NCBI RefSeq assembly: GCF_002162315.1
Contig: NZ_CP021416.1
Location: 1,066,207-1,130,206, forward strand
DNA from: Sulfurospirillum diekertiae
Lineage (GTDB): Bacteria > Campylobacterota > Campylobacteria > Campylobacterales > Sulfurospirillaceae
Direction of reading: 5' to 3'
Length of the DNA stretch: 64,000 nucleotides
A program made the translations under genes and the position numbers. The notes under the pieces are model-generated. The model made no database searches and had not been told where the DNA came from. It was given only the letters and a program-made list of their open reading frames with translations. Of this stretch, positions 1 to 64,000 are shown piece by piece; position 1 is the first letter of the stretch; each line of letters begins with the position of its first letter.

Positions 1-7
1 TTTTTTT

Positions 8-1222
8 ATGACACAGGAGTTTTTATGGATCAATGATTTTATAAAAATAATCAGTGTACAAGGATTTCATATTACCTTTTTACTTTTTACAATTTCTTTT
101 TTAAATCTCAAATCTCTGCCTTCATTATTCATCAAATTGATATATTTATTCTACATTATTTCTTTCATAGCATTTTTGTTTCTTGGGCTCAGAAATTCAT
201 TTCAAAGTATTGCTTATATAGCAGGAATATTGATTCCTCTGTTTTGGGTATTTATAGGTTTTATAGCTTTGCATCGGAACGTTATATTTGCAAAATTATA
301 TCTTATTGGGCTATTTGGATTTTATATTGGTGTGCTGCTTTTTTGGTTGATGCAGCTAGGTCTTATTGATGTCCCAAGTCTAGGTAAAAATGTTCTTTTA
401 TTAGGCAGTACATGGGAAATGATTATTTTTACATGTATGTTAATTTTCAAAACAAAACTAATGAAAGCAGAAAATCTTGTCATGAAGGCTCATCTGCTAG
501 CGGTCGAAAAGGAACGTATGTGTCAATCGCGTTATGCTTCTATTGGAAGGACAATTGGTAATATTGCCCATCAATGGAAGCAACCTTTAAATGCACTTGG
601 TACCATATTAACGCATATGAAATGTAGTTTTATTGTCGAGCAAAAAGTGAAAAAAAAAGAGTTAGTTCAAGATGTTGATATGAGTTTTGAAATAGTGCAA
701 CATCTTTCTGAAACCATTAATACATTTTATAGTTTTCTCTTGAAGCCGTATGCGCATACAAATAAATTTTCTGTTGAAGAAGAATTAAAATCAATCAAGA
801 AAATTCTAGATTACGCATTTAAAAACGATGGGATACAAATGAGCTTTTATATTAGTTCAGATGCTTATATTGAAGGAAATTCAAATGAATTTGCTCAGTG
901 TATTTTAAATATCTTATTTAATGCAAAAGATCAATTTTATGGTTTAGTACAGGAAAATGCACATATTGATGTTTATATTGATACAGCGGAAGAAATGTGT
1001 CATATTTCTATTCAAGATAATGCTGGAGGCATTACTATTTATCCTATTGAACGTATCTTTGAGTTTAATGTTTCTTCAAAAGAAGAGAGTGCGGGCATAG
1101 GATTATTTATTTGTAAAGATATTATTGAAAGCCGCTTTAACGGAAAGATACGAGCAGAGAATAAAGAGGGTGGTGCTTGTTTTATCATTACGCTACCTAT
1201 TATGTATCCAAAATTAGATTGA
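8..1222 (+). CDS. 7TM-DISM-type sensor histidine kinase, probably missing its N-terminus
   Basis: Membrane sensor kinase. The first ~150 residues form several hydrophobic helices and end in an 'LLLGSTWEMIIF' segment typical of 7TMR-DISM transmembrane modules. A kinase core follows with the H-box HQWKQPLN (around residue 190) and an ATPase domain with N-box (NILFNAKDQ) and G-boxes (DNAGG, GIGLF). The 7TM module looks incomplete: the extracellular sensing domain and first helices are not here. The frame is open through the T-run that begins the window, so the visible ATG is probably internal, or the gene is broken at that homopolymer. It is not clearly co-transcribed with the response regulator that follows on the opposite strand. 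The signal sensed is unknown. Confidence 0.75.
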   Translation: MTQEFLWINDFIKIISVQGFHITFLLFTISFLNLKSLPSLFIKLIYLFYIISFIAFLFLGLRNSFQSIAYIAGILIPLFWVFIGFIALHRNVIFAKLYLIGLFGFYIGVLLFWLMQLGLIDVPSLGKNVLLLGSTWEMIIFTCMLIFKTKLMKAENLVMKAHLLAVEKERMCQSRYASIGRTIGNIAHQWKQPLNALGTILTHMKCSFIVEQKVKKKELVQDVDMSFEIVQHLSETINTFYSFLLKPYAHTNKFSVEEELKSIKKILDYAFKNDGIQMSFYISSDAYIEGNSNEFAQCILNILFNAKDQFYGLVQENAHIDVYIDTAEEMCHISIQDNAGGITIYPIERIFEFNVSSKEESAGIGLFICKDIIESRFNGKIRAENKEGGACFIITLPIMYPKLD

Positions 1223-1278
1223 TCGCAATTTCTTGACCAGCTTTATTTTAGATACCAAGAAAAAAAGAACGCAAAAAA

Positions 1279-1950
1279 CTATTTATAGTCAATTTTTATT
1301 TGATAGCCAATGCCATTAATGTTTTCAAAAAAATCAGCTTCACAGATTTCTCTGATTCGATAAATCACCATTTGAAGTTTTTTGAGATTGATCTCATCGT
1401 GCCAAAGGGTCATATAGAGTTGTTCGTAGCTTACACAACTATTTTTATGATCACAAAGTGTCTGAATGAGTTTTAATGCATTGGACCCAAGTTTGATGAT
1501 TTCACCACTTTTATACAATAAATTTGTTTCGTGGTTAAAATAAAATCCCCCTACAATTTTACTGATTTTAGTTCCATTGAGATGATTTTGTTTGGCATTT
1601 AAGAGTGAAATAATTGCGACAATTTCTCTTTCATTGTAAGGTTTGATAATGTAACCATCCGCTTTTGCATCCATAGCATAGCTTATCATCTCGTCATCGG
1701 CATAGGCTGTTGTAAAAACTATGGAACAGTTACTAATATTTCGAATATCAATAGCGACTTCACAACCACTTTTGGGACCTTTAATCATGATGTCCATTAA
1801 AATTAAATGAGGATTGTATTTGCGTATACTCTCTAAAGCATCTAAGCCATTATCAACAATATCAACAACACTCCAACCCTTTTTCTCCAAAATCATTTTA
1901 AGATATTCAGCCGCTATTAATTCATCTTCAACAATCAATATTCTATACAT
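1279..1950 (-). CDS. response regulator, receiver plus winged-helix output domain
   Basis: A 223-residue two-component response regulator. Residues 1-120 are a receiver domain with the acidic pair ED (9-10), phospho-acceptor Asp53 (LILMDIM), the TT switch region and Lys in the YIIKPY motif. The C-terminal ~90 residues resemble an OmpR/PhoB-type winged helix (LWHDEINLKKLQMVIYRIR), so it probably acts as a transcription factor. Its start overlaps the end of the upstream histidine kinase by 8 nt, which indicates translational coupling and a cognate pair. The target genes are unknown. Confidence 0.85.
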   Translation of the reverse strand: MYRILIVEDELIAAEYLKMILEKKGWSVVDIVDNGLDALESIRKYNPHLILMDIMIKGPKSGCEVAIDIRNISNCSIVFTTAYADDEMISYAMDAKADGYIIKPYNEREIVAIISLLNAKQNHLNGTKISKIVGGFYFNHETNLLYKSGEIIKLGSNALKLIQTLCDHKNSCVSYEQLYMTLWHDEINLKKLQMVIYRIREICEADFFENINGIGYQIKIDYK

Positions 1951-3110
1951 GTGCGTTTCTCTTATATATTATTTTGTAGCATAATCCATGGTTATGAGAG
2001 ATTTTTAGAGTTCCTTTTAATTGTTTAACATTTAAATCGACTAGTTTTAGACCAAAATTTTGCGTATCTTTTTGATTATATCCTCGTCCATTGTCAAAAT
2101 ATGTTAATAAAATATTGTTTTTGTGGCTGTTTAAAACAATAATTATTTTTGGATTTTTGATATCTTTAAACGCATATTTAATACTGTTGGTGACCAATTC
2201 ATTGACAATTAAGCCTATAGGAATAACTTCATTCAGCGAAAGCTCTATTTCTTGAGATTTAAAGACGATTTTGACACGGTCACTAATGGTACTTTGGATA
2301 TTTAAATATAATTTTTCTATAAAGCGCTTGGCATTCACTTTTTCAAGATCATTCGAAACATACAGCATTGAATGAACCATCGCCATAGCATCGATTCTAT
2401 TTTTACTTGCTTGAATAGCATTCTTAGTCTTTTCATCTTCTTTTTCTGCTTGGATAGCAAGGATAGAAGAGACCAGATTTAAATTATTTTTAACTCTATG
2501 ATGTATCTCATTGTAGAGTAAATCTTTTTTATAATTTGAGTTAATAAGTCTTTTATAGGCATCAATACGAGTGGTTTCATAATAAATGGCAAAGACAAAG
2601 ACAATAGCTAATATAGATAAAAAATTTGAAATAGCCTCATTATTATATAAAAAAGCACTCATACTAAAAAGCGTCTTGATAATAAACATGATAAAAAAAG
2701 AGTAACAGCGTTAAAATAAGTAAAAATATGCCGCTAAAGATCAGTCCCCTTTTCCAACTAAAAAGGGAAAAAATACTCAATATAAAAGGGAATATAAACC
2801 CAGGTGTATAATCATCAAAATGAAAAATAAAGACGACTGCAATCATTTCTATGGAGAGTACGATTAATATAGAATACGAGGCAAGATCATATTTGCCTTT
2901 TCTATAAAAGATAAAAAAGGATAAAGCTACGAGCACAAACATCGTTATTGTCAATGGGATGATTTGGTAATTCTGATAGTAGGTATCCAAAATGGTATGG
3001 GTAAGGAAGACAAAAAAGCATACGGCATGAATAACCAATATAATTTTTTTTCTTCTTTCCTCTGTGGCTTTTTTGATTTCGGCGCTAAATGGTAAATTTG
3101 ATGCTTTCAT
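1943..3110 (-). CDS. membrane histidine kinase (HisKA_2 type), frameshifted in an A7/T7 run
   Basis: Two overlapping frames give one gene if a single base is removed from the homopolymer at 2693-2699; the restored product is 388 residues. The N-terminal part has about six hydrophobic helices. The second part carries a HisKA_2 dimerisation/phospho-acceptor motif (YNEIHHRVKNNL) and a HATPase with the N-box LIVNELVTNSIKYAF. It is upstream of and overlaps the response regulator gene, so the two form a two-component pair. As read, the upstream frame stops just after the last helix and the kinase part starts at an internal ATG. Whether the break is real or a base-calling error cannot be told from one sequence. 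Confidence 0.75.
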
Positions 3111-3336
3111 AATTTAAATTTAGCAAGTTTTAACTTAAATCATACACAGTAAAGAATTTATAATATAATGTGACCAGAATGTGGTTTTTCCTTTATATAA
3201 TTATTTGAAGAAAGCATATATTTTAGGATTGTATGCTTTAAATGTACTTCAAAGTGCATGCCTAAAAGCCTGTTTGATATATAGCTATTCAGTATATCAA
3301 TAATGTTGTACAAAAAATAATGTAATGGAGGTTGAC
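3111..3336 (+). promoter_or_regulatory. intergenic leader upstream of the tolC-like gene with a candidate hairpin
   Basis: No gene is visible here on either strand. On the plus strand there are TATAAT-like boxes near 3156-3166. A long interrupted inverted repeat follows: TTTTAGG (3221-3227) with CCTAAAA (3261-3267), and ATGC (3233-3236) with GCAT (3256-3259). It would fold in the 5' leader of the secretion operon. Its function is unknown. Confidence 0.35.
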
Positions 3337-4743
3337 ATGTTAGGTAGTTCAAAAAAGAGACTGGTTCGTCTTATAGTGATCCCTTTTTGTTTTGCAGGAG
3401 CGAGTACGCTCAATGCTTTGACGCTTCAAGAAGGTCTTGATGAAGTTCTTGCAACGCATCCAGTTGTTCAAGAGAGGTTGCATAATTATCAATCAACCCT
3501 TGAAGATCTTCGTGTGACGGAGTCACAATATCTTCCATCACTTGATTATGCAGGGGATTTTTCGAGAGCAAAGACAAATAGCCCTTCTACAAACTTTCAA
3601 AGTGTTTCACTCTCAAGTTACGAGCATTCATTGCAATTAACTCAAAATCTTTTCAATGGATTTGGTACGCTTTATGAAGCAGATTATCAAAAAGCACGTA
3701 TTTTGGCAGCAGCAAATAATTACATTGAAAATGCCAATGATGTCGCCTTGAGCTTTATTACTCAGTATATTGCTGTTCTTAAAGCACGAGATACACTTGC
3801 GATTGCAAAAGAAAGTGTTTCTTTCCATGAAGAAGTTTTGCATAAAGTCAAAAAATTATTTGACTCAGGTTCAACAACACGTTCAGAATTTGAAAAGATA
3901 GACACTTCTTTATCATTAGCACAGTCTAACTATATCGTTGCTCAAAACAACCTTGAAGATGCACAGTTTAACTTTGAGCGTGTATTGGGTCGTTATGTAA
4001 AAGCAGATGAGTTAGAAAAAGTCTCTTTCTCCGGAACACTTCCTGCTAGCGAAGATGAAATGAAAGAGTTTGCACGCCAATATAACCCATCAGTTTTAGT
4101 AAGTCATTATAATATTAAAGCAGCAGAAGCACAACGTCAAGCAGCTTATAAAAATTACTACCCAAAAATTGATGCATACGCTCGTAAAAGCTGGGCAGAT
4201 GATATCAGCGGAATAGATGGAAAAGATGACAGAAGTGCCGTAGGCATCAAAATTTCTTATAATCTTTACCGCGGTGGCGCAGATGAAGCTCAAATTGCTA
4301 AAAGCATGACACAAATTTCACGTGAGCAAGATAACAAACGTGATGTCATCCGTAAACTTGATGAGCAAGGAAGACTTTCATGGAGTGCTAAAACTTACAT
4401 TACACAACAACTTGATTATCTTGTAAAATATTCTAAAACCAGTGCAAAAACTCTTGAACTTTATCAACAAGAGTATGACTTAGGCCGCAGAACATTGCTA
4501 GATCTTTTAGTCGCGCAAAATGACTATGTTTCTGCTCGTACACAAGTTATCAAGGCTCAAAATGATTTACTCTTTTCAAATTATCGTATTTTAGATGCAA
4601 TGGGCACTATGGTACAAAATGTTCTTGGTTCAAAAGCCCTAGATTATACAAAACGTGTCAGGCTAGATGTTGTGGATGGCAAATTAGATCATGACAGTAA
4701 TCTTGGTACACTTCTTTTTGAAAAGCGTGACACAAACGAATAA
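3337..4743 (+). CDS. TolC-family outer membrane protein of a type I secretion system
   Basis: About 468 residues. An N-terminal signal sequence (LIVIPFCFAGASTLNA) is followed by two repeats of the outer membrane efflux protein family, rich in long helices with NY, QN and LF patterns. It would supply the outer membrane channel for the ABC exporter and HlyD adaptor that follow directly, as LapE does in Lap systems. The ATG at 3337 was chosen because GGAGG lies 5-6 nt upstream; an ATG at 3325 overlaps that ribosome binding site. The ABC gene starts 11 nt downstream, so an operon is likely. Confidence 0.88.
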   Translation: MLGSSKKRLVRLIVIPFCFAGASTLNALTLQEGLDEVLATHPVVQERLHNYQSTLEDLRVTESQYLPSLDYAGDFSRAKTNSPSTNFQSVSLSSYEHSLQLTQNLFNGFGTLYEADYQKARILAAANNYIENANDVALSFITQYIAVLKARDTLAIAKESVSFHEEVLHKVKKLFDSGSTTRSEFEKIDTSLSLAQSNYIVAQNNLEDAQFNFERVLGRYVKADELEKVSFSGTLPASEDEMKEFARQYNPSVLVSHYNIKAAEAQRQAAYKNYYPKIDAYARKSWADDISGIDGKDDRSAVGIKISYNLYRGGADEAQIAKSMTQISREQDNKRDVIRKLDEQGRLSWSAKTYITQQLDYLVKYSKTSAKTLELYQQEYDLGRRTLLDLLVAQNDYVSARTQVIKAQNDLLFSNYRILDAMGTMVQNVLGSKALDYTKRVRLDVVDGKLDHDSNLGTLLFEKRDTNE

Positions 4744-4754
4744 AAGGTTATTTG

Positions 4755-6954
4755 ATGATGGGGCCAAACGATAATGATCATGGTGGTGAGCAAAGGATAG
4801 AGGATCCTCAAGGGTTGGCTTTTTCGATCGATCCTTTGCTTCAATGTCTTGTACTTTTTACACAACTTTACCATAAGCCTTTTAGCGCTGAAGCATTGAT
4901 GGCAGGCTTGCCTCTCTCTCCTAATGAAGAGACGCAAGGCCTGTACAATCTTAAGCAATCTAAAGGGCTTTTTGCGCGTGCAGCAAGTAGAGCAGGTTTG
5001 AAAAGCACGCTTGTCACGAAAAAGATTTCAGATATCTCTTCCTTGCAGTTGCCAATTATTTTACTACTTAAAAATTCTCAGGCGTGTATTTTACACTCTT
5101 TCAATGAGGATCATACGACCTGCAAAATTGTTTTGCCGGGCATTGAAGCTATTGAAGAGGTCATCTCCGTTGAAGCATTAACGTCAGAGTATACAGGGTT
5201 TGCTTTCCTTATTAAGAGACCTTTTGTATATGATGAGCATGACTCATTGACACTTAATGTTAAAAATAACCATTGGTTTTGGGACACCTTAAAACTTTCG
5301 ACAGGGTTTTATCGGGATGTTTTATATGCTACAGTTTTGATTAATCTTTTTGTATTGATCAGTCCTTTATTTACCATGAGTGTTTACGATAGGGTTATTC
5401 CTAACAATGCAACGGAAACGCTTTGGGTATTTGCGTCAGGTGTTTTAGTGGTTTATACATTGGATACCTTTTTGAAATTTGCTAGAGCGATTTTGTTAGA
5501 ACGTGCTGGTAAAAAAAGCGATGTTATTATGTCCTCGATTGTCTTTGAAAAAGTGCTCGACCTTCAAATGGCTTCGCATCCAAAATCAGTCGGTTCGTTT
5601 GCGAGTAACCTTAAAGACTTTGATATGATTCGCTCTTTTTTAACCAATGCAACATTGACAGTGCTTGTGGATATGCCTTTTGCGCTTCTTTTCTTATGTG
5701 TTATAGGCTATATTGGCGGTTGGATGGTCGTTGTACCTCTTCTTATGATGATTGTTATTTTAGGATACACTTTTTTTTATGCGTCATATGTTACGTGAAA
5801 GCATTGAGGAATCTCACAAAGCTGCTGCTGCTAAGAGTTCTATTTTGGTAGAGACTCTTCAAAATATTGAAACCCTTAAAACACTAGGTGTTACAGGTCA
5901 TATGCAGTGGGCATGGGAAGAAGCTACGGGTGAAATTGCTCAAAAAAGTTTGAGATCTCGTATGATATCAACTTCTATTTCAACGATTACAGGCTTTTTA
6001 GTTCAATTAACCACTGTTTTACTGGTTATTGTGGGAGTTTATCTCATCGGACAACATGATTTGTCCATGGGTGGGCTTATTGGTATTATTATTATCTCGT
6101 CGCGAACGGTTGCTCCTATGGGTCAAGCGGCATCTTTGATCGCCAATTATTCAGATGCAAAATCAGCCTATGATGTGATTAATAATATCATTTCTCAACC
6201 CTCTGAGCGTCCAAATGGCAAGAAGTTTATCACACGTCCGGCTCTACAAGGTGAGGTAGAATTTCGCGATGTTACTTTTTCATACGATGCCAATGAGCAT
6301 CAATCTTTAAAAAATATCTCCTTTAAACTTAAACCAAAGGAAAAAGTTGCCATTATCGGACGCATTGGTTCAGGTAAAAGCACGATCGCAAAACTCTTGC
6401 TTCATTTGTATGAGCCACAAAGTGGGTCTATTTTTATCGATGGTATTGATATTAATCAAATTGATCCTATTGATTTACGCAAAAATATCTCTTATGTTTC
6501 CCAAGATATTAATCTTTTTAAGGGGAGTGCTAAAGACAATATTGTATACCGTTCTTCTCGTGTTGGAGATGAGCAGATGCTACGTGCTTCCATGATCTCA
6601 GGGGCGGATGAATTTATTAAACGACATCCCTTGGGGTATGAAATGCTTATTGGAGAACGTGGTATGGGGCTTTCGGGAGGGCAGAGACAAAGTATTGGAA
6701 TCGCAAGAGCTATTTTATTTGAATCACCTATTATTCTCATGGATGAACCGACCAATGCAATGGATCAGCTCAGCGAAGCACGACTAATTGCCAATCTCAA
6801 AAGTTATATTGAGGATAAAACAGCCATTTTTGTAACACAAAAAAATACTCTTTTAGAACTTGTTGATCGTATTATTGTTATGCACGAAGGACAAATTTAT
6901 CTGGATGGTCCTAAAAATGAAGTTTTAGCGAAATTATCAGGGAAAAGTCTATGA
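4755..6954 (+). CDS. LapB-like type I secretion ABC exporter, frameshifted at T8
   Basis: The restored product is ~732 residues. The N-terminal ~150 residues resemble a C39-like domain of LapB-type exporters (DPLLQCLVLF, AGLPL). Six transmembrane helices follow, then an ATPase with Walker A (GRIGSGKST), signature LSGGQRQ and Walker B (IILMDEPTN). As written, the frame breaks at the T8 run 5771-5778: the first frame stops shortly after, and the second opens at ATGCGTCAT. Removing one T joins them through the usual linker (RESIEESHKAAAAK). It moves the giant adhesin across the inner membrane. It overlaps the HlyD gene by ATGA (6951-6954). If the break were real, secretion of the adhesin would be lost. 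Confidence 0.85.
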
Positions 6955-8285
6955 GTAAAAAAATATTTTCATTTGATGCTCGTGACTATGCATTTATGCG
7001 CAGTCTTTCGGCTGCTGTCTTGGAAGAAAATCCTAAACAGTTTCGTTGGGTTATCTTTTTTTGGGTTTTTAGTGTGACACTCTTTCTAATCTGGGCTTCA
7101 TTTTCTCCGATTGATGAAATCGTTAGAGGTGAGGGTAAAGTGGTACCTGGTGGAGAAAATCAAATGATACAACATTTGGAAGGTGGTATTTTAGAAGATA
7201 TTTTAGTTAAAGAGGGTGAAACGGTTAAAGTAGATCAAGTTTTGCTCAAAGTTAATAATTTAAAATCAGCTTCTACGTATGAGAGTATGGGCTATAAAGC
7301 AGCGCAACTTCGAGCAAAAATGGTACGTCTGAAAGCTGAAATTACCAACACGGCGTTTATGCCTTCTGCAGAGGATATGAAAGAAATCCCTGAGCAGATT
7401 TTACAAGAGAGAAATCTTTTTACATCAAATAGAGATCGTCTTAATGCACAACTCTCTGGACTTAATGAGCAATATGTGCAAAAGAAAAATGATAAATTAG
7501 AAACTCAAGGGCGTATTACAGAACAGAAAAAAGCACTCACTTACATTAAAGAGGAGGTTAAAATATCCGCACCTTTAGTCGAGCAGGGCGTTAAATCAAA
7601 AGTAGATTTTTTAAAGCTACAAAGAGAACTCAGTAGCCTCGAAGAGCGTTGCAATGGAATGATAGCTTCTATGCCAAGGCTGGATGCGGCTATCTCTGAA
7701 ATCGAAAATAAGATGCAAGAAGTGCGTTCTGAATTTACGACAAAAGCTCAATTAGAGCTCAATGATGCTCAAACGGAATTTAATCGTATTACTGCAGAAA
7801 GCGCTTCTTATGCAGACCAAGTGGTTCGAACAACAATCAAATCACCTATTAATGGGGTTGTTCAAAAAATTTATGTCAATACCATTGGAGGTGTTATCAA
7901 ACCAGGTGATAATCTGATAGAAATTGTTCCAACGGAAGATGGTCTTTTGGCGGAGGTTAAGGTAAAACCTTCAGATATTGCGTTTTTGTATCCAGGACAA
8001 GAAGCGATTGTCAAAGTAACTGCATATGATTTTGCAATTTACGGTTCACTCAAAGGTAAAGTAGTGACTATCAGTCCAGATTCTATGACGGACAAACGCG
8101 ATAATACCTATTACATTGTGAGGGTTCAAACGGATAAAAAATATTTTGGAACAGAGGCCAAACCACTCAATATAACTCCCGGTATGACACTCAATGTCGA
8201 TATTATCACAGGTAAAAAAACAGTCATGCAGTACATCTTAAAGCCGATTTTAAAAGCGAAACAATACATGTTTACGGAGCGATAA
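6951..8285 (+). CDS. HlyD/LapC-family membrane fusion protein
   Basis: 444 residues. A short cytoplasmic N-terminus precedes one membrane helix (about residues 34-53, FFWVFSVTLFLIWASF). Then come a lipoyl half-motif (GKVVPGGENQMIQHLEGGIL), a long coiled coil, the second lipoyl half (IKSPINGVVQKIYV) and a beta-barrel C-terminus ending in a conserved region (ITPGMTLNVDIITGKKTV). It bridges the inner membrane ABC exporter and the TolC-like channel. Its start codon overlaps the exporter stop (ATGA), which indicates translational coupling. Confidence 0.9.
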   Translation: MSKKIFSFDARDYAFMRSLSAAVLEENPKQFRWVIFFWVFSVTLFLIWASFSPIDEIVRGEGKVVPGGENQMIQHLEGGILEDILVKEGETVKVDQVLLKVNNLKSASTYESMGYKAAQLRAKMVRLKAEITNTAFMPSAEDMKEIPEQILQERNLFTSNRDRLNAQLSGLNEQYVQKKNDKLETQGRITEQKKALTYIKEEVKISAPLVEQGVKSKVDFLKLQRELSSLEERCNGMIASMPRLDAAISEIENKMQEVRSEFTTKAQLELNDAQTEFNRITAESASYADQVVRTTIKSPINGVVQKIYVNTIGGVIKPGDNLIEIVPTEDGLLAEVKVKPSDIAFLYPGQEAIVKVTAYDFAIYGSLKGKVVTISPDSMTDKRDNTYYIVRVQTDKKYFGTEAKPLNITPGMTLNVDIITGKKTVMQYILKPILKAKQYMFTER

Positions 8286-8286
8286 A

Positions 8287-8868
8287 ATGACACTTTATAT
8301 TATTTCAAAAAATACAATTTTACAAAAAAGATGGTCAACTATTTTATCTGCATTTCATCCTATTTTTAGAGAATCGCTTCCTTCTTCGTTAGGGAGTGAT
8401 TCTATGATCATGATTCATGATGCTGTTTTATACCAATTAAATGATGAGCAAAAAAAGAGACTCTTTACTTTACATGTAATGGTTCTTTCTACAACACCAA
8501 CCTTTGAACAAGCACGCTTAATGTTGACATTAGGCGCCAAAGGATATGGCAATACGATGATGCATGAGTCTTACTTAGTCTCAGCATGTCAGGCAATACA
8601 AGAAGGCAATATTTGGTTATCACCCGAATACATAAACCTGATGATTCAAGAACTCCCTACGATGCCTAAAAAAGCGATAAATCCACTGGAATCCCTTAGC
8701 CATCGAGAGGCTGAAGTGGCTATTTTACTCTCACAAGGTGATTCTCACAAAGAGATCGCTGAAAAATTAAATATTACTGTTCGTACGGTAAAAGCGCATG
8801 CGACGGCTATTTATTCTCAATTAAATATCAAGGATCGACTTGCCCTTGCTCTTTTAGTTCGAAAGTAG
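8287..8868 (+). CDS. LuxR-family transcriptional regulator
   Basis: 193 residues. The C-terminal ~60 residues (LSHREAEVAILLSQGDSHKEIAEKL..TVRTVKAH) are a LuxR/FixJ helix-turn-helix. The N-terminal half has a receiver-like fold pattern but lacks the usual phospho-acceptor sequence, so it may not be phosphorylated. It begins 1 nt after the HlyD stop and is followed by the adhesin gene, placing it inside the secretion operon. A role in controlling adhesin expression is an inference from position. Confidence 0.82.
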   Translation: MTLYIISKNTILQKRWSTILSAFHPIFRESLPSSLGSDSMIMIHDAVLYQLNDEQKKRLFTLHVMVLSTTPTFEQARLMLTLGAKGYGNTMMHESYLVSACQAIQEGNIWLSPEYINLMIQELPTMPKKAINPLESLSHREAEVAILLSQGDSHKEIAEKLNITVRTVKAHATAIYSQLNIKDRLALALLVRK

Positions 8869-8944
8869 TACCTAAGTACACTAGTATTGCCTTTTTATCT
8901 TTGTTAGAATTATTTTAGAAAAATTTTCTATCAAAGGATACATA
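8869..8944 (+). promoter_or_regulatory. promoter/operator region of the giant adhesin
   Basis: A 76-nt gap between the LuxR gene and the adhesin. It contains the perfect inverted repeat TAGAAAA-A-TTTTCTA (8916-8930), an upstream TTAGAAT box and repeated AGTAC words near 8871-8885. AAAGGA lies just upstream of the ATG at 8945. A separate promoter under LuxR control is plausible but not shown. Confidence 0.35.
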
Positions 8945-11900
8945 ATGGCACAAGTTATTGGATACGTTAAATCACTCCAAAATGGCATTTTTTTTGCAAA
9001 AGATGCACATGGAGAGATCAGAGAACTTAAAGCTGGCGATCAGGTATTTAAGGATGAGCTCGTTTATGGTGCTCCAACAAACTCTCAAAACGCACACGTC
9101 ATTATTGATGTAACCTTAACGGATGCTAAAGATATTACACTCTCTGGCGCGGAACAGCTCTATACAGATCTTTCTGTTATCGGTGGTTCTTTTGAAAAAG
9201 AAGATGCTGTTGTCTCAACGGATGCCGTAGAAAATGCATGGAAACTCAGTACAAATACATCTACTCCAGATACGACAACTCCACTAGAGGCAACTGCAGC
9301 AGGTCTTGAAGCACCCGCAGCTGGTCAAGTTCTATCAGATACAGGATATCCTAGCGATACAGTCTTTTATGATAGAACAGGTGCCATTGGTGATGTTCGA
9401 ACGGTTCTTCACGATACAGTGAATGGTGGTATCGTTCAAAATGTTACGGCAGTTGACACTCTCAATCTCAATGACCAACCTGTCGTAGCAAATGTGACAG
9501 GAACAGTCAATGAAGCGTTAAATGGACTCAATCAAATTTCTGGTCAGCTCATAGCAACAGATCCTGATGTGGGTGATACCCATACATTCTTTGCTGTGGG
9601 TGGCACATTATTGCTTAATGGACAACCTGCACCTGCAGGTATCGCATTGGTACTTAATCCAGATGGTACTTACTCTGTTACAGGTGACTTTAATACTCTC
9701 GCCGCAGGTGAAAAAGCTGTTGTTTCCTTCCAATATTACGCTGTCGATAATGGAATAGATGTTGGGGCTCCTCATGCTTCATTACCAGCAACCGTCACTT
9801 TAACGATAATCGGCACCAATGATCAACCAGTAGTCAGTGATGTGAGCATCACACAAGCAGAAGCACTTAATGGCGTGAATACGTTTGCAGGAACATTGAG
9901 TGTCAGTGATGATGATACAAGCGATACACATACGTTCCAAATGGTTGATAATAGTTTACATGTAAATGCAAATGTTGAATTATCACAACCAACACTTCTT
10001 CTCAATCCAGATGGTACTTACAGCATGAGTGGAGATTTTAATGCACTTGCCGCAGGTGAAACAGCAACCGTAACTTTCCAATACTATGCTGTAGATAGTA
10101 GTAGTAATCAAACTAATGGCGAGTCAAATACTTCTGAGGTTAAAACGGTTACCTTGACCATTACAGGAACGAACGATCAACCTGTTGTCAGTGATGTGAG
10201 CGTCACACAAGCAGAAGCACTTAATGGTGTGAATACGTTTGCAGGAACATTGAGTGTCAGTGATGATGATACAAGCGATACACATACGTTCCAAATGGTT
10301 GATAATAGTTTACATGTAAATGCAAATGTTGAATTAGCAACACCAACGCTTGTGCTCAATCCAGATGGTACTTACAGCATGAGTGGAGATTTTAATGCAC
10401 TTGCCGCAGGTGAAACAGCAACCGTTACTTTCCAATACTATGCTGTAGATAGTAGTAGTAATCAAACCAATGGCGAGTCAAATACTTCTGAGGCTAAAAC
10501 GGTTACCTTGACCATTACAGGAACGAACGATCAACCAGTAGTCAGTGATATTAATGTTAATGATAATGCAGGTAGTGGTATTGTTGGATACTATGATATG
10601 GTCAGTGGACAAGGGGTGAGCGCACAAGTGAATGGCATCATAACCGCTAATCTAACTGCTGCGCAACTCTTTACACTCAGTTCGGAAGAACTTTCAGGCA
10701 TCAATACCCTTTATGTTCAAAATCCAAGTAATGGTGACTATGGCGCAGAATACATGAGTCAACTCAGTGCGATCGAAAACGCTGTAAATAATGGCATGAC
10801 TTTAATTATTCATGATCGATATGTTGCTGGGGGTGAACAAATTCTTCCCGGTGGAGAGTCTATTGTTTTCCACAGAATAGCAGGAAATGGTGCCAATATT
10901 GATATAACAGACACGGATCTTGAAACAGGTCTTGGTGGAACGATCAATGATACTTCTTTAGATAATGGAAGTTGGTCAAACCATGGATATGTTGACTTGA
11001 ATAGCTTGCCAGAAGGGGCAACTGTTCTTATGACAGATGGTAATCCTACGCACGTTGTTACTTTTTCCTATCAATATGGTGCCGGCACAGTTATTTATTC
11101 TACCATTCCTTTAGACTTCTATTTATCAGGTAATGGTGGTACTGTTCTTGATGCTAATATGCAAATTTATGCAGCTAACCTTCTTGAAGATTTTGTTAAA
11201 AATGGCGCTATTTATGAAACGCATGATGCAACCAATGTAATAGGTGTAGATGATACCAAAGATGATGGCAATAATGTTTTAACAGGTAATTTGTCGGTCA
11301 CTGACGATGATGTATCAGATACCCACACGTTCCGTGTAGTCGATGCGAGTGTTCAAGTGCTAGCTCCAACAGGCTCAGGGGTTGATACGAATGATGTAAC
11401 GGTTTCTATTACGCAAGATGCAGCGGGTGTATGGCATTATAATATCAATGGAAACTTCACAGAACTAGCAGCAGACGAAAAAGCAACGGTAACATTCCAA
11501 TATGTTGCTGATGATGGACGTGGATTTAATGGTGCAGATGGCATCAATGAAAGTTCAATCAGTGCACCAAAAACCATTACACTTACCATTACGGGAACCA
11601 ATGACCAGCCTATTGTCAGCGATGTTACGCATACGACACAAACAGAATCAATGAACGGAATCAATACCTTTGAAGGTACTTTGGTCGCAACCGATGATGA
11701 TACCCATGATACGCATACTTTCCACGTAGTAGGCGGTGGAGATTTTGGTCCAGCTTTACATGTAGAATCTCCTGCCGAGATTGGAACGCCCGTTCTTCAC
11801 CTTGATGAAGCCACTGGTCAATATACTGTTACTGGAGACTTTAATGCTTTAGCCGTCGGTGAAACAGCAACCGTAACTTTCCAATACTATGCGGTTGATA

Positions 11901-14900
11901 GTAGTAGCAATCAAGTGAATGGTGAGTCCAATACCTCTGAAATTAAAACTGTTACGATGACCATTACAGGAACCAATGATGCGCCAGTTATCTCTGAAAC
12001 TAGCGTTACTACGGGTCTCGCAACAGAAGCAGGTAATCTTGATGATGGTACAGTTGTCCCAGCAACGACGGCTTCAGGTACCCTTGTTGCTACGGATGTT
12101 GATCATAATGCAACACAAACATGGTCTGTGAGTGGAAATGCAACAGGTACCTATGGAAGCTTTGCAATCGATCCAACAACAGGAAAGTGGACTTATACAG
12201 TTGATGATACAGCAGGTTCAGCTGCTGATAAACTTCAAGAGGGACAGAAAGTTACAGAAACATTTACAGTTATTGTAACCGATGATCAAGGAGCAACCGA
12301 TACTCAAGTTGTTACGATTCAAGTACAAGGCACTAACGATGCACCCGTTGCTGTTGCAGATGTTAATAGTGTTACAGAGCTAGGTGATGAAAGTTTACTA
12401 GCTTATGGATGGAAAGGTATCGCAACAGGCAATCTTCTCTCAAATGACTCCGATGTGGATGGCAATACAAATCCTCTCATTGCCTTAGATGTTACAAAAA
12501 TTGTTTCAAATGGTACCAATAACAGCGATACAACAACCAATTGGCTTGGCAATTTAGATGTACAAGGCTCTTATGGTACTTTGGTTGTTAACAAAGCGAC
12601 AGGTATTTACAGTTATGTTCTTAATAATGGCAACAGTACAGTTGAAGCTTTGAATGAAGGTGATAAGGTTGTTGATACCTTTACCTACACGATCACAGAT
12701 GCCAATGGCGCTATTGCTACTGCAACATTGTCAATCACTATCAATGGAACCAATGATGCACCAGTTATTTCAGGAACACATACTGGAATAGCAACAGAAG
12801 CGGGCAATCTTGATAATGGAATCGTAGTAGCCGCAACTCAAGCAACAGGCACACTGATTGCAAATGACGTTGACAATACAAATCCAACATGGACAGGCAA
12901 TAAAGTAGGAACATACGGAAGCTTTGCAATTGATCCAGCAACTGGAAAGTGGACGTATACAATTAATGATGCAACAGGATCAGCCGCCGATAAACTTGCT
13001 GAAGGTGAAACACGTACAGAAACCTTTACGGTGACTGTTAGCGACAATGAAGCAAGCAACCCAAAAACAGATACACAAGAAGTAACGGTAATCATAAAAG
13101 GTACCAATGACTCTCCTGCCATTACCAATGCTTCAAGTGCTCTTTCTGGCACCGTCGTTGAAGCAGGAAATAGCGATGATGGTCATACCATTGCAGGTAC
13201 TTCATCTGTTTCAGGACAACTTAGTGCAAGCGATGTGGATCATAATGCAACACAAAGATGGAGCATCGTTGGAACAGCAGATACAACCTATGGCTCTATC
13301 TCTATCAATACTAATACGGGAAAATGGACATACACTCTCAATAATACAGACATGGATACGCAAGCACTTGCTGAAGGCGAAAGTAAAACACTCAACTATA
13401 CAGCGCGCGTAATAGATGACAAAGGTGCTTATGTTGACCAAACTATCGCTGTAACCATTACAGGTACAAACGATTCTCCTGTTATTACCAATGCTTCTAC
13501 ACAACTTGTTGGTACTGTTATTGAAGCTGGGAATAACGATGATGGCTCTACTTTTGCAGGTACACCATCTATCTCAGGACAATTGAGTGCAAGCGATGTC
13601 GACCATGGTGCAACGAAAACATGGAGCATTGAGGGAACGCCATCAACAACGTATGGATCTATTGGTATTGATTCAACAGGTAAATGGACATATACGCTTG
13701 ATAATTCACTCAGTACAACTCAAGCGCTCAAAGAGGGCGAAACGGTTACGCAAACTTATACGGCTCGCGTGATGGATGATAAAGGTGCTTATGCTGACCA
13801 AACAATTACTATTACGTTAAAAGGTACCAACGATGCCCCTGTTATTTTGGAAACATCTAATATTACAGGCGATGCAACAGAAGCTGGAGTTGTAACTATT
13901 AATGGTGTAACATCACCAGTAGTAGCTGTGATTGCAACAGGAACTCTTAGTGCATCCGATGTTGATCATGATGCAACACAAACATGGTCAGCGATTACGA
14001 CATCAGCTGAAGGTACGCATTATGGTACATTTGAAATAACAACAGCGGGTTCTTGGACATATACAGCAGGCGAAGCAGCAAATCAATTGGCTGAGGGAGA
14101 AACGAAAACAGAAACCTTTATGGCAATGGTGACAGATGATAAAGGAGCGATAGCGACACAAGCAGTCACAATAACAATTCATGGTACTAACGATGCGCCC
14201 GTTTTTGTTGTTGAAGATAACCAACCATCCTATAGCTTTAACTATAATGAAAATAGTACGACTGCAACGGTGCTTGGTACAGTCCATGCTACGGATGTTG
14301 ATAATGGAAGTCACGTTTCCTATTCTATTCAGAGTGGTAATGATGCTGGTTATTTTGCAATCAATTCCACTACAGGAGTCATTACCCTTACAGAGGCTGG
14401 GACACATGCTTTCACCAATGATTTTGAAGCACTGAGCAATGTTCATAATCTTGTGGTGGGAGCAAGTGATGGAAGTGTTACAACTGCTATCAATGTTGTC
14501 CTTAATGAACAAAATGTCAATGATGCGCCAGATGCGGTAGATAACACGTATAACATTAATGGGTTAAGTGGCCAATACTATGCCTATCATGAAGGGGCTT
14601 TACTAGATGGCTCTAATTTAGGCAGTATTGCTCAAGTTGAAAATTTCATAGCTACCCATAGTGCAGATGCAACATTTACAGCGACTGCTATCAATTACGG
14701 TCTGCTTCCAAGTGGAGATTTGGGTGGTGATGGTAATTTGCAAAAATTCTTAGGGATCGATGCTCAATCTTTGTCTACGAATCCAGAAAACAGTTCTGAC
14801 GCTATTATTAAACTTAGTGGTTCTATCGAGTTGGCAGCAGGTACTTATACATTTAAAGTCACTGCTGATGATGGTTATAGCATTGTGATTGATGGTAATG

Positions 14901-17900
14901 TTGTCGCAAAATATGATGGCAACCAATCTCCATCAACAAATTACGCCTCATTCAATATCGCCCAAAGTGGTGAGCATAGTATTAGCATTGTTTATTGGGA
15001 TCAAGCAGGACAAGCTCAACTTAAAGTTGAACTCAGTAGCGATGGTCAACATTATAGTGTACTCACAGGTAGCGCCAATGCTCTTGATACCTTAGTAACA
15101 AATGAAGACACACCTCTTATCATTGCTTCAAGTACACTGCTTGCAAACGATACAGACCAAGATGGTGATACCTTAACGATTACCAGCGTTCAAAATCCAA
15201 CACATGGAACAGTCGTACTTGACCCTATCACAGGAAAAGTCGTCTTTACACCAGATGCTAATTACAATGGAGACGCAACCTTTACCTATACCATTAGCGA
15301 TGGACATGGAGGATCAGATACCGCTACAGTAACTTTACATGTAAATCCAGTGAATGATGCACCCGTTGCCATTGATGATGGTTCTCTTGCTTTACCATTT
15401 AGTACTGACGCCGGTGTTGCACTTACTAAGATCAATGTTCTTCACAATGATACAGATGTCGATAATGATCCATTACATGTAACGACGGCAACAAGCGATA
15501 ATGGTACGGTTAGCATTAATCCTGATGGTACGTTAAACTTCGCACCGACAGACGGTTTTTCAGGTGATACGACCATCACATATACCGTTAGTGATGGACA
15601 GGGTGGAACTGACACCGCAACAGTTTTTGTCAAGGTTAATTTTGTAGATCACACTCCTACCCTCTCTGTAGATACGGGAAATCCAGGCAATGCCAACGAC
15701 ACTGTTCTTGAAGCTGGTTTGACAAATGGCTCTAGCCCCTCTGTAGCGGCTAGGACAGCAGAAGGAACCTTTACCATTGGCGATCCTGATGGATTGAATG
15801 ACATTACTTCTGTAACCGTTGGGAATAAAACATTTGCGGTAGACGCATGGAATACCGTTGGAGAGATTACCACTGATCATGGTACTGTAACGATTACGGG
15901 ATATGACAACGGTGTATTTAACTATACCTATACATTAACATCTGCTACAACAGGTACACAGACAACTGATAGTTTTGATGTTAAAGTTTCTGATGGTCAT
16001 GAAAATGCACTTGCTACAGTAACCATTGGTATAACCGATGACAAACCGATTGCTTACGACAATGCTGTTTCTCTTCTAGAAGGGAGTACAACCAGTGGTG
16101 GCACAACAAATTTAGTCTTAACGCTTGATGTTTCAGGTTCGATGAACAGCAACGTTTCAGGTTCGAGCCAAACACGATTTGAAATTGCTCGTGACGCTTT
16201 GGTAAACATGATTAATCAATACAAAGAGCAAGGAACAACGGATGTTAATTTAACGTTATTTGGAGACAATGCCTTAAATGTTGGATGGATGTCAGCTTCT
16301 TCTGCGGTCACTTACTTAAATTCATTGTCAATGAATTCTTGGGACAACCTATACAGCAACTCTACCTATGTCAATGTAAATACAGGTGGTACGGATTATT
16401 ATGATGCCATTAATGCTACAAAAGCAATTAGCTTTACCGGGCATACAGCAGATCAAACTATTGTTTATTTCCTATCAGATGGAGAGCCAAATGAAAATAC
16501 CTCTTCTGTTAATCAAGATACTGATGCAACAATTAAAGCGTGGAAAACATTTATTACAGCCAATGCCGATGATTTACATGTTATTGCCATTGGTGGTAAT
16601 GTAGGTGACGCCGTTTATTTAAATACGGTACAAGTCTTAGATGGTAAAGCGTATACAGATAGTGCACACCATGTACAAGAGTACATTGAAGTGAGTAATG
16701 TGACAGGTTTATCCAGTACCTTGTCGGGTACTGTTACCGTTCCTCATGTTGAGTCAGGTAGTGTTATCACCGAAACAGGCGTTTTAAATTTAGCGGATGT
16801 CTCCGGTGCTGATGGATGGGCTACATCTAAACTGGTTTCAGTATCATACAATGGTGTGACATATACATTTGACACCAGTCATCCTTCCTTTACGATAAGC
16901 ACAGAGGCAGGTTCTGTCACTATTAACAATCAAGGTGGCTATAGCTTTACGTCATTAACGAATGTTGCACATGATGTAAGTTCAAGCATTACTTATACGG
17001 TTGCAGATAGTGATGGTTCCACGGCACAAGCGCATTTAACGGTTACAACACTTGATAGTGTTCCAACGGCTGTAGCAGATACGAATAGTGCAACTGAAAC
17101 TTATTTGCATGCAACAGGTGGTACAGTTAATCATGTTACCTATAGCACAGAACCTGAAAGTTGGAATGCAACCACACTAACAGATAGTGGTCGCAATAAT
17201 AACACAAATGGTTGGAGTGTAAATAGTGGTAGTGGTACATCATCTGATATATATACTATTGTAGCAGATGCTACTCATACAACTATGGTTAGCTTTACCA
17301 TGGGATCCACGAATGGAGGCGGTACTGCTACACTATATAGTAGTACAGGTACAGTTATTGGTTCAGCAAGTTTCACTAGCAATAGTGATAATCAAACGAT
17401 TAACTTTAGTAATGCCATTACAAGCAGTGGTGATTACTATGTCAAATTTACGCGTACCAGTGGTACAAATGTTACTGTTAAAAAATGTGACCTATAGCAC
17501 CTATGATCACACCTCAGAGACAATGACTCCTATTACGATTGCAACGCCAGAAGTCGAATGGGTTGCTGCGCTTGTAGCTAGTGGTAATGTTTTAGATAAT
17601 GATACAAAAGGGACGGATGGTAACTTAAGTGTCACATCGGTAAGTATCAATGGTACTAATGTCATTGTTGATACAAACGGTGTTGATATCTCTGGACATA
17701 ATGGCAGTTTACATATTGACGCATTGGGTGCATATACGTATACTCCAACGAATGCGGATATGACAAGTACCGCACTTAGTACACCTGATGTCTTTACGTA
17801 TACCATCAAAGATGCTGATGGTAGTATTTCATCTTCAACCTTAACCATTACGACGACAGACCATGATTATACGACAGCTACCAATAATATTATTGGTGGA

Positions 17901-18500
17901 ACAGATGGTAATGATATGCTTACTGGAACGAGTGGTAATGATGTCATTTATGGTAGTGCAGGAGATGACCACTTAGTCGGTGGAGCTGGTAATGACACTC
18001 TTTATGGTGGAGCAGGCAATGATATCCTTGAAGGTGGCGATGGCAATGACTATCTTGATGGGGGTACTGGAGCGGATAAACTTTATGGTGGTGCAGGTAA
18101 TGATATATTGGTTTACGATGCGGCAGATACCGTCATCGATGGTGGTACAGGTACAGATACTTTACTCTTTACTGCCAATACTACTATTGATTTCAGTCAA
18201 CTTGATAGTAGCAATGACCCAATTAAAAATATCGAGGTGCTTGATCTTACACAACCGAATGTTAATGTCACGCTTAAAAATCTTTCATTGAATGATGTCC
18301 TTGATATGACAGAAACAGGTACTACCCATACACTAACGATTCTGGGCGATTCTGCGGACAAAGTAACTGTTGATAGTTCATTAACCAAAACATCTTCTAC
18401 GGAAATAAGCAATGGGCATACATTTGATATTTACACCAATGCAAATGCAACAGATCCAACGGTTATTGTGAAGATCGAGCAAACTATTCAACACAGCTAA
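8945..18500 (+). CDS. LapA-like giant RTX adhesin, frameshifted near the C-terminus
   Basis: The restored product is ~3,184 residues. The N-terminus (1-100) is a retention module ([14 protein letters not shown]..). It is followed by TAAG (117-120) and PAAG (124-127), matching the LapG cleavage motif position in LapA proteins. Then come more than ten cadherin/VCBS-like repeats ending in GTNDAPV/GTNDQPV, a PA14-like domain (about 1870-2050), and a von Willebrand A domain with MIDAS DVSGS (about 2390-2585). The C-terminus has RTX calcium-binding repeats ([11 protein letters not shown]) and the type I secretion end. The frame breaks in the A6 run 17480-17485 (stop at 17497). Removing one A continues into the RTX part in the second frame. 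If the break were real, the secretion signal would be cut off. The neighbours encode its exporter, protease and receptor. Confidence 0.9.
9841..10548 (+). repeat. 354-bp tandem duplication inside the adhesin gene
   Basis: Two nearly identical 354-bp (118-codon) units lie head to tail, the first starting at TGTGAGCATC (9841) and the second at TGTGAGCGTC (10195). They encode the same cadherin-like domain with only a few substitutions. Nucleotide identity far above that of the other repeats indicates recent duplication or gene conversion. Confidence 0.85.
17885..18110 (+). repeat. RTX nonapeptide repeat block
   Basis: About eight GGxGxDxLx-type calcium-binding nonapeptides in the C-terminal frame of the adhesin. 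They mark it as a type I secretion substrate whose passenger folds outside the cell on binding calcium. Confidence 0.88.
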
Positions 18501-18509
18501 AAAAAACGT

Positions 18510-18515
18510 TATAAT
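18510..18515 (+). promoter_or_regulatory. candidate -10 box ahead of lapG
   Basis: A perfect TATAAT lies 6 nt before the lapG ATG in a 20-nt gap. Transcription from it would be almost leaderless. It could instead be chance in an AT-rich gap within an operon. Confidence 0.3.
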
Positions 18516-18520
18516 AGGGC

Positions 18521-19168
18521 ATGAAAACAAAAGTCCTTGCATTATGTTTTGGGGTGATGGTTCTTACCGTCACCCTTTTTAGCACTGCTGAATTCATACT
18601 CGCGGGTATCTCTTTGGAGAAAGTCGAGAAAGAGTATGGAACATTTGCCAAAAGGCGTGTCTTGGCACTTGTGGCGATGATGAACCGTGCCAAAGATGAG
18701 AGTGATCTTGAAAAACTAGAAAAAGTGAATGATTTTTTTAATGCGACTCCCTACCATAGTGACAAAGAGGTTTGGGGTGTGGATGACTACTGGGCGACAC
18801 GGTTGGAGTTTATTGGTAAAGATAAAGGCGACTGTGAAGACTATGTAATTGCGAAGTATTTTACACTCAAAGAACTTGGCGTTCCACCTTCTAAAATGTA
18901 TATGACCTATGCAAAATCGCTCAAATTTAATGTAGCGCATATGGTGCTTACCTACTATGCTACTCCAAAATCCATACCATTGGTTTTGGATAATTACAAT
19001 TACAAAATACTTCCTGCAAATGAACGCACCGATCTTGTTCCTATCTACAGCTTTAGCGGAGATGATCTGTTCAATGCTAAACAAGTTCAATTGGGCAAAA
19101 TGCTTCCAGCGGCGGCAAAGCAAAAGCGTGCATGGGATGAACTCAAAATAGAGAAAAAGGAAAAATGA
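18521..19168 (+). CDS. lapG: LapG-type periplasmic cysteine protease (BTLCP family)
   Basis: 215 residues. An N-terminal hydrophobic export signal precedes a bacterial transglutaminase-like cysteine protease domain. The catalytic triad is visible: Cys105 (KGDCEDY), His140 (NVAHMVL) and Asp157 (LVLDNYN). In Lap systems this enzyme cuts the adhesin after a TAAG-type motif in its N-terminal retention module and releases cells from the biofilm. The adhesin immediately upstream carries such motifs at residues 117-127. The gene overlaps the following LapD-like gene by 4 nt (ATGA). Family and context agree strongly. Confidence 0.93.
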   Translation: MKTKVLALCFGVMVLTVTLFSTAEFILAGISLEKVEKEYGTFAKRRVLALVAMMNRAKDESDLEKLEKVNDFFNATPYHSDKEVWGVDDYWATRLEFIGKDKGDCEDYVIAKYFTLKELGVPPSKMYMTYAKSLKFNVAHMVLTYYATPKSIPLVLDNYNYKILPANERTDLVPIYSFSGDDLFNAKQVQLGKMLPAAAKQKRAWDELKIEKKEK

Positions 19169-21123
19169 TGACTCTTTTTAAACAGATGGCGGTAATGCTC
19201 AGCCTTTTTTTAAGCATAATCTTAGCCTGTGTCATGGTACTAAATTTCAAAACAGCCACAGCGTTTGTCCAAGATCAACTCTATACCAATGCTCAAAATA
19301 CAGCGCATTCTCTAGGACTTTCTCTCTCCAAAATTGCAGATCCAAAAGATGTCGCTACGATGGAGACGATGATCAATGCGATCTTTGATAGTGGGTATTA
19401 TGAAAGAATTGCTTTGATAGGTGTAGAAGGAAATCCCATTTATGTAAAAGAGACCGATGTTCTTTTAAGTGATGTTCCCCAGTGGTTTGTTCGTGCCGTC
19501 ACCATTAAAAATGCCTATGCAACGAGCGATATTATGATAGGCTGGAACAGGCTTGGTACGCTTGAAGTGAGTGGACATACGGGTAATGCTTACAGACAGT
19601 TGTACAAAACATTGATCGACCTCATTGAGACATTTGTGGGAATTGGTTTGGTTGTTTTAGGGGTCTTGTATCTTTTACTTACCCTCAGCCTTCAGTCTAT
19701 TAAACAAATTCGCGATCAAGCGCGAGGCATCATTGAAAATCGTTTTATCATTGAGCAAAAAATGCCTTTTACAACGGAGTTTCGCTCTGCTACGGTTGCT
19801 ATGAATGCCATGGTTTCAAAAGTAAAAGACATTTTTGAGAGAGAAAATGAGACACTGATTCAGTACCAAGAACTGCTTTACAAAGACGCAGAGACAAAAC
19901 TTTATAACCGTCATTATCTCGTTACCAAACTTCCTGAATACCTCCAAGGCGATACAAAATTATCCCAAGGTTTACATGTCATGCTGAGCATTGATGAATT
20001 GGATCGCTTTAAAAAAGAATATGGCTATGAAAATTACATTAAACTGATCAAGAACGTTGCAGAAGCATTAACCAATTGCGCGCGTTTGAGTGAGCATACC
20101 TTATTTGTGCGACTCAATGAGAGCGACTTTTTCCTTTTGATGCCATTTCGAGATGAAATTTTACTCGAAAAACACCTTGATGGAATGCTGTTAGAACTTC
20201 AGCGCACGGTTACTACTCAGGCATTAGATTACTTAGTGATAGGCGTTGGTATTGGTTTCTACACTGAACACGATACGCTTAAATCACTGCTTTCGAAAGC
20301 GGATTTAACCGTCTCTCAAGCCAAACAAAATGGCAACTTTACATGTAAAATGGCATTACAACAGCAACACTCCTTAATCTTAAGTCGTGAAGAGTGGCGT
20401 CAAGAATTGGTCAGTGGACTCGATGAATCTCGTTTTGTTTTTGCAACACAAAATGTTATCCACTATGAGAGTACCACTTCGAGCATTGTTCATGAAGAAG
20501 TTTTCATTCGACTCAAAGGAAGTGATGGCTTTGTGCACTCTGCAGGCTATTTTTTACCGATGGCGACTATTTTAGGATTGGCCGATGAAATTGATCGTTA
20601 TATGATTCAAAGGATGCTTCAGCGTTTTACGTTACAAGAACTTCATACACCATTGGCACTCAACCTGAGTGCTGAATTTGTAGGACATTATGCCAATATT
20701 CAATGGCTGAAAGAGCAACTCGAAAAACTCTCTCCAACGGAACGTGCCATGGTGTGGTTTGAAACGAGTAATGCAGTGGCACTTCATAATCTTGAAGCAA
20801 TCGTTTCGATCAGCAGTCAGCTTAAGATGTTAGGATGCCGTTTTGGTATTGACAACTTTACCATTCCATCTGAAGGGGCATATTATCTGCAAGCGATACG
20901 ACCTGATTATATCAAGTGTACGGTTGTCTATCTCAAAGATATTATGCTAGATGCAACCACAGGAAAAAATCAAGAAAGCCTCAATAACATTGCACGTAGT
21001 CTTGGAATTTCGATTATTGCGACCAATATTGAAGAAGAACAAGACCTCTCTACCCTTAAATATTTAGGGATTGCGTATATGCAAGGAAGATTTATTGCAC
21101 CGATTGAATTACTCGAAGAATAA
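19165..21123 (+). CDS. lapD: LapD-type c-di-GMP receptor with degenerate GGDEF and EAL domains
   Basis: 652 residues. An N-terminal membrane helix, a periplasmic LapD/MoxY-like domain (30-150), a second membrane helix (about 152-175) and a HAMP segment are followed by GGDEF-like (about 235-395) and EAL-like (about 405-650) domains. The GGDEF site reads NESDF (318-322) and the EAL site reads EVF (445-447), so neither synthesis nor hydrolysis of c-di-GMP is expected. It should act as a receptor. In known systems, LapD bound to c-di-GMP sequesters LapG and protects the adhesin. Coupling to lapG supports this role. Confidence 0.92.
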   Translation: MMTLFKQMAVMLSLFLSIILACVMVLNFKTATAFVQDQLYTNAQNTAHSLGLSLSKIADPKDVATMETMINAIFDSGYYERIALIGVEGNPIYVKETDVLLSDVPQWFVRAVTIKNAYATSDIMIGWNRLGTLEVSGHTGNAYRQLYKTLIDLIETFVGIGLVVLGVLYLLLTLSLQSIKQIRDQARGIIENRFIIEQKMPFTTEFRSATVAMNAMVSKVKDIFERENETLIQYQELLYKDAETKLYNRHYLVTKLPEYLQGDTKLSQGLHVMLSIDELDRFKKEYGYENYIKLIKNVAEALTNCARLSEHTLFVRLNESDFFLLMPFRDEILLEKHLDGMLLELQRTVTTQALDYLVIGVGIGFYTEHDTLKSLLSKADLTVSQAKQNGNFTCKMALQQQHSLILSREEWRQELVSGLDESRFVFATQNVIHYESTTSSIVHEEVFIRLKGSDGFVHSAGYFLPMATILGLADEIDRYMIQRMLQRFTLQELHTPLALNLSAEFVGHYANIQWLKEQLEKLSPTERAMVWFETSNAVALHNLEAIVSISSQLKMLGCRFGIDNFTIPSEGAYYLQAIRPDYIKCTVVYLKDIMLDATTGKNQESLNNIARSLGISIIATNIEEEQDLSTLKYLGIAYMQGRFIAPIELLEE

Positions 21124-21131
21124 TCCAACTC

Positions 21132-21182
21132 AAAGCCAATGGCTATCCCAAAACATAAAACTTTTTGGGTGGCATTGGCTTT
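21132..21182 (+). terminator. terminator after lapD
   Basis: A long hairpin: AAAGCCAATG (21132-21141) pairs with CATTGGCTTT (21173-21182), with inner pairing of TCCCAAAA with TTTTGGG. A short T stretch follows. It ends the Lap operon. Confidence 0.8.
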
Positions 21183-21283
21183 TCGGTAAGCCTTTACATG
21201 TAAAAAGATATGCGTTAAAGCTAACCTAAAGATTACTGCTTAATACATAGCCAAATACCCATCACAAACCTTTTACATCATGC

Positions 21284-21289
21284 TATAAT
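21284..21289 (+). promoter_or_regulatory. -10 box (TATAAT) of the DUF2126 operon
   Basis: TATAAT in an AT-rich context 46 nt before the ATG at 21335. The expected start site falls inside the TTTACATGTAAA palindrome at 21293-21304. Confidence 0.55.
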
Positions 21290-21292
21290 AAT

Positions 21293-21304
21293 TTTACATG
21301 TAAA
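21293..21304. repeat. TTTACATGTAAA palindrome at a promoter
   Basis: A perfect 12-bp copy of the window's iterated palindrome, overlapping the likely start site of the operon that begins at 21335. Another copy is at 21193-21204. Confidence 0.8.
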
Positions 21305-21334
21305 GATTTTCACTTTCTGTTTTAAAGGATTAGT

Positions 21335-24300
21335 ATGTCACTCAAAGTTGTGTTATCACATAAAACAGAATACCATTACGACCGCTATGTCGCACTTTCC
21401 CCACACATCATTCGCTTGCGTCCAGCCCCGCACAGTCGTACTCCCATTGAGGCGTATTCGCTTAAAATCAAACCAGAAAATCATTTTATCAACTGGCAAC
21501 AAGACCCTTTTGGTAATTACTTAGCGCGCATTGTCTTTCCTGAAAAAACCAAAGAGCTGTGCATTGATGTGGAGATTATCGCCGATCTCATTACAATCAA
21601 TCCGTTTGACTTTTTTGTCGATGACTATGCCAAAGATTTTCCGTTTATCTACAAAAAAGAGCTTCAAAAAGAGCTGATACCTTACCTTGAAGAGAGTGAA
21701 AATGGGGCATTGTTGCGCGATTTTGTGCGCTCACTGGATTGTAAAAAACGCCCCATCATCGACTTTTTGGTCTATCTCAACAGTGAGATCAATCGACACC
21801 TCGCTTACACCATCAGGTTAGAGCCAGGGGTACAAACCTGCGAAGTGACGTTGGAGAAAAAACTGGGCAGTTGCCGTGATTTCGCATGGTTGTTTGTGCA
21901 AGTCCTTCGTCATTTAGGGCTTGCAGCGCGTTTTGTTTCAGGCTACCTTGTACAACTCAAAGCCGATGTGGCTTCCTTAGATGGTCCTAGTGGCCCAGAA
22001 GCGGACTTTACCGACCTTCACGCGTGGACAGAGGTGTATATCCCCGGAGCGGGTTGGGTCGGACTGGATTCGACCAGTGGACTTTTCGCCGGCGAGGGGC
22101 ATATACCGCTTGCCTGCACACCCTCTTACGAGAGCGCTTACGCGATAGAGGGACTGAGCGATAAATGCGAAACGGAATTTATTTATGACAATACCGTCAC
22201 GCGCATTTTTGAGTCACCGCGTGTCACCAAACCGTACCGTGAAGATCAGTGGGATGCTATTTATCAATTAGGGTTTGAGGTCGACAAAGCCTTAGAAGAG
22301 GGCGATGTTAGACTCTCCATGGGTGGTGAGCCGACCTTTGTCTCCATCGACGATATGGAAGGTGATGAGTGGAACACCACGGCTGATGGCGAGCACAAAC
22401 GCACGCTTGCCGACACACTTTCTCGAAAACTGTTGAGCTCTTTTACGAAAGGCGGAATGCTGCACTACGCGCAAGGCAAATGGTACCCGGGCGAGCCGCT
22501 TCCGAGGTGGCAAACCTCCATCATTTGGCGCAAAGATGGTAAGCCCATCTGGCACAATCCCGACCTACTTGCCGATATGAACGCTCAGTATAGCTACACC
22601 AACGACGATGCCAAACGTTTTTTAGCCAAACTGGCACTCACCCTTGGTATTAGCGATCAAAATATCGTTGAAGCTTACGAAGACCCATTGTATTACATCA
22701 TCAAAGAGTCTGAACTGCCCATCGACATTGACCCGATGAAGTCCGATTTGTCCGATTCGCTAGAGCGACAAACCATTGCCAAAGTGCTCTCAAAAGGGCT
22801 CAATAAGCCTGTGGGTTACGTGCTTCCACTCAATTTTGGAGCGACACAGTGGATGACTTCCTCATGGGAGCTCAGACGTGGTTACTTGTACCTCAGTGCG
22901 GGCAATTCACCCCTTGGCTTGCGACTGCCGTTGAGCTCTTTGGCGGAAAAACCGCACGCTGAGCTGGCGCTTCGTTTTGAGCCAGACCTTTTTGCCAGTT
23001 ATCCCAACCTTGGCGAGTATGCAGCAAATGCTCAAAAACGGTGTGAAAAAGCCGACGCAACGCTTTCTAAAACCCACACCTATAACACCTTTGTCCGTAC
23101 TGCATTATGTGCAGAAGTACGAGAGGGTAAGCTCTATATTTTCCTTCCACCGCTGAATCACTCGGAGGCTTTTTTAGACCTGATTGCCTGCATTGAAGCC
23201 GTTGCAGAATCTTTACATGTAAAGGTAATTTTGGAAGGCTACGAGCCTGCCCATGATCTTAGACTTGATCGCATCAAAGTGACACCCGATCCAGGAGTCA
23301 TTGAAGTGAACATTCAACCTGCCACTTCATGGAAGATGCTCAGCGACAATCTTTTACTCCTTTACAAAGATGCACATGAGTCTCGTTTGGGGACGGAAAA
23401 ATTTATGTTAGATGGTAAACACACGGGCACAGGCGGGGGCAATCATGTCACCATCGGAGCACTTCGCCCCGAAGATAGCCCACTGCTTCGCCGTCCCGAT
23501 CTGCTTCGAAGTCTCATTACCTTTTGGCAACATCATCCGGGGCTTTCGTATCTTTTCTCAGGCGCATTTATAGGTCCTACGTCCCAAGCGCCTCGCGTGG
23601 ATGAGGGCAGGGTGGAAAATCTGTACGAGTTAGAGATTGCCTTTTCGCAAATTCCTGAGGGAGAAACGGTGCCATTTTGGTTGACCGATCGCCTTTTCCG
23701 CCATATGCTGACCGACATCACGGGCAATACGCACCGAAGCGAATTTTGCATCGACAAACTCTATTCGCCTGATAGTTCCAGTGGCAGGCTGGGCATTTTG
23801 GAACTAAGAGCGTTTGATATGCCACCTCATGCCCAAATGGCACTGTTGCAGATGCTTTTGGTACGCACTTTAGTGGCTGTCTTTTGGAAAAAACCGTACA
23901 AACACAAACTGGTTCGTTGGGGTACGCAACTGCACGATAAATTTTTACTCGAACATTACGTTAAAGAAGATGTGCGTGACATTGTCGAATTTTTACAAGC
24001 GGAAGGGTATCCGTTTGAATTAAATTGGTTTGACCCTTTCTTTGAGTTTCGTTTCCCACTTTATGGCATGAGTACGATTGAAAACATGCACCTAGAACTG
24101 CGTGCCGCCATTGAGCCGTGGAATGTGTTGGGCGAGGAGAGCAGTTCGCAAGGTACCGCGCGCTATGTGGACTCTTCGCTGGAGCGCGTGCAAGTGAAGG
24201 TGCAAAACTTTACCCCCGAGCGTTATACGCTTACATGTAACGCTGTGGCGATTCCATTGGCTCCCACAGGCAGGGAAGGGGAGTTTGTGGCAGGCGTGAA

Positions 24301-24703
24301 GTACAAAGCGTGGGAGCCGTACTCGGCGCTTCATCCGACCATCGGCGCGGACACGCCTTTGGTGTTTGACGTAGTCGATACGTGGAACAAACGCTCCATC
24401 GGCGGAATGACCTACTTTGTGGCGCATCCGGGTGGGCGCAATTACGACACGTTTCCTGTAAACAGTTACGAAGCAGAGTCGCGCCGTATCAACCGTTTTT
24501 GGGACTTTAACCATACCCAAGGTGAGGCAGAGTACCAAACCAGTTCGGTTGTCACCCAACATACACTTTCAGCTGAGGGAAGCGAGCGTACGGTTGTTGT
24601 ACACAAACCCAAAGCACTCAAACAGTTCGTGTTTCAAGAGTTACCTATAAGCAGTGAATTTCCTCACACCCTCGATCTTAGACGTAAATGGAATGCCAAA
24701 TAG
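21335..24703 (+). CDS. transglutaminase-like / DUF2126 fusion protein
   Basis: 1122 residues. The N-terminal ~290 residues are a bacterial transglutaminase module with catalytic Cys in GSCRDFAW, His in DLHAWTEVY and Asp in GLDSTSG. The rest matches the DUF2126 family, beginning with RLSMGGEPTFVS and containing GGNHVTIG. Families of this kind occur in conserved neighbourhoods with circularly permuted ATP-grasp and alpha-E proteins, predicted from genome context to make or process peptide-like products. The substrate is unknown. The stop abuts the next ATG, so the genes are co-translated. This gene is visibly richer in G+C than the adhesin region, which could reflect horizontal origin. Confidence 0.88.
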   Translation: MSLKVVLSHKTEYHYDRYVALSPHIIRLRPAPHSRTPIEAYSLKIKPENHFINWQQDPFGNYLARIVFPEKTKELCIDVEIIADLITINPFDFFVDDYAKDFPFIYKKELQKELIPYLEESENGALLRDFVRSLDCKKRPIIDFLVYLNSEINRHLAYTIRLEPGVQTCEVTLEKKLGSCRDFAWLFVQVLRHLGLAARFVSGYLVQLKADVASLDGPSGPEADFTDLHAWTEVYIPGAGWVGLDSTSGLFAGEGHIPLACTPSYESAYAIEGLSDKCETEFIYDNTVTRIFESPRVTKPYREDQWDAIYQLGFEVDKALEEGDVRLSMGGEPTFVSIDDMEGDEWNTTADGEHKRTLADTLSRKLLSSFTKGGMLHYAQGKWYPGEPLPRWQTSIIWRKDGKPIWHNPDLLADMNAQYSYTNDDAKRFLAKLALTLGISDQNIVEAYEDPLYYIIKESELPIDIDPMKSDLSDSLERQTIAKVLSKGLNKPVGYVLPLNFGATQWMTSSWELRRGYLYLSAGNSPLGLRLPLSSLAEKPHAELALRFEPDLFASYPNLGEYAANAQKRCEKADATLSKTHTYNTFVRTALCAEVREGKLYIFLPPLNHSEAFLDLIACIEAVAESLHVKVILEGYEPAHDLRLDRIKVTPDPGVIEVNIQPATSWKMLSDNLLLLYKDAHESRLGTEKFMLDGKHTGTGGGNHVTIGALRPEDSPLLRRPDLLRSLITFWQHHPGLSYLFSGAFIGPTSQAPRVDEGRVENLYELEIAFSQIPEGETVPFWLTDRLFRHMLTDITGNTHRSEFCIDKLYSPDSSSGRLGILELRAFDMPPHAQMALLQMLLVRTLVAVFWKKPYKHKLVRWGTQLHDKFLLEHYVKEDVRDIVEFLQAEGYPFELNWFDPFFEFRFPLYGMSTIENMHLELRAAIEPWNVLGEESSSQGTARYVDSSLERVQVKVQNFTPERYTLTCNAVAIPLAPTGREGEFVAGVKYKAWEPYSALHPTIGADTPLVFDVVDTWNKRSIGGMTYFVAHPGGRNYDTFPVNSYEAESRRINRFWDFNHTQGEAEYQTSSVVTQHTLSAEGSERTVVVHKPKALKQFVFQELPISSEFPHTLDLRRKWNAK

Positions 24704-27184
24704 ATGAATTTTTTAGATAATTACAGTTCGGCTTCACTGTTTGATGAGATGTTGGATGACCAATTACGCGTTAGAGAGCATTGGCAACCGCTTCTTGAGC
24801 GTCTTGAATCTATGAGCAGTGAAGAGCTAGAGAACAAACAAGCGGAAATCGCGTGGCATTTGGAAGATAACGGTGTCACCTACAATGTCTACAACGACCC
24901 AGAGGACAATGGCAATCGCCCGTGGAGTTTAGACCCGATTCCTTTTATTATCACCAAAGAAGAGTGGAAAGGGATCAAACAAGGGATCAAACAGCGTGCC
25001 AAACTGTTCAATCTCATTTTAAAAGACCTTTACGGTGAGCAGAAGCTTTTAAAGGAAAATATTATTCCCGCCGAAGTGATTTACGGGCACAAAGGATTTA
25101 TTCCTGCTGTTCACACTTTGGGCTTGATGGAGGATTTTCAGCTCTATTTTTATGCACTCGACATGGCACGAGGGCCCGATGGTAAAATGTGGGTCATCAA
25201 CGATCGCACCCAAGCTCCCTCAGGTTTGGGGTATGCGGTGGAAAATCGTCTGACGATGAACATTGTCTCCAAAGACCTCTATCCCGAACACGAGATCAAA
25301 AAGTTGCTTCCCTTCATCGATGAGTTTAAAAAGCTGTTGAAAAAACTCTCCAAAGGTGACATCTCTAAAGCGGCACTTCTCACCCCAGGCCCTCGCAATG
25401 AGACCTACTTCGAGCATGCCTATTTGAGCTCTTTTTTGGAGATCAACTTAGTTGAAGGCGATGATCTGCTCTCCAAAAACGGCGCTTTGTGGCTGAAGAG
25501 TTTGAGTGGACTTAAACCCATCAATACCCTTTTGAGGCGTTTGGATGACCGTTTCTGCGACCCGCTTGAGCTTCGCAGTGACTCAAAGCTAGGCGTTGCA
25601 GGCTTGGTCGATAGCCTAAGGCAAGGCAATCTTGCGATGATCAATCCCATCGGCAGTGCGATTGTGGAGAACATCGGGCTCAACCCTTTTATGGAGCGCA
25701 TCTGCCATTACTTTCTCAATGAAGAGCTTTTACTCCCTCAAATTGCGACATGGTGGTGCGGACAAAGCCATGAGCTTGAGTATGTCTTAGAGCATTTTGA
25801 GAACCTTATTATCAAAAAAATTGATCGTACCGAAGCGATTCAGACGCATTTAGTCAAAAAACTCTCCAACGAGATGCGAACACAACTTAAAAATAGCATT
25901 ATCAAAAATCCGCATCAGTACGTTGCGCAAGAAGAGATCAATTTTTCGACCACGCCCTTTTATGCCAATGGAAAAATCGAGCCGCGTAATGCTGTTGTGC
26001 GCGCCTATGCTTTGAAAAAAAGTGAAAACTATACGGTGATGAATGGAGGCTTGGTGCGGGTGTCTTCCTCCAAAGATGCCCTTTTAGTCTCCTCGCAAAA
26101 AGGTGGAACAAGTAAAGATTTGTGGATTTTAGGCGAAGATGAGACGATCGATATGAGCTCCATTTTTAATACATTGCCTTATGTCGATGTTTCGATTCAC
26201 ACGATGCCAACGCGCAAAGCCGAGAACCTTTTTTGGTTGGGGCGTTATTTGTGCCGCACCATCACGACCATTCGTCTCATTCGCTATGTGGTCAAAAAGA
26301 TGACCAATTTTAGCCGCTATGAAGGGGCTTTGTCGTATGAGTCGCAACTGATTTTAGAAAAATCTTTGACGCACTTAACGATGACGTATCCAGGCTTTTT
26401 AGATGAAAAGATTGCGCAAAATCGCATGAGTGAAATCGAGTCGCTGATTAAAGACAAGAGTAAACAAGGCGGGCTTTCTTTTACGATGGAGATGCTCTTT
26501 AATGCCAATGTCTCGATCAAAAGTCTGCTTGCGATTGAGGCATGGAAACTCTTTGATAAGATGCAAAAAGAGTGGAGGGTCTTTATTCGTAAAATCAACT
26601 CTCCCACACAGACCATTTTAAGTGAACTCGATAAATTTTTACTCTACCTTGTCGCGTACAAAGAGTTGGTGGAAGAGAGTATGTACAAAGAGCAAGGCTT
26701 GATTTTGTATGACATCGGCTATAAGCTCGAATCGGCACTGCTAACGATCTCTAAAGCGCGCTCGATGCTCTGTGTCAAGCATGAAAAGTCAGCCAGTTAT
26801 GACATCTTAGAGGGCATGCTCAACTCCTGTGAGAGTTTTAATGCGTACCGAACGCAGTATAAAAGCTCACTCCAGTTGGATAATGTGTTGGAGTTTTTGA
26901 TTCTCAGCCCTCAGTTTCCAAAGTCGATTGCTTATTTGACAAATGAACTTTTGGAAGATTTAAAAGCACTTCCGAAGAGTAAAAAGTACCTCAGTAGCTA
27001 CGAAGAGCCTATTTTTCAAGCGTTTTCATCGCTGAAACTCACCACCGTTGCAACCTTGATGCAGATCGAAGAGGGCGGAACTGTTTACACGGTGCTCGAT
27101 GAATTCTTAGCCACGCTTACGACGCATTTTTCGCTCTGTTCGATGGAGCTTTCCAAAACCTATTTTTCACACTACGATGAGTAA
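24704..27184 (+). CDS. circularly permuted ATP-grasp protein fused to an alpha-E domain
   Basis: 826 residues. Residues ~1-480 are a circularly permuted ATP-grasp domain, with NDRTQAPSGLGYAVENR, LLTPGPRNETYFEHAYL and the late GGTSKDLWIL motif. Residues ~490-826 are an alpha-helical alpha-E domain starting at MPTRKAENLFWLGRYL. Permuted ATP-grasps of this class are thought to be amide or peptide ligases; no substrate is known. The fusion corresponds to two separate genes at 31274-33306, so the pair is represented twice here. It starts directly after the DUF2126 stop and is followed 3 nt later by a transglutaminase. Confidence 0.88.
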   Translation: MNFLDNYSSASLFDEMLDDQLRVREHWQPLLERLESMSSEELENKQAEIAWHLEDNGVTYNVYNDPEDNGNRPWSLDPIPFIITKEEWKGIKQGIKQRAKLFNLILKDLYGEQKLLKENIIPAEVIYGHKGFIPAVHTLGLMEDFQLYFYALDMARGPDGKMWVINDRTQAPSGLGYAVENRLTMNIVSKDLYPEHEIKKLLPFIDEFKKLLKKLSKGDISKAALLTPGPRNETYFEHAYLSSFLEINLVEGDDLLSKNGALWLKSLSGLKPINTLLRRLDDRFCDPLELRSDSKLGVAGLVDSLRQGNLAMINPIGSAIVENIGLNPFMERICHYFLNEELLLPQIATWWCGQSHELEYVLEHFENLIIKKIDRTEAIQTHLVKKLSNEMRTQLKNSIIKNPHQYVAQEEINFSTTPFYANGKIEPRNAVVRAYALKKSENYTVMNGGLVRVSSSKDALLVSSQKGGTSKDLWILGEDETIDMSSIFNTLPYVDVSIHTMPTRKAENLFWLGRYLCRTITTIRLIRYVVKKMTNFSRYEGALSYESQLILEKSLTHLTMTYPGFLDEKIAQNRMSEIESLIKDKSKQGGLSFTMEMLFNANVSIKSLLAIEAWKLFDKMQKEWRVFIRKINSPTQTILSELDKFLLYLVAYKELVEESMYKEQGLILYDIGYKLESALLTISKARSMLCVKHEKSASYDILEGMLNSCESFNAYRTQYKSSLQLDNVLEFLILSPQFPKSIAYLTNELLEDLKALPKSKKYLSSYEEPIFQAFSSLKLTTVATLMQIEEGGTVYTVLDEFLATLTTHFSLCSMELSKTYFSHYDE

Positions 27185-27187
27185 GCC

Positions 27188-28078
27188 ATGATGTACGAAA
27201 TCTACCACAAAACCGCCTTCAAATACGAAAGTCTTGTCACTTTTAGCCATAACATTGCCCGTCTCAAACCTAAAGACACACCGTTTCAACGCGTGGTGGA
27301 TTTTACGATGGAGATCACGCCCAAACCATATGAACTCAGCGAGTTCGATGATGTCTTTGGCAATCACACGACGCACCTTTTAATTCGTGAAGCGCATGAG
27401 TCGTTATCCGTCATTGGCAGGTCACGCGTTGAACTCGATGGCGATGCGATGCGTTTACATGTAAACACACTGCGTGCTCAAAGTACCACGTATGAGGCGT
27501 CGCTTGGCTTGTTGCAAGCGTTTGATCTTTTTGATCTGACGGCAAAGCCTTTTATGTTTGACTCAGAGCTGATTCCCAAAGCCTCACGTGGCATTGTTGA
27601 GTATGCGAAGCGTTCCTTTTTACCACAGCGCAATCTTGTGGATGCCGCACAAGAGTTTATGAACCGCATCTTTCAGGACTTTGCGTTTGTTGCAGGTTTT
27701 AGCGATATTACGACGCCGATTGAAGAGATTTTTGAGGCGAAAAAGGGTGTTTGTCAGGACTTTGCACAGTTTGCCATCGCCGCCCTTCGCTCCATTGGCC
27801 TGCCGGCTAAATACATGAGCGGCTACATCGAAACACTACCAGCCCCTGGCAAGCCCAAACTTTTTGGTGCCGATGCGTCGCACGCATGGTTTGCCTTGTA
27901 CATCCCACGTCTTGGCTGGATGGAGTTTGACCCAACCAACAACATCATCCCCGAAGATCAGCACATACTCCTTGGAAGCGGCAGAGATTACAACGATGTC
28001 GCACCCCTTAAAGGCGTCGTTTTAAGCAGCGGACAGAGCGAACTTTCCATCGAAGTGAATGTGCAAAAAGTGTTTTAA
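27188..28078 (+). CDS. transglutaminase-like protein with intact triad
   Basis: 296 residues. An N-terminal bacterial transglutaminase beta region (YEIYHKTAFKYESLVTFSHN) is followed by a catalytic domain with Cys in KGVCQDFAQF, His in DASHAWFALY and Asp in MEFDPTNN. It is the third gene of the left cassette and spaced 3 nt from the ATP-grasp/alpha-E gene. It is expected to be a cytoplasmic thiol peptidase or acyl-transfer enzyme of the same pathway. Unlike the counterpart at 30514-31284, it keeps the nucleophilic cysteine. Confidence 0.9.
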   Translation: MMYEIYHKTAFKYESLVTFSHNIARLKPKDTPFQRVVDFTMEITPKPYELSEFDDVFGNHTTHLLIREAHESLSVIGRSRVELDGDAMRLHVNTLRAQSTTYEASLGLLQAFDLFDLTAKPFMFDSELIPKASRGIVEYAKRSFLPQRNLVDAAQEFMNRIFQDFAFVAGFSDITTPIEEIFEAKKGVCQDFAQFAIAALRSIGLPAKYMSGYIETLPAPGKPKLFGADASHAWFALYIPRLGWMEFDPTNNIIPEDQHILLGSGRDYNDVAPLKGVVLSSGQSELSIEVNVQKVF

Positions 28079-28082
28079 AATC

Positions 28083-28094
28083 TTTACATGTAAA
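28083..28094. repeat. TTTACATGTAAA palindrome
   Basis: A perfect copy 5 nt after the transglutaminase stop and just before its terminator. Confidence 0.8.
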
Positions 28095-28108
28095 AAAGAA
28101 TAGACAAG

Positions 28109-28147
28109 AATTGGAATACTCAATAAAAATTGAGCTCCAATTTTTTT
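28109..28147 (+). terminator. terminator of the left transglutaminase cassette
   Basis: A hairpin with outer stem AATTGGA/TCCAATT, inner stem CTCAAT-AAAA-ATTGAG and a T-run through 28147. Confidence 0.85.
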
Positions 28148-28575
28148 ATTCTTCTGTTTTAAGTTTTTGCAAACCTGCAAAATATTTTTTTGTCGGTATA
28201 AAAAAGATTATAAAGATTACACTATAAAATATAGTATTGTAAACAATCCCAATTAGATTAAATCTTGGTAGTATATTTATAATCCACATTGAAGTGATTA
28301 AGATTGCAAATACAATGATTGAATATTTTGAACTTTCTTTAGGCTTTTTGACATCAATATTTTTAGCGATATAAGAAATTGAATATTTGACACCTAGGAA
28401 GAAAAAAAATGATATAGACAATATCCTTTAAAATTATTAATAAGCCTTTATCTAATGATTGACCTAGAAATTTATTGACAAAATATCCAGCCAGTAATCC
28501 AAAAAATGGAATGACAATTGAAGTTGTCAATATATGCGTAAACACAATACTGATAACAGATTTTTCTTTTTTCAT
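28146..28575 (-). CDS. small membrane protein of unknown function, frameshifted at A8/T8
   Basis: Two overlapping minus-strand frames join into one 142-residue protein if one base is removed from the A8 run at 28402-28409. The joined protein has about four hydrophobic helices and a charged linker (KNIDVKKPKESSKY). The start at 28575 (MKKEKSVISIVF) follows AGGAG; an upstream in-frame ATG lacks a good site. I do not recognise the family. It sits between the two convergent transglutaminase cassettes. Confidence 0.6.
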
Positions 28576-28599
28576 ACTGACTCCTGAATACAAACTTTA

Positions 28600-28611
28600 T
28601 TTACATGTAAA
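28600..28611. repeat. TTTACATGTAAA palindrome
   Basis: A perfect copy in the gap between the small membrane protein gene and the right cassette, 3 nt from the stop of the AstE-like gene. Confidence 0.8.
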
Positions 28612-28613
28612 GT

Positions 28614-29567
28614 TTAAAGATTATTTTGTGCGGATTCGACTTTGACGATGCGATAGGCAATCGCGTTTTGGAAAATGAGTGCATAGTCGTATTTGCAGGA
28701 GATGATGCCATCACACGGTGAGATGATCGTTTGAATGAGTGTACCATCCAGTGAGTTGAAAATGCGTGCTAAGGGTTGACCATGTACGACAGAGTCACCA
28801 ATGTTAGCAAGCGTATCAAAGAGTCCTGCAGCGGTACATTTAATTGCTTCAATATCATTTTGCATCACAATATTGCCGTGTGAACCTTCAAAGGTTGAAA
28901 AGTCAATCAGCTCTTTTTTCACTAAAAAGCGTACAATCGCATCAAAGACTTTGTTGGCTTCATGCTTGCGCAAAGTTCCTTTTTTCCCTGAAACGAGCGA
29001 AAATGCTTTGGCATTCCAGACTTGCCAGTTGTAAGTTAAAGAGACCGTGTCATTGGGGCTCTCTTCTTTGACATGAATAAAATCAAGCCCAAAAGCTCGT
29101 GCATCATCCACATAGTTCAAGCTTGACTGTAATATCTTGACATAAGGAATACACTCGGAATGATCCTTCCTCGCTTCCAGTAAAATCGCGTAGTCATAGT
29201 TATTGGTTTTTTCAAATAATCGTGCAGCAATGCGTTGGGTGGTTTCGCCTTTTTCGTAACCTGGAAACATTACATCAATATCGGTGTTATCCAGTGGCCA
29301 AAAATTCTTCCCCATATTAAAGGAGTAGGGGTTGACTGTGGGCACAACAAGAATTTCACCTTTAACAAAAGCGGCATTGGCGAGTTCTTGTTGACGTAAA
29401 AAACGTACCAACTGTGATGCAACCCAAAGCTGATCAATGGCATTGCCCATCATAGGGCCTACAATAACGCAACTGGGTACTGTGCCCTCTCTTCCAAAAC
29501 GGAAGCCTTTGACTTTGAGAGGATTGCGACTTAAAGAACTTATCTCAAATAAAACTTCTTCTTTCAT
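28614..29567 (-). CDS. AstE/AspA-like M14 peptidase paralogue lacking zinc ligands
   Basis: 317 residues, the same length as and clearly paralogous to its upstream neighbour. It keeps the C-terminal lipoyl-like segment (ISPCDGIISCKYDYALIF). At the zinc site the expected H-x-x-E is replaced: Met39 and Asn42 align with His42 and Glu45 of the neighbour, and Glu129 aligns with His129. It is therefore probably not a zinc hydrolase and may act as a partner subunit. The upstream gene's stop overlaps its start by 4 nt, which suggests equal expression. The substrate is unknown. Confidence 0.8.
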   Translation of the reverse strand: MKEEVLFEISSLSRNPLKVKGFRFGREGTVPSCVIVGPMMGNAIDQLWVASQLVRFLRQQELANAAFVKGEILVVPTVNPYSFNMGKNFWPLDNTDIDVMFPGYEKGETTQRIAARLFEKTNNYDYAILLEARKDHSECIPYVKILQSSLNYVDDARAFGLDFIHVKEESPNDTVSLTYNWQVWNAKAFSLVSGKKGTLRKHEANKVFDAIVRFLVKKELIDFSTFEGSHGNIVMQNDIEAIKCTAAGLFDTLANIGDSVVHGQPLARIFNSLDGTLIQTIISPCDGIISCKYDYALIFQNAIAYRIVKVESAQNNL

Positions 29568-30517
29568 AGGGTAGTATCCTCTTTTGGGTCTTCAAGTATA
29601 CGTGCAAGAAGTGAGCCTTCATACACAACAGGGTATTCACGAATGGTAAATAATAGCCCATTACACGGGCTAATAATCGTCTCTTCAATCGTTCCAGAGA
29701 GTGGGTCTATAATCTCGCCGAGTTTTTCGCCTTTGAGAACGGTGACATTGTGTTCTAAAATAGGGATGAAAATACCCGGTTTTGAAGCGTTGACAAAAAA
29801 GACTTCAGAATGTAGGTTTGAAACCATCGTTTTAGTCGTTGGAAGCACAGGTCTATCGATGATACCCACATGTGCCAATAGGTTTAAAATACCTTTGGTT
29901 AGGCTTTGTCCGTACTCTTTGGTGATGCGCATTCCTACACCCATCTCTACAACGAGTGTTTTAGTTCCAAGTGAATTCATTGCATGGGCAAAGGTAGATT
30001 CTAAAACAGTGACAGCATCGTACACCCAAATAAACTCAATGTCGAGTTTTTCTGCTAAGGGGATAAGTTCATCGGCGGTTGAGCGACTAATGCGCACTTG
30101 AGGAAGTTCGCGTAAAAAGATGTTGCTCGCATGAATATCGATGGCAAAATCACTGCCTCTAACCGTATCAACAATGGCACTCGCCACTTGCGCAGGCAAA
30201 AAATCAGAGGTATTCCCTGGAAAATTACGATTGAGATCGACATCGTAAAAAGGAAAACCTCTCGTGATACTGTCGATGCCCATAGGGTTCATGGAAGGGT
30301 AAATGTCCACAATGCCTTTAATGCAATGTTTATTGGTATTGAGCCATTTTGCAAGCAGATAACAGACGTATTGTCCTTCGATCTCATCGCCATGAATACC
30401 TGTGACAATAGAGATGCGTTTGGTTGACGTGCTAATGTCTTCCGGCGCAAAACGGTTACGTCTAAGCGTTAAGGTTTCATTGACCGGCAAGTTAACATTA
30501 AAGATCTCTTCAATCAT
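29564..30517 (-). CDS. AstE/AspA-like zinc carboxypeptidase/deacylase
   Basis: 317 residues of the succinylglutamate desuccinylase/aspartoacylase branch of the M14 superfamily. Zinc ligands are visible at His42 and Glu45 (TGIHGDEIEG) and His129 (AIDIHAS), with DLNRNFPG between them and a C-terminal lipoyl-like segment. It would hydrolyse an amide bond on an acylated amino acid or a peptide-like compound. Position between a degenerate paralogue and a transglutaminase-like gene, with 4-nt overlaps on both sides, places it in the right cassette's pathway. Confidence 0.87.
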   Translation of the reverse strand: MIEEIFNVNLPVNETLTLRRNRFAPEDISTSTKRISIVTGIHGDEIEGQYVCYLLAKWLNTNKHCIKGIVDIYPSMNPMGIDSITRGFPFYDVDLNRNFPGNTSDFLPAQVASAIVDTVRGSDFAIDIHASNIFLRELPQVRISRSTADELIPLAEKLDIEFIWVYDAVTVLESTFAHAMNSLGTKTLVVEMGVGMRITKEYGQSLTKGILNLLAHVGIIDRPVLPTTKTMVSNLHSEVFFVNASKPGIFIPILEHNVTVLKGEKLGEIIDPLSGTIEETIISPCNGLLFTIREYPVVYEGSLLARILEDPKEDTTL

Positions 30518-31284
30518 TGCTCATCCTTACCAATTCTGCCTGTAATCTCTAAGATATGCTGACGTTTACCAATGTAACTGCCTCGATGGGTTTGGCACTC
30601 AGAAAAATCACGTCCATGGGCGATCTTAATATAAGGTTCATCATTAATCAGTGTGCCATTGAGTGGGTCAAACCCTCTCCAGTCTCCATCAACAAACGCT
30701 TCAACCCATGTATGGGTTTTGTTGATACCATCGATAAAGCCGTTGACAAAGCGTGCAGGTATATGACTTTGTCGTAAGAGCGCAATTAAAAGATGACTAA
30801 AATCTTGACTCAATCCCTCTTTATAGAGTAAAAAAGTCTCCAGTCCTTTGGCTTTACTGATCTCAATGGGTTTAAACTGCTCAAAAAGTGTTTGAGTTAA
30901 GAAATACGCTTTTCGAAAATCCGTTACAGGGAGTTTGAGTGAACGGGAAAAATCGTGCAAAACCATGCTAAATGGAGCAAGTGTAGAGTACGGAAGATAA
31001 AGCTCTACTGGCTCATTATCATGATAAACATAAGGTAAAAGTTCAATCTCACCTTCCATGCTCGCTTTAAGCGCACGATGAGGTTTTCCGATAAACCCAT
31101 AGACCAACTGGTTACCAAAACCATCTCGTGTCTTTTGATAGGGAATCGTATCATTTAAAGTGAGCTTCCAATCAATAAGCTGTTGTATCGCATTGGTGTG
31201 AGGCACTATGCGTAGACAAAAATGATGGTTGCGTACTGGCTCATCAAATGTGAGCGTAAAATCATAAGAAAAATTAACTTTCAT
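30514..31284 (-). CDS. transglutaminase-like protein with Cys-to-Ser substitution
   Basis: 256 residues with the same fold pattern as the other transglutaminases here. The catalytic motif reads KEGLSQDFSH, placing Ser159 where family members have Cys, while His191 (KTHTWVEAF) and Asp206 (RGFDPLNG) are kept. The codon is AGT, one base from TGT. It could be inactive, use serine, or serve for binding. It overlaps the alpha-E gene by 11 nt and the AstE-like gene by 4 nt. Confidence 0.82.
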   Translation of the reverse strand: MKVNFSYDFTLTFDEPVRNHHFCLRIVPHTNAIQQLIDWKLTLNDTIPYQKTRDGFGNQLVYGFIGKPHRALKASMEGEIELLPYVYHDNEPVELYLPYSTLAPFSMVLHDFSRSLKLPVTDFRKAYFLTQTLFEQFKPIEISKAKGLETFLLYKEGLSQDFSHLLIALLRQSHIPARFVNGFIDGINKTHTWVEAFVDGDWRGFDPLNGTLINDEPYIKIAHGRDFSECQTHRGSYIGKRQHILEITGRIGKDEQ

Positions 31285-31936
31285 GCGTTGTTGTCAATGC
31301 CCCAAATACTGAATTTATCGTTTGTAATGTTTTATATCGATTGCTTGAAGAGAGCGCCACACGTTTATGGTTTGGACGCACTTTTTCGGCAATGCTGTTG
31401 AGTTTTTCAACATCCAGTAACGCCGCTTCAATGCTATCGTAAAGGCGAATATTTAAATCCATACGTTCCACTACTTTTCCCAGCTGAATCAACGGTGCTT
31501 CTTTGGCTTCCACCAGTGAAAGCTCAAAATTACCCCAAATAGAATCAAGCTCTTTTAAGGTTCCCTCTAGCCAATACAGTGAAACGGTACGCTCTTCTTT
31601 GGCTTTTTGATACGCCAAATAAAGAGCATTAATACGACTAAACATACGGTTCGAGAGGTGAGATCGCGTCAAAATAGCATTTTCACGTGCACTATTGACT
31701 GTATCGCACAGGCTTGCATACTCCAAATCAAAAACAGTTTTGCGCAAAAACATTTGCGCTGAGTCATAGCTCATTTCAATGCCAAGTTTCTCATAAAACG
31801 TTTTGGCTTCATCAAAATTTTCATCTAAAATTTTATCAAATAACTCAATGATTAAGCGAGTCATACTCTCAGCTCTTTGGATATAACGACCCATCCAATA
31901 AAGATGTTCAGCGCTTTGTGGTGCAATAAGAATCAT
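31274..31936 (-). CDS. alpha-E domain protein
   Basis: 220 residues, mostly alpha-helical, beginning SAEHLYWMGRYIQRAESMTRL, the conserved opening of alpha-E domains. It corresponds to the C-terminal domain of the fused protein at 24704-27184. It overlaps the ATP-grasp gene by 4 nt, so the two are translationally coupled. Its biochemical role is not established; it always accompanies permuted ATP-grasp proteins. Confidence 0.88.
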   Translation of the reverse strand: MILIAPQSAEHLYWMGRYIQRAESMTRLIIELFDKILDENFDEAKTFYEKLGIEMSYDSAQMFLRKTVFDLEYASLCDTVNSARENAILTRSHLSNRMFSRINALYLAYQKAKEERTVSLYWLEGTLKELDSIWGNFELSLVEAKEAPLIQLGKVVERMDLNIRLYDSIEAALLDVEKLNSIAEKVRPNHKRVALSSSNRYKTLQTINSVFGALTTTHES

Positions 31937-33306
31937 CGGTTATCCTTTAAAATCCACGTATCTTTAAAACCGCCACCTTGAGAAGAGTTGACAATGTAAC
32001 TGGTTGGATCCATAGCAAAACGCGTGAGCCCTCCTGGCCAGACAAAAATATCTTCGCCGTAAATTGAAAACATACGAAGATCGGCTTTTCGCGGTGAAAA
32101 AGATCCATTGTCATCTAAGCATTCGATGTCATAAAACTCAATGACCTCTTGTGCAATGAAACGTCTTGGTTCTGCAATAATAGCATCTTTTAATTTTTGA
32201 CGCTCATTTTTGGAAAGGTTGCATCCAAAAACAACGCCATATCCACCCGCTTCGGCAACATCTTTGATGACTAACGTACGCATATTTTGCAAGATATGGT
32301 TACGATCTTTCTCGAAAAATGCCAAATAAGTAGGGGCATTTTGCAAGATCGGTTCTTCATTCATATAGTATTTAATCATCGCAGGCACAAAGTAGTAGAT
32401 ACCTTTATCATCCGCGATGCCATTTCCGATGCTGTTCATGAGGGCAACATTGCCTGCACGATACGCTTGCGTAATGTTAGGCACACCAATTAAAGAGTCT
32501 GGATGAAACTCAACAGGATCAAGCGCTTCATCATCAAGTCTTCGATAAATAGCGCCTACACGTGCTTTTTTACCATTATAGGTTTTAAGATACACTTTAT
32601 CTTTTTCCACTACCAAATCTTCACCATTGGCTAGAATAGCTCCGCTGGCTTTGGCAAGGTAAGAGTGTTCATAAAATGCAGAATTATAACGACCCGGTGT
32701 TAAAATGACATTAATACCACCCGTGTTGACATAGTTCATCGCTTTCTCAAGCTTTTTAGGATAATCCTGTACCCCTTGAATCGGCAGTTTTTCAAAAAAT
32801 TCTGGAAAGACTTTACGTGTCAGCATACGAAGTGAAAGTGGGTAACTCACACCACTGGGAACTCTGAGGTTATCTTCGAGAACAACCCAGCCATCGCCAA
32901 CGCTATTTTTGACAAGGTCTATGCCGCTGATGTGTACGCGAATGTTCTTTGCCACAGGGGTGTTGGCAAAAGCGGGTAAATAAGCTTTAGATGAAAAGAC
33001 AAATTCGCTAGGGATGATGCCATCTTTAAGAATTTTTTGCGCTCCATAAATGTCTTCCAAGAAGAGATTGAGAGCATGAATGCGTTGCTGTATACCTTTT
33101 TCAAGGTAGGTAAACTCTTCGTGCGAGACAATACGTGGAATAATGTCAAAGGGAAACTTACGCTCTATAAAAGCGTTGTTTTTGAAAAGGTTGAAGTTGA
33201 TTGCTTCGGTGTTCATGTACGTGAGCAACTCTTGGACGCGGTTCTTATCGATTGTATTTAAGATGCTTTTAAAGGCATCATAAAGGGGACTTTCTGATTC
33301 AATCAT
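31933..33306 (-). CDS. circularly permuted ATP-grasp protein
   Basis: 457 residues, first gene of the right cassette. Motifs match the left ATP-grasp: VLEDNLRVPSGVSYPL, ILTPGRYNSAFYEHSYLA, VIKDVAEAGGYGVVFG and the final SSQGGGFKDTWIL. It is a predicted amide ligase using ATP; the substrate is unknown. The split arrangement is the commoner architecture for this family, as I recall it. A ~100-nt gap separates it from the permease downstream. Confidence 0.88.
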   Translation of the reverse strand: MIESESPLYDAFKSILNTIDKNRVQELLTYMNTEAINFNLFKNNAFIERKFPFDIIPRIVSHEEFTYLEKGIQQRIHALNLFLEDIYGAQKILKDGIIPSEFVFSSKAYLPAFANTPVAKNIRVHISGIDLVKNSVGDGWVVLEDNLRVPSGVSYPLSLRMLTRKVFPEFFEKLPIQGVQDYPKKLEKAMNYVNTGGINVILTPGRYNSAFYEHSYLAKASGAILANGEDLVVEKDKVYLKTYNGKKARVGAIYRRLDDEALDPVEFHPDSLIGVPNITQAYRAGNVALMNSIGNGIADDKGIYYFVPAMIKYYMNEEPILQNAPTYLAFFEKDRNHILQNMRTLVIKDVAEAGGYGVVFGCNLSKNERQKLKDAIIAEPRRFIAQEVIEFYDIECLDDNGSFSPRKADLRMFSIYGEDIFVWPGGLTRFAMDPTSYIVNSSQGGGFKDTWILKDNR

Positions 33307-33439
33307 AACGATGGCCCTTACCCTTTCACTTAAATTGTGATGACACAGTTTAGCACAAAATTAAGCACAGAAAGAGGAAAATAGAGGACTTTTTTGATTA
33401 TTTTTTAAACAATAATAAAAGTGTGACAAAATCTCTCTA

Positions 33440-34802
33440 CTATCCATGCCAAGCATAGGCAAAAATGAGTCCTTCGATTAAAAAAAATAGTGCAAAAAAG
33501 GAGGTTCCATTTCAAAGAAACTTCCATCGGTGTGACGTTTAAAAATTTGGCGGTCATCAGTGACATTCCTGCAAACGGTGAGATGATAAACGAGATAGAC
33601 GCCGACAACGTCAAAATGAGCGCAATGGAAACGGAAGAGAGTGGAAGCGAAACCGCGAGTAAAATTTTGCCAAACATCACCGCAAGTACCAAAGGATGAA
33701 TGCCACAAACGGCGATAAGTATAAATAGAAGAGGAATGATGATGATGGAGTAAAGACCAAGATGATTGACGCTTCCTTGCAGAAGTGGTTGGATGTGGCT
33801 TAATATACCGCTATGATCGACGGCTCCTGCAAACAGTCCAACTGCAATAAAAAAGACTGAAAAATCGGTCGCCTGTGTAATGCCACCTTTCCAATAGAGA
33901 CTTAAAACGCTCTTGAGTTCGGCATTTTTGAAAAAAGAGACGATCCAAATCGTTGAGACAAGAAGCCCTGCAAGTAAAATTCTCCCTGTTGCCGAACCGA
34001 TAGAAAACGCCTCAAACAACGAGATCAACACTAAAAGAGCGATGACGACAAGAATAATGTGCGCTGTTTGCTTTGGTGCGTTTTGGGCAACACTCGATGT
34101 CTCAGGCAGAGGTTTGGTAACGATGGATTTATTTAACCCTGAAAAGTGTTCCAAACCATAAGAGGTCAGTAACCCGATAATGCTTAAAAGTAATCCTGGA
34201 AGAAATAGCTGTGACCACGAAACATGGGTGACTTGCATCACGAGGAGCATGATCACCGCCCCCGGAGCCCAAAAAAGCACAAGCGCATACCCTCGCATAA
34301 TGGCGGTTGCAAAAAAGCGTTGGTGGTCACGAACATTATTTTTAAGCGCTTTATTAAAGAGTGAAACCATTACAGGAACGGTTCCAAACAGCAAAAAACT
34401 GGAAAAAAGGTTGGTGACAAGCATGGCAAAAAGGTAGAGTGAACTCTCTTTTTTAAAAAGCTTTTTGAGCCAATACTCAATGGTATCGCTGTAATGCCCG
34501 ACTTCAATGGGAATGGCAAAAAGCTGCATTACCACGATAATGGCGATGATGTTGGTCATAGAAGTGAGTGAGCTTATCCAAAGGGGAAAAGGTAGTTTAT
34601 AATAAACAAGTATGCTAATGCCTAAGGCAAAAAAGATCAGGGTAATGGTACGAAACCCTTTTTTTTGCATGAACAGACCCAGCATAAACAGAAGCGCAGT
34701 AAAAAACGTCAAAAGCTCTAAATTTACTGGCATAAAAAGTTTGATGACATGTAAAAACGTAATGACCAAAAGAGCCATTTTACAGATGTTTTTCATCGAC
34801 AT
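33440..34802 (-). CDS. multi-pass anion/dicarboxylate-type permease, frameshifted at its C-terminus
   Basis: About 11-12 hydrophobic helices over ~453 residues, resembling permeases of the ion transporter superfamily. I cannot assign a substrate. As written, the frame ends in a polar, unlikely tail (NRRTHFCLCLAWIVERF). Removing one base from the A8 run 33480-33487 gives a natural end (FLIEGLIFAYAWHG) with stop at 33440. The start may be the second ATG (34796). No partner gene is adjacent. Confidence 0.65.
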
Positions 34803-34872
34803 TCCAGAATTAAAATGCGCTATTGTAGCGAAATGATGGTTATAGAAGTGAAAAGCGTTGGAAGATAAACTC

Positions 34873-34884
34873 TTTACATGTAAA
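34873..34884. repeat. TTTACATGTAAA palindrome
   Basis: A perfect copy in the divergent gap between the permease gene and the bacteriohemerythrin gene. Confidence 0.8.
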
Positions 34885-34956
34885 GCTAAAAAAGCGAAAT
34901 AAAAACAGTCTATCTTTTCACAATAAATTCTCCCTTTTTCCTCTCTATGTTTATGT

Positions 34957-34962
34957 TATAAT
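34957..34962 (+). promoter_or_regulatory. -10 box of the bacteriohemerythrin gene
   Basis: TATAAT 42 nt upstream of the ATG at 35004, with a T-rich upstream region typical of epsilonproteobacterial promoters. Confidence 0.6.
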
Positions 34963-35003
34963 CTTTCGAATTGCATTTAGAATTCAATTTCAAAGGAATA
35001 GCA

Positions 35004-35477
35004 ATGGGATATTGGAGATGGGACGCATCTTTTTCGGTTGGTATTGCCATTATTGATAATCAGCACAAGCGTATTATTGAGTATATTAATGAACTGGGTA
35101 CAATTTCGATTTATCACGACAAAGCAAAAATTCGTGCAGTGCTTGCGGCGTTGAAGGATTATACTGTTTCTCATCTTGCATTTGAAGAGAGTATGATGGA
35201 GGAGGCGGGGTATCGCAAACTAGAAGCGCATAAGCAGATTCATCTTTCGTTTATTGAGCGCATTAATTTCTTTAAAGAACGCTATGAAAACGGTGAAGAT
35301 ATTTCACAACAGTTGATGATGGATCTTCAAATGTGGCTTGTCAATCATATTCAACACGAAGATACAGACTATAAAGAGGCTGTTCAAGCGATGCTGCACA
35401 AAAGAGAAATTTCGCCTATGGAAGAGCATATTAAAGACGGATGGCTCGCAACACTTCGAGATAAATTTTTTAAATAG
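35004..35477 (+). CDS. bacteriohemerythrin
   Basis: 157 residues with all seven di-iron ligands of the hemerythrin family: His21 (DNQHKR), His57 and Glu61 (VSHLAFEE), His76 and His80 (EAHKQIH), and His115 and Asp120 (NHIQHED). It binds oxygen reversibly. Such single-domain proteins are common in microaerophilic Campylobacterota and thought to buffer or sense oxygen. The start at MGYWRWD follows AAGGAA; the 11 codons upstream are probably leader. Single gene. Confidence 0.93.
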   Translation: MGYWRWDASFSVGIAIIDNQHKRIIEYINELGTISIYHDKAKIRAVLAALKDYTVSHLAFEESMMEEAGYRKLEAHKQIHLSFIERINFFKERYENGEDISQQLMMDLQMWLVNHIQHEDTDYKEAVQAMLHKREISPMEEHIKDGWLATLRDKFFK

Positions 35478-35516
35478 CGTTTGCGTTCACGGTTAAATTT
35501 TTAACACTCAAAACGT

Positions 35517-35528
35517 TTTACATGTAAA
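35517..35528. repeat. TTTACATGTAAA palindrome
   Basis: A perfect copy between the bacteriohemerythrin gene and the ThrE-like genes, ~43 nt upstream of a TATGAT -10-like box (35571-35576). Confidence 0.8.
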
Positions 35529-35588
35529 GCTAAAAAGATTCATTCTCTTAAGTTTTAACCTAATTTTAACTATGATGCTTTTCATAGA

Positions 35589-36374
35589 ATGTTAAAAGGA
35601 TTTCCCACGATTTCAAAGGAAGAACAGACTAGAATCACTACGGTTGTTGTCAGAGTTGCTGCAATGCTTCTTGAATACGGAGCAGAAAGCCGTTTGATAG
35701 AGCAACTTTCCTCTCGTTTGGGTGTAGCACTTGGGTGTACGTCTATTGAGATTTCGCTGATTCCCTCTGCTATTGTCCTCACAACACTCATTGGTGACTC
35801 TTCGGTTACGACCACAAGACGTGCGCATGAGCAACCGATTAATATGTCCATTGTGCATCAAATCGTCACGATCTGCATTGCAGCGGAGCAAAACCCTCGT
35901 GATATTATGATGGTGGAGACAAAGCTTGCCAACATTCATTCCAATCCGTATCCTGCATGGGTGATTATTCCGATGATTGGGCTTTCGTGTGCGGCATTTA
36001 GCCATTTACAAGGTGCGGATTGGGCGGGAGTTTGCATTACCTTTTTAGCCGCATCGGTGGGAATGATCGTACGCAGAGAACTCTCCTCTCGTAATTACTC
36101 TTTATTGATCGTTTTTGCATTTACAGCCTTTGTATGTACAATGATCGCCAGTCTCTCTTTTTACCATGGTCTTAGTAGCACCGGAAGTATTGTTCTCTCT
36201 TCCAGTGTGTTATTACTTGTTCCAGGTTTTCCCTATATCAACTCGATGCTAGATGCGTTCAAAGGCTATATCAGCATGGGGTGGGGGCGTTGGACGCAAG
36301 CAACGCTTTTGACGCTGATGTCATCGCTTGGTATCATGCTTGCCATGGGACTTTTGGATATTAAAGGATGGTAA
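35589..36374 (+). CDS. threonine/serine exporter, ThrE N-terminal family
   Basis: 261 residues. An N-terminal soluble domain (LLEYGAESRLIEQLSSRLG, then IEISLIPSAIV) is followed by about five helices, matching the ThrE family half usually encoded upstream of a second small membrane protein. With the following gene it would form an exporter of threonine, serine or another small molecule; the substrate is inferred from the family name only. It overlaps the next gene by 7 nt. Confidence 0.85.
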   Translation: MLKGFPTISKEEQTRITTVVVRVAAMLLEYGAESRLIEQLSSRLGVALGCTSIEISLIPSAIVLTTLIGDSSVTTTRRAHEQPINMSIVHQIVTICIAAEQNPRDIMMVETKLANIHSNPYPAWVIIPMIGLSCAAFSHLQGADWAGVCITFLAASVGMIVRRELSSRNYSLLIVFAFTAFVCTMIASLSFYHGLSSTGSIVLSSSVLLLVPGFPYINSMLDAFKGYISMGWGRWTQATLLTLMSSLGIMLAMGLLDIKGW

Positions 36375-36841
36375 TGATACTTTGGGTGACACTTTTACTC
36401 AATTCTTTGTGGGCGGCGATTCCTGCTGTGGGCTTTGGGATGATTTTCAATGTTCCGCGCTCTGCGTTGCCATTGTGTGCAGTGGGTGGCGCTTTTACCT
36501 ATGGTTTTAGAGAAGTATTGATGCACAACCATTTCTCCATCGAACTTTCAACCTTTATTGCCGCGACGGCGATTGGGATTATTGGTGTTTTCTGGTCACG
36601 TCGTTATGTGATGCCCAGACCCGTTTATACCGTCCCTTCCATCATTCCGATCATTCCCGGTACGTATGCGTATGAGATGATGATAAGTCTTGTTTCGATG
36701 AATTCCGATGGCGTGACCGATGCTTTGCTCTCTAGTTTTATCCAAAATGGCTTGCATGCAGTTAGTATTTTATTTGCGATTGCGTTTGGCTTGGTACTTC
36801 CTTCGATGTATTACACCAAGCGTCAGAAGCCAATTATTTAG
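36368..36841 (+). CDS. threonine/serine exporter, second (ThrE_2) subunit
   Basis: 157 residues with four to five hydrophobic helices and the motif PSIIPIIPGTYAYEMMISL typical of the second ThrE half. It overlaps the first half by 7 nt. In larger homologues the two are fused; here they are natural separate genes, not a frameshift. Confidence 0.85.
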   Translation: MVMILWVTLLLNSLWAAIPAVGFGMIFNVPRSALPLCAVGGAFTYGFREVLMHNHFSIELSTFIAATAIGIIGVFWSRRYVMPRPVYTVPSIIPIIPGTYAYEMMISLVSMNSDGVTDALLSSFIQNGLHAVSILFAIAFGLVLPSMYYTKRQKPII

Positions 36842-36853
36842 CAGTTTTTGATG

Positions 36854-36897
36854 TTTACATGTAAAGTTTTTTAGACGCAAAAGACTTTACATGTAAA
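36854..36897. repeat. two TTTACATGTAAA palindromes 20 nt apart
   Basis: Perfect copies at 36854-36865 and 36886-36897, in the convergent gap between the ThrE operon and the P-type ATPase, just before the terminator. Confidence 0.8.
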
Positions 36898-36900
36898 ACG

Positions 36901-36931
36901 AAAAACGCTCCTCATTGCAAAGAGCGTTTTT
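36901..36931. terminator. bidirectional terminator between thrE-like genes and the P-type ATPase
   Basis: A perfect 10-bp stem AAAAACGCTC / GAGCGTTTTT with an 11-nt loop. A- and T-runs flank it, so it works on both strands. Confidence 0.88.
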
Positions 36932-36937
36932 GAGAAT

Positions 36938-38935
36938 TTATTTATGCGTTAACACGCGTGTGGCATTCAGCACTGCAATGAGCGCAACACCGACATCGCC
37001 AAAGACCGCTTCCCACATCGTCGCAATTCCCATTGCGCCCATAATCAAAATAATGCCTTTAACCCCAAGTGCAAAGATGATATTTTGCCATACGATGGCA
37101 TGGGTTTTATGCGCTATTTTAAGCGCGGTGGCGACTTTGCTGATCTCATCGGTCATGATGACAATGTCGGCTGCTTCAATCGCCGCATCTGAGCCAACAC
37201 CACCCATGGCAATACCGATGTCAGAGCGTGCCAAAACAGGTGCGTCGTTAATGCCATCGCCGACAAAGACAGTTTTACCTTTACCATTTTTTCGTACCAT
37301 CAGTTCTTCAAGTTTTTCAACTTTTTGGTGCGGTAACAGCTCGGCTTCTACATGTGCGATGCCTAACTCCTTGGCAACTTTATCGGCGGCTGCTTTATTA
37401 TCGCCTGTGAGCATCACAATGTCTTTGATACCAAGTGCCTTAAGCGCTAAAATAGCTTGTTTGCTGTCCTCTTTGGGCTCATCGGCAATGGTGAGATAAC
37501 CCGCGTGTACGCCATCAATGACGATATGCACAACGGTATCGGGCGTGTCAAGTGTCTCGTGTACAATGCCTTGCTCTTTAAGCAGTTTATCATTGCCTGC
37601 CAAAACGGTTTTGCCTTCTATCGTTGCTTTAACACCATAGCCTGCAAGCTCTTCATACTCGCTGACCATCGCTTCTAAAGGTTCGGTGTACGCGCGTTTG
37701 ATGGAAAGGGCGATAGGGTGGTTTGAGTGCATTTCAGCCAGTGCCGCAAGACGTAAAACTTCCGCTTCACTGTGCCCTTGAAGTGCCGTGATGGACGTGA
37801 CACTAAAAATGCCTTTGGTCAGCGTTCCTGTTTTGTCGAAAACGACCGTATCAACGCCATTGAGGGCTTCTAGAAAGTTGCCGCCTTTCACCAAGATGCC
37901 GTTTTTAGATGCACCGCCGATGCCGCCAAAAAAGCTCAGCGGTATGGAAACCACGAGTGCGCACGGGCAAGAGACAACCAAGAAAACAAGGGAGCGTCTA
38001 AACCAGTCGCTTAAAAGCGCGTCTTGCATCAACAGTGGAGGCAAAAAAGCAAGGAGGGCGGCGGAGATGACGACAAGCGGCGTGTAATACTTCGCAAATG
38101 TGGTAATAAACTGCTCTGTTTTGGCTTTTTTAGCACTGGCATTTTGTACAAGGTCTAAGATTTTAGAAACCGTAGACTCTGCAAAGAGTTTGGTCGTTTC
38201 AATGACGAGAACACCCGTTTTATTGATGGTGCCTGAGAGCACTTCGCTTCCCACTGCAACCTCTTTTGGCAGAGATTCTCCCGTTAAGGCTGAGGTGTCA
38301 AGCGTGGAGCGACCCTCGATGATAACGCCATCGAGTGGTATTTTCTCCCCAGGTCTGACGATGATGTGGCTGCCTAAAGCAACATCGCTTGGAGCTACTT
38401 TTTGCTCCCCCGTTTCACTTTGAAGGTTTGCAAAATCGGGGCGTATGTCCATCAGTTTCGTGATGGACTTGCGAGAGCGATCGACCGCTAAGTCTTGAAA
38501 AAATTCACCCACACGAAAGAAAAGCATCACCGCAACACCTTCAGGGTACTGACCGATGCTAAACGCTCCAACGGTTGCAAGTCCCATCAAAAAGTTTTCA
38601 TCAAACACATGCCCTTTAAAAAGGTTGGTGACCGCCATGTAGAGGATTTCGCCACCCACTAAGAAAAAGCTGATCAAATACGTCCAAAACATCAAGGGAT
38701 TGCTCTCATCCATCAAAACGGCGGAGATAAACAGCACCGCACCAATACAAAACGTGATGAACTGCCATGATTTGAACATTTCCATCAAACTGGAATCATC
38801 AAGTCCTTCGTGATGTTGGACGTGGTGATGTGCCTGTACATCGGGGACAATGGGCTGGCATCTACTGCAACAACTTCCCGTTGTCGCGTCGCAGGTTTGG
38901 GTGCTAGGAGCGGTCTCATGAAATTGCATACTCAA
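36938..38935 (-). CDS. Zn/Cd/Pb-exporting P1B-type ATPase
   Basis: 665 residues. The N-terminus is rich in Cys and His (SCCSRC, HHHVQHHEG) and lacks a complete heavy-metal-associated domain. Conserved sites are TGES (218-221), the membrane CPC (323-325), the phosphorylation motif DKTGT (367-371) and the hinge GDGINDAP. The CPC motif and the CadC-type repressor encoded upstream support zinc, cadmium or lead export. Its start overlaps the repressor gene by 20 nt. Confidence 0.9.
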   Translation of the reverse strand: MSMQFHETAPSTQTCDATTGSCCSRCQPIVPDVQAHHHVQHHEGLDDSSLMEMFKSWQFITFCIGAVLFISAVLMDESNPLMFWTYLISFFLVGGEILYMAVTNLFKGHVFDENFLMGLATVGAFSIGQYPEGVAVMLFFRVGEFFQDLAVDRSRKSITKLMDIRPDFANLQSETGEQKVAPSDVALGSHIIVRPGEKIPLDGVIIEGRSTLDTSALTGESLPKEVAVGSEVLSGTINKTGVLVIETTKLFAESTVSKILDLVQNASAKKAKTEQFITTFAKYYTPLVVISAALLAFLPPLLMQDALLSDWFRRSLVFLVVSCPCALVVSIPLSFFGGIGGASKNGILVKGGNFLEALNGVDTVVFDKTGTLTKGIFSVTSITALQGHSEAEVLRLAALAEMHSNHPIALSIKRAYTEPLEAMVSEYEELAGYGVKATIEGKTVLAGNDKLLKEQGIVHETLDTPDTVVHIVIDGVHAGYLTIADEPKEDSKQAILALKALGIKDIVMLTGDNKAAADKVAKELGIAHVEAELLPHQKVEKLEELMVRKNGKGKTVFVGDGINDAPVLARSDIGIAMGGVGSDAAIEAADIVIMTDEISKVATALKIAHKTHAIVWQNIIFALGVKGIILIMGAMGIATMWEAVFGDVGVALIAVLNATRVLTHK

Positions 38936-39293
38936 ATCCTCGTGGTTCTAAAATGTGTTCTAAGCCTTGGTTGAAAATGGTTTTGATGTGTTCATCATCG
39001 AGTGAATAAAAGACGACTTTTCCCTCTTTACGGTGCTTGACAAGTCGTGCTTGACGAAGGACACGGAGTTGATGCGAGATGGCAGACTGGGTCATATGCA
39101 ACAGCTCTGCAATGTCGCAAACACACATCTCAGCTTCAAATAGCGCTGAGATGATCTTCACGCGCGTCGTGTCGCCAAAGACTTTAAAAAGTTCGGCAAG
39201 GTCATAAAGCTTCTCTTCTTGAGGCATCTTTTTTCTGACCATTTCGATGACATTTTCATGCACAATGTCGCAACTGCAAAATTCATCGCTCAT
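38916..39293 (-). CDS. ArsR/SmtB family metal-responsive repressor, CadC-like
   Basis: 125 residues from the ATG at 39293, chosen because GAGGAG precedes it and because a longer frame would begin inside the operator. A winged helix (DIAELLHMTQSAISHQLRVLRQARLV) follows the metal motif EMCVCDI, with additional N-terminal cysteines (EFCSCD), as in CadC. It should release DNA on binding Zn, Cd or Pb and derepress the ATPase gene downstream. Confidence 0.9.
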   Translation of the reverse strand: MSDEFCSCDIVHENVIEMVRKKMPQEEKLYDLAELFKVFGDTTRVKIISALFEAEMCVCDIAELLHMTQSAISHQLRVLRQARLVKHRKEGKVVFYSLDDEHIKTIFNQGLEHILEPRGFEYAIS

Positions 39294-39326
39294 CGGTTTC
39301 TCCTCTAAATTGATGTACAAATGCTC

Positions 39327-39346
39327 ATATGAACAATTGCTCATAT
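39327..39346. promoter_or_regulatory. ArsR/SmtB-type operator
   Basis: A 20-bp near-perfect inverted repeat ATATGAACAATTGCTCATAT, the form bound by CadC/ZiaR-type repressors. It lies ~35 nt upstream of the repressor start, so autoregulation is expected. A further partial copy (GCTCATATGA) overlaps its left side. Confidence 0.8.
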
Positions 39347-39401
39347 ATTAAACCAACTCAAATTAGAGAAAGCTTAAAATGATAGGCAAACTCAAAAAGT
39401 T

Positions 39402-39413
39402 TTTACATGTAAA
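39402..39413. repeat. TTTACATGTAAA palindrome
   Basis: A perfect copy between the ArsR-type operator and the lipoprotein gene. Confidence 0.8.
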
Positions 39414-39507
39414 GAAAAGGGAGGGTTGAAAATTAAACGTTTAGCCCTCGTCTCCTATAACCATTCTGTTAATTCTGATTGCCATTCTAGCCTGACTACT
39501 TTCTTTA

Positions 39508-39819
39508 TTATTGGATAAGCGCATATGCTTGTTGCTCTTTACAGTAATCTTCTCCTGAAATAATTTTCCAGCCAACAATAGTTTTCTTTTCATCATTCTT
39601 CTTAACTAAGTAACCCCAACTACATCCTTTTGGGTACTCTGCAGGATATATATCATACTCTTCATCATAGACTTTTTTCCTATCACTCATGCCAGGATAG
39701 AGCCCACGTCCTATTTGTAAGTCCATATTTTTCTTAAAAATTTCATATGTTGAAGGTCCCATATAACACCCTGAAACTATAAACATTATTGTGAATAGGA
39801 ATATATTGCTTTTTATCAT
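39508..39819 (-). CDS. small predicted lipoprotein
   Basis: 103 residues. A signal peptide ends in a lipobox (IVSGC), followed by a short charged domain with a KKVYDEEYDIYP segment and two more cysteines. No family recognised. It stands alone, with palindrome copies on both sides. Confidence 0.6.
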   Translation of the reverse strand: MIKSNIFLFTIMFIVSGCYMGPSTYEIFKKNMDLQIGRGLYPGMSDRKKVYDEEYDIYPAEYPKGCSWGYLVKKNDEKKTIVGWKIISGEDYCKEQQAYALIQ

Positions 39820-39894
39820 TTAGGGCATCCTCTATTTTCTTCTTTTTGAATATAGTTTATCTAAAAATAAAGGGTCAGTGTTAAATTTTTAACT

Positions 39895-39906
39895 TTTACA
39901 TGTAAA
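39895..39906. repeat. TTTACATGTAAA palindrome
   Basis: A perfect copy between the lipoprotein gene and glyA, ~50 nt before the glyA leader hairpin. Confidence 0.8.
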
Positions 39907-39954
39907 GGAAAAGAGAGGCAAAAAATTGAAAGATTTATCCCTTTTGCAAGGATA

Positions 39955-39998
39955 ATCCAAAAATTGCTCTAATGAAACTAAATTGGCAATTTTTGGAT
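39955..39998 (+). promoter_or_regulatory. perfect 13-bp inverted repeat in the glyA leader
   Basis: ATCCAAAAATTGC (39955-39967) pairs exactly with GCAATTTTTGGAT (39986-39998) across an 18-nt loop, 56 nt upstream of the glyA start. It lacks a clear T-run for a terminator on the plus strand. It may be an operator or a leader hairpin. Confidence 0.5.
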
Positions 39999-40054
39999 TG
40001 AGTGAAAGGACATTTATGGCTAAACTGTCTTCAATTAACTATAAAGGAGATCAG

Positions 40055-41317
40055 ATGAGTTTTATTAACAATGATCGTTTAGCCACAGCCGATGATGCCG
40101 TTTTTAGGATTCTTAACAATGAGTTTGAGAGGCAATCGACGCATCTTGAGATGATCGCGAGTGAGAATTTTACCTCGCGTGCGGTTATGGAAGCAACGGG
40201 AAGTATTTTTACCAACAAATACGCGGAGGGTTACCCACAAAAGCGGTATTATAATGGATGTGAATGTGCGGATGAAATCGAGCAACTTGCCATTGACAGA
40301 CTGTGTGAGATTTTTGGATGTAGCTATGCCAATGTGCAACCGCATTCGGGTAGCCAAGCCAATGGTGCGGTGTATGCGGCACTTTTAAATGCAAACGATA
40401 AATTATTGGGTATGGATTTACAGCAAGGTGGTCACTTAACGCACGGCGCGAAGGTGAGTTTTTCGGGTAAAAATTATCAATCGTTTAGCTATGGTGTGGA
40501 TGCAAATGGTTTGATTGATTATGCCAAGGTTTTGGAGATCGCGAAGATTGTTAAGCCTAAAATGATCGTTTGCGGTGCTTCGGCGTATGCGCGTGAGCTT
40601 GATTTTGCCAAGTTTCGAGAGATCGCGGACGCGGTGGGTGCGATTTTATTTGCTGACATCGCGCACGTTGCAGGACTTGTCGCCGCGGGTGAGCATATGA
40701 GTCCGTTTCCGCATGCGCATGTGGTGACGTCTACGACGCATAAAACCCTAAGAGGTCCAAGAGGTGGTGTGATTATGACCAATGATGAAGCGCTGGCAAA
40801 GAAGATCAATTCTGCCGTTTTCCCCGCATTGCAAGGTGGTCCTTTGTTGCATGTTATCGCGGCAAAAGCGGTGGCGTTTGGTGAAGTGTTAAAGCCCGAG
40901 TGGAAAGAGTATGCCAAGCAAGTCAAACGTAATGCCAGCGTTTTGGGCGAGGTGATGCTTGAGCGGGGTTTTGATTTGGTCAGTAGTGGAACCGATAACC
41001 ATCTGATTTTGGTATCATTACTAAACAAAGATTATTCAGGCGAAGAGGCGAGCACCGCTTTGGAAAATGCAGGTATAACCGTGAATAAAAACAGTGTTCC
41101 AAACGATACGAGAAGTGCGAAATTAACCTCAGGTATTCGCATCGGTTCTGCGGCATTAACGACGCTTGGGTTGAGAGAAAAAGAGTTTGAATGGATCGCG
41201 CGGCGTATTTGCGATGTGTTGGAAAATAGAGATAATTTAGCGTTACATGTAAAGATCAAAAAAGAGTTGGTGGCGCTTTTGCAAAACTTCCAAGTATACG
41301 AAAGTGCGACGTATTAA
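40055..41317 (+). CDS. glyA: serine hydroxymethyltransferase
   Basis: 420 residues. PLP enzyme that interconverts serine and glycine and loads one-carbon units onto tetrahydrofolate. Diagnostic motifs are [23 protein letters not shown], the PLP lysine in [14 protein letters not shown] and FPALQGGP. The start at 40055 has AAGGAG upstream. An in-frame ATG at 40016, also preceded by AAAGGA, would add 13 residues not usual in the family. The gene contains a near-copy of the window palindrome (TTACATGTAAA, 41244-41254). Confidence 0.96.
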
Positions 41318-41344
41318 ATGACAAAATGATGAAGGAGGGGTGAG

Positions 41345-42598
41345 ATGAGAGAGATGGAAGTGTTGCATACCAATTATCAATTGATTGAAAAAGCGATCAA
41401 ATATATCGACGCGCATTTTAAAGAACAGCCTTCCATCGATGTGATTGCCAGCAGTATCGGCATGAGCAAATACCATTTTATCCGCGTGTTTAAAGAGTAC
41501 GTGGGCGTGACACCCAAACAGTTTTTGCACTCGGTGACGCTTAATTACGCTAAAGAGCACATCAAAGAGTCCAAGTCTATTTTAGACAGCACACTGGACA
41601 TTGGGCTCTCGAGTGTCAGCAGGTTGCACGAACTTTTTGTCAATTTAATTGGTGTGACACCCAAAGAGTGGCGCGAAAAGGGCAGGGATGTCATCATCAC
41701 GTATGGGTTTGGCATCACACCTTTTGGCGAAGCGTTGATCGCTTATACCGACAAGGGCATTTGCTATTTGGGGTTTATTGACCAAAATAAAGAGGCGATT
41801 TTTACACGGTTTAAAGAGCTGTGGGAAAATGCCAATCTGATTCATGATGATCTTAAAGCGCAGACTTACTTGGAAAATATTTTCATCAACAATAAAAAGT
41901 ACAATCTTTTGGTGAAAGGCACGAACCTTCAGATCAATGTCTGGAAAGCGCTTTTGAACCTTCCCAATGGGGCAGTGACGACGTACCAAGATGTTGCCAA
42001 TTTCATCGAACAGCCCAATGCGGTGCGCGCCGTTGCCAGTGCCATCGGGAAAAATCACATCGGTTATCTTATTCCCTGCCATCGTGTTATTGCTAAAAGT
42101 GGGGCGATGAGTGGTTATAGTTGGGGCATTGAGCGCAAGAAAATCCTCATTGCGTACGAATCTGCTCACAAGCCAAGTCCCACGACCTTTAAGATCGCAA
42201 CACAAGAAGATATTCCCAATATCTGCCAATTGCTTCAGGCTACGTTTCCAAAGCAGGCACACAATAGAGCGAAAATTGTCTCTGAAATGATTCAAAACGC
42301 AACGACCCACTCGCTGTTTCTCGCGCTAAATGAGACAAAAATAGTAGGCGTGCTGCCAGTTCTTACCAATGTATCGGTGACATCAGGGGAAAAAGTAGCG
42401 CTGTTTGAAGCGGTGATCGTGGATGAAGCTTACGCCAAAGAGCATACTATGGAAAAAGAATTGCTTGAATATGCCATCACCTCATGTACCAAAGCAGGCT
42501 GCAAAAGAGTGATGCTCTTGAGCGAAAATGCCTCGATACCGTACGAAGAATTAGGATTTGAAAAATCCAACAGAGGACTTTTTCACATACAATTTTAA
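41345..42598 (+). CDS. AraC-type HTH / methylguanine methyltransferase / GNAT fusion protein
   Basis: 417 residues in three parts. Residues 10-112 are an AraC-type DNA-binding domain. Residues ~118-272 are a methylated-DNA-protein cysteine methyltransferase with the active site PCHR (Cys245) and the recognition segment AVRAVASAIGKNHIGY. Residues ~282-417 form a GNAT-like acetyltransferase domain (TQEDIPNICQLLQ, VALFEAVIVDEAYAKE). The first two parts are Ada-like without the N-terminal zinc/phosphotriester domain. A third, acetyltransferase-like part is unusual. It follows glyA by 27 nt with a strong GGAGGGG site and probably repairs O6-alkylguanine. Confidence 0.85.
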   Translation: MREMEVLHTNYQLIEKAIKYIDAHFKEQPSIDVIASSIGMSKYHFIRVFKEYVGVTPKQFLHSVTLNYAKEHIKESKSILDSTLDIGLSSVSRLHELFVNLIGVTPKEWREKGRDVIITYGFGITPFGEALIAYTDKGICYLGFIDQNKEAIFTRFKELWENANLIHDDLKAQTYLENIFINNKKYNLLVKGTNLQINVWKALLNLPNGAVTTYQDVANFIEQPNAVRAVASAIGKNHIGYLIPCHRVIAKSGAMSGYSWGIERKKILIAYESAHKPSPTTFKIATQEDIPNICQLLQATFPKQAHNRAKIVSEMIQNATTHSLFLALNETKIVGVLPVLTNVSVTSGEKVALFEAVIVDEAYAKEHTMEKELLEYAITSCTKAGCKRVMLLSENASIPYEELGFEKSNRGLFHIQF

Positions 42599-42797
42599 AT
42601 CTATTCGTTCGTGTGTAGCGCAGCGTTTCGTGCACAGTTGTATTCCTTCATATCTATTTCATTCTCCAAAAATAGGTCCGTATCAAAAATATTGTCTAAA
42701 GTATGACTCAATCTTATGGACAAAAAGTGAGCAACGATGTATCGGGGCACAATACTTTTTTATATATAATGTCTCATAGCTTTTTAAGGGGGAACAC
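42599..42797 (+). promoter_or_regulatory. intergenic region with the chemoreceptor promoter
   Basis: A 199-nt gap without a convincing gene. TATAAT at 42765-42770 follows a T-rich stretch, and AAGGGGG precedes the ATG at 42798. Nothing else recognised. Confidence 0.55.
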
Positions 42798-44678
42798 ATG
42801 TCATTTAAAGGGAAAGTTATTGGAGCGCTCGGTGTTCTAATGTTCTTGAGTTTGAGTATCTTTAGTATGATTAGCTACTTTGATACGAAAAAAAATAGTG
42901 TAGTACAGATTGAAACCACGCTCAACATGGCTTCACAATCCTTGTCCGATTATATTGATCTTTGGATCAGTACCAAGAAAAATGGTGTTGAGAGTACGGC
43001 GCGTTTTATGCAAGACATTGACTTGATGACACCCAATGATCTCATTGCTAAGTTACAAGAGACCACCAAAGTTTTAGGGGCGATGGACTCTTATGTTGGA
43101 TTAGAAGATGGCAGTATGACGATGGGTTCTGGATCTAAACTGCCTGCGGGATACGATCCACGTGTGAGACCGTGGTATATTAAAGCCAAGCAGACAGGAA
43201 AATTGGGAATTACCGATGTTTATATTGATGCTACTACTAACAAACCCATTGTGACAGTGATGGCACCGATTGTAAGAGAAAAAGTATTGATCGGTGTTTT
43301 GGGTGTTGATATCAGTTTAGATGCGCTGGTTAAAGCCATTGGCAATGTTAATTTCCGTGGAGGGTATGGTGTTTTACAAGATAGCAAAGGGGTGATGATT
43401 GCCCATCCTGATGCCAAACTCTTAGGAAAAGCGTTTAGTACGATTGCGCCTAGTGTATCCGAACAATTTGGCACCAATAAAGAGGGGCTTATCTACTATT
43501 CATATCAAGGCGATGAAAAAATCTTCTCTTTTAACACCTCTCTTGAGTCATCGTGGAAAATGGGCATTATTTATGATAAAAATATCGCCTATAGTTTTTT
43601 AAATCAACAGATGAGTGAACTGTTCATTGCTGGGATAGTGATGCTTGCCTTCTCTATGGGTATTATGGTTGTATTGATTAAAATATTGCTTCGTCCTTTG
43701 GATCGGCTCAACAGTATGGTCGAAGAGCTTTCAAGCAATGAAGGTGATCTTCGTCATAGGCTAAGTACCGCTTCCAATGATGAATTTGCGCGCGTTTCAG
43801 GCAATATCAATAAGTTCATTGAGAAGTTACATGAAATTGTGAAAAAATCGAAAACTATCAGCAATGAAAATGCTTCAATCTCAGAAGAGCTTTCACGAAC
43901 GGCTTCTGAAGTGGTACGCAATGTAGACAGTGAATCAAAAATCATGGAAAACACGAAAGAGGATGGAATCGCTTTAGTCAAAAGCTTAGAAACTTCGGTA
44001 ACGAAAGCTCAAAGTTCACAAGAAGCACTCAGTCACACGCAACATGATATCGTAGAAGTCAAAAACAAAGTGGAACAACTCGAAGCGACGATGCAAGCCA
44101 CAGCCGCTAAAGAGCAAAATTTGGCAGAACGTCTTAGCAATGTTAGCCAAAATGCCAATGAGGTCAAGGATGTCTTGGGCATTATCCGTGATATTGCAGA
44201 TCAAACCAATCTGTTAGCCCTCAATGCTGCCATTGAAGCAGCTCGTGCGGGGGAACATGGACGAGGATTTGCCGTAGTTGCCGATGAGGTGCGAAAATTG
44301 GCAGAACGTACACAAAAAAGTTTAGTGGAAATTGATGCGACGATCAATGTAGTGGTTCAATCTATTATGGATGCTAACACAGACATTGCTCAAAATGTTC
44401 AAGAAGTGCAATCCCTTGCAAACATTACAGCAGAATTGCAAGAGGGGATGAATAATGTTTCAAAGATTATTCATGCAACGATTGACGAGAGTCATTATAC
44501 CGTCAGTGATTTTGTGTCTACCTCTACAAAAATCAAAAAAATTGTCGATGAAATGGGACAAATTACAATGATTTCAAAGGAAAATGTTGGAAGTATCGAC
44601 AATGTTTCCAAAGCTTCGGAACATTTACATATCATGACTGAAAACCTCAATAATGAACTGGGTAAATTCAAGTCATAA
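42798..44678 (+). CDS. methyl-accepting chemotaxis protein with dCache-type sensor
   Basis: 626 residues. Membrane helix near 8-28, a periplasmic double Cache domain with [21 protein letters not shown] and [10 protein letters not shown], a second membrane helix (about 277-300), HAMP, and a long cytoplasmic hairpin. The hairpin tip reads [38 protein letters not shown], cited here only by its family signature. It senses a small ligand and controls CheA. The ligand cannot be deduced. Single gene with its own promoter and terminator. Confidence 0.93.
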
Positions 44679-44689
44679 GAGATTCAAAG

Positions 44690-44718
44690 TGCTCAAGTAA
44701 AGCAACATTACTTGGGCA
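44690..44718 (+). terminator. terminator after the chemoreceptor gene
   Basis: TGCTCAAGTAA pairs with TTACTTGGGCA (one G-T pair) and is followed by TTTT. Confidence 0.82.
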
Positions 44719-44736
44719 TTTTAAGCTTTTAGTCTG

Positions 44737-44742
44737 TACAAT
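44737..44742 (+). promoter_or_regulatory. candidate -10 box of thiE
   Basis: TACAAT 25 nt upstream of the thiE ATG, after a T-rich stretch. Confidence 0.45.
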
Positions 44743-44767
44743 CTTTGCAAAAATACAAAGAGTACCC

Positions 44768-45395
44768 ATGTTAGACAAAGAACAACTCAAAGGACTCTAT
44801 GTCCTTACCGATGCAACGCTAACCCCAACAGAAAGCATGCTTGAACAAGTTGAACGTGTTTTAAAATCGGGCGTTAAAGTCATCCAATACCGTGATAAAT
44901 ATGCCAGTGATGAAGAAGCTGAAAAACAGTGTATTAGGCTTCAAGCTTTGTGCGATGTGTATGAGGCGATTTTTATCATCGATGATCGCTTGGAAATTGC
45001 CTATAGAATCAATGCTGATGGTTTACATGTCGGTGAGGATGATGTCAGTTACGAAGAAGCGCGAGCACGACTAGGCGAAGATAAAATCATTGGCGTTTCA
45101 TGCTATGGTGACCTAGAACGTGCCAAAAAATACGCTAACCTTGGAGCAGACTACGTTGCCTTTGGCGCGTTCTTTCCTTCCCCGCACCAAACCTCACGCT
45201 AAAATGGTAGCGCCTGAAATCCTTAAAATGGCAAAAGAACAGCTGAGTGTGCCTATTTGTGCGATTGGGGGAATTAATGCGGAAAATATTCAACTGCTTT
45301 CATGCTACGATATTGCGATGTACTCTCTCATTAGTGCGGTGTACAAAGACGATGCTATCGAGGAAAATTTAGAAAAATTACAAGCGAAAATTTAG
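44768..45395 (+). CDS. thiE: thiamine phosphate synthase, frameshifted at C4
   Basis: The restored product is 208 residues, normal for ThiE, which joins the thiazole and pyrimidine moieties of thiamine. Motifs are LYVLTDA, KVIQYRDK, FIIDDRLEIA, DGLHVGEDD, ADYVAFGAFFPS and PICAIGGI. As written, the frame stops after FPSPHQTSR and the remainder is in another frame. Removing one C from 45180-45183 joins them as FFPSRTKPHAKMV. No other thi gene is adjacent; the acyltransferase gene follows 10 nt later. Confidence 0.88.
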
Positions 45396-45405
45396 AGGAG
45401 CGGGC

Positions 45406-46392
45406 ATGGTTTTAGAAAAGTTTGATGTCTCCATCACCAATGCAAGTAAAGGAATGGCGCTGATGCTGATTTTGTGGCATCATCTTTTCTATGAAAAACC
45501 CGAAATGGGTTTGATCGTTTTTCAAGCAGCGCTTTTAGCCAAAGTGTGCGTGGGCATTTACGTGGTACTCAGTGGGTACGGCTTGTCAGAGTCTGTTAAA
45601 AAAAGAGGGCTTGAACTGGGTGCTTTTTACAAACGTAGAATGCTCAAGCTTTACATGAACTATTGGCTGATAGCACTTATTTTTGTGCCTATCGGTGTGT
45701 GGTTTATGGACAGATCGCTCTCTAGCGTTTACGGTGAGCATGTATTTCAAGGCTTTTTACTGCAGATGCTTGGTGTTCATATGTTTACATGGGTAGGGTA
45801 TGGCTATAACGCAACATGGTGGTTTATGAGCCTTATTATCGTGTTGTATGCTATTTTCCCTCTGGTCTATACGCTCACTAAAAAATACCCTCTTAGCTTC
45901 TTAGCGTTTAGTGCATGGCTTATGTTTGTGCCTATCCCTTTAGTCAATGACTGGATATTTCCCTTTGCTGTAGGTGTTTATCTTTCGCAAAAAGATGGGT
46001 TTGTCAAACTCTTAGTTTGGCTTGATAAACAAGGTAAAGCTCGTTTTATAACGCTTTTGATTTTAACCATAGCGGTTGCATGGTATAGGCAAAATGGCTG
46101 GTTGTTTGATAGCACCCGAGCCGATGCTTTCTTTGCGATTTTATTGATTCTTTGGACGACAGAATTGGTTGTTTTTTCATCGGTAGCTAAAAAAGCGTTT
46201 GAGTTTGTAGGCATTCATTCTTTTAACATCTTCTTGTTTCATACCTTTATTTACTATTACTATTTTCCTGATTTTATCTATAGTTTCAAATATCCGGTGC
46301 TCATTTTTGCAGTGCTTTTAGGGATTTGTTTGGTGATTTCAGCAGGGATTGAAAAGTTTAAGAAAGTGATTGGATTTGATAAATTGATCTAA
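45406..46392 (+). CDS. acyltransferase 3 family membrane protein
   Basis: 328 residues with about nine to ten hydrophobic helices. The N-terminal KGMALMLILWHH segment and GYGLSESVKKRG match acyltransferase-3 proteins, which O-acetylate or acylate surface sugars at the inner membrane. The substrate is unknown. It follows thiE closely and ends in a terminator. Confidence 0.82.
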   Translation: MVLEKFDVSITNASKGMALMLILWHHLFYEKPEMGLIVFQAALLAKVCVGIYVVLSGYGLSESVKKRGLELGAFYKRRMLKLYMNYWLIALIFVPIGVWFMDRSLSSVYGEHVFQGFLLQMLGVHMFTWVGYGYNATWWFMSLIIVLYAIFPLVYTLTKKYPLSFLAFSAWLMFVPIPLVNDWIFPFAVGVYLSQKDGFVKLLVWLDKQGKARFITLLILTIAVAWYRQNGWLFDSTRADAFFAILLILWTTELVVFSSVAKKAFEFVGIHSFNIFLFHTFIYYYYFPDFIYSFKYPVLIFAVLLGICLVISAGIEKFKKVIGFDKLI

Positions 46393-46403
46393 GAAAACGA
46401 TTC

Positions 46404-46425
46404 AGAGATGCCTTTGGACATCTCT
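46404..46425 (+). terminator. terminator after the acyltransferase gene
   Basis: AGAGATG / CATCTCT stem with an 8-nt loop followed by TTT. A degenerate palindrome TTTACATATAAA follows at 46425-46436. Confidence 0.7.
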
Positions 46426-46438
46426 TTACATATAAAGA

Positions 46439-46949
46439 TTATAACGCTCTTTGTTGAACAAATTTTTCGCTTAAGTGGTTAAATTCGGCACTTTCCACCC
46501 AACTTTCAGGTGCACTGACATACTCAACCAAATTTTCTAAAAGTACAAGATGCGATCTCTCTTCTTCTGCAATACGCAAAAATGCTTTTTTTTGTTCTCC
46601 CTCTTCCAACATCAAAGCTTTTTCAGTATAAAACTTGTAACTGCTCTCTTCAGAGCGTAAAGCGCTTTTATAAAACTCTATTTGATCTTGTGTAAAACGA
46701 GGAGAGGTGTTCTCTTTGCGCATTTTTTGAAAGATGTTTTGTGTGTGTTGAAAAATATCCACAGTAGGCTGTGTCGGTATCACTTGATTTTTATTCATTT
46801 TGTCAAAGATAACATAGTGTTTTGCCTCTTCATCAGCCAGCATTGTGAGGATTGATTTTACGCCTACATTATCTGTTTTAGATGCAAGTTCTCGGTAGTA
46901 TCTCTCACCATCTTTTTTCGACATTCATTGCGTATTCATAGATATTCAT
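46439..46949 (-). CDS. ferritin-like (rubrerythrin-type) diiron protein, frameshifted at T6/A6
   Basis: The restored product is 169 residues from the ATG at 46949 (MNIYEYAMNVEKDGERYY). Removing one base from 46913-46918 is needed; otherwise the N-terminal helix, which holds the first iron ligand, is lost. Iron-ligand motifs are EKDGERYY, EEAKHYVIF, EESSYKFY and EEERSHLVLL. No rubredoxin domain is present. It probably acts in oxidative stress or iron handling. Confidence 0.82.
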
Positions 46950-47036
46950 TGCACACCCCTTTTTGGTTTATTGTTAAGAAAAGTCCTTAGTTATTTTATA
47001 GAGAATAAATGATAAAGACTCGATAAAGAATCGCAA

Positions 47037-47679
47037 TTAATCCATAATAAGAAATAGAACTGCGAAGAAATGAAGCACGCTTCCTCCTAAAACAAAAAAA
47101 ATGCCAAATAGCATGGTTGAGGTAAAGTTTTCTCCAAACATAAAAAATAACACCAATGGTGTATGTCAAACCCCCTGCCGCTAATAGGGAAAGGGTGAGG
47201 GTATCAAGATTGGCAATGAGTGTTTTAACGGCACCGACAACCATCCATCCCATAAGAACATAGAGGACTAAAGAGGGGCGACGAAAACGCTGAGGGAAAA
47301 AAATATTAAGACTGACACCCAGTGCGGCAATTCCCCATGCAATACCAAAAAGTATCCAACCCGTTTCACCTTTAATACCAAGTAAACAGATAGGTGTGTA
47401 GGTTCCTGCAATGAGAATAAAAATGGCACAATGATCGATTTGTTGCAAAATGGATTTTGTCTTAGGACTGCAAATAGCGTGGTAGAGCGTTGAAGCACCG
47501 TACATGACTATCAAAGAGAGTCCAAAAACAAGCGCACTAGCAATTTTTGCGCCATCGCCGCTTTGAGCTGCAAACACACACATAATGCTTAAAGCACTTA
47601 CACTGAGTAGCAACCCAATACCATGGATGGTACTATGCCAAATCTCTTCAATCAAAGAGTAGGAATGTGTATTGTCCAT
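47037..47679 (-). CDS. hemolysin III family membrane protein, frameshifted at A8/T8
   Basis: The restored product is 213 residues, the usual length, with seven hydrophobic helices. Family motifs are EEIWHSTIHGIG, STLYHAICSPKTKSILQQIDHCAIFILIAGTYTP (named here only as the conserved STLYH..DH..IF region) and NHAIWHFFV. As written, the frame goes off after NHAIWHFF. Removing one base from 47094-47101 restores VLGGSVLHFFAVLFLIMD and a stop at 47037. Despite the name, most homologues are not proven haemolysins. Confidence 0.85.
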
Positions 47680-47779
47680 ATGACCTCCTTTATCATTTAT
47701 AGTTTATTATACTCCGAAATAGTCAATAAATTTTCGGGAGTATCGTCTAAGGCATTTGGCGGTATCATACACTTTTATT

Positions 47780-47791
47780 TTTACATGTAAA
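47780..47791. repeat. TTTACATGTAAA palindrome at a ribosome binding site
   Basis: A perfect copy ending just before the AAGGAGAG ribosome binding site of the LysE-like gene. Confidence 0.8.
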
Positions 47792-47802
47792 AGGAGAGTT
47801 TG

Positions 47803-48429
47803 ATGCTCGATTTTCAAACGATTGTGATGTTTGTAGGTGCTTCAACACTTTTAGCGCTTGCCCCAGGACCTGACATACTCTTTGTTTTAACACAGTCGAT
47901 GACTAAAGGAAGTCGCTCTGGCATCGTGATAGCCCTAGGGCTATGCAGTGGACTTGTATTTCACACAACAGCCGTAGCACTCGGTGTTGCTGTTATCTTT
48001 CAAACGTCCATTCTTGCTTTTAGCATTCTCAAATTTGTAGGAGCTGCGTACCTCTTATACCTTGCATTGATGGCGTTTAAAGATGCCAGCAAGAGTAAAC
48101 TGGAGTCTGACAAAAGCCTACTAAGCTTGAAAGCTCTTTATAAACGTGGCATTTTTATGAACATTACCAACCCTAAAGTTTCTATCTTCTTCTTAGCTTT
48201 CTTACCACAGTTTACGAACTCCGAAGTAGGCAATGTGACGGGTCAAATTTTTATGCTTGGGGCACTTTTTATGCTTTGCTCCTTTGTCGTTTTTACGCTG
48301 GTTTCACTTTTAGCTGGACGTGTGGGAAATTGGTTTAGCAAAACTAAAAATGGTGAGAAAATCTTAAACCGTATTGCAGGTACTGTCTTTGCAGCCTTAG
48401 CGATTAAATTAGCGCTTTCATCCCGATGA
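47803..48429 (+). CDS. LysE/RhtB family amino acid exporter
   Basis: 208 residues, six hydrophobic helices. The opening LALAPGPDILFVLTQSMTKGSRSG and the central ITNPKVSIFFLAFLPQF are the family signatures. It exports an amino acid or a similar small molecule; the substrate is unassigned. The ATG at 47803 was chosen over a TTG 3 nt earlier. Its stop overlaps the start of a 30-codon gene (ATGA). Confidence 0.9.
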   Translation: MLDFQTIVMFVGASTLLALAPGPDILFVLTQSMTKGSRSGIVIALGLCSGLVFHTTAVALGVAVIFQTSILAFSILKFVGAAYLLYLALMAFKDASKSKLESDKSLLSLKALYKRGIFMNITNPKVSIFFLAFLPQFTNSEVGNVTGQIFMLGALFMLCSFVVFTLVSLLAGRVGNWFSKTKNGEKILNRIAGTVFAALAIKLALSSR

Positions 48430-48518
48430 AGAAGTCTCAACTTTTAGCGGTTATTGTAGCGCTTATTGCAGGGGTTATACTGATTGAAATTGTTTTGCAA
48501 AGTCTCTTAGGTTCGTAA
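48426..48518 (+). CDS. 30-residue single-helix membrane peptide coupled to the LysE-like gene
   Basis: A short frame beginning MKKSQLLAVIVALIAG and ending LLGS, nearly all one hydrophobic helix after two lysines. It starts in the stop codon of the exporter gene (ATGA), so translation would be coupled. The terminator follows 4 nt after its stop. The tight placement supports a real gene. Its function is unknown. Confidence 0.5.
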   Translation: MKKSQLLAVIVALIAGVILIEIVLQSLLGS

Positions 48519-48522
48519 AAAC

Positions 48523-48559
48523 ACTCAATTAGGCTTTACATGTAAAAGCCTAATTGAGT
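48523..48559. terminator. bidirectional terminator built around the TTTACATGTAAA palindrome
   Basis: ACTCAATTAGGCTTT (48523-48537) pairs with AAAGCCTAATTGAGT (48545-48559). The palindrome (48535-48546) forms the top of the hairpin. It overlaps the last codons of the EamA gene on the minus strand. Confidence 0.85.
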
Positions 48560-49455
48560 TTCTCTTTTGCCCGAAAGCGTGGTAGCTGAGAGATAATAAT
48601 ACCTCCAAAGATGACAAAGCTTGCCATCATCTCCGTTTGACTGAGCACTTCACCTAAGAAGAAGTAGGCAAGAAGCACCGTGAAAACAGGAATAAGATTG
48701 ACAAATACAGAGGCTCGGCTTGCTTCGATACGGCTTAACGCCAAGTTAAACATGCCATACCCACCCAGGGTTACCACGATGCCAAGATAACATAGCCATC
48801 CTAAGGCTTCCCATGAAAGGTTAAGTGGCACACCCCATGATTCCCAAAGTGCTAAAGGGAAGAAGAAAAGTGTTCCCACAAAGGCTTGGACGGCCGTTAA
48901 AAAGAGGGCGGAGAAGCGTTGGCTAAGGTAACGCACCGAGATGGCATACCATGTACCACAGACCATGGCGCAAAATTCTAAGAAGTTACCTAAGAGTGGA
49001 TTGGTTGCATGCTCGCTACTTTGGGCTCCAAGGCTAAGCCAAACAGCTCCTGCGACGGCTAAAGCAGAACCGATAACGACACGTTTACTGAGGTACTCTT
49101 TTAAAACAAAACTCGCTGCAATCGCCGTCATGAGAGGCATCATGGACGTAATCATACCCGCTTGTGAAGCGGTGGTGAGTTGCAGTGCTTTGGCTTCAAA
49201 AATGAAGTAAAGGCAGGGTTCAAAAAAGGTGAGTAGGAGAATGTATTTGATGTCTTTTTTGGTAAATTCAAACGTAGAAAACTGTTTGATAAAATAGACG
49301 AAACAGAGACTGGCAATGGTCATACGACCAAACATGGCACTCATGGGTCCAAGAACGCCAAGGACGGCTTTAAGGGCGATAAAAGAGCTTGCCCATGTTA
49401 GCATGGCGATGAGTAAAAATACAATACCAATTAAATCAATCCGTTCTTGCTTCAT
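48550..49455 (-). CDS. EamA/DMT superfamily transporter
   Basis: About 301 residues, ten hydrophobic helices in two EamA repeats (GPMSAMFGRMTIASL and a second half with ASVFVNLIPVFTVLLAYFFLGE). A drug/metabolite exporter with unknown substrate. The start MKQERIDLIG is preferred. An ATG 11 codons upstream is also open and cannot be excluded. Confidence 0.85.
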   Translation of the reverse strand: MKQERIDLIGIVFLLIAMLTWASSFIALKAVLGVLGPMSAMFGRMTIASLCFVYFIKQFSTFEFTKKDIKYILLLTFFEPCLYFIFEAKALQLTTASQAGMITSMMPLMTAIAASFVLKEYLSKRVVIGSALAVAGAVWLSLGAQSSEHATNPLLGNFLEFCAMVCGTWYAISVRYLSQRFSALFLTAVQAFVGTLFFFPLALWESWGVPLNLSWEALGWLCYLGIVVTLGGYGMFNLALSRIEASRASVFVNLIPVFTVLLAYFFLGEVLSQTEMMASFVIFGGIIISQLPRFRAKEKLN

Positions 49456-49537
49456 TCCGTAATCTCTCTTTGAAAAAATGTGTGCCATTGTACCGCCTCT
49501 TTGCTAAAAACAGCGATATTTTAAGTACAATGAGTCT

Positions 49538-50188
49538 ATGGAACTATTTAACTTGCGCAACATCATTCTTATTATTCTTCTCATTATCGGCATCAACTAC
49601 TATAAAAGTAGGCAAGAAGTCGATGTGCAAAGTCTTTCGTTACCGCTAGATACCAAAGTGCTTGCTTTTGGCGATAGCCTAACTTTTGGCTATGGAGCAC
49701 CAAGCGAAAAAAGCTATCCTTCTGATTTAGTAGATCTTTTACATGTAACGGTCATCAATGAAGGTGTCAATGGAGAACTGAGTGAACAAGGTTTGGCACG
49801 TTTGCCTAGTGTTCTTGAACGCCATAAACCAGACATCTTAGTCTTATGCCATGGTGGCAACGATATTTTACGTAAAATTGATGTGGCTCAAACGAAACAT
49901 AATCTCAATGAAATGATCAAATTGGCCAAAGAAAAGGGTGTTTATGTTCTCTTGGTCGGTGTACCAACATTTGGTATTTTAAATTTCGATGTGCCATCAT
50001 TTTACTATGAAGTGGCTAAAGAGAATGCCATTGAGATCGAAGATAGCAGTCTTAAAAAAATCTTTGACAATGAGACCACGCTTAAGTCTGACAAGGTTCA
50101 TCCCAATGCCGATGGCTATGCGTTAATGGCTAAAAGCATCGCTCGCATGCTGAGCGAAAACTACCACCCATCAGCGAAATCGTTTTAA
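49538..50188 (+). CDS. SGNH/GDSL hydrolase (arylesterase type)
   Basis: 216 residues. An N-terminal membrane anchor or signal helix is followed by an SGNH hydrolase domain with Ser in FGDSLTFGYG, Gly in NEGVNGE, Asn in HGGNDIL and the Asp/His pair in DKVHPN. It is similar to TesA-like lysophospholipase/arylesterases and probably acts in the periplasm. A TACAAT box at 49526-49531 would give a very short leader. The 3' end overlaps the convergent gene by 18 nt. Confidence 0.88.
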   Translation: MELFNLRNIILIILLIIGINYYKSRQEVDVQSLSLPLDTKVLAFGDSLTFGYGAPSEKSYPSDLVDLLHVTVINEGVNGELSEQGLARLPSVLERHKPDILVLCHGGNDILRKIDVAQTKHNLNEMIKLAKEKGVYVLLVGVPTFGILNFDVPSFYYEVAKENAIEIEDSSLKKIFDNETTLKSDKVHPNADGYALMAKSIARMLSENYHPSAKSF

Positions 50189-50464
50189 AATCCCTTTTAA
50201 ATACTCTTCTGCCAAGGTTGCGATCTCTTCTTCCGTGAGGGTAATCGGTTCTGTTTGAGAAGGGATATTGTTGAGAAGAACAGCCATTTGCGTGCAGGTT
50301 TTAAAAAGCTCTTCAGGGCTCATAGAAACCATTACATGTAAAACGTCATTGGGGAGATTTCGAGGTTCAAGTTGATGTAGTGCAGTAAGCTTGGCTAAAA
50401 AGGTTTCAATGGTCGGATGCAAACGTTTTTCCTTGTTAATTTTTTGTGTGCAATTATGCCACAT
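50171..50464 (-). CDS. hypothetical protein with upstream open frame
   Basis: 97 residues, mostly helical, charged. No family recognised. The frame remains open upstream to about 50558 with coding-like composition and Cys residues (SSFDCNAKQAKKCLHG), but without a start codon. A single added base near an ATG at 50556 would give a ~128-residue protein. The gene may be longer than called, or its 5' end may have been altered by the adjacent element. A TATAAT box lies near 50564-50569 on the minus strand. Confidence 0.45.
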   Translation of the reverse strand: MWHNCTQKINKEKRLHPTIETFLAKLTALHQLEPRNLPNDVLHVMVSMSPEELFKTCTQMAVLLNNIPSQTEPITLTEEEIATLAEEYLKGILKRFR

Positions 50465-50636
50465 TCTTCGTTGATCTGCTTCATTAATCTTACCATGTAA
50501 GCATTTTTTGGCTTGCTTAGCGTTACAATCAAAGCTACTCTCATTAAGGGGCTTTGCATGAGATTATATGATGAATGTCAAGGGGTAAAGGGTGTTTTTT
50601 TGAAAGATTGTGTATTTTTTAATGTTTGAAGTGGAA
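50465..50636. other. flank between chromosomal gene and prophage-like element
   Basis: No independent gene recognised. It holds the possible 5' extension and minus-strand promoter of the 97-residue gene. The left edge of the mobile element must lie here, but no direct repeat shared with the right flank (60704-60906) was found by eye. Confidence 0.4.
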
Positions 50637-50654
50637 AGAGGCGTTTAAGCCTCT
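50637..50654 (-). terminator. terminator at the end of the element's last operon
   Basis: AGAGGC-GTTTAA-GCCTCT hairpin at the stop of the 74-residue gene, T-rich on the minus strand. Confidence 0.65.
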
Positions 50655-50877
50655 AACCTTGTTTTTGAGCGAATTGAGAGATAAGCATATCGAGCTTAGC
50701 ATCAATTCTAACGATCATTTCGTGTTTTTCTTTTGCTTCGTTTTGTTTTTCCCACAAGTTTTTAACATCGAACTCTAAACGTTTTACTCGTTCTCTAAGA
50801 GTTGCGATTATTGCTACAACGATAACGAGCTGACCAATTAAAGTCAGCCCAAACGAAAACCACTCTTGAAAAGTCAT
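50653..50877 (-). CDS. small membrane protein with coiled coil (holin- or spanin-like)
   Basis: 74 residues: one N-terminal helix (FSFGLTLIGQLVIVVAIIATL) followed by a charged coiled coil (RERVKRLEFDVKNLWEKQ). Proteins of this design are common as phage holin-like or lysis accessory products, but the family is not identifiable by eye. It overlaps the upstream 111-residue gene by 1 nt. Last gene of the element. Confidence 0.6.
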   Translation of the reverse strand: MTFQEWFSFGLTLIGQLVIVVAIIATLRERVKRLEFDVKNLWEKQNEAKEKHEMIVRIDAKLDMLISQFAQKQG

Positions 50878-51212
50878 TACGCTACACTTCTCATGCTGAT
50901 AATTGAGATGTTATCTGCTTTGACACCATTGAAAGTAAGACCAGCAAGAACAGCGTAAATATCATCTTCGCTTTTGCCTGATTTAACCGCCATTGAAAGA
51001 TAAGCTTTTAAACCCGCAGTGTTTGAGATCACAACGTTTACAAGATTGTAACTCGTTGGAGTATCTGTACCAGTTTTTGAAGTCTCAGCATATCCAACAT
51101 ATTCACCATCAAGAAAAGAAGCACAAAAGCCACTCGCAACAGTGTCATCACAAGGAAGATTAAACGAACTTGTTTTCGCACCAAGTTTATTTTTAATTAA
51201 TGTTTTTGCCAT
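50877..51212 (-). CDS. hypothetical phage protein, 111 residues
   Basis: A beta/alpha-looking sequence with three cysteines (LPCDD, GFCASF) and a Gly/Ser-rich centre. No family recognised. It starts just after the 117-residue gene with AGAGG upstream and belongs to the short operon 50653-51568. It may be a minor structural protein; this is inference from position. Confidence 0.55.
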   Translation of the reverse strand: MAKTLIKNKLGAKTSSFNLPCDDTVASGFCASFLDGEYVGYAETSKTGTDTPTSYNLVNVVISNTAGLKAYLSMAVKSGKSEDDIYAVLAGLTFNGVKADNISIISMRSVA

Positions 51213-51214
51213 GA

Positions 51215-51568
51215 TTACGCCTCTTTCTTATCATAGAATAAGTTTGAATACTCACATTTCGTTAAAGAGTCAAAACTCTCATCAAATTGTCCGATAACAG
51301 CCGTTTGAATTTCAGCGAAAGATTTTGTAGGTTTAACGTGAGGAATAGACACGCTAGCACTTTTTCTTTGACCGCTTAAATATTTTTTGCCTACACTAAA
51401 CTTTTTAGCGTTAAGAACTGATGGATTTGCAGATGTGCCACCCTCAAATTTTAACTCATAAAAAGTCAACTCACCCTCCAGGATTGAACCCAGAGCAGTC
51501 ATATCCGCCACACTACCTGAAGCCGAAACAGTATTGACGTTTCTTCCGCCAATTTTTTGTTTAATCAT
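51215..51568 (-). CDS. hypothetical phage protein, 117 residues
   Basis: Starts MIKQKIGGRNVN at 51568 with AAAGGT upstream; a longer frame to 51601 is possible. The sequence is rich in Ser, Gly and beta-type residues (GELTFYELKFEGG, KSASVSIPHVKP). No family recognised. It is the first gene of the operon controlled by the minus-strand promoter at 51631-51642. Confidence 0.55.
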   Translation of the reverse strand: MIKQKIGGRNVNTVSASGSVADMTALGSILEGELTFYELKFEGGTSANPSVLNAKKFSVGKKYLSGQRKSASVSIPHVKPTKSFAEIQTAVIGQFDESFDSLTKCEYSNLFYDKKEA

Positions 51569-51630
51569 TGGTTGACCTTTGCGTTTGATTTTGTTTTGCA
51601 AAACATGGGAAGAAGTTTAAAAGTTTTTTT

Positions 51631-51699
51631 CAAATGTCAATATAGGTGCTTCAAAACAACGAAAAGAAGAGGATTGACGATAAGTGGTATTGACATTTC
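51631..51699. promoter_or_regulatory. divergent promoter pair sharing TATTGACATTT
   Basis: TATTGACATTTG on the minus strand (51631-51642) faces the 117-residue gene. TATTGACATTTC on the plus strand (51688-51699) faces the 86-residue gene. Both contain TTGACA. A third copy precedes the 255-residue gene at 54383-54393. These are likely -35 elements or a common operator. Confidence 0.55.
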
Positions 51700-51751
51700 A
51701 TTTTTAAAAATATCATTCAAATCAAATTTAAGATCAAAAAAAGGGGAAAAA

Positions 51752-52012
51752 ATGGCAGTATCTGCAACAGATTGTCAAACGTTTTTAAAAAGTAGTTTTG
51801 GATTAAAAAATGTCACGAGTACAACATTAAGTGAGTTACGATGTCTTACATGTGGAAAAATAGCTTATCAATCAGGGAGCTACGTTTATTGTAAAAGCAA
51901 TATAACGGCACACAGAAAAACAAACCTTGACTACATGAAGGAAATAACAAAAAACAAAGCTGATTTAATCAAAGCTTTAGAAAATTATACATTCATTGAT
52001 AAAGCAATATAG
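51752..52012 (+). CDS. small cysteine-rich protein, the only plus-strand gene of the element
   Basis: 86 residues from the ATG at 51752, with AGGGG upstream. Residues ~30-47 contain Cys-x2-Cys and a later Cys (RCLTCGKIAYQSGSYVYC), suggestive of a small zinc-binding site. The C-terminus is helical and Lys-rich. Divergent position opposite the structural genes and a shared promoter region suggest a regulator. No family recognised. Confidence 0.55.
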   Translation: MAVSATDCQTFLKSSFGLKNVTSTTLSELRCLTCGKIAYQSGSYVYCKSNITAHRKTNLDYMKEITKNKADLIKALENYTFIDKAI

Positions 52013-52355
52013 AAGAAAGGGAGCTCACGCCCCATCGCTTAGTCACTTAACCATTGTTGAGATAGAAGAGCAAAGAGCGGGCTTTTAGGGTGGAGTTTGT
52101 GAAATTTTATGTATTTTAGGGAGTGTTTGGCGTTCGAATCTGCCACTCAGTTTAGACGTGTGTTTTGGCGCAAAGCGCACTTTTTGGTCGGGGCTATCAT
52201 TAACCAAAAGTGGGACATAGTCCCATTCTTGGTTAATGCCCCTTATACCCTAGCGGGTGGCGGGAGCTTTATTTTTAAAGCTTTAACTTTGTTAAGTTTG
52301 GATTCTGCGTTTGACAAAGAGAAAGAGAGGCGTGAGCCTACATGTAGGCTAATCT
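52013..52355. other. structured noncoding region of the element
   Basis: 343 nt without a believable gene. It contains GCGCAAAGCGC (near 52168), a long compound hairpin (52190-52242), ACCC-TAGC-GGGT (near 52247) and a terminator palindrome (52335-52350). The density of foldable segments resembles the intergenic region of single-stranded DNA phages, where origins and packaging signals lie. No nick site for Rep could be assigned. Confidence 0.6.
52190..52242. other. 20-bp compound hairpin, candidate packaging signal or origin
   Basis: GGGGC pairs with GCCCC (52190-52194/52238-52242), ATTAACCAA with TTGGTTAAT (52199-52207/52229-52237) and TGGGAC with GTCCCA (52211-52216/52220-52225). A 4-nt bulge and a 3x3 internal loop separate the parts. 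It is far more stable than anything else in the element. Confidence 0.6.
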
Positions 52356-52357
52356 CT
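52324..52357 (-). terminator. terminator after the 118-residue gene
   Basis: A perfect palindrome AGCCTACATGTAGGCT (52335-52350) with outer AGAGA/TCTCT pairing. It begins at the stop codon, and the minus strand is T-rich beyond it. Confidence 0.65.
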
Positions 52358-52712
52358 AAGACCTTTTGAACAATCCAGTCACAATACTTGTTACATTAAA
52401 CCCGCCTACCTCTAAATGGTTACGGCATGAAAGAGCTATATCACCCTCATTTTTATTTAACTTGACATTATTAAGCACGATTTGGTGACTCATATTTGCA
52501 TTCGTTTTAATAATGCCTTTGAATACAGCCCAGTAACCGAAATCATCTATTGGAGATTGAGTATCGTCAGAGTATTCTATCTTTAAAATCTCACTCACTT
52601 TCATGGTCGTTAACTCATTAAAAAAAGCTAGACAATCGGCAACGCTTTTAGCTTCAACTTGATTAGTAATCGTTCTACGTCCTTGCTTTAATTGCACTCT
52701 ATAAATTGGCAT
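52356..52712 (-). CDS. hypothetical phage protein, 118 residues
   Basis: Begins MPIYRVQLKQGRRTITNQVEA, with a mixed alpha/beta pattern. No family recognised. It lies 2 nt after the stop of the disrupted 280-residue gene and ends at a terminator. It is the last gene of the operon that starts with the 255-residue protein. Confidence 0.6.
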   Translation of the reverse strand: MPIYRVQLKQGRRTITNQVEAKSVADCLAFFNELTTMKVSEILKIEYSDDTQSPIDDFGYWAVFKGIIKTNANMSHQIVLNNVKLNKNEGDIALSCRNHLEVGGFNVTSIVTGLFKRS

Positions 52713-52714
52713 TT

Positions 52715-53565
52715 TTACGCTCCCAACATTGTTGATATTCTTTTTACATAATCTTTAGATAATTCACAATCTTTTAAACCATTTTCATTAATATCAACAC
52801 CTAAAAAATAACAAATTAGTTTTAGATTTTCGTTTGGTTCATTTTGAGCAGACAAACCAAAAAATTGAACAAGACGTTGTAAATATTCTTTTATTGCATC
52901 ACAATCGCTCAAAGTTGTATTTGTATCAACACCAAGAAGTTGACAAATGATTTTTTAAAATTTTTGAAATTGATCAGTCACAGCAGAGCCACCAAGAGTC
53001 CTTACAATTGGAGCAAAATCAGGATAACAACAAAATTGAGGGGAAACAAGCAATCGAAGAACAAAGAGCTCATTTTTCCAAGGATAAGAAGATTCAGGAG
53101 TACAAAGAACAATATAAGGAGTACGAAGAGTTAAAAATATTTACACAATAATAATTAAAAGCATCCTCAAAAAGTATCAAATGAAGCAACAAAAAGAACC
53201 ACCATAACCACCAGAATAAAGATCATATTTAAAAAGAACGTAAAAAACTGGACTCATAAGAAATATTATAACTATCCAAACTAACAACATGTTCAATATA
53301 AACATCACCAAAGACAGAAGAATAAAAAGTAAGAAGATTGAATAGGAAAATAAGAAAAATAAACATAAGGATAATCACCAAAAAAACCACTAAACAAAGC
53401 AATTTTAGTATCACTGCTCCTCTGATAAATTTTCATTCCTTCATAAAAAAAATAAGAATCAGGAAGAAACATACTATTAAAAACATCAATACCAATTAAA
53501 CGATCAGCATTATCAGATGAATATAAAAACTCATAATCTTGAATATTAAATTTTTGTAAAGACAT
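52715..53565 (-). pseudogene. hidden ~280-residue phage protein gene with multiple +1 homopolymer breaks
   Basis: Starts MSLQKFNIQDYEFLYSS at 53565. The frame is lost at 53324-53328 and regained by removing one base there. Four further single-base removals, in T5-type runs near 53231, 53191, 53169 and 53134, carry it on. Removing one base from each of three adjacent runs near 52951-52965 brings it to the intact C-terminus at 52715. The length then becomes exactly divisible (843 nt, 280 residues). The C-terminal region shows an internal duplication: NLKIICQLLGVDTN and NLKLICYFLGVDIN, each followed by a similar helix. This supports the reconstruction. The first ~190 residues look beta-rich and aromatic. 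It could be a capsid or vertex protein; that is inference. It may be truly decayed or misread. Confidence 0.6.
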
Positions 53566-53574
53566 TACATATCC

Positions 53575-54342
53575 TTACTTATTATGAACATATGCAAGAG
53601 CATTAATTAAATTCATGAACTCTTCACTTAATCCAGTTAATTTACCGTTAGAGTCTTTTGTGTACATAAAGTCGGCTGCTTTATTAAGATCATTGACGTC
53701 AAGAGCTGAAGCAGTATCACGACCTAATATTTTCTTCATAAGCATTTCATCTTGAGGCGTAAATGATTTTGTGAAAAGTTTGAACATTAATGTCTCATTG
53801 TAACGTGATGCCATATTGTTTCCTAAACCCATGTGGAGATTTTCACGGTTATAGAGGGAGTTTTTGGTATCAGTCACAGCAGATAAAGTATCAAAAGAAG
53901 ATGAATTATGATTAAATTGTGAAGTCGTTTGAGCACTAGCTTTAAAACCCTGATGATTAACGATTATCTGACCAGTGATTAAATTCTCTTGATTTGAACT
54001 TTGAAAAAAGCCCATTTTACGAAAAAGTTTAACACCTTTTAAATTTCTATATTTTGCCAAACCTTTTTTTATAGGATTAAGCAAAAGAAGAGGAATTAAA
54101 ATTTCAACTTTTTCAAAAATCTTTGCAATAAGAGCTTCCTGAGCACGAACAGCATACATGATAACACCAAATACAAGAACATTCATAGAGCTTTCAATAG
54201 CTTCTTTAATTATCGGATTATCAATATCTTTAGTAAATGCTTGAATAATCTTTTTAGACTCATCGTATCCAACCATCATAATGATTGTTTCAAAAAATTC
54301 CTCAGCAGAATTTTTCCCAACTTGTTGAACAGTTCCCGACAT
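53575..54342 (-). CDS. phage protein with central membrane segments, 255 residues
   Basis: Helical N-terminus, then two hydrophobic segments (about 48-66 and 78-90: MNVLVFGVIMYAV, ILIPLLLLNPI), then a hydrophilic Asn/Ser-rich C-terminal half. No family recognised. A membrane-associated structural or assembly protein is plausible. It is the first gene after the minus-strand promoter at 54383-54393. Confidence 0.6.
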   Translation of the reverse strand: MSGTVQQVGKNSAEEFFETIIMMVGYDESKKIIQAFTKDIDNPIIKEAIESSMNVLVFGVIMYAVRAQEALIAKIFEKVEILIPLLLLNPIKKGLAKYRNLKGVKLFRKMGFFQSSNQENLITGQIIVNHQGFKASAQTTSQFNHNSSSFDTLSAVTDTKNSLYNRENLHMGLGNNMASRYNETLMFKLFTKSFTPQDEMLMKKILGRDTASALDVNDLNKAADFMYTKDSNGKLTGLSEEFMNLINALAYVHNK

Positions 54343-54382
54343 TTAACACCTCGTTTTTTCGAGAATGTTAAAAGTATTTTTA

Positions 54383-54393
54383 AAATGTCAATA
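54383..54393 (-). promoter_or_regulatory. promoter element TATTGACATTT ahead of the 255-residue gene
   Basis: The same 11-bp word as at 51632-51642 and 51688-51698. TTGACA lies ~45 nt upstream of the ATG at 54342, with an AT-rich stretch between. Confidence 0.5.
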
Positions 54394-54455
54394 GAGGGGA
54401 GAGAAAAGAACGAGAGAGACGAATGTTAAAAAAAGATTAATGATAATTTAAGAAT

Positions 54456-54486
54456 AGTAAACAGCCTAAAAAAAGGCTATTTACTT
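54456..54486 (-). terminator. terminator after the Rep-M15-structural operon
   Basis: AGTAAATAGCC / GGCTGTTTACT on the minus strand (one G-T pair) with an 8-nt loop. It overlaps the stop of the small membrane protein gene. The downstream T-run is weak. Confidence 0.55.
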
Positions 54487-54706
54487 AAAAGATTTATCTT
54501 TTGAAAATTGGTTGATATCTTCTTTACCACCCATCATATGATATTGTTCAATCATAATATCAGAAGAAGCGTGAGGAGGAGTATAAAAATAATACCTAAT
54601 ACCAATATAAGAAAAAATAACAATTAAAAACATAAAAAAAATAATAAATAAATTTTTCTTTTAATTCTTTTTTTTCTTTATTAGATGAAAATTGTCCTTT
54701 TATCAT
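54481..54706 (-). CDS. small single-helix phage membrane protein, frameshifted at T8
   Basis: The ATG at 54706 overlaps the preceding stop as ATGA. The frame reads MIKGQFSSNKEKKELKEKFIYYFF and then leaves. Removing one base from the A8 run 54634-54641 continues it as MFLIVIFSYIGIRYYFYTPP to the stop at 54481. This gives 74 residues with one clean membrane helix. The downstream part alone (54481-54633) could also be made as 50 residues from an internal ATG. No family recognised. Confidence 0.55.
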
Positions 54707-55770
54707 GTTGGCCTACCCCCCATTCTAGTAATAAATTCAGACATAATATCAACACTACTATCATAACCAAAAATAGAGGATATATCAATAGGCGAAAATA
54801 AGTCTATATCATAATCATCTAATTCAAGATTTTTTTCATCTGTTTGATTAATAGCTGTAACTGCATTTTTAACCAAACTAGCCTCACGAGGAGACATATC
54901 AAAAAGAACATTCTCGTCAATATCTTTGACCTGAGTTGGCGTTTTAGCGTAAACCTTAGCCTCAACCTCAAATGATCTATGACTAGCTTCAATTTCAAGA
55001 GGTGTAAAACCAACAACACTATCAGACTCTAAAACCTGATTAGAAACTGGTGTATTCTTAAACTCATACGCTTTTAACATTTGAAGATTCTTTCTAGCCT
55101 CAACTTCAGCAGGACTCATTTTAGAATCACCGACCTGCATAGTGTTATCCTCTTCTTTTTTCTTTGCATTATCTGCAAGCTCTTTAGTAAGCGTGTACGT
55201 TTTATCCATAAAACCCGTAGCAATATCCATGTATTTTAATAACCCATACATGTAATCATTAAAAACATCGAACTTCGAGCCAAAAGTAGAGGTTAATGTA
55301 CCAACAGATTCAACTAAGCTTTTTGTATTTTGTTTTAGAACAGCAGGCAAAGTCTCACCTACAACAGGAGGCGTAACAGCTTCTTTTTGACGGTCTAAAT
55401 CTTCCTGCAACTTAATCTTATTTTCCAAAGTATACTTAAGATTTTCGACTTCTTGTTGTTTCTTTTTAATCTCTTCTTTTTCCTCCTCAGGAGCAGTAGA
55501 AAGATAAGAGAGCAATAACTCAGAAGCCTGACCGAAAAGCTGAATAGCAAGTTGATATTTAGCAGGAACCTTTGCCATAGCCAAAGCACTTTCAAGAGAA
55601 GTCATAGCATATTGCTTACTAGAGGGGAGCGAAATAGGTTTAAAATTTGAATTATTTACGGGCGTAGAAGAACCCGAAGGAACTTCAACGCTAGGAATAG
55701 TAGAAGGAGTAGACGGCTGAGTATCAACAACAGGCTTAACCGAACCACCTACACCAGACCAACCACCCAT
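54703..55770 (-). CDS. phage structural-type protein with coiled coil, 355 residues
   Basis: A Gly/Pro/Ser/Thr-rich N-terminus (GGWSGVGGSVKP and PSTPSTIPS), then a helical region with a strong coiled coil (EEEKEEIKKKQQEVENLK), then a long mixed C-terminal region. It resembles spike, internal scaffold or minor capsid proteins in general composition only. It overlaps the 200-residue gene by 1 nt upstream and the small membrane gene by 4 nt downstream. Confidence 0.55.
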   Translation of the reverse strand: MGGWSGVGGSVKPVVDTQPSTPSTIPSVEVPSGSSTPVNNSNFKPISLPSSKQYAMTSLESALAMAKVPAKYQLAIQLFGQASELLLSYLSTAPEEEKEEIKKKQQEVENLKYTLENKIKLQEDLDRQKEAVTPPVVGETLPAVLKQNTKSLVESVGTLTSTFGSKFDVFNDYMYGLLKYMDIATGFMDKTYTLTKELADNAKKKEEDNTMQVGDSKMSPAEVEARKNLQMLKAYEFKNTPVSNQVLESDSVVGFTPLEIEASHRSFEVEAKVYAKTPTQVKDIDENVLFDMSPREASLVKNAVTAINQTDEKNLELDDYDIDLFSPIDISSIFGYDSSVDIMSEFITRMGGRPT

Positions 55771-56372
55771 TATGAATCCTTTAACGTAAGCAAGAAATGA
55801 GGAGCTAAAAGAATTTTACCATTTTGAGAAAGCTTATAAATAACAGAACTACCCTGAAGATCAACAGCGGGATAAGACCATAATTGCTGAGAAGCCTCAA
55901 TAGTATATTCACCTTGACGAGCCGAAACAGTTACAACCGAACCATTAGGATAAGCACCAAAATTACCGTCAAGATCAGGAACAGAAAAAACACCCTCAGA
56001 AGAACCAACACCGTTATCAGAAGAACCAACATCATCTGGAACATACGATGGAAATTTTTTAAAAGCCTCAGTTTCTATACTAAAACAACAGCCAGACAAC
56101 TGAGAACCTGCAACAAAAACAAAATAATTTTGAGTTGCATCCAAATATAAACGAAATGTGCTATCTAAAACAGTATGAGTTTGATTGTATGAACCATAAA
56201 CAACAAGAGGAACACAATAAGCATTAAGAAGAGTATAGCTAGGAACTTCCTCAACAGTAATGAGTAAATACAATTCACCAGTAACCAAATCGACAGTATT
56301 ACCATCAATTAAAGTAACAGAATAATCATTTGCAGGAACGTGTAATCTAGCAACAGCATTATCGTAACTCAT
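55770..56372 (-). CDS. hypothetical phage protein, beta-rich, 200 residues
   Basis: A predicted all-beta sequence with many aromatic, Val and Thr residues (YSVTLIDGNTVDLVTGELYLLI). A Gly/Ser/Asp linker (DDVGSSDNGVGSSEG) divides it into two domains. A candidate for a capsid, spike or receptor-binding protein. No family recognised. It is packed between the 109- and 355-residue genes in the late-gene order. Confidence 0.55.
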   Translation of the reverse strand: MSYDNAVARLHVPANDYSVTLIDGNTVDLVTGELYLLITVEEVPSYTLLNAYCVPLVVYGSYNQTHTVLDSTFRLYLDATQNYFVFVAGSQLSGCCFSIETEAFKKFPSYVPDDVGSSDNGVGSSEGVFSVPDLDGNFGAYPNGSVVTVSARQGEYTIEASQQLWSYPAVDLQGSSVIYKLSQNGKILLAPHFLLTLKDS

Positions 56373-56381
56373 AAACTCTCC

Positions 56382-56711
56382 TTACTTCATAATAGCGACT
56401 GTTTTATCAAACAGCACATCAAGGGATTGAATAGAAACAAAAACGAGTTTTAAATTATCGTCATTCACTTCTTGTTTAAGCTCTTTTTTTTGCAGATAAT
56501 CTGCAAGAATTTCAGAACAACGAGTAAGACCAATAACGTCATTTTTTAAAACTTCATTATTTTGAAGTGTAGTATCTTGATTAAGTGTTTCCACTACCTG
56601 AGAGGCAACAATAAGACCGCCACCAATAGCGGGATTAAAAACCGTAGCAACTTGACCAACACCTTTTAAAACACTAGACCAATCATATTTTTGTAAATTT
56701 TGTAAATTCAT
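56382..56711 (-). CDS. hypothetical phage protein, 109 residues
   Basis: An amphipathic/hydrophobic N-terminal stretch (SSVLKGVGQVATVFNPAIGGGLIVASQVV) is followed by a helical charged C-terminus. The Gly-rich hydrophobic stretch could insert in a membrane. No family recognised. Spacing of ~10 nt to both neighbours indicates the same operon. Confidence 0.55.
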   Translation of the reverse strand: MNLQNLQKYDWSSVLKGVGQVATVFNPAIGGGLIVASQVVETLNQDTTLQNNEVLKNDVIGLTRCSEILADYLQKKELKQEVNDDNLKLVFVSIQSLDVLFDKTVAIMK

Positions 56712-56721
56712 TTTTTTTTCC

Positions 56722-57093
56722 TTATTTCATAATTTTTAAAATAGGATTTGGTTTAGTCAAATCCATATCAACGTGAATAAACGTATCGTAAAGCAAAACA
56801 CGTTTAAAACCTACTTTTAACAGAGCCGAAACAATGTTAAATCGAACGCTATCGCTAAGAGTGGAAATATCCACAGCCAAACCTTTTGTATGTGCACTAT
56901 CCTCAACACCTCCCACTTCTTTATTATGTTTTTCACAACGACAACCACAATTAATTTTAAAAGAAACATTTGCCGATTGACGAGCAGTATCCAACAAAAT
57001 AACAAGATCATCATTGATATTATTAAGACCACAACCACACTTACATGTAAACTCTTCTTTTTTAAAGTGTTTTATTTGCCACCAATTAACCAT
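56722..57093 (-). CDS. M15-family peptidase (endolysin-type)
   Basis: 123 residues matching Peptidase_M15_3. The motif FKKEEFTCKCGCG is followed by His68 and Asp75 (SAHTKGLAVD), and by His107 and Asp109 (FIHVDMD), the zinc-ligand set of the family. It would cleave peptidoglycan cross-peptides for release or entry. No signal peptide is seen. It follows Rep by 11 nt. Confidence 0.85.
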   Translation of the reverse strand: MVNWWQIKHFKKEEFTCKCGCGLNNINDDLVILLDTARQSANVSFKINCGCRCEKHNKEVGGVEDSAHTKGLAVDISTLSDSVRFNIVSALLKVGFKRVLLYDTFIHVDMDLTKPNPILKIMK

Positions 57094-57104
57094 TTTTTAA
57101 ATCC

Positions 57105-58493
57105 TCAACTTATAAATTTTGAAAAATCTTTAATAAACCAATCATGAACGCCCACACCCTCATCATGTAAAGCGTTATAAGTTTGATCAATGGTATCAAA
57201 CACACGATTCACAAAGTAATGTTTATTTTGTTGCATTTTTTCATCGTCCAAATCTTTGACCTCAAGACGATTGAAACGATCTAAACGTTTGCTGTAAACG
57301 TCCTCTAAAACAGTGCTATCGTGTTTCTTTTCGGTGTACTCTTTGATCTTGTTCATAGCATCTTCAATAGTGCAGGGGCGAAGATCACCATAATGTGAAA
57401 GAGACGTGGAAAGGAAAGCTTTAAACGCATTATGAACATAGATAAAATCTGTAGTAAAAGGTTTAACGAAAGTCTCGATAGTATCAGTTTTAAAATGGCC
57501 GTTAAAAGTTTCAATTACTTTCCAAAGTGGATGCACTTCACTCCTTAAAAATCGTTGTCTTACAGCGTCAAAAGTAAGTATTTTTTGATCTCCATTTTTA
57601 AGCGTTTTAAAACCTAGCATTATCTCAGTAGTGTCTTGATCGCTTAAATCTCTGAGACTAAAATCATCTAAACAACGCGCCCAAAGATTGTTTAAGTTAT
57701 TGAGTATGATCTCAAAACCGTCCAAAACCTGACCATCAATAACCATATTTTTAAGCTTCTCACGCCTGATCTGAAACTCTATTCTAAAAACTTCTTTTGT
57801 TTCGTCATAATCTTTATTTGTGCGCCATAAACCCTCAATAAAAGACTTATTAGGAAACTTCTTTATCTCTTTAGTTTTATTGTAAACACGCATGAGGTAA
57901 TCACCGCCACCTTTCATAAAACCTTGAAAGGAACGGCCACTATAATAAAAACTATCACAGCCTATCTCATCATCATAGTAACGATTATTGCGTGTACGTG
58001 TTTTTGTACGGTGAAAATCTAAAATCGTAAAGTTATAGCCTTGAACATCACATTGTAAATGTATTTCGCTGATCTTGATTGTGTAGTGTGAGATGATATG
58101 ATCTCTTAAAAACTTGTTTATGTTTTGAACAGCTTTAATATAACCATTTCTTTGGAGGAACGAAGCACGAAATTCAACTTTACAAAATGGGTTAGGGTCA
58201 ATAGTGGTAAGCATTTTTTTAAGGTGTATAGTTACGTCAGCGTTTTTAATAGATACACTAAATCCTCGCACCGTAGCGGGCATAATTTGGAAGAACGCCC
58301 CGCCGAATGAATGCTGATATTGACTAAAGCTTTTATTCTCGTTTTTTTGGCTCTGAGCTTGCATTTTAGTAGACAAAAGACTATCGAGTAAAAAATTATA
58401 GCCTCGAATATCATCACCGCTAAGAAGTTGAGATGGATAAAGGTGATATTTGAGTGTGTCGATGTTTTGCCAAAGTTTAACCATATTCTGCAT
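57105..58493 (-). CDS. rolling-circle replication initiator, Rep_trans/phage CRI-like
   Basis: 462 residues. Features of the replication-initiation factor family are seen at residues ~140-152 (KISEIHLQCDVQG, the metal/strand motif region) and ~200-210 (LMRVYNKTKEI, the usual R-x-Y-x-K motif), followed by VFRIEFQIRREKLK. Long C-terminal helices follow. It would nick a double-stranded origin and start rolling-circle replication. This supports a single-stranded or rolling-circle phage or plasmid-like element. First gene of the late operon. Confidence 0.72.
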   Translation of the reverse strand: MQNMVKLWQNIDTLKYHLYPSQLLSGDDIRGYNFLLDSLLSTKMQAQSQKNENKSFSQYQHSFGGAFFQIMPATVRGFSVSIKNADVTIHLKKMLTTIDPNPFCKVEFRASFLQRNGYIKAVQNINKFLRDHIISHYTIKISEIHLQCDVQGYNFTILDFHRTKTRTRNNRYYDDEIGCDSFYYSGRSFQGFMKGGGDYLMRVYNKTKEIKKFPNKSFIEGLWRTNKDYDETKEVFRIEFQIRREKLKNMVIDGQVLDGFEIILNNLNNLWARCLDDFSLRDLSDQDTTEIMLGFKTLKNGDQKILTFDAVRQRFLRSEVHPLWKVIETFNGHFKTDTIETFVKPFTTDFIYVHNAFKAFLSTSLSHYGDLRPCTIEDAMNKIKEYTEKKHDSTVLEDVYSKRLDRFNRLEVKDLDDEKMQQNKHYFVNRVFDTIDQTYNALHDEGVGVHDWFIKDFSKFIS

Positions 58494-58603
58494 TTAAAAC
58501 CTTTTTGAAATTTGTCGCACTAAGCCCCCCTTGATAAACCATTGTGGAGGCAAAGTTTTTTTTCGCTTTTTGAAGCTCTACGAATAGAAATTCAAGAAAC
58601 GAA

Positions 58604-58623
58604 AAGAGGGCGTTAACCCTCTT
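58604..58623 (-). terminator. terminator between the early and Rep operons
   Basis: AAGAGGG-CGTTAA-CCCTCTT, a perfect 7-bp stem, with TTTTCG following on the minus strand. It lies right after the stop of the 162-residue gene. Confidence 0.8.
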
Positions 58624-58626
58624 AAA

Positions 58627-59115
58627 CTAACTTACTTTTTCCCATGATTGCCAAATAGGTGAAAGCACATCTTGTCCGAAGTCTTTAACAAAACCTAGTG
58701 AGCCTTTGAACATGTAAGTGCTATTTAGCTCTAATTCGTTAAACATTGTTTCTGATACATTTTGAACGAGCGTACCGCCTTTAAAAATAAGAGTGATTTT
58801 GTAGCGGTTAGGGTAAAAAGTAGGGTCACCCGAAGCGTCAAGAATAGGCGCACCCGTTGTTTTATCCGTTCTTTGTTTACCGTTTTGGACTTCACGTTGT
58901 GAAATTTGAGCGGAGAGAGTAACTTTATTTGCGTTTACTTTCTCATTATAAAGCGCCATCATTCTGTGGAACTCTTCCATAGTCATTGAACCGTCACCAA
59001 CTTTTGGGGACATGTCAGCAATACCAACGTTATTGGCAACCTCACCGTTGTTAACTGGCTCATGGATAATGACTGGAATTTCTTTACCGTCTACTGTTTG
59101 TGATGTAAGTTTCAT
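58627..59115 (-). CDS. candidate single-stranded-DNA-binding (OB-like) phage protein
   Basis: 162 residues. The N-terminal ~50 residues are disordered-looking. The remainder has alternating beta strands (KVTLSAQISQ, YKITLIFKGGTLVQ, STYMFKGSLGFVKDFG), as in OB-fold proteins. Position upstream of Rep and small size match helix-destabilising proteins of filamentous and other ssDNA phages. The assignment is by pattern and position only. It overlaps the HTH gene by 4 nt. Confidence 0.45.
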   Translation of the reverse strand: MKLTSQTVDGKEIPVIIHEPVNNGEVANNVGIADMSPKVGDGSMTMEEFHRMMALYNEKVNANKVTLSAQISQREVQNGKQRTDKTTGAPILDASGDPTFYPNRYKITLIFKGGTLVQNVSETMFNELELNSTYMFKGSLGFVKDFGQDVLSPIWQSWEKVS

Positions 59116-59306
59116 GCGATTCTTTCCTTTAATTGTTTTTCTTTTAAATGTATATTTTGCATACGGCTAATAAAAGCCGACCTCGAAACGCCACTCTCTC
59201 TAATAATGTCCTCTCTAGTTATAGAGCACCCATAACCACCCCTTTTAATTAAATTTAAAACGGAAGTTAAAAGCATAAAATCCGTTTGTGAAACTTCAAA
59301 TTTCAT
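59112..59306 (-). CDS. small helix-turn-helix protein
   Basis: 64 residues with a winged-helix-like pattern (LLTSVLNLIKRGGYGCSITREDIIRESGVSRSAFISRMQ). It probably binds DNA and may regulate the early or late operon. It overlaps both neighbours by ATGA. No specific family assigned. Confidence 0.6.
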   Translation of the reverse strand: MKFEVSQTDFMLLTSVLNLIKRGGYGCSITREDIIRESGVSRSAFISRMQNIHLKEKQLKERIA

Positions 59307-59458
59307 TTAACAATCTCAACGACCCAACCAATACGATCTTCAATCGTAACGATGGGATTATTTGTATAATTACGTTTTGCACTTTTGGCAAGGTTACGAG
59401 CATCACCAAAAGCACGCCTTTGACCGATTAAAAGACCATTCACGAGAACTCTAAACAT
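59303..59458 (-). CDS. small conserved-looking phage gene, 51 residues
   Basis: The frame starts MFRVLVNGLLIGQRRAFGDA at 59458 and ends at 59303, fitting exactly between its neighbours. It overlaps the 104-residue gene by 19 nt and the HTH gene start by ATGA. The sequence is basic with a short beta start. No family recognised. Confidence 0.6.
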   Translation of the reverse strand: MFRVLVNGLLIGQRRAFGDARNLAKSAKRNYTNNPIVTIEDRIGWVVEIVK

Positions 59459-59754
59459 TGTTGCCCCTTTGGAACAAAAGAATTAAAACGCTTTACAATC
59501 TCCATTAATAGAATTTCAGCACTCTCAAAAGTGTCCTCAAAATTAAAAAGCTTATCAGAGTGATAGAGTTTAATATCTGCAATATGAACATGAGAGCCTT
59601 TCACATCAATGCCAAGAGAAGCGGAACGCTCATAATCATCATGATAAATTCGAAAAGAAAGTTTTAAAGCACTCAAATCTATTTCATTATCGTAAACCTC
59701 AAAAGGAAAAGGTTGACCTTTTTTTGGAATATTGTTAAAGACGATTTTAGGCAT
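59440..59754 (-). CDS. hypothetical early phage protein, 104 residues
   Basis: A mixed alpha/beta protein starting MPKIVFNNIPKKGQPFPFEVYD. No family recognised. It overlaps the recombinase stop by 8 nt, so the two are co-expressed. It could be an accessory factor of the recombinase or an early regulator; there is no sequence evidence for either. Confidence 0.6.
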   Translation of the reverse strand: MPKIVFNNIPKKGQPFPFEVYDNEIDLSALKLSFRIYHDDYERSASLGIDVKGSHVHIADIKLYHSDKLFNFEDTFESAEILLMEIVKRFNSFVPKGQQCLEFS

Positions 59755-60703
59755 TAATTAATCCTTGATGAAATTTGACATAAACAGCACGAAACAAATG
59801 TGACATACACGCCACTAAAGCGACCATTTTATTTTTACCACCATCAACAAGACGTGTATATTTTTCTTTAATAATTTCGTTATATTGGATAGCGGACATA
59901 GTGCAAAGATAGAGAAGCTTTCTAACTAGGGAACTACCACGCTTACTCATAGATTCTTTTTTATGAACTGACGTACCACTTTCAAATATTTTAGGAGAAA
60001 GCCCCACAAAACTTTGGAGTTGTTTAAGAGTGTAATTTTGAGATTTTAAAAAAATAGGAACAAGCTCTAAAAGGAGAGCATAACCAACGCCTTTAATCTC
60101 TTTTTTTAGCTCAATGACATGTGGGAAAAGTTCTTTCAAAACTTTCTCAGCTTCTTTCTCCAAACCTTTTTTTGTCTCTTTAATCTTAAGTTCTAAAGCA
60201 CACAAAAAAGAGTCTAATAAATCAATAGGATTTTCTTTTTGAGAATGAACAAAATTTAAAAGTTGTGTATCAAGTTTACGAAGCAGATTAATTGATGATG
60301 TATATTTGCGAAGCGTTTTATCAGATTGATTGAAAATTGTTTTAAATTCATCTTGATCTAATGTTTGAATATACTTAGCAATACCCAAACTATCAGCAAG
60401 ATCACTTTTTTTGCGTGAATTTAAGTGTTTAAGATAGTGACTCATCATGTAAGGATTAATCATTATTTGTTTGAAGTCATGAACAGTGAGAAGCTTTTGC
60501 AATACGTGCATGTAATTACTTGTTGCTTCGTAACCAAAGAAAAGCTCACTTTTTTTATAAGTCGTTTTTAAGTAGTCAAAAAATCCTAGAATAGAGCTCT
60601 CATTATTAAGAATTTGGATAGGGTCGTATTTTAAACCATCAAGAGTAATGGAAATATCCAACTTGTCTTTAGCAACATCAACACCAACAAAAACTTTACG
60701 CAT
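59747..60703 (-). CDS. IS110-family DEDD recombinase, likely integrase of the element
   Basis: 318 residues. The N-terminal RuvC-like domain has the catalytic set Asp9 (GVDVAKDKLD), Glu59 (FGYEATSNY), Asp101 and Asp104 (KKSDLADSL). The C-terminal Transposase_20 domain contains GVGYALLLELVP and SKRGSSLVRKLLYL with its conserved Ser. Members include transposases guided by a bridge RNA, and Piv/Irg-type recombinases carried by filamentous phages of Neisseria. It is the first gene of the early operon, at the outer edge of the element, with AAAGGA ahead of the start. It probably integrates the element. Confidence 0.9.
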   Translation of the reverse strand: MRKVFVGVDVAKDKLDISITLDGLKYDPIQILNNESSILGFFDYLKTTYKKSELFFGYEATSNYMHVLQKLLTVHDFKQIMINPYMMSHYLKHLNSRKKSDLADSLGIAKYIQTLDQDEFKTIFNQSDKTLRKYTSSINLLRKLDTQLLNFVHSQKENPIDLLDSFLCALELKIKETKKGLEKEAEKVLKELFPHVIELKKEIKGVGYALLLELVPIFLKSQNYTLKQLQSFVGLSPKIFESGTSVHKKESMSKRGSSLVRKLLYLCTMSAIQYNEIIKEKYTRLVDGGKNKMVALVACMSHLFRAVYVKFHQGLINA

Positions 60704-60906
60704 GGTAAATCCTTTTTTTTTGTATAATGTGTACTTCTTTATACTTGTAAACGTGATCTTGTCACTAGATTATTATTAAAAGTTAGTACACGAAAACCCT
60801 TATCTCATGGCGCAGGCTCTAAGACCTTAGCATGTACAGAGGGTTAAACGTGTATATCGTGTCGTTACCATAACATTTAATGAAATTTTAAAAAAAAGGA
60901 TTAAAG
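60704..60906 (-). ncRNA. candidate bridge-RNA / element-end region upstream of the recombinase
   Basis: 203 nt without a gene between the recombinase start and the next chromosomal gene. The core folds as TACACG (60787-60792) with CGTGTA (60849-60854), a small internal loop, and AACCCT (60795-60800) with AGGGTT (60840-60845), enclosing a 39-nt loop (60801-60839). A smaller GTGA/TCAC repeat lies near 60752-60764. In IS110-type elements, a guide RNA is encoded next to the recombinase in the terminal noncoding end. This matches in position and size; the sequence itself proves nothing more. A TATAAA box may drive the recombinase. Confidence 0.45.
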
Positions 60907-62745
60907 ATGGTTGACGAGGAGAATCTTACAAGTATGTACGATCTTGAGGCGTTTTTGCGCTCTATTCATCCGTTTCAACTGCTTTCCAAAACCGAGATTG
61001 CTAAAGCCATTGGTGCGATGAATATCGCTTACTATAAAAAAGAGACATTGCTGCTTTCTCCTTCAAAACCAGCTGAATTTTTATACATTATTATCAAAGG
61101 CGAAGTAGGGGAGTTTCATGAAGAAGAATTGCTCAAAGTGTACAGTAAATCTAACTCATTTGATGCGGATGCCCTCATTTATAACAAAAGTGAGAGCAGT
61201 TTTAAAGTTTTAGAAGAGCTTATCTGCTATGAGCTAAAAAAAGCCGATTTTCTCGCTTTACTTGATTCCAACGCAGCCTTTAAAGCCTACTTCATCCAAG
61301 ACCTTGCTAACAAAATTCAATCCGCCAAAGCCAAAGAGTACACCACGGAACTTTCAGGGTTTATGATGGCACGCGTGCAAGACAGCTATTTGCATGTGCC
61401 AACGATTGTGGAAAAAGAGTGCTCTATCATCGAGGCACTTCATCAAATGGAGGCAACAAAAAGCAGTTGTATCATCGTTCGCAATGGCGAGGGATATGAG
61501 TATGGTATTGTGACTGACAGCATTGTGCGCCGTCATGTACTTTTTGAGGAGTATGATAAACATGCCGCCATTGGTCCTATTGCGCTTCACCCCATTATCA
61601 CCATCGAAGCGGATGACTACCTTTTTAACGCACTTCTTTCGTTTACGAAACACTCTATCAAACGTCTTATCGTCACGCGCGATGGTGAGATTATCGGCAT
61701 TTTGGAACAATTGGATCTGCTCAGTTATTTTGCCAATCACACCTATCTCGTTGCTGTTCAAATCCGAAAAGCGACTACCGTCGAAGAGCTCAAACAAGCC
61801 AGTTTTGATCTGATGAGCATCGTGAAAAAGTTACATGTCAAAGGAACCAAGGTTGATTATATTGCCAAGCTGATTTCGGAGATTAACGAGAAGATTTATG
61901 AAAAACTCTATGGCATGATCGTTCCACCTGAGCTTGCCCAAAAAGCGTGTTTGGTGGTGATGGGCAGTGAAGGGCGCAAGGAGCAGCTTCTTAAAACTGA
62001 CCAAGACAATGCGTTGATCATTGACGATAATGTCAATGAAAGCCTTTATATTCCCTACATGCGGCGTTTTACTGAAACACTCATCGATTTTGGTTTCCCT
62101 CGTTGCGAGGGTAACATTATGGTTTCCAATCCGTATTGGTGTAAACATTGGAGTGCTTACCAAAAAGAGATCATGCGTTGGTTTGATACGCCAAGCATGG
62201 AAGATGTGATGAATCTTGCGATCTTTTTCGATGCAATTCCTGTGGCAGGCGATGCGTCGATGTTACATAAACTTAAAAATGAAATCTTTGAACATGTTGA
62301 AGAGCAGAGTCCTTTTTTAGCCAATTTTGCAAAAGCGGCAACGGCATTTGAAACGCCCATTGGTATGTTTACCAATCTGATCGCTCAAAATCATAAAATT
62401 GATGTCAAAAAAGGGGGCATTTTCCCCATCGTTCAAGGTGTGCGCGCTCTCGCATTGGAGCATAAGATCGAAGTGACCGACACGCTTACTCGCATAAAGA
62501 AGCTTGCAAAGATGGACGTTATAGACAATGATTTTGCAGGCGCACTCATCGAAGCGTTTGATACTCTTTTGAATTTGCGTTTAAAAGAGCGTTTGAGCTT
62601 GGGTGAAGACAAGGGGCTGGATAACTTCGTGAACATCGAAAATCTCAACCAATTGGAGCTAGAGCTTCTCAAAGACAGCTTCAAAATCGTCAATAAATTT
62701 AAGAAATTTTTGACGTACCATTTTAAACTTTCCATGGTGAGCTAG
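60907..62745 (+). CDS. cNMP-binding / CBS / DUF294 putative nucleotidyltransferase
   Basis: 612 residues. A cyclic-nucleotide-binding-like domain (about 15-130, YIIIKGEVGEF), two CBS domains (about 165-275) and a DUF294 nucleotidyltransferase domain with GSEGRKEQLLKTDQDNAL are followed by the DUF294 C-terminal helical domain. Such proteins often accompany DnaQ-like exonucleases and transporter genes. They probably act as signalling uridylyl- or nucleotidyltransferases; the target is unknown. The next gene starts 1 nt after its stop. Confidence 0.9.
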   Translation: MVDEENLTSMYDLEAFLRSIHPFQLLSKTEIAKAIGAMNIAYYKKETLLLSPSKPAEFLYIIIKGEVGEFHEEELLKVYSKSNSFDADALIYNKSESSFKVLEELICYELKKADFLALLDSNAAFKAYFIQDLANKIQSAKAKEYTTELSGFMMARVQDSYLHVPTIVEKECSIIEALHQMEATKSSCIIVRNGEGYEYGIVTDSIVRRHVLFEEYDKHAAIGPIALHPIITIEADDYLFNALLSFTKHSIKRLIVTRDGEIIGILEQLDLLSYFANHTYLVAVQIRKATTVEELKQASFDLMSIVKKLHVKGTKVDYIAKLISEINEKIYEKLYGMIVPPELAQKACLVVMGSEGRKEQLLKTDQDNALIIDDNVNESLYIPYMRRFTETLIDFGFPRCEGNIMVSNPYWCKHWSAYQKEIMRWFDTPSMEDVMNLAIFFDAIPVAGDASMLHKLKNEIFEHVEEQSPFLANFAKAATAFETPIGMFTNLIAQNHKIDVKKGGIFPIVQGVRALALEHKIEVTDTLTRIKKLAKMDVIDNDFAGALIEAFDTLLNLRLKERLSLGEDKGLDNFVNIENLNQLELELLKDSFKIVNKFKKFLTYHFKLSMVS

Positions 62746-62746
62746 T

Positions 62747-63358
62747 ATGTTCGCCTCTTTTTTTGCGAAACGCAATGCCCAAAATCTTAAAGATGAACAG
62801 TACCGTTTTTTATTTGAGGAAGCGCCCGTTGATGAAGTCGTGGTATTTGACACCGAAACAACAGGGCTCAGTCCCAAAAAAGATGAGATCCTCTCCATCG
62901 GTGCGGTGAAGATCAGAGGCAATAAAATCTTGATGTCCGAAAAGTTTGAGCTCTTCATTAAACCCAGTCGGGAGATCAACGAAAAAAGCATTAAGATTCA
63001 TCAAATCCGTAATGTCGATTTGGAAAATGGCATCGACCCCCACAAGGCAATTGTGCAGTTTTTACACTTCATCGGTTCGCGCCCACTGGTCGGCTACTAC
63101 CTTGAGTTTGACATCAAAATGATGAACACCTACGTCAAACCGTGGCTTGGAATCAACCTCCCCAACCCCCAAATCGAAGTCTCAGGACTCTACCACGACA
63201 AAAAGATCAAATTCATCCCCGATGGCGTGATAGACCTACGTTTTGATGTCATGATGAACGACCTAGGCTTGCCCATCTTCGGGAAACACGACGCGCTCAA
63301 TGATGCTATGATGACGGCAATGATGTATATAAAACTTCGAAATATTGAGAAGGTGTAG
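62747..63358 (+). CDS. DnaQ-like 3'-5' exonuclease (DEDDh)
   Basis: 203 residues. Exo I is FDTETTGLSPKKDEI, Exo II is GYYLEFDIKMMN and Exo III is HDALNDAMMTAM, giving the DEDDh set. It is similar to the exonuclease subunit of DNA polymerase III but is encoded with a DUF294 protein, a known pairing. It probably acts on DNA or RNA ends in the cytoplasm; the partner role is unclear. Confidence 0.9.
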   Translation: MFASFFAKRNAQNLKDEQYRFLFEEAPVDEVVVFDTETTGLSPKKDEILSIGAVKIRGNKILMSEKFELFIKPSREINEKSIKIHQIRNVDLENGIDPHKAIVQFLHFIGSRPLVGYYLEFDIKMMNTYVKPWLGINLPNPQIEVSGLYHDKKIKFIPDGVIDLRFDVMMNDLGLPIFGKHDALNDAMMTAMMYIKLRNIEKV

Positions 63359-63658
63359 GGACGTTTTTTGCTTTATATGTAAAGCTATTGAGGTGTCTTA
63401 CATATGCCAAAAGTTAAAAGTTTGGTTCTCCAATTCAGAGTTACTCTATATGAGACCCTTACACAAATGCTTTATTTACACACTTATTGCTTTCACATGA
63501 GAACGAAGTAAATAAATTTGGGTTATGCTATTTTCATGTTGCGAACTTGATGTAAAATAGAGCGATAATATATTTGAGACAAAGTAATTTTGCAATAAGT
63601 ATACTGGTTTTATAGGGTTAAATTAACTCATTTAGTTGGTCAATTATAAGTAACTAAA
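63359..63658. other. intergenic region before the arsenite pump gene
   Basis: A 300-nt AT-rich gap. It contains a degenerate palindrome TTTATATGTAAA (63372-63383) and a possible TATAAG -10 box near 63646-63651. No gene or RNA recognised. Confidence 0.4.
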
Positions 63659-63674
63659 ATCAACATATGTTGAT
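63659..63674. promoter_or_regulatory. ArsR-type operator before the arsenite pump gene
   Basis: A perfect 16-bp palindrome ATCAACATATGTTGAT, of the ATCAA-N6-TTGAT form bound by ArsR repressors. It lies just after a -10-like box and 15 nt before the ACR3 start, so arsenic-responsive repression is expected. The repressor gene is not in the window. Confidence 0.7.
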
Positions 63675-63688
63675 ATGTAAAGGATGTT

Positions 63689-64000
63689 ATGATGCAAAAT
63701 GAATCGACAAAACCCACATCGGGTATGGGCTTTTTTGAGCGTTATCTTACTGTATGGGTGGCTTTGTGTATTGTAGCAGGTGTGGCTATCGGTCAGTTTT
63801 TCCCCGTTGTTCCAAAAACCTTGAGCCGTTTTGAATATGCGCATGTCTCTGTTCCTATAGCCATTCTCATTTGGCTGATGATTTACCCGATGATGCTCAA
63901 AATTGACTTTGCAAGTATTTTGGATGCCGGTAAAAAACCTAAAGGGTTGTGTATTACGTGTACGGTCAATTGGTTGATTAAACCTTTTACGATGTATCTT
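63689..64000 (+). CDS. ACR3-family arsenite efflux permease, N-terminal part
   Basis: 104 residues visible before the window ends. The sequence [21 protein letters not shown], then [19 protein letters not shown] and NWLIKPFTM, is diagnostic of ACR3. It exports arsenite across the inner membrane. AAAGGA precedes a double ATG (63689/63692). The upstream palindrome supports ArsR control. Confidence 0.92.

What the first reader, a model, noticed from the sequence alone, without database searches (positions are those of the whole stretch)
50637..60900. A ~10-kb tailless prophage-like element that matches no family I can name
Seen: a Rep_trans-like initiator, M15 peptidase, OB-like protein, beta-rich and coiled-coil proteins, several membrane proteins, an IS110-type recombinase and a structured noncoding region, all compactly packed. 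Not seen: any Walker A ATPase, tail, portal, terminase or large capsid gene. Known inoviruses need a Zot-type ATPase and microviruses a ~500-residue VP1, so both fit poorly. The set (rolling-circle Rep, lytic enzyme, membrane proteins, no ATPase) recalls small membrane-containing icosahedral ssDNA phages such as the finnlakevirus FLiP. That link is inference.
Basis: partly seen in the sequence, partly recalled or inferred. Interest (0 to 1): 0.85.

Follow-up and report, generated by a model that had tools for sequence, protein, structure and literature searches.

The report
RNA-guided tailless prophage family
A compact virus-like element in a Sulfurospirillum-type bacterium belongs to an apparently undescribed family of small tailless prophages that seem to choose where to insert in the chromosome with a short guide RNA, so that changing the guide changes the insertion site.

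Summary
The element is real and exactly bounded: window 50563-60930 plus a 2-bp core, 10,370 bp; the uninterrupted site was found in all six relatives aligned. It belongs to a family with a conserved order (IS110 recombinase, Rep, lysis genes, g355, g255, then three related ~115-residue proteins); 23 of 397 Campylobacterota genomes hold g255 (two weakly). No ATPase motif occurs in 29 elements, apart from one string inside a recombinase. Rep and recombinase resemble those of inovirus Zuza8; no other family matches Zuza8 or finnlakevirus FLiP. So 'tailless prophage of no known family' holds, but the FLiP link does not. Lysis genes argue against filamentous extrusion. The capsid is unidentified.

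The main new result is how it integrates. The non-coding left end encodes a predicted bridge RNA. In 16 elements its target loop matches the element's own left site at least as well as any other site (0 of 200,000 permutations as good); donor guides match the element ends; joining the ends builds a promoter-like sequence. Two copies in one chromosome, 99.97% identical over 11.9 kb, carry different recombinase-guide modules and sit at different sites. I read it as a temperate rolling-circle phage with programmable lysogeny. RNA, virions and recombination remain unproven.

The parts
50563..60930 (-). whole element (10,368 bp plus one 2-bp core = 10,370 bp)
   Evidence: conserved ends and uninterrupted site in relatives
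60931..60932 (.). AG core at the left (recombinase) end
50561..50562 (.). AG core at the right end
60704..60930 (-). non-coding left end holding the predicted bridge RNA (core of it about 60725-60860)
60829..60837 (-). left target guide (8 of 10 letters of the own target, core included)
60804..60810 (-). right target guide (complementary to the own target over a run of 6)
60767..60777 (-). left donor guide, like the right end of the element
   Evidence: read by eye
60744..60751 (-). right donor guide, complementary to the left end of the element
   Evidence: read by eye
59747..60703 (-). IS110-type DEDD recombinase, 318 aa
   Evidence: relative of Zuza8 transposase
59440..59754 (-). g104, unknown; found only in elements of this genus
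59303..59458 (-). g51, unknown
59112..59306 (-). g64, small conserved protein, possibly DNA-binding (inference)
58627..59115 (-). 162-aa protein just upstream of rep, perhaps ssDNA-binding (inference from position)
57105..58493 (-). Rep, rolling-circle initiator of inovirus type, 462 aa
56722..57093 (-). M15 peptidase (endolysin)
56382..56711 (-). g109, conserved in many members, holin candidate (inference)
55770..56372 (-). g200, variable N-terminus, spike or receptor-binding candidate (inference)
54703..55770 (-). g355, coiled-coil-like protein with conserved C-terminus, virion or DNA-delivery candidate (inference)
53575..54342 (-). g255, the best family marker, role unknown (DNA-delivery candidate, inference)
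52715..53565 (-). region of a 247-298-aa gene (spike candidate, inference) that is interrupted in this copy, intact in relatives
52356..52712 (-). g118, small coat-protein candidate (inference)
52013..52355 (.). non-coding region with a strong hairpin, candidate replication or packaging origin (inference)
51557..52012 (+). opposite-strand ORF, cargo or regulator (86-88 aa in relatives)
51215..51568 (-). g117, small coat-protein candidate, paralogue of g111 (role inferred)
50877..51212 (-). g111, small coat-protein candidate (role inferred)
50653..50877 (-). g74, membrane/coiled-coil protein by eye, spanin or holin candidate (inference)

Best explanation
It is a prophage of a temperate, tailless, rolling-circle phage family of Campylobacterota. 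Rep initiates replication of the excised circle. Small paralogous proteins (g118, g117, g111) with g255, g355, g200 and the interrupted ~290-aa protein probably form and equip the virion. Endolysin, in some members with a spanin-like pair, releases it by lysis. Integration is done by the element's IS110 recombinase with a bridge RNA from its left end: the donor loop pairs with the joined element ends, the target loop with the chromosomal site, and recombination occurs at a CT core. Circularisation brings a -35 box (right end) next to a -10 box (left end) and so switches on the bridge RNA and recombinase in the circle; integration separates the two boxes again. Changing or swapping the guide module retargets the phage. 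Shown by sequence: exact ends, empty sites, guide-target matching, gene conservation, absence of ATPase, paralogy of the small proteins. Inferred: RNA expression, recombination, virion, lysis, promoter activity, roles of the structural genes.
For: Uninterrupted sites: window site in 6 of 6 relatives aligned, L027 site in 4 of 4, L034 site in 4 of 4, L029 site in 1 of 4 (these are part of the 23, 16, 22 and 18 other genomes with any flank match). Guides: 16 elements, own left-target run sum 146 against 80.5 (sd 5.6) for permuted pairs, 0 of 200,000 as high; right side (15 elements) 103 against 68.4 (sd 4.2), 0 of 200,000; own left target best or joint best in 16 of 16, strictly best in 14. Two-domain consensus folds with guides in the internal loops, 8 of 24 and 6 of 32 pairs with two-sided changes. 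Joined ends: promoter score of 10 or more of 12 in 16 of 17 elements against 22 of 5000 random windows; in 14 the best pair spans the joint as TTGAC[A/T]-17-TA[A/T]GAT. Gene order in 11 further elements, Rep missing in one, L168; g255 in 23 of 397 genomes. Endolysins of three Pfam families, two of them M15, and weak Rz-type spanin matches in L043. Rep and recombinase related to the filamentous phage Zuza8. Module swap: L034 and L035, 99.97% over 11,881 bp but 79.5% over about 1.1 kb at the left end.
Against: No capsid identified; both models weak and without fold matches at E<=0.001. The window's own guide fits poorly: 8 of 10 left, run of 6 right, and 34 of 3000 random CT sites do as well (L048: 37 of 3000). 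Right guides are joint best in only 10 of 15. The left-junction core reads TT, not CT, in 5 of 16 (L039, L043, L159, L161, L165). The window RNA alone does not fold better than shuffles (z -1.1, 32 of 200 as good), and Rfam has no match. The L029 empty site in G000 has TT where the occupied one has CT, and three of four relatives tried do not span that joint. One integrated left end (L039) also scores 10 as a promoter, and in L033-L035 the best promoter pair lies inside the right end, not across the joint. Related elements are not independent. Virion, excision and RNA were not observed.
Confidence: 0.77

Rival explanations
1. It is a phage satellite or capsid-hijacking island: it replicates and integrates by itself but is packaged by a helper phage.
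For: No capsid gene recognised; 10-13 kb size; one sister element (L048) lies inside an 84-kb contig between tailed-phage genes.
Against: No Pfam or PHROG match of packaging or capsid-size kind among the window proteins; own lysis genes and three conserved paralogous small proteins. A helper was not searched for.
Confidence: 0.13
2. It is a filamentous phage (inovirus) that uses a non-Zot export motor.
For: Rep and IS110 recombinase are inovirus-type; Neisseria Nf and Thermus Zuza8-like inoviruses are thought to integrate by an IS110 recombinase (PMC11437467, passages).
Against: No ATPase in 29 elements nor Zot in the own genome; no match to Zuza8 structural proteins; endolysins and spanin-like genes are out of place in a non-lytic phage.
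Confidence: 0.06
3. It is a FLiP-like membrane-containing phage with a double jelly-roll capsid too divergent to detect.
For: Similar functional set; PhiCjT23, a temperate relative of FLiP, has a capsid protein of only 239 aa made of 126- and 113-residue sandwiches (PMC9719478, passages), about the size of g117 plus g111 side by side.
Against: No profile match to any FLiP protein; predicted pattern of two beta-beta-alpha-beta units, not a jelly-roll, at low confidence.
Confidence: 0.06
4. It is an integrative plasmid or transposon of rolling-circle type that carries phage-derived genes but makes no particle.
For: Rep, recombinase and bridge RNA suffice for such a life; no particle proven.
Against: Lysis genes and several further genes kept in order across several bacterial families; no relaxase or partition gene among the element's proteins scanned.
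Confidence: 0.09
5. The guide-target matches are an artefact: the left end copies or resembles the flank by chance or by target duplication.
For: The window's own match is modest.
Against: The guides lie some 40 to 150 bases inside the element, on both sides of the loop, covary over 16 elements, and the targets exist intact in relatives without the element.
Confidence: 0.04

Closest known systems
IS110-family insertion sequences with bridge RNA (IS621; PMC11208160, passages)
   Same: DEDD recombinase, RNA from the non-coding left end, two-loop RNA, left and right guides for target and donor, CT core
   Different: the mobile unit here is a 9.7-13.2 kb prophage-like element with replication and lysis genes, not a minimal IS; core TT at the left junction in 5 of 16
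Paulinoviridae inoviruses (Thermus phage Zuza8) and Neisseria Nf phages
   Same: IS110 recombinase next to an inovirus-type Rep; recombinase thought to integrate the phage
   Different: Zuza8 has a Walker A assembly protein and filamentous coat genes; ours has neither and carries endolysin; a bridge RNA of these inoviruses was not examined here
Finnlakeviridae (FLiP) and PhiCjT23
   Same: small tailless genome, Rep, lytic enzyme; no packaging ATPase (recalled); PhiCjT23 is temperate
   Different: no detectable protein kinship with FLiP; PhiCjT23-like prophages are thought to use XerCD/dif sites (PMC9719478, passages)
Microviridae
   Same: small tailless lytic phages, temperate members known (recalled)
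   Different: no ~500-aa VP1 and no PHROG match to microvirus proteins

Membership tests
IS110 / bridge-RNA recombinases | DEDD_Tnp_IS110 plus Transposase_20 domains | tested here: met
   both over the curated cut-off
IS110 / bridge-RNA recombinases | structured RNA in the non-coding left end with two internal loops | tested here: met
   consensus folds of 8 and 4 sequences; the single window RNA is not better than shuffles, so structure only, not expression
IS110 / bridge-RNA recombinases | target guides match the own insertion site | tested here: met
   0 of 200,000 permutations on either side; window copy itself weak
IS110 / bridge-RNA recombinases | donor guides match the element ends | tested here: met
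   read by eye; no statistic made, since ends and guides are nearly constant
IS110 / bridge-RNA recombinases | RNA-dependent recombination | not testable with these tools
   needs an experiment
Inoviridae / Tubulavirales | Zot/pI morphogenesis ATPase | tested here: not met
Inoviridae / Tubulavirales | inovirus-type rolling-circle Rep | tested here: met
   PHROG 1159 in 9 of 13 family members
Inoviridae / Tubulavirales | short helical major coat protein and other structural genes | tested here: not met
   no match of 16 families to Zuza8 coat, attachment or assembly proteins; other inoviruses not compared
[quoted passage not shown]
   no sequence or profile match; no confident structure
Finnlakeviridae | homologous Rep | tested here: not met
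   HMM E 0.093 to FLiP gp15, none by hhalign
Finnlakeviridae | internal lipid membrane | not testable with these tools
   needs virions
Microviridae | ~500-aa VP1 | tested here: not met
   largest element ORFs are Rep (462) and g355 (355); no PHROG match
Caudoviricetes | terminase, portal, HK97 capsid | tested here: not met
   no such match among 20 window proteins

The most novel reading that the evidence does not exclude
A virus lineage with a new kind of virion, built from three related ~115-residue proteins, that establishes lysogeny by RNA-guided recombination; its guide-recombinase cassette is exchanged between otherwise identical prophages, so that one phage can settle at many chromosomal sites.
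Probability: 0.4. Interest if true: 0.93.

Novelty: new variant of a known kind. Interest (0 to 1): 0.8.

Why it matters
Phage integrases normally recognise their site through the protein, so a phage is tied to one or few sites. Here the site appears to be written in an RNA, and natural pairs of prophages show that it changes or is swapped while the phage stays the same. That would make lysogeny programmable, give natural large-cargo (over 10 kb) examples for bridge-RNA editing, and offer several recombinase-guide-site sets to test at once. The family is nearly absent from the phage collections searched and has no recognisable capsid, so it may also point to an unseen class of small lytic phages in Campylobacterota.

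Tried and rejected
FLiP membership: rejected by HMM and profile comparison. Inovirus with a missed ATPase: rejected. Capsid by structure: job 1 (g111 with g117, 6 sequences) gave pLDDT 62; job 2 (g118, 3 sequences) 51; fold searches, g111 against viral models and g118 against the PDB, gave no match at E<=0.001. PDB sequence searches with families A1-A8 found nothing at E<=0.001; the best, E 0.0077 for g355, is a coiled-coil hit. Further scans of viral contigs with g255, g118 and g111 alignments brought back only the one contig of L048 or nothing. The first viral-contig hits L002-L006 hold none of our families; the L003 match lies in a terminase gene. L046 and L047, hits of g355, proved unrelated loci and were dropped. 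G175 and G344, the two weak g255 hits, were not followed. Left out of the guide test: L045 (left target cut by the contig end), L160 (same guide as L159), L162 (same left end as L048 by eye), L036, L038, L042, L166-L169 (ends not found by the motif); by eye L036 and L042 show left-guide matches, not counted. L028 entered for the left side only. One search was cut in output; the ATPase check was repeated. One search failed by a script error after one sequence; the RNA was aligned and folded with other tools instead. Papers: searches (open-access library only, no preprints; where more papers matched than were listed I saw the top of the list only) listed no paper whose title or opening abstract describes a bridge RNA in a prophage or this family. 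I read passages of PMC9719478, PMC11437467 and PMC11208160, and listings with the start of abstracts of the rest. Rz, holin, spike, pilot protein, the mutual kinship of M15 families, the FLiP lack of an ATPase and general inovirus and microvirus biology are recalled.
Full report
What is there. The window lies in a single-contig 2.88-Mb genome in which the element's DNA occurs once. The genus is Sulfurospirillum by its relatives. The element is compact, mostly on the minus strand, with G+C of 0.29-0.38 against mostly 0.39-0.44 in the flanks. No tRNA and no Rfam family is found in the window.

Gene families. Recognisable: IS110 recombinase, Rep of inovirus type, M15 peptidase. The other window proteins have no match over a Pfam cut-off and no PHROG match better than E 0.0067; the best sub-cut-off hits are coiled-coil-like (FlxA, E 3e-4, for g74; MIT, E 0.0014, for g355). 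The 355-aa protein found 17 of 398 genomes of the order; two of these loci (L046, L047) were chance hits. Iterated profiles then showed a common order in the other loci, several of them partial contigs: recombinase, g64, 162-aa protein, Rep, lysis genes, g109, g200, g355, g255, variable ~290-aa gene, g118, cargo often on the opposite strand, g117, g111, g74. Eleven further elements from other genera have recombinase, g355, g255, g118, g117 and g111 in this order; Rep and the 162-aa protein are there in 10 of 11, not in L168. The g255 profile finds 23 of 397 Campylobacterota genomes, two of them weakly. g255 and g118 have no match in 50,697 phage records; Rep has one, the filamentous Thermus phage Zuza8. 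IMG/VR gave one complete relative, inside an 84-kb contig between tailed-phage genes (portal and terminase large subunit on one side).

No ATPase. Across 29 elements, 994 frames of 60 aa or more hold one [AG]x4GK[ST] string, inside a recombinase. Of the five inovirus-like contigs found with the same Rep profile (L051-L055), all have a Walker A protein, and four of these five proteins match Zot-type PHROGs (L054's matches other phage families only). The own genome has no Zot.

Lysis. Endolysins are of three Pfam families: M15_3 here, M15_4 in L045 and L048, phage lysozyme in L038 and in the partial palindromic contig L050. L043 adds two overlapping genes with weak matches to Rz-like spanins (E 0.0019 and 0.013). 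Replacement of one endolysin by another is usual for lytic phages and odd for non-lytic ones (established knowledge, recalled).

Coat candidates. g117 and g111 are paralogues (profile comparison 96%). g118 aligns with both over nearly its whole length (39-65% by direction and pair; 81% against the joint profile), while eight control families give 0.4% or less. So each element carries three related ~115-residue proteins; their columns are better conserved than those of g200 and the ~290-aa gene. The models suggest a repeated beta-beta-alpha-beta unit but are weak. I take these as the likeliest coat proteins; that is inference.

Not FLiP. All 16 family HMMs and 17 profile comparisons against all FLiP proteins gave nothing significant, while Zuza8 recombinase and Rep stood out as a positive control. 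PhiCjT23's capsid protein has two sandwiches of 126 and 113 residues (PMC9719478, passages seen); that g117 and g111 have nearly these lengths side by side is noted, not claimed as kinship.

Ends. Comparison of copies gave sharp ends: left TGTAAGAT (or TGTATGAT), right CATATAATCT (or CTTAAAATCT), CT core in recombinase orientation. Sizes with found ends run from 9,661 to 13,236 bp. Joining the two flanks gives exactly the site found uninterrupted in relatives: 6 of 6 given for the window site, 4 of 4 for L027, 4 of 4 for L034, 1 of 4 for L029, the other three aligning only up to the left flank. In the window the site is codon 2 of a gene with cNMP-binding, CBS and DUF294 domains; the element's end now supplies a new start (MVDEENLTS before MYDLEAF). 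L029 shows the same kind of fused start on a response-regulator gene.

Bridge RNA. The roughly 150-250 non-coding bases between left end and recombinase contain, in variable internal loops, a stretch equal to the left target and one complementary to the right target of the same element, as in IS621 (rules from PMC11208160, passages). Test on an 85-base stretch holding the target loop, 16 elements with located ends: own left run 146 against 80.5 (sd 5.6), own right run 103 against 68.4 (sd 4.2; 15 elements); 0 of 200,000 permutations reached either; without the core letters 126 against 97.4 (sd 3.2), also 0. An earlier test with 11 and 10 elements agreed; one of its four measures (right-side matches) was reached by 1 of 100,000 permutations, the other three by none. 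Related pairs (L027/L029, L032/L033) are not independent. The window copy itself fits less well than most (8 of 10; run of 6). Donor guides agree with the ends in both groups, by eye. Consensus folds give two stem-loop domains with the guides in their internal loops; the window RNA alone folds no better than shuffles.

Switch. Joining right and left ends gives 10 or 11 of 12 promoter consensus letters in 16 of 17 elements and 9 in L033; random 46-mers reach 10 in 22 of 5000; integrated left ends score 6-10. In 14 of 17 the best pair is TTGAC[A/T]-17-TA[A/T]GAT across the joint; in L033-L035 a pair inside the right end scores as well or better. Thus the circle, rather than the prophage, should drive the RNA and recombinase (inference).

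Retargeting. In one genome two copies (L034, L035) are 99.97% identical over 11,881 bp, yet about 1.1 kb at the left end (RNA and recombinase) is 79.5% identical and they sit at different sites; in S. diekertiae two copies 96.9% identical have different guides, each fitting its own site. Either the module is swapped as a cassette, or the bodies were homogenised by recombination; both leave a movable guide module.

Verdict.

Noticed in passing
L036 with L037 (G114 contig 15): Two copies in tandem, 9,067 bp apart; the second keeps only the last 56 residues of the recombinase, recalling tandem prophage arrays of filamentous phages.
   Followed up: partly
L048 3326-14061: A complete sister element sits inside an 84-kb contig next to a portal and a terminase gene, i.e. 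a phage-like element within a tailed phage or prophage.
   Followed up: partly
window 52013-52355: Non-coding region with a strong hairpin (0 of 100 shuffles fold as well); the arms differ in L032-L035 but by eye stay complementary. Candidate rolling-circle or packaging origin.
   Followed up: partly
window 52715-53565: The ~290-aa variable gene is interrupted in this copy and intact in seven relatives, so this prophage may be defective.
   Followed up: partly
L027 11394-12200; by eye also L029, L032, L034, L042: Some elements carry a C5 cytosine methyltransferase gene (PF00145 tested in L027), a possible anti-restriction cargo.
   Followed up: no
L050: A 9.8-kb IMG/VR contig looks like a head-to-head palindrome of the rep half of a related element with a phage lysozyme; assembly artefact or replication form.
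   Followed up: no
L031 (Zuza8) 6499-6773: The IS110 transposase of this inovirus also has an upstream non-coding stretch; a bridge RNA there was not tested.
   Followed up: no
L029 7100-7288: A repeat of about 189 bp beside the L029 insertion occurs many times in three genomes of the genus.
   Followed up: no
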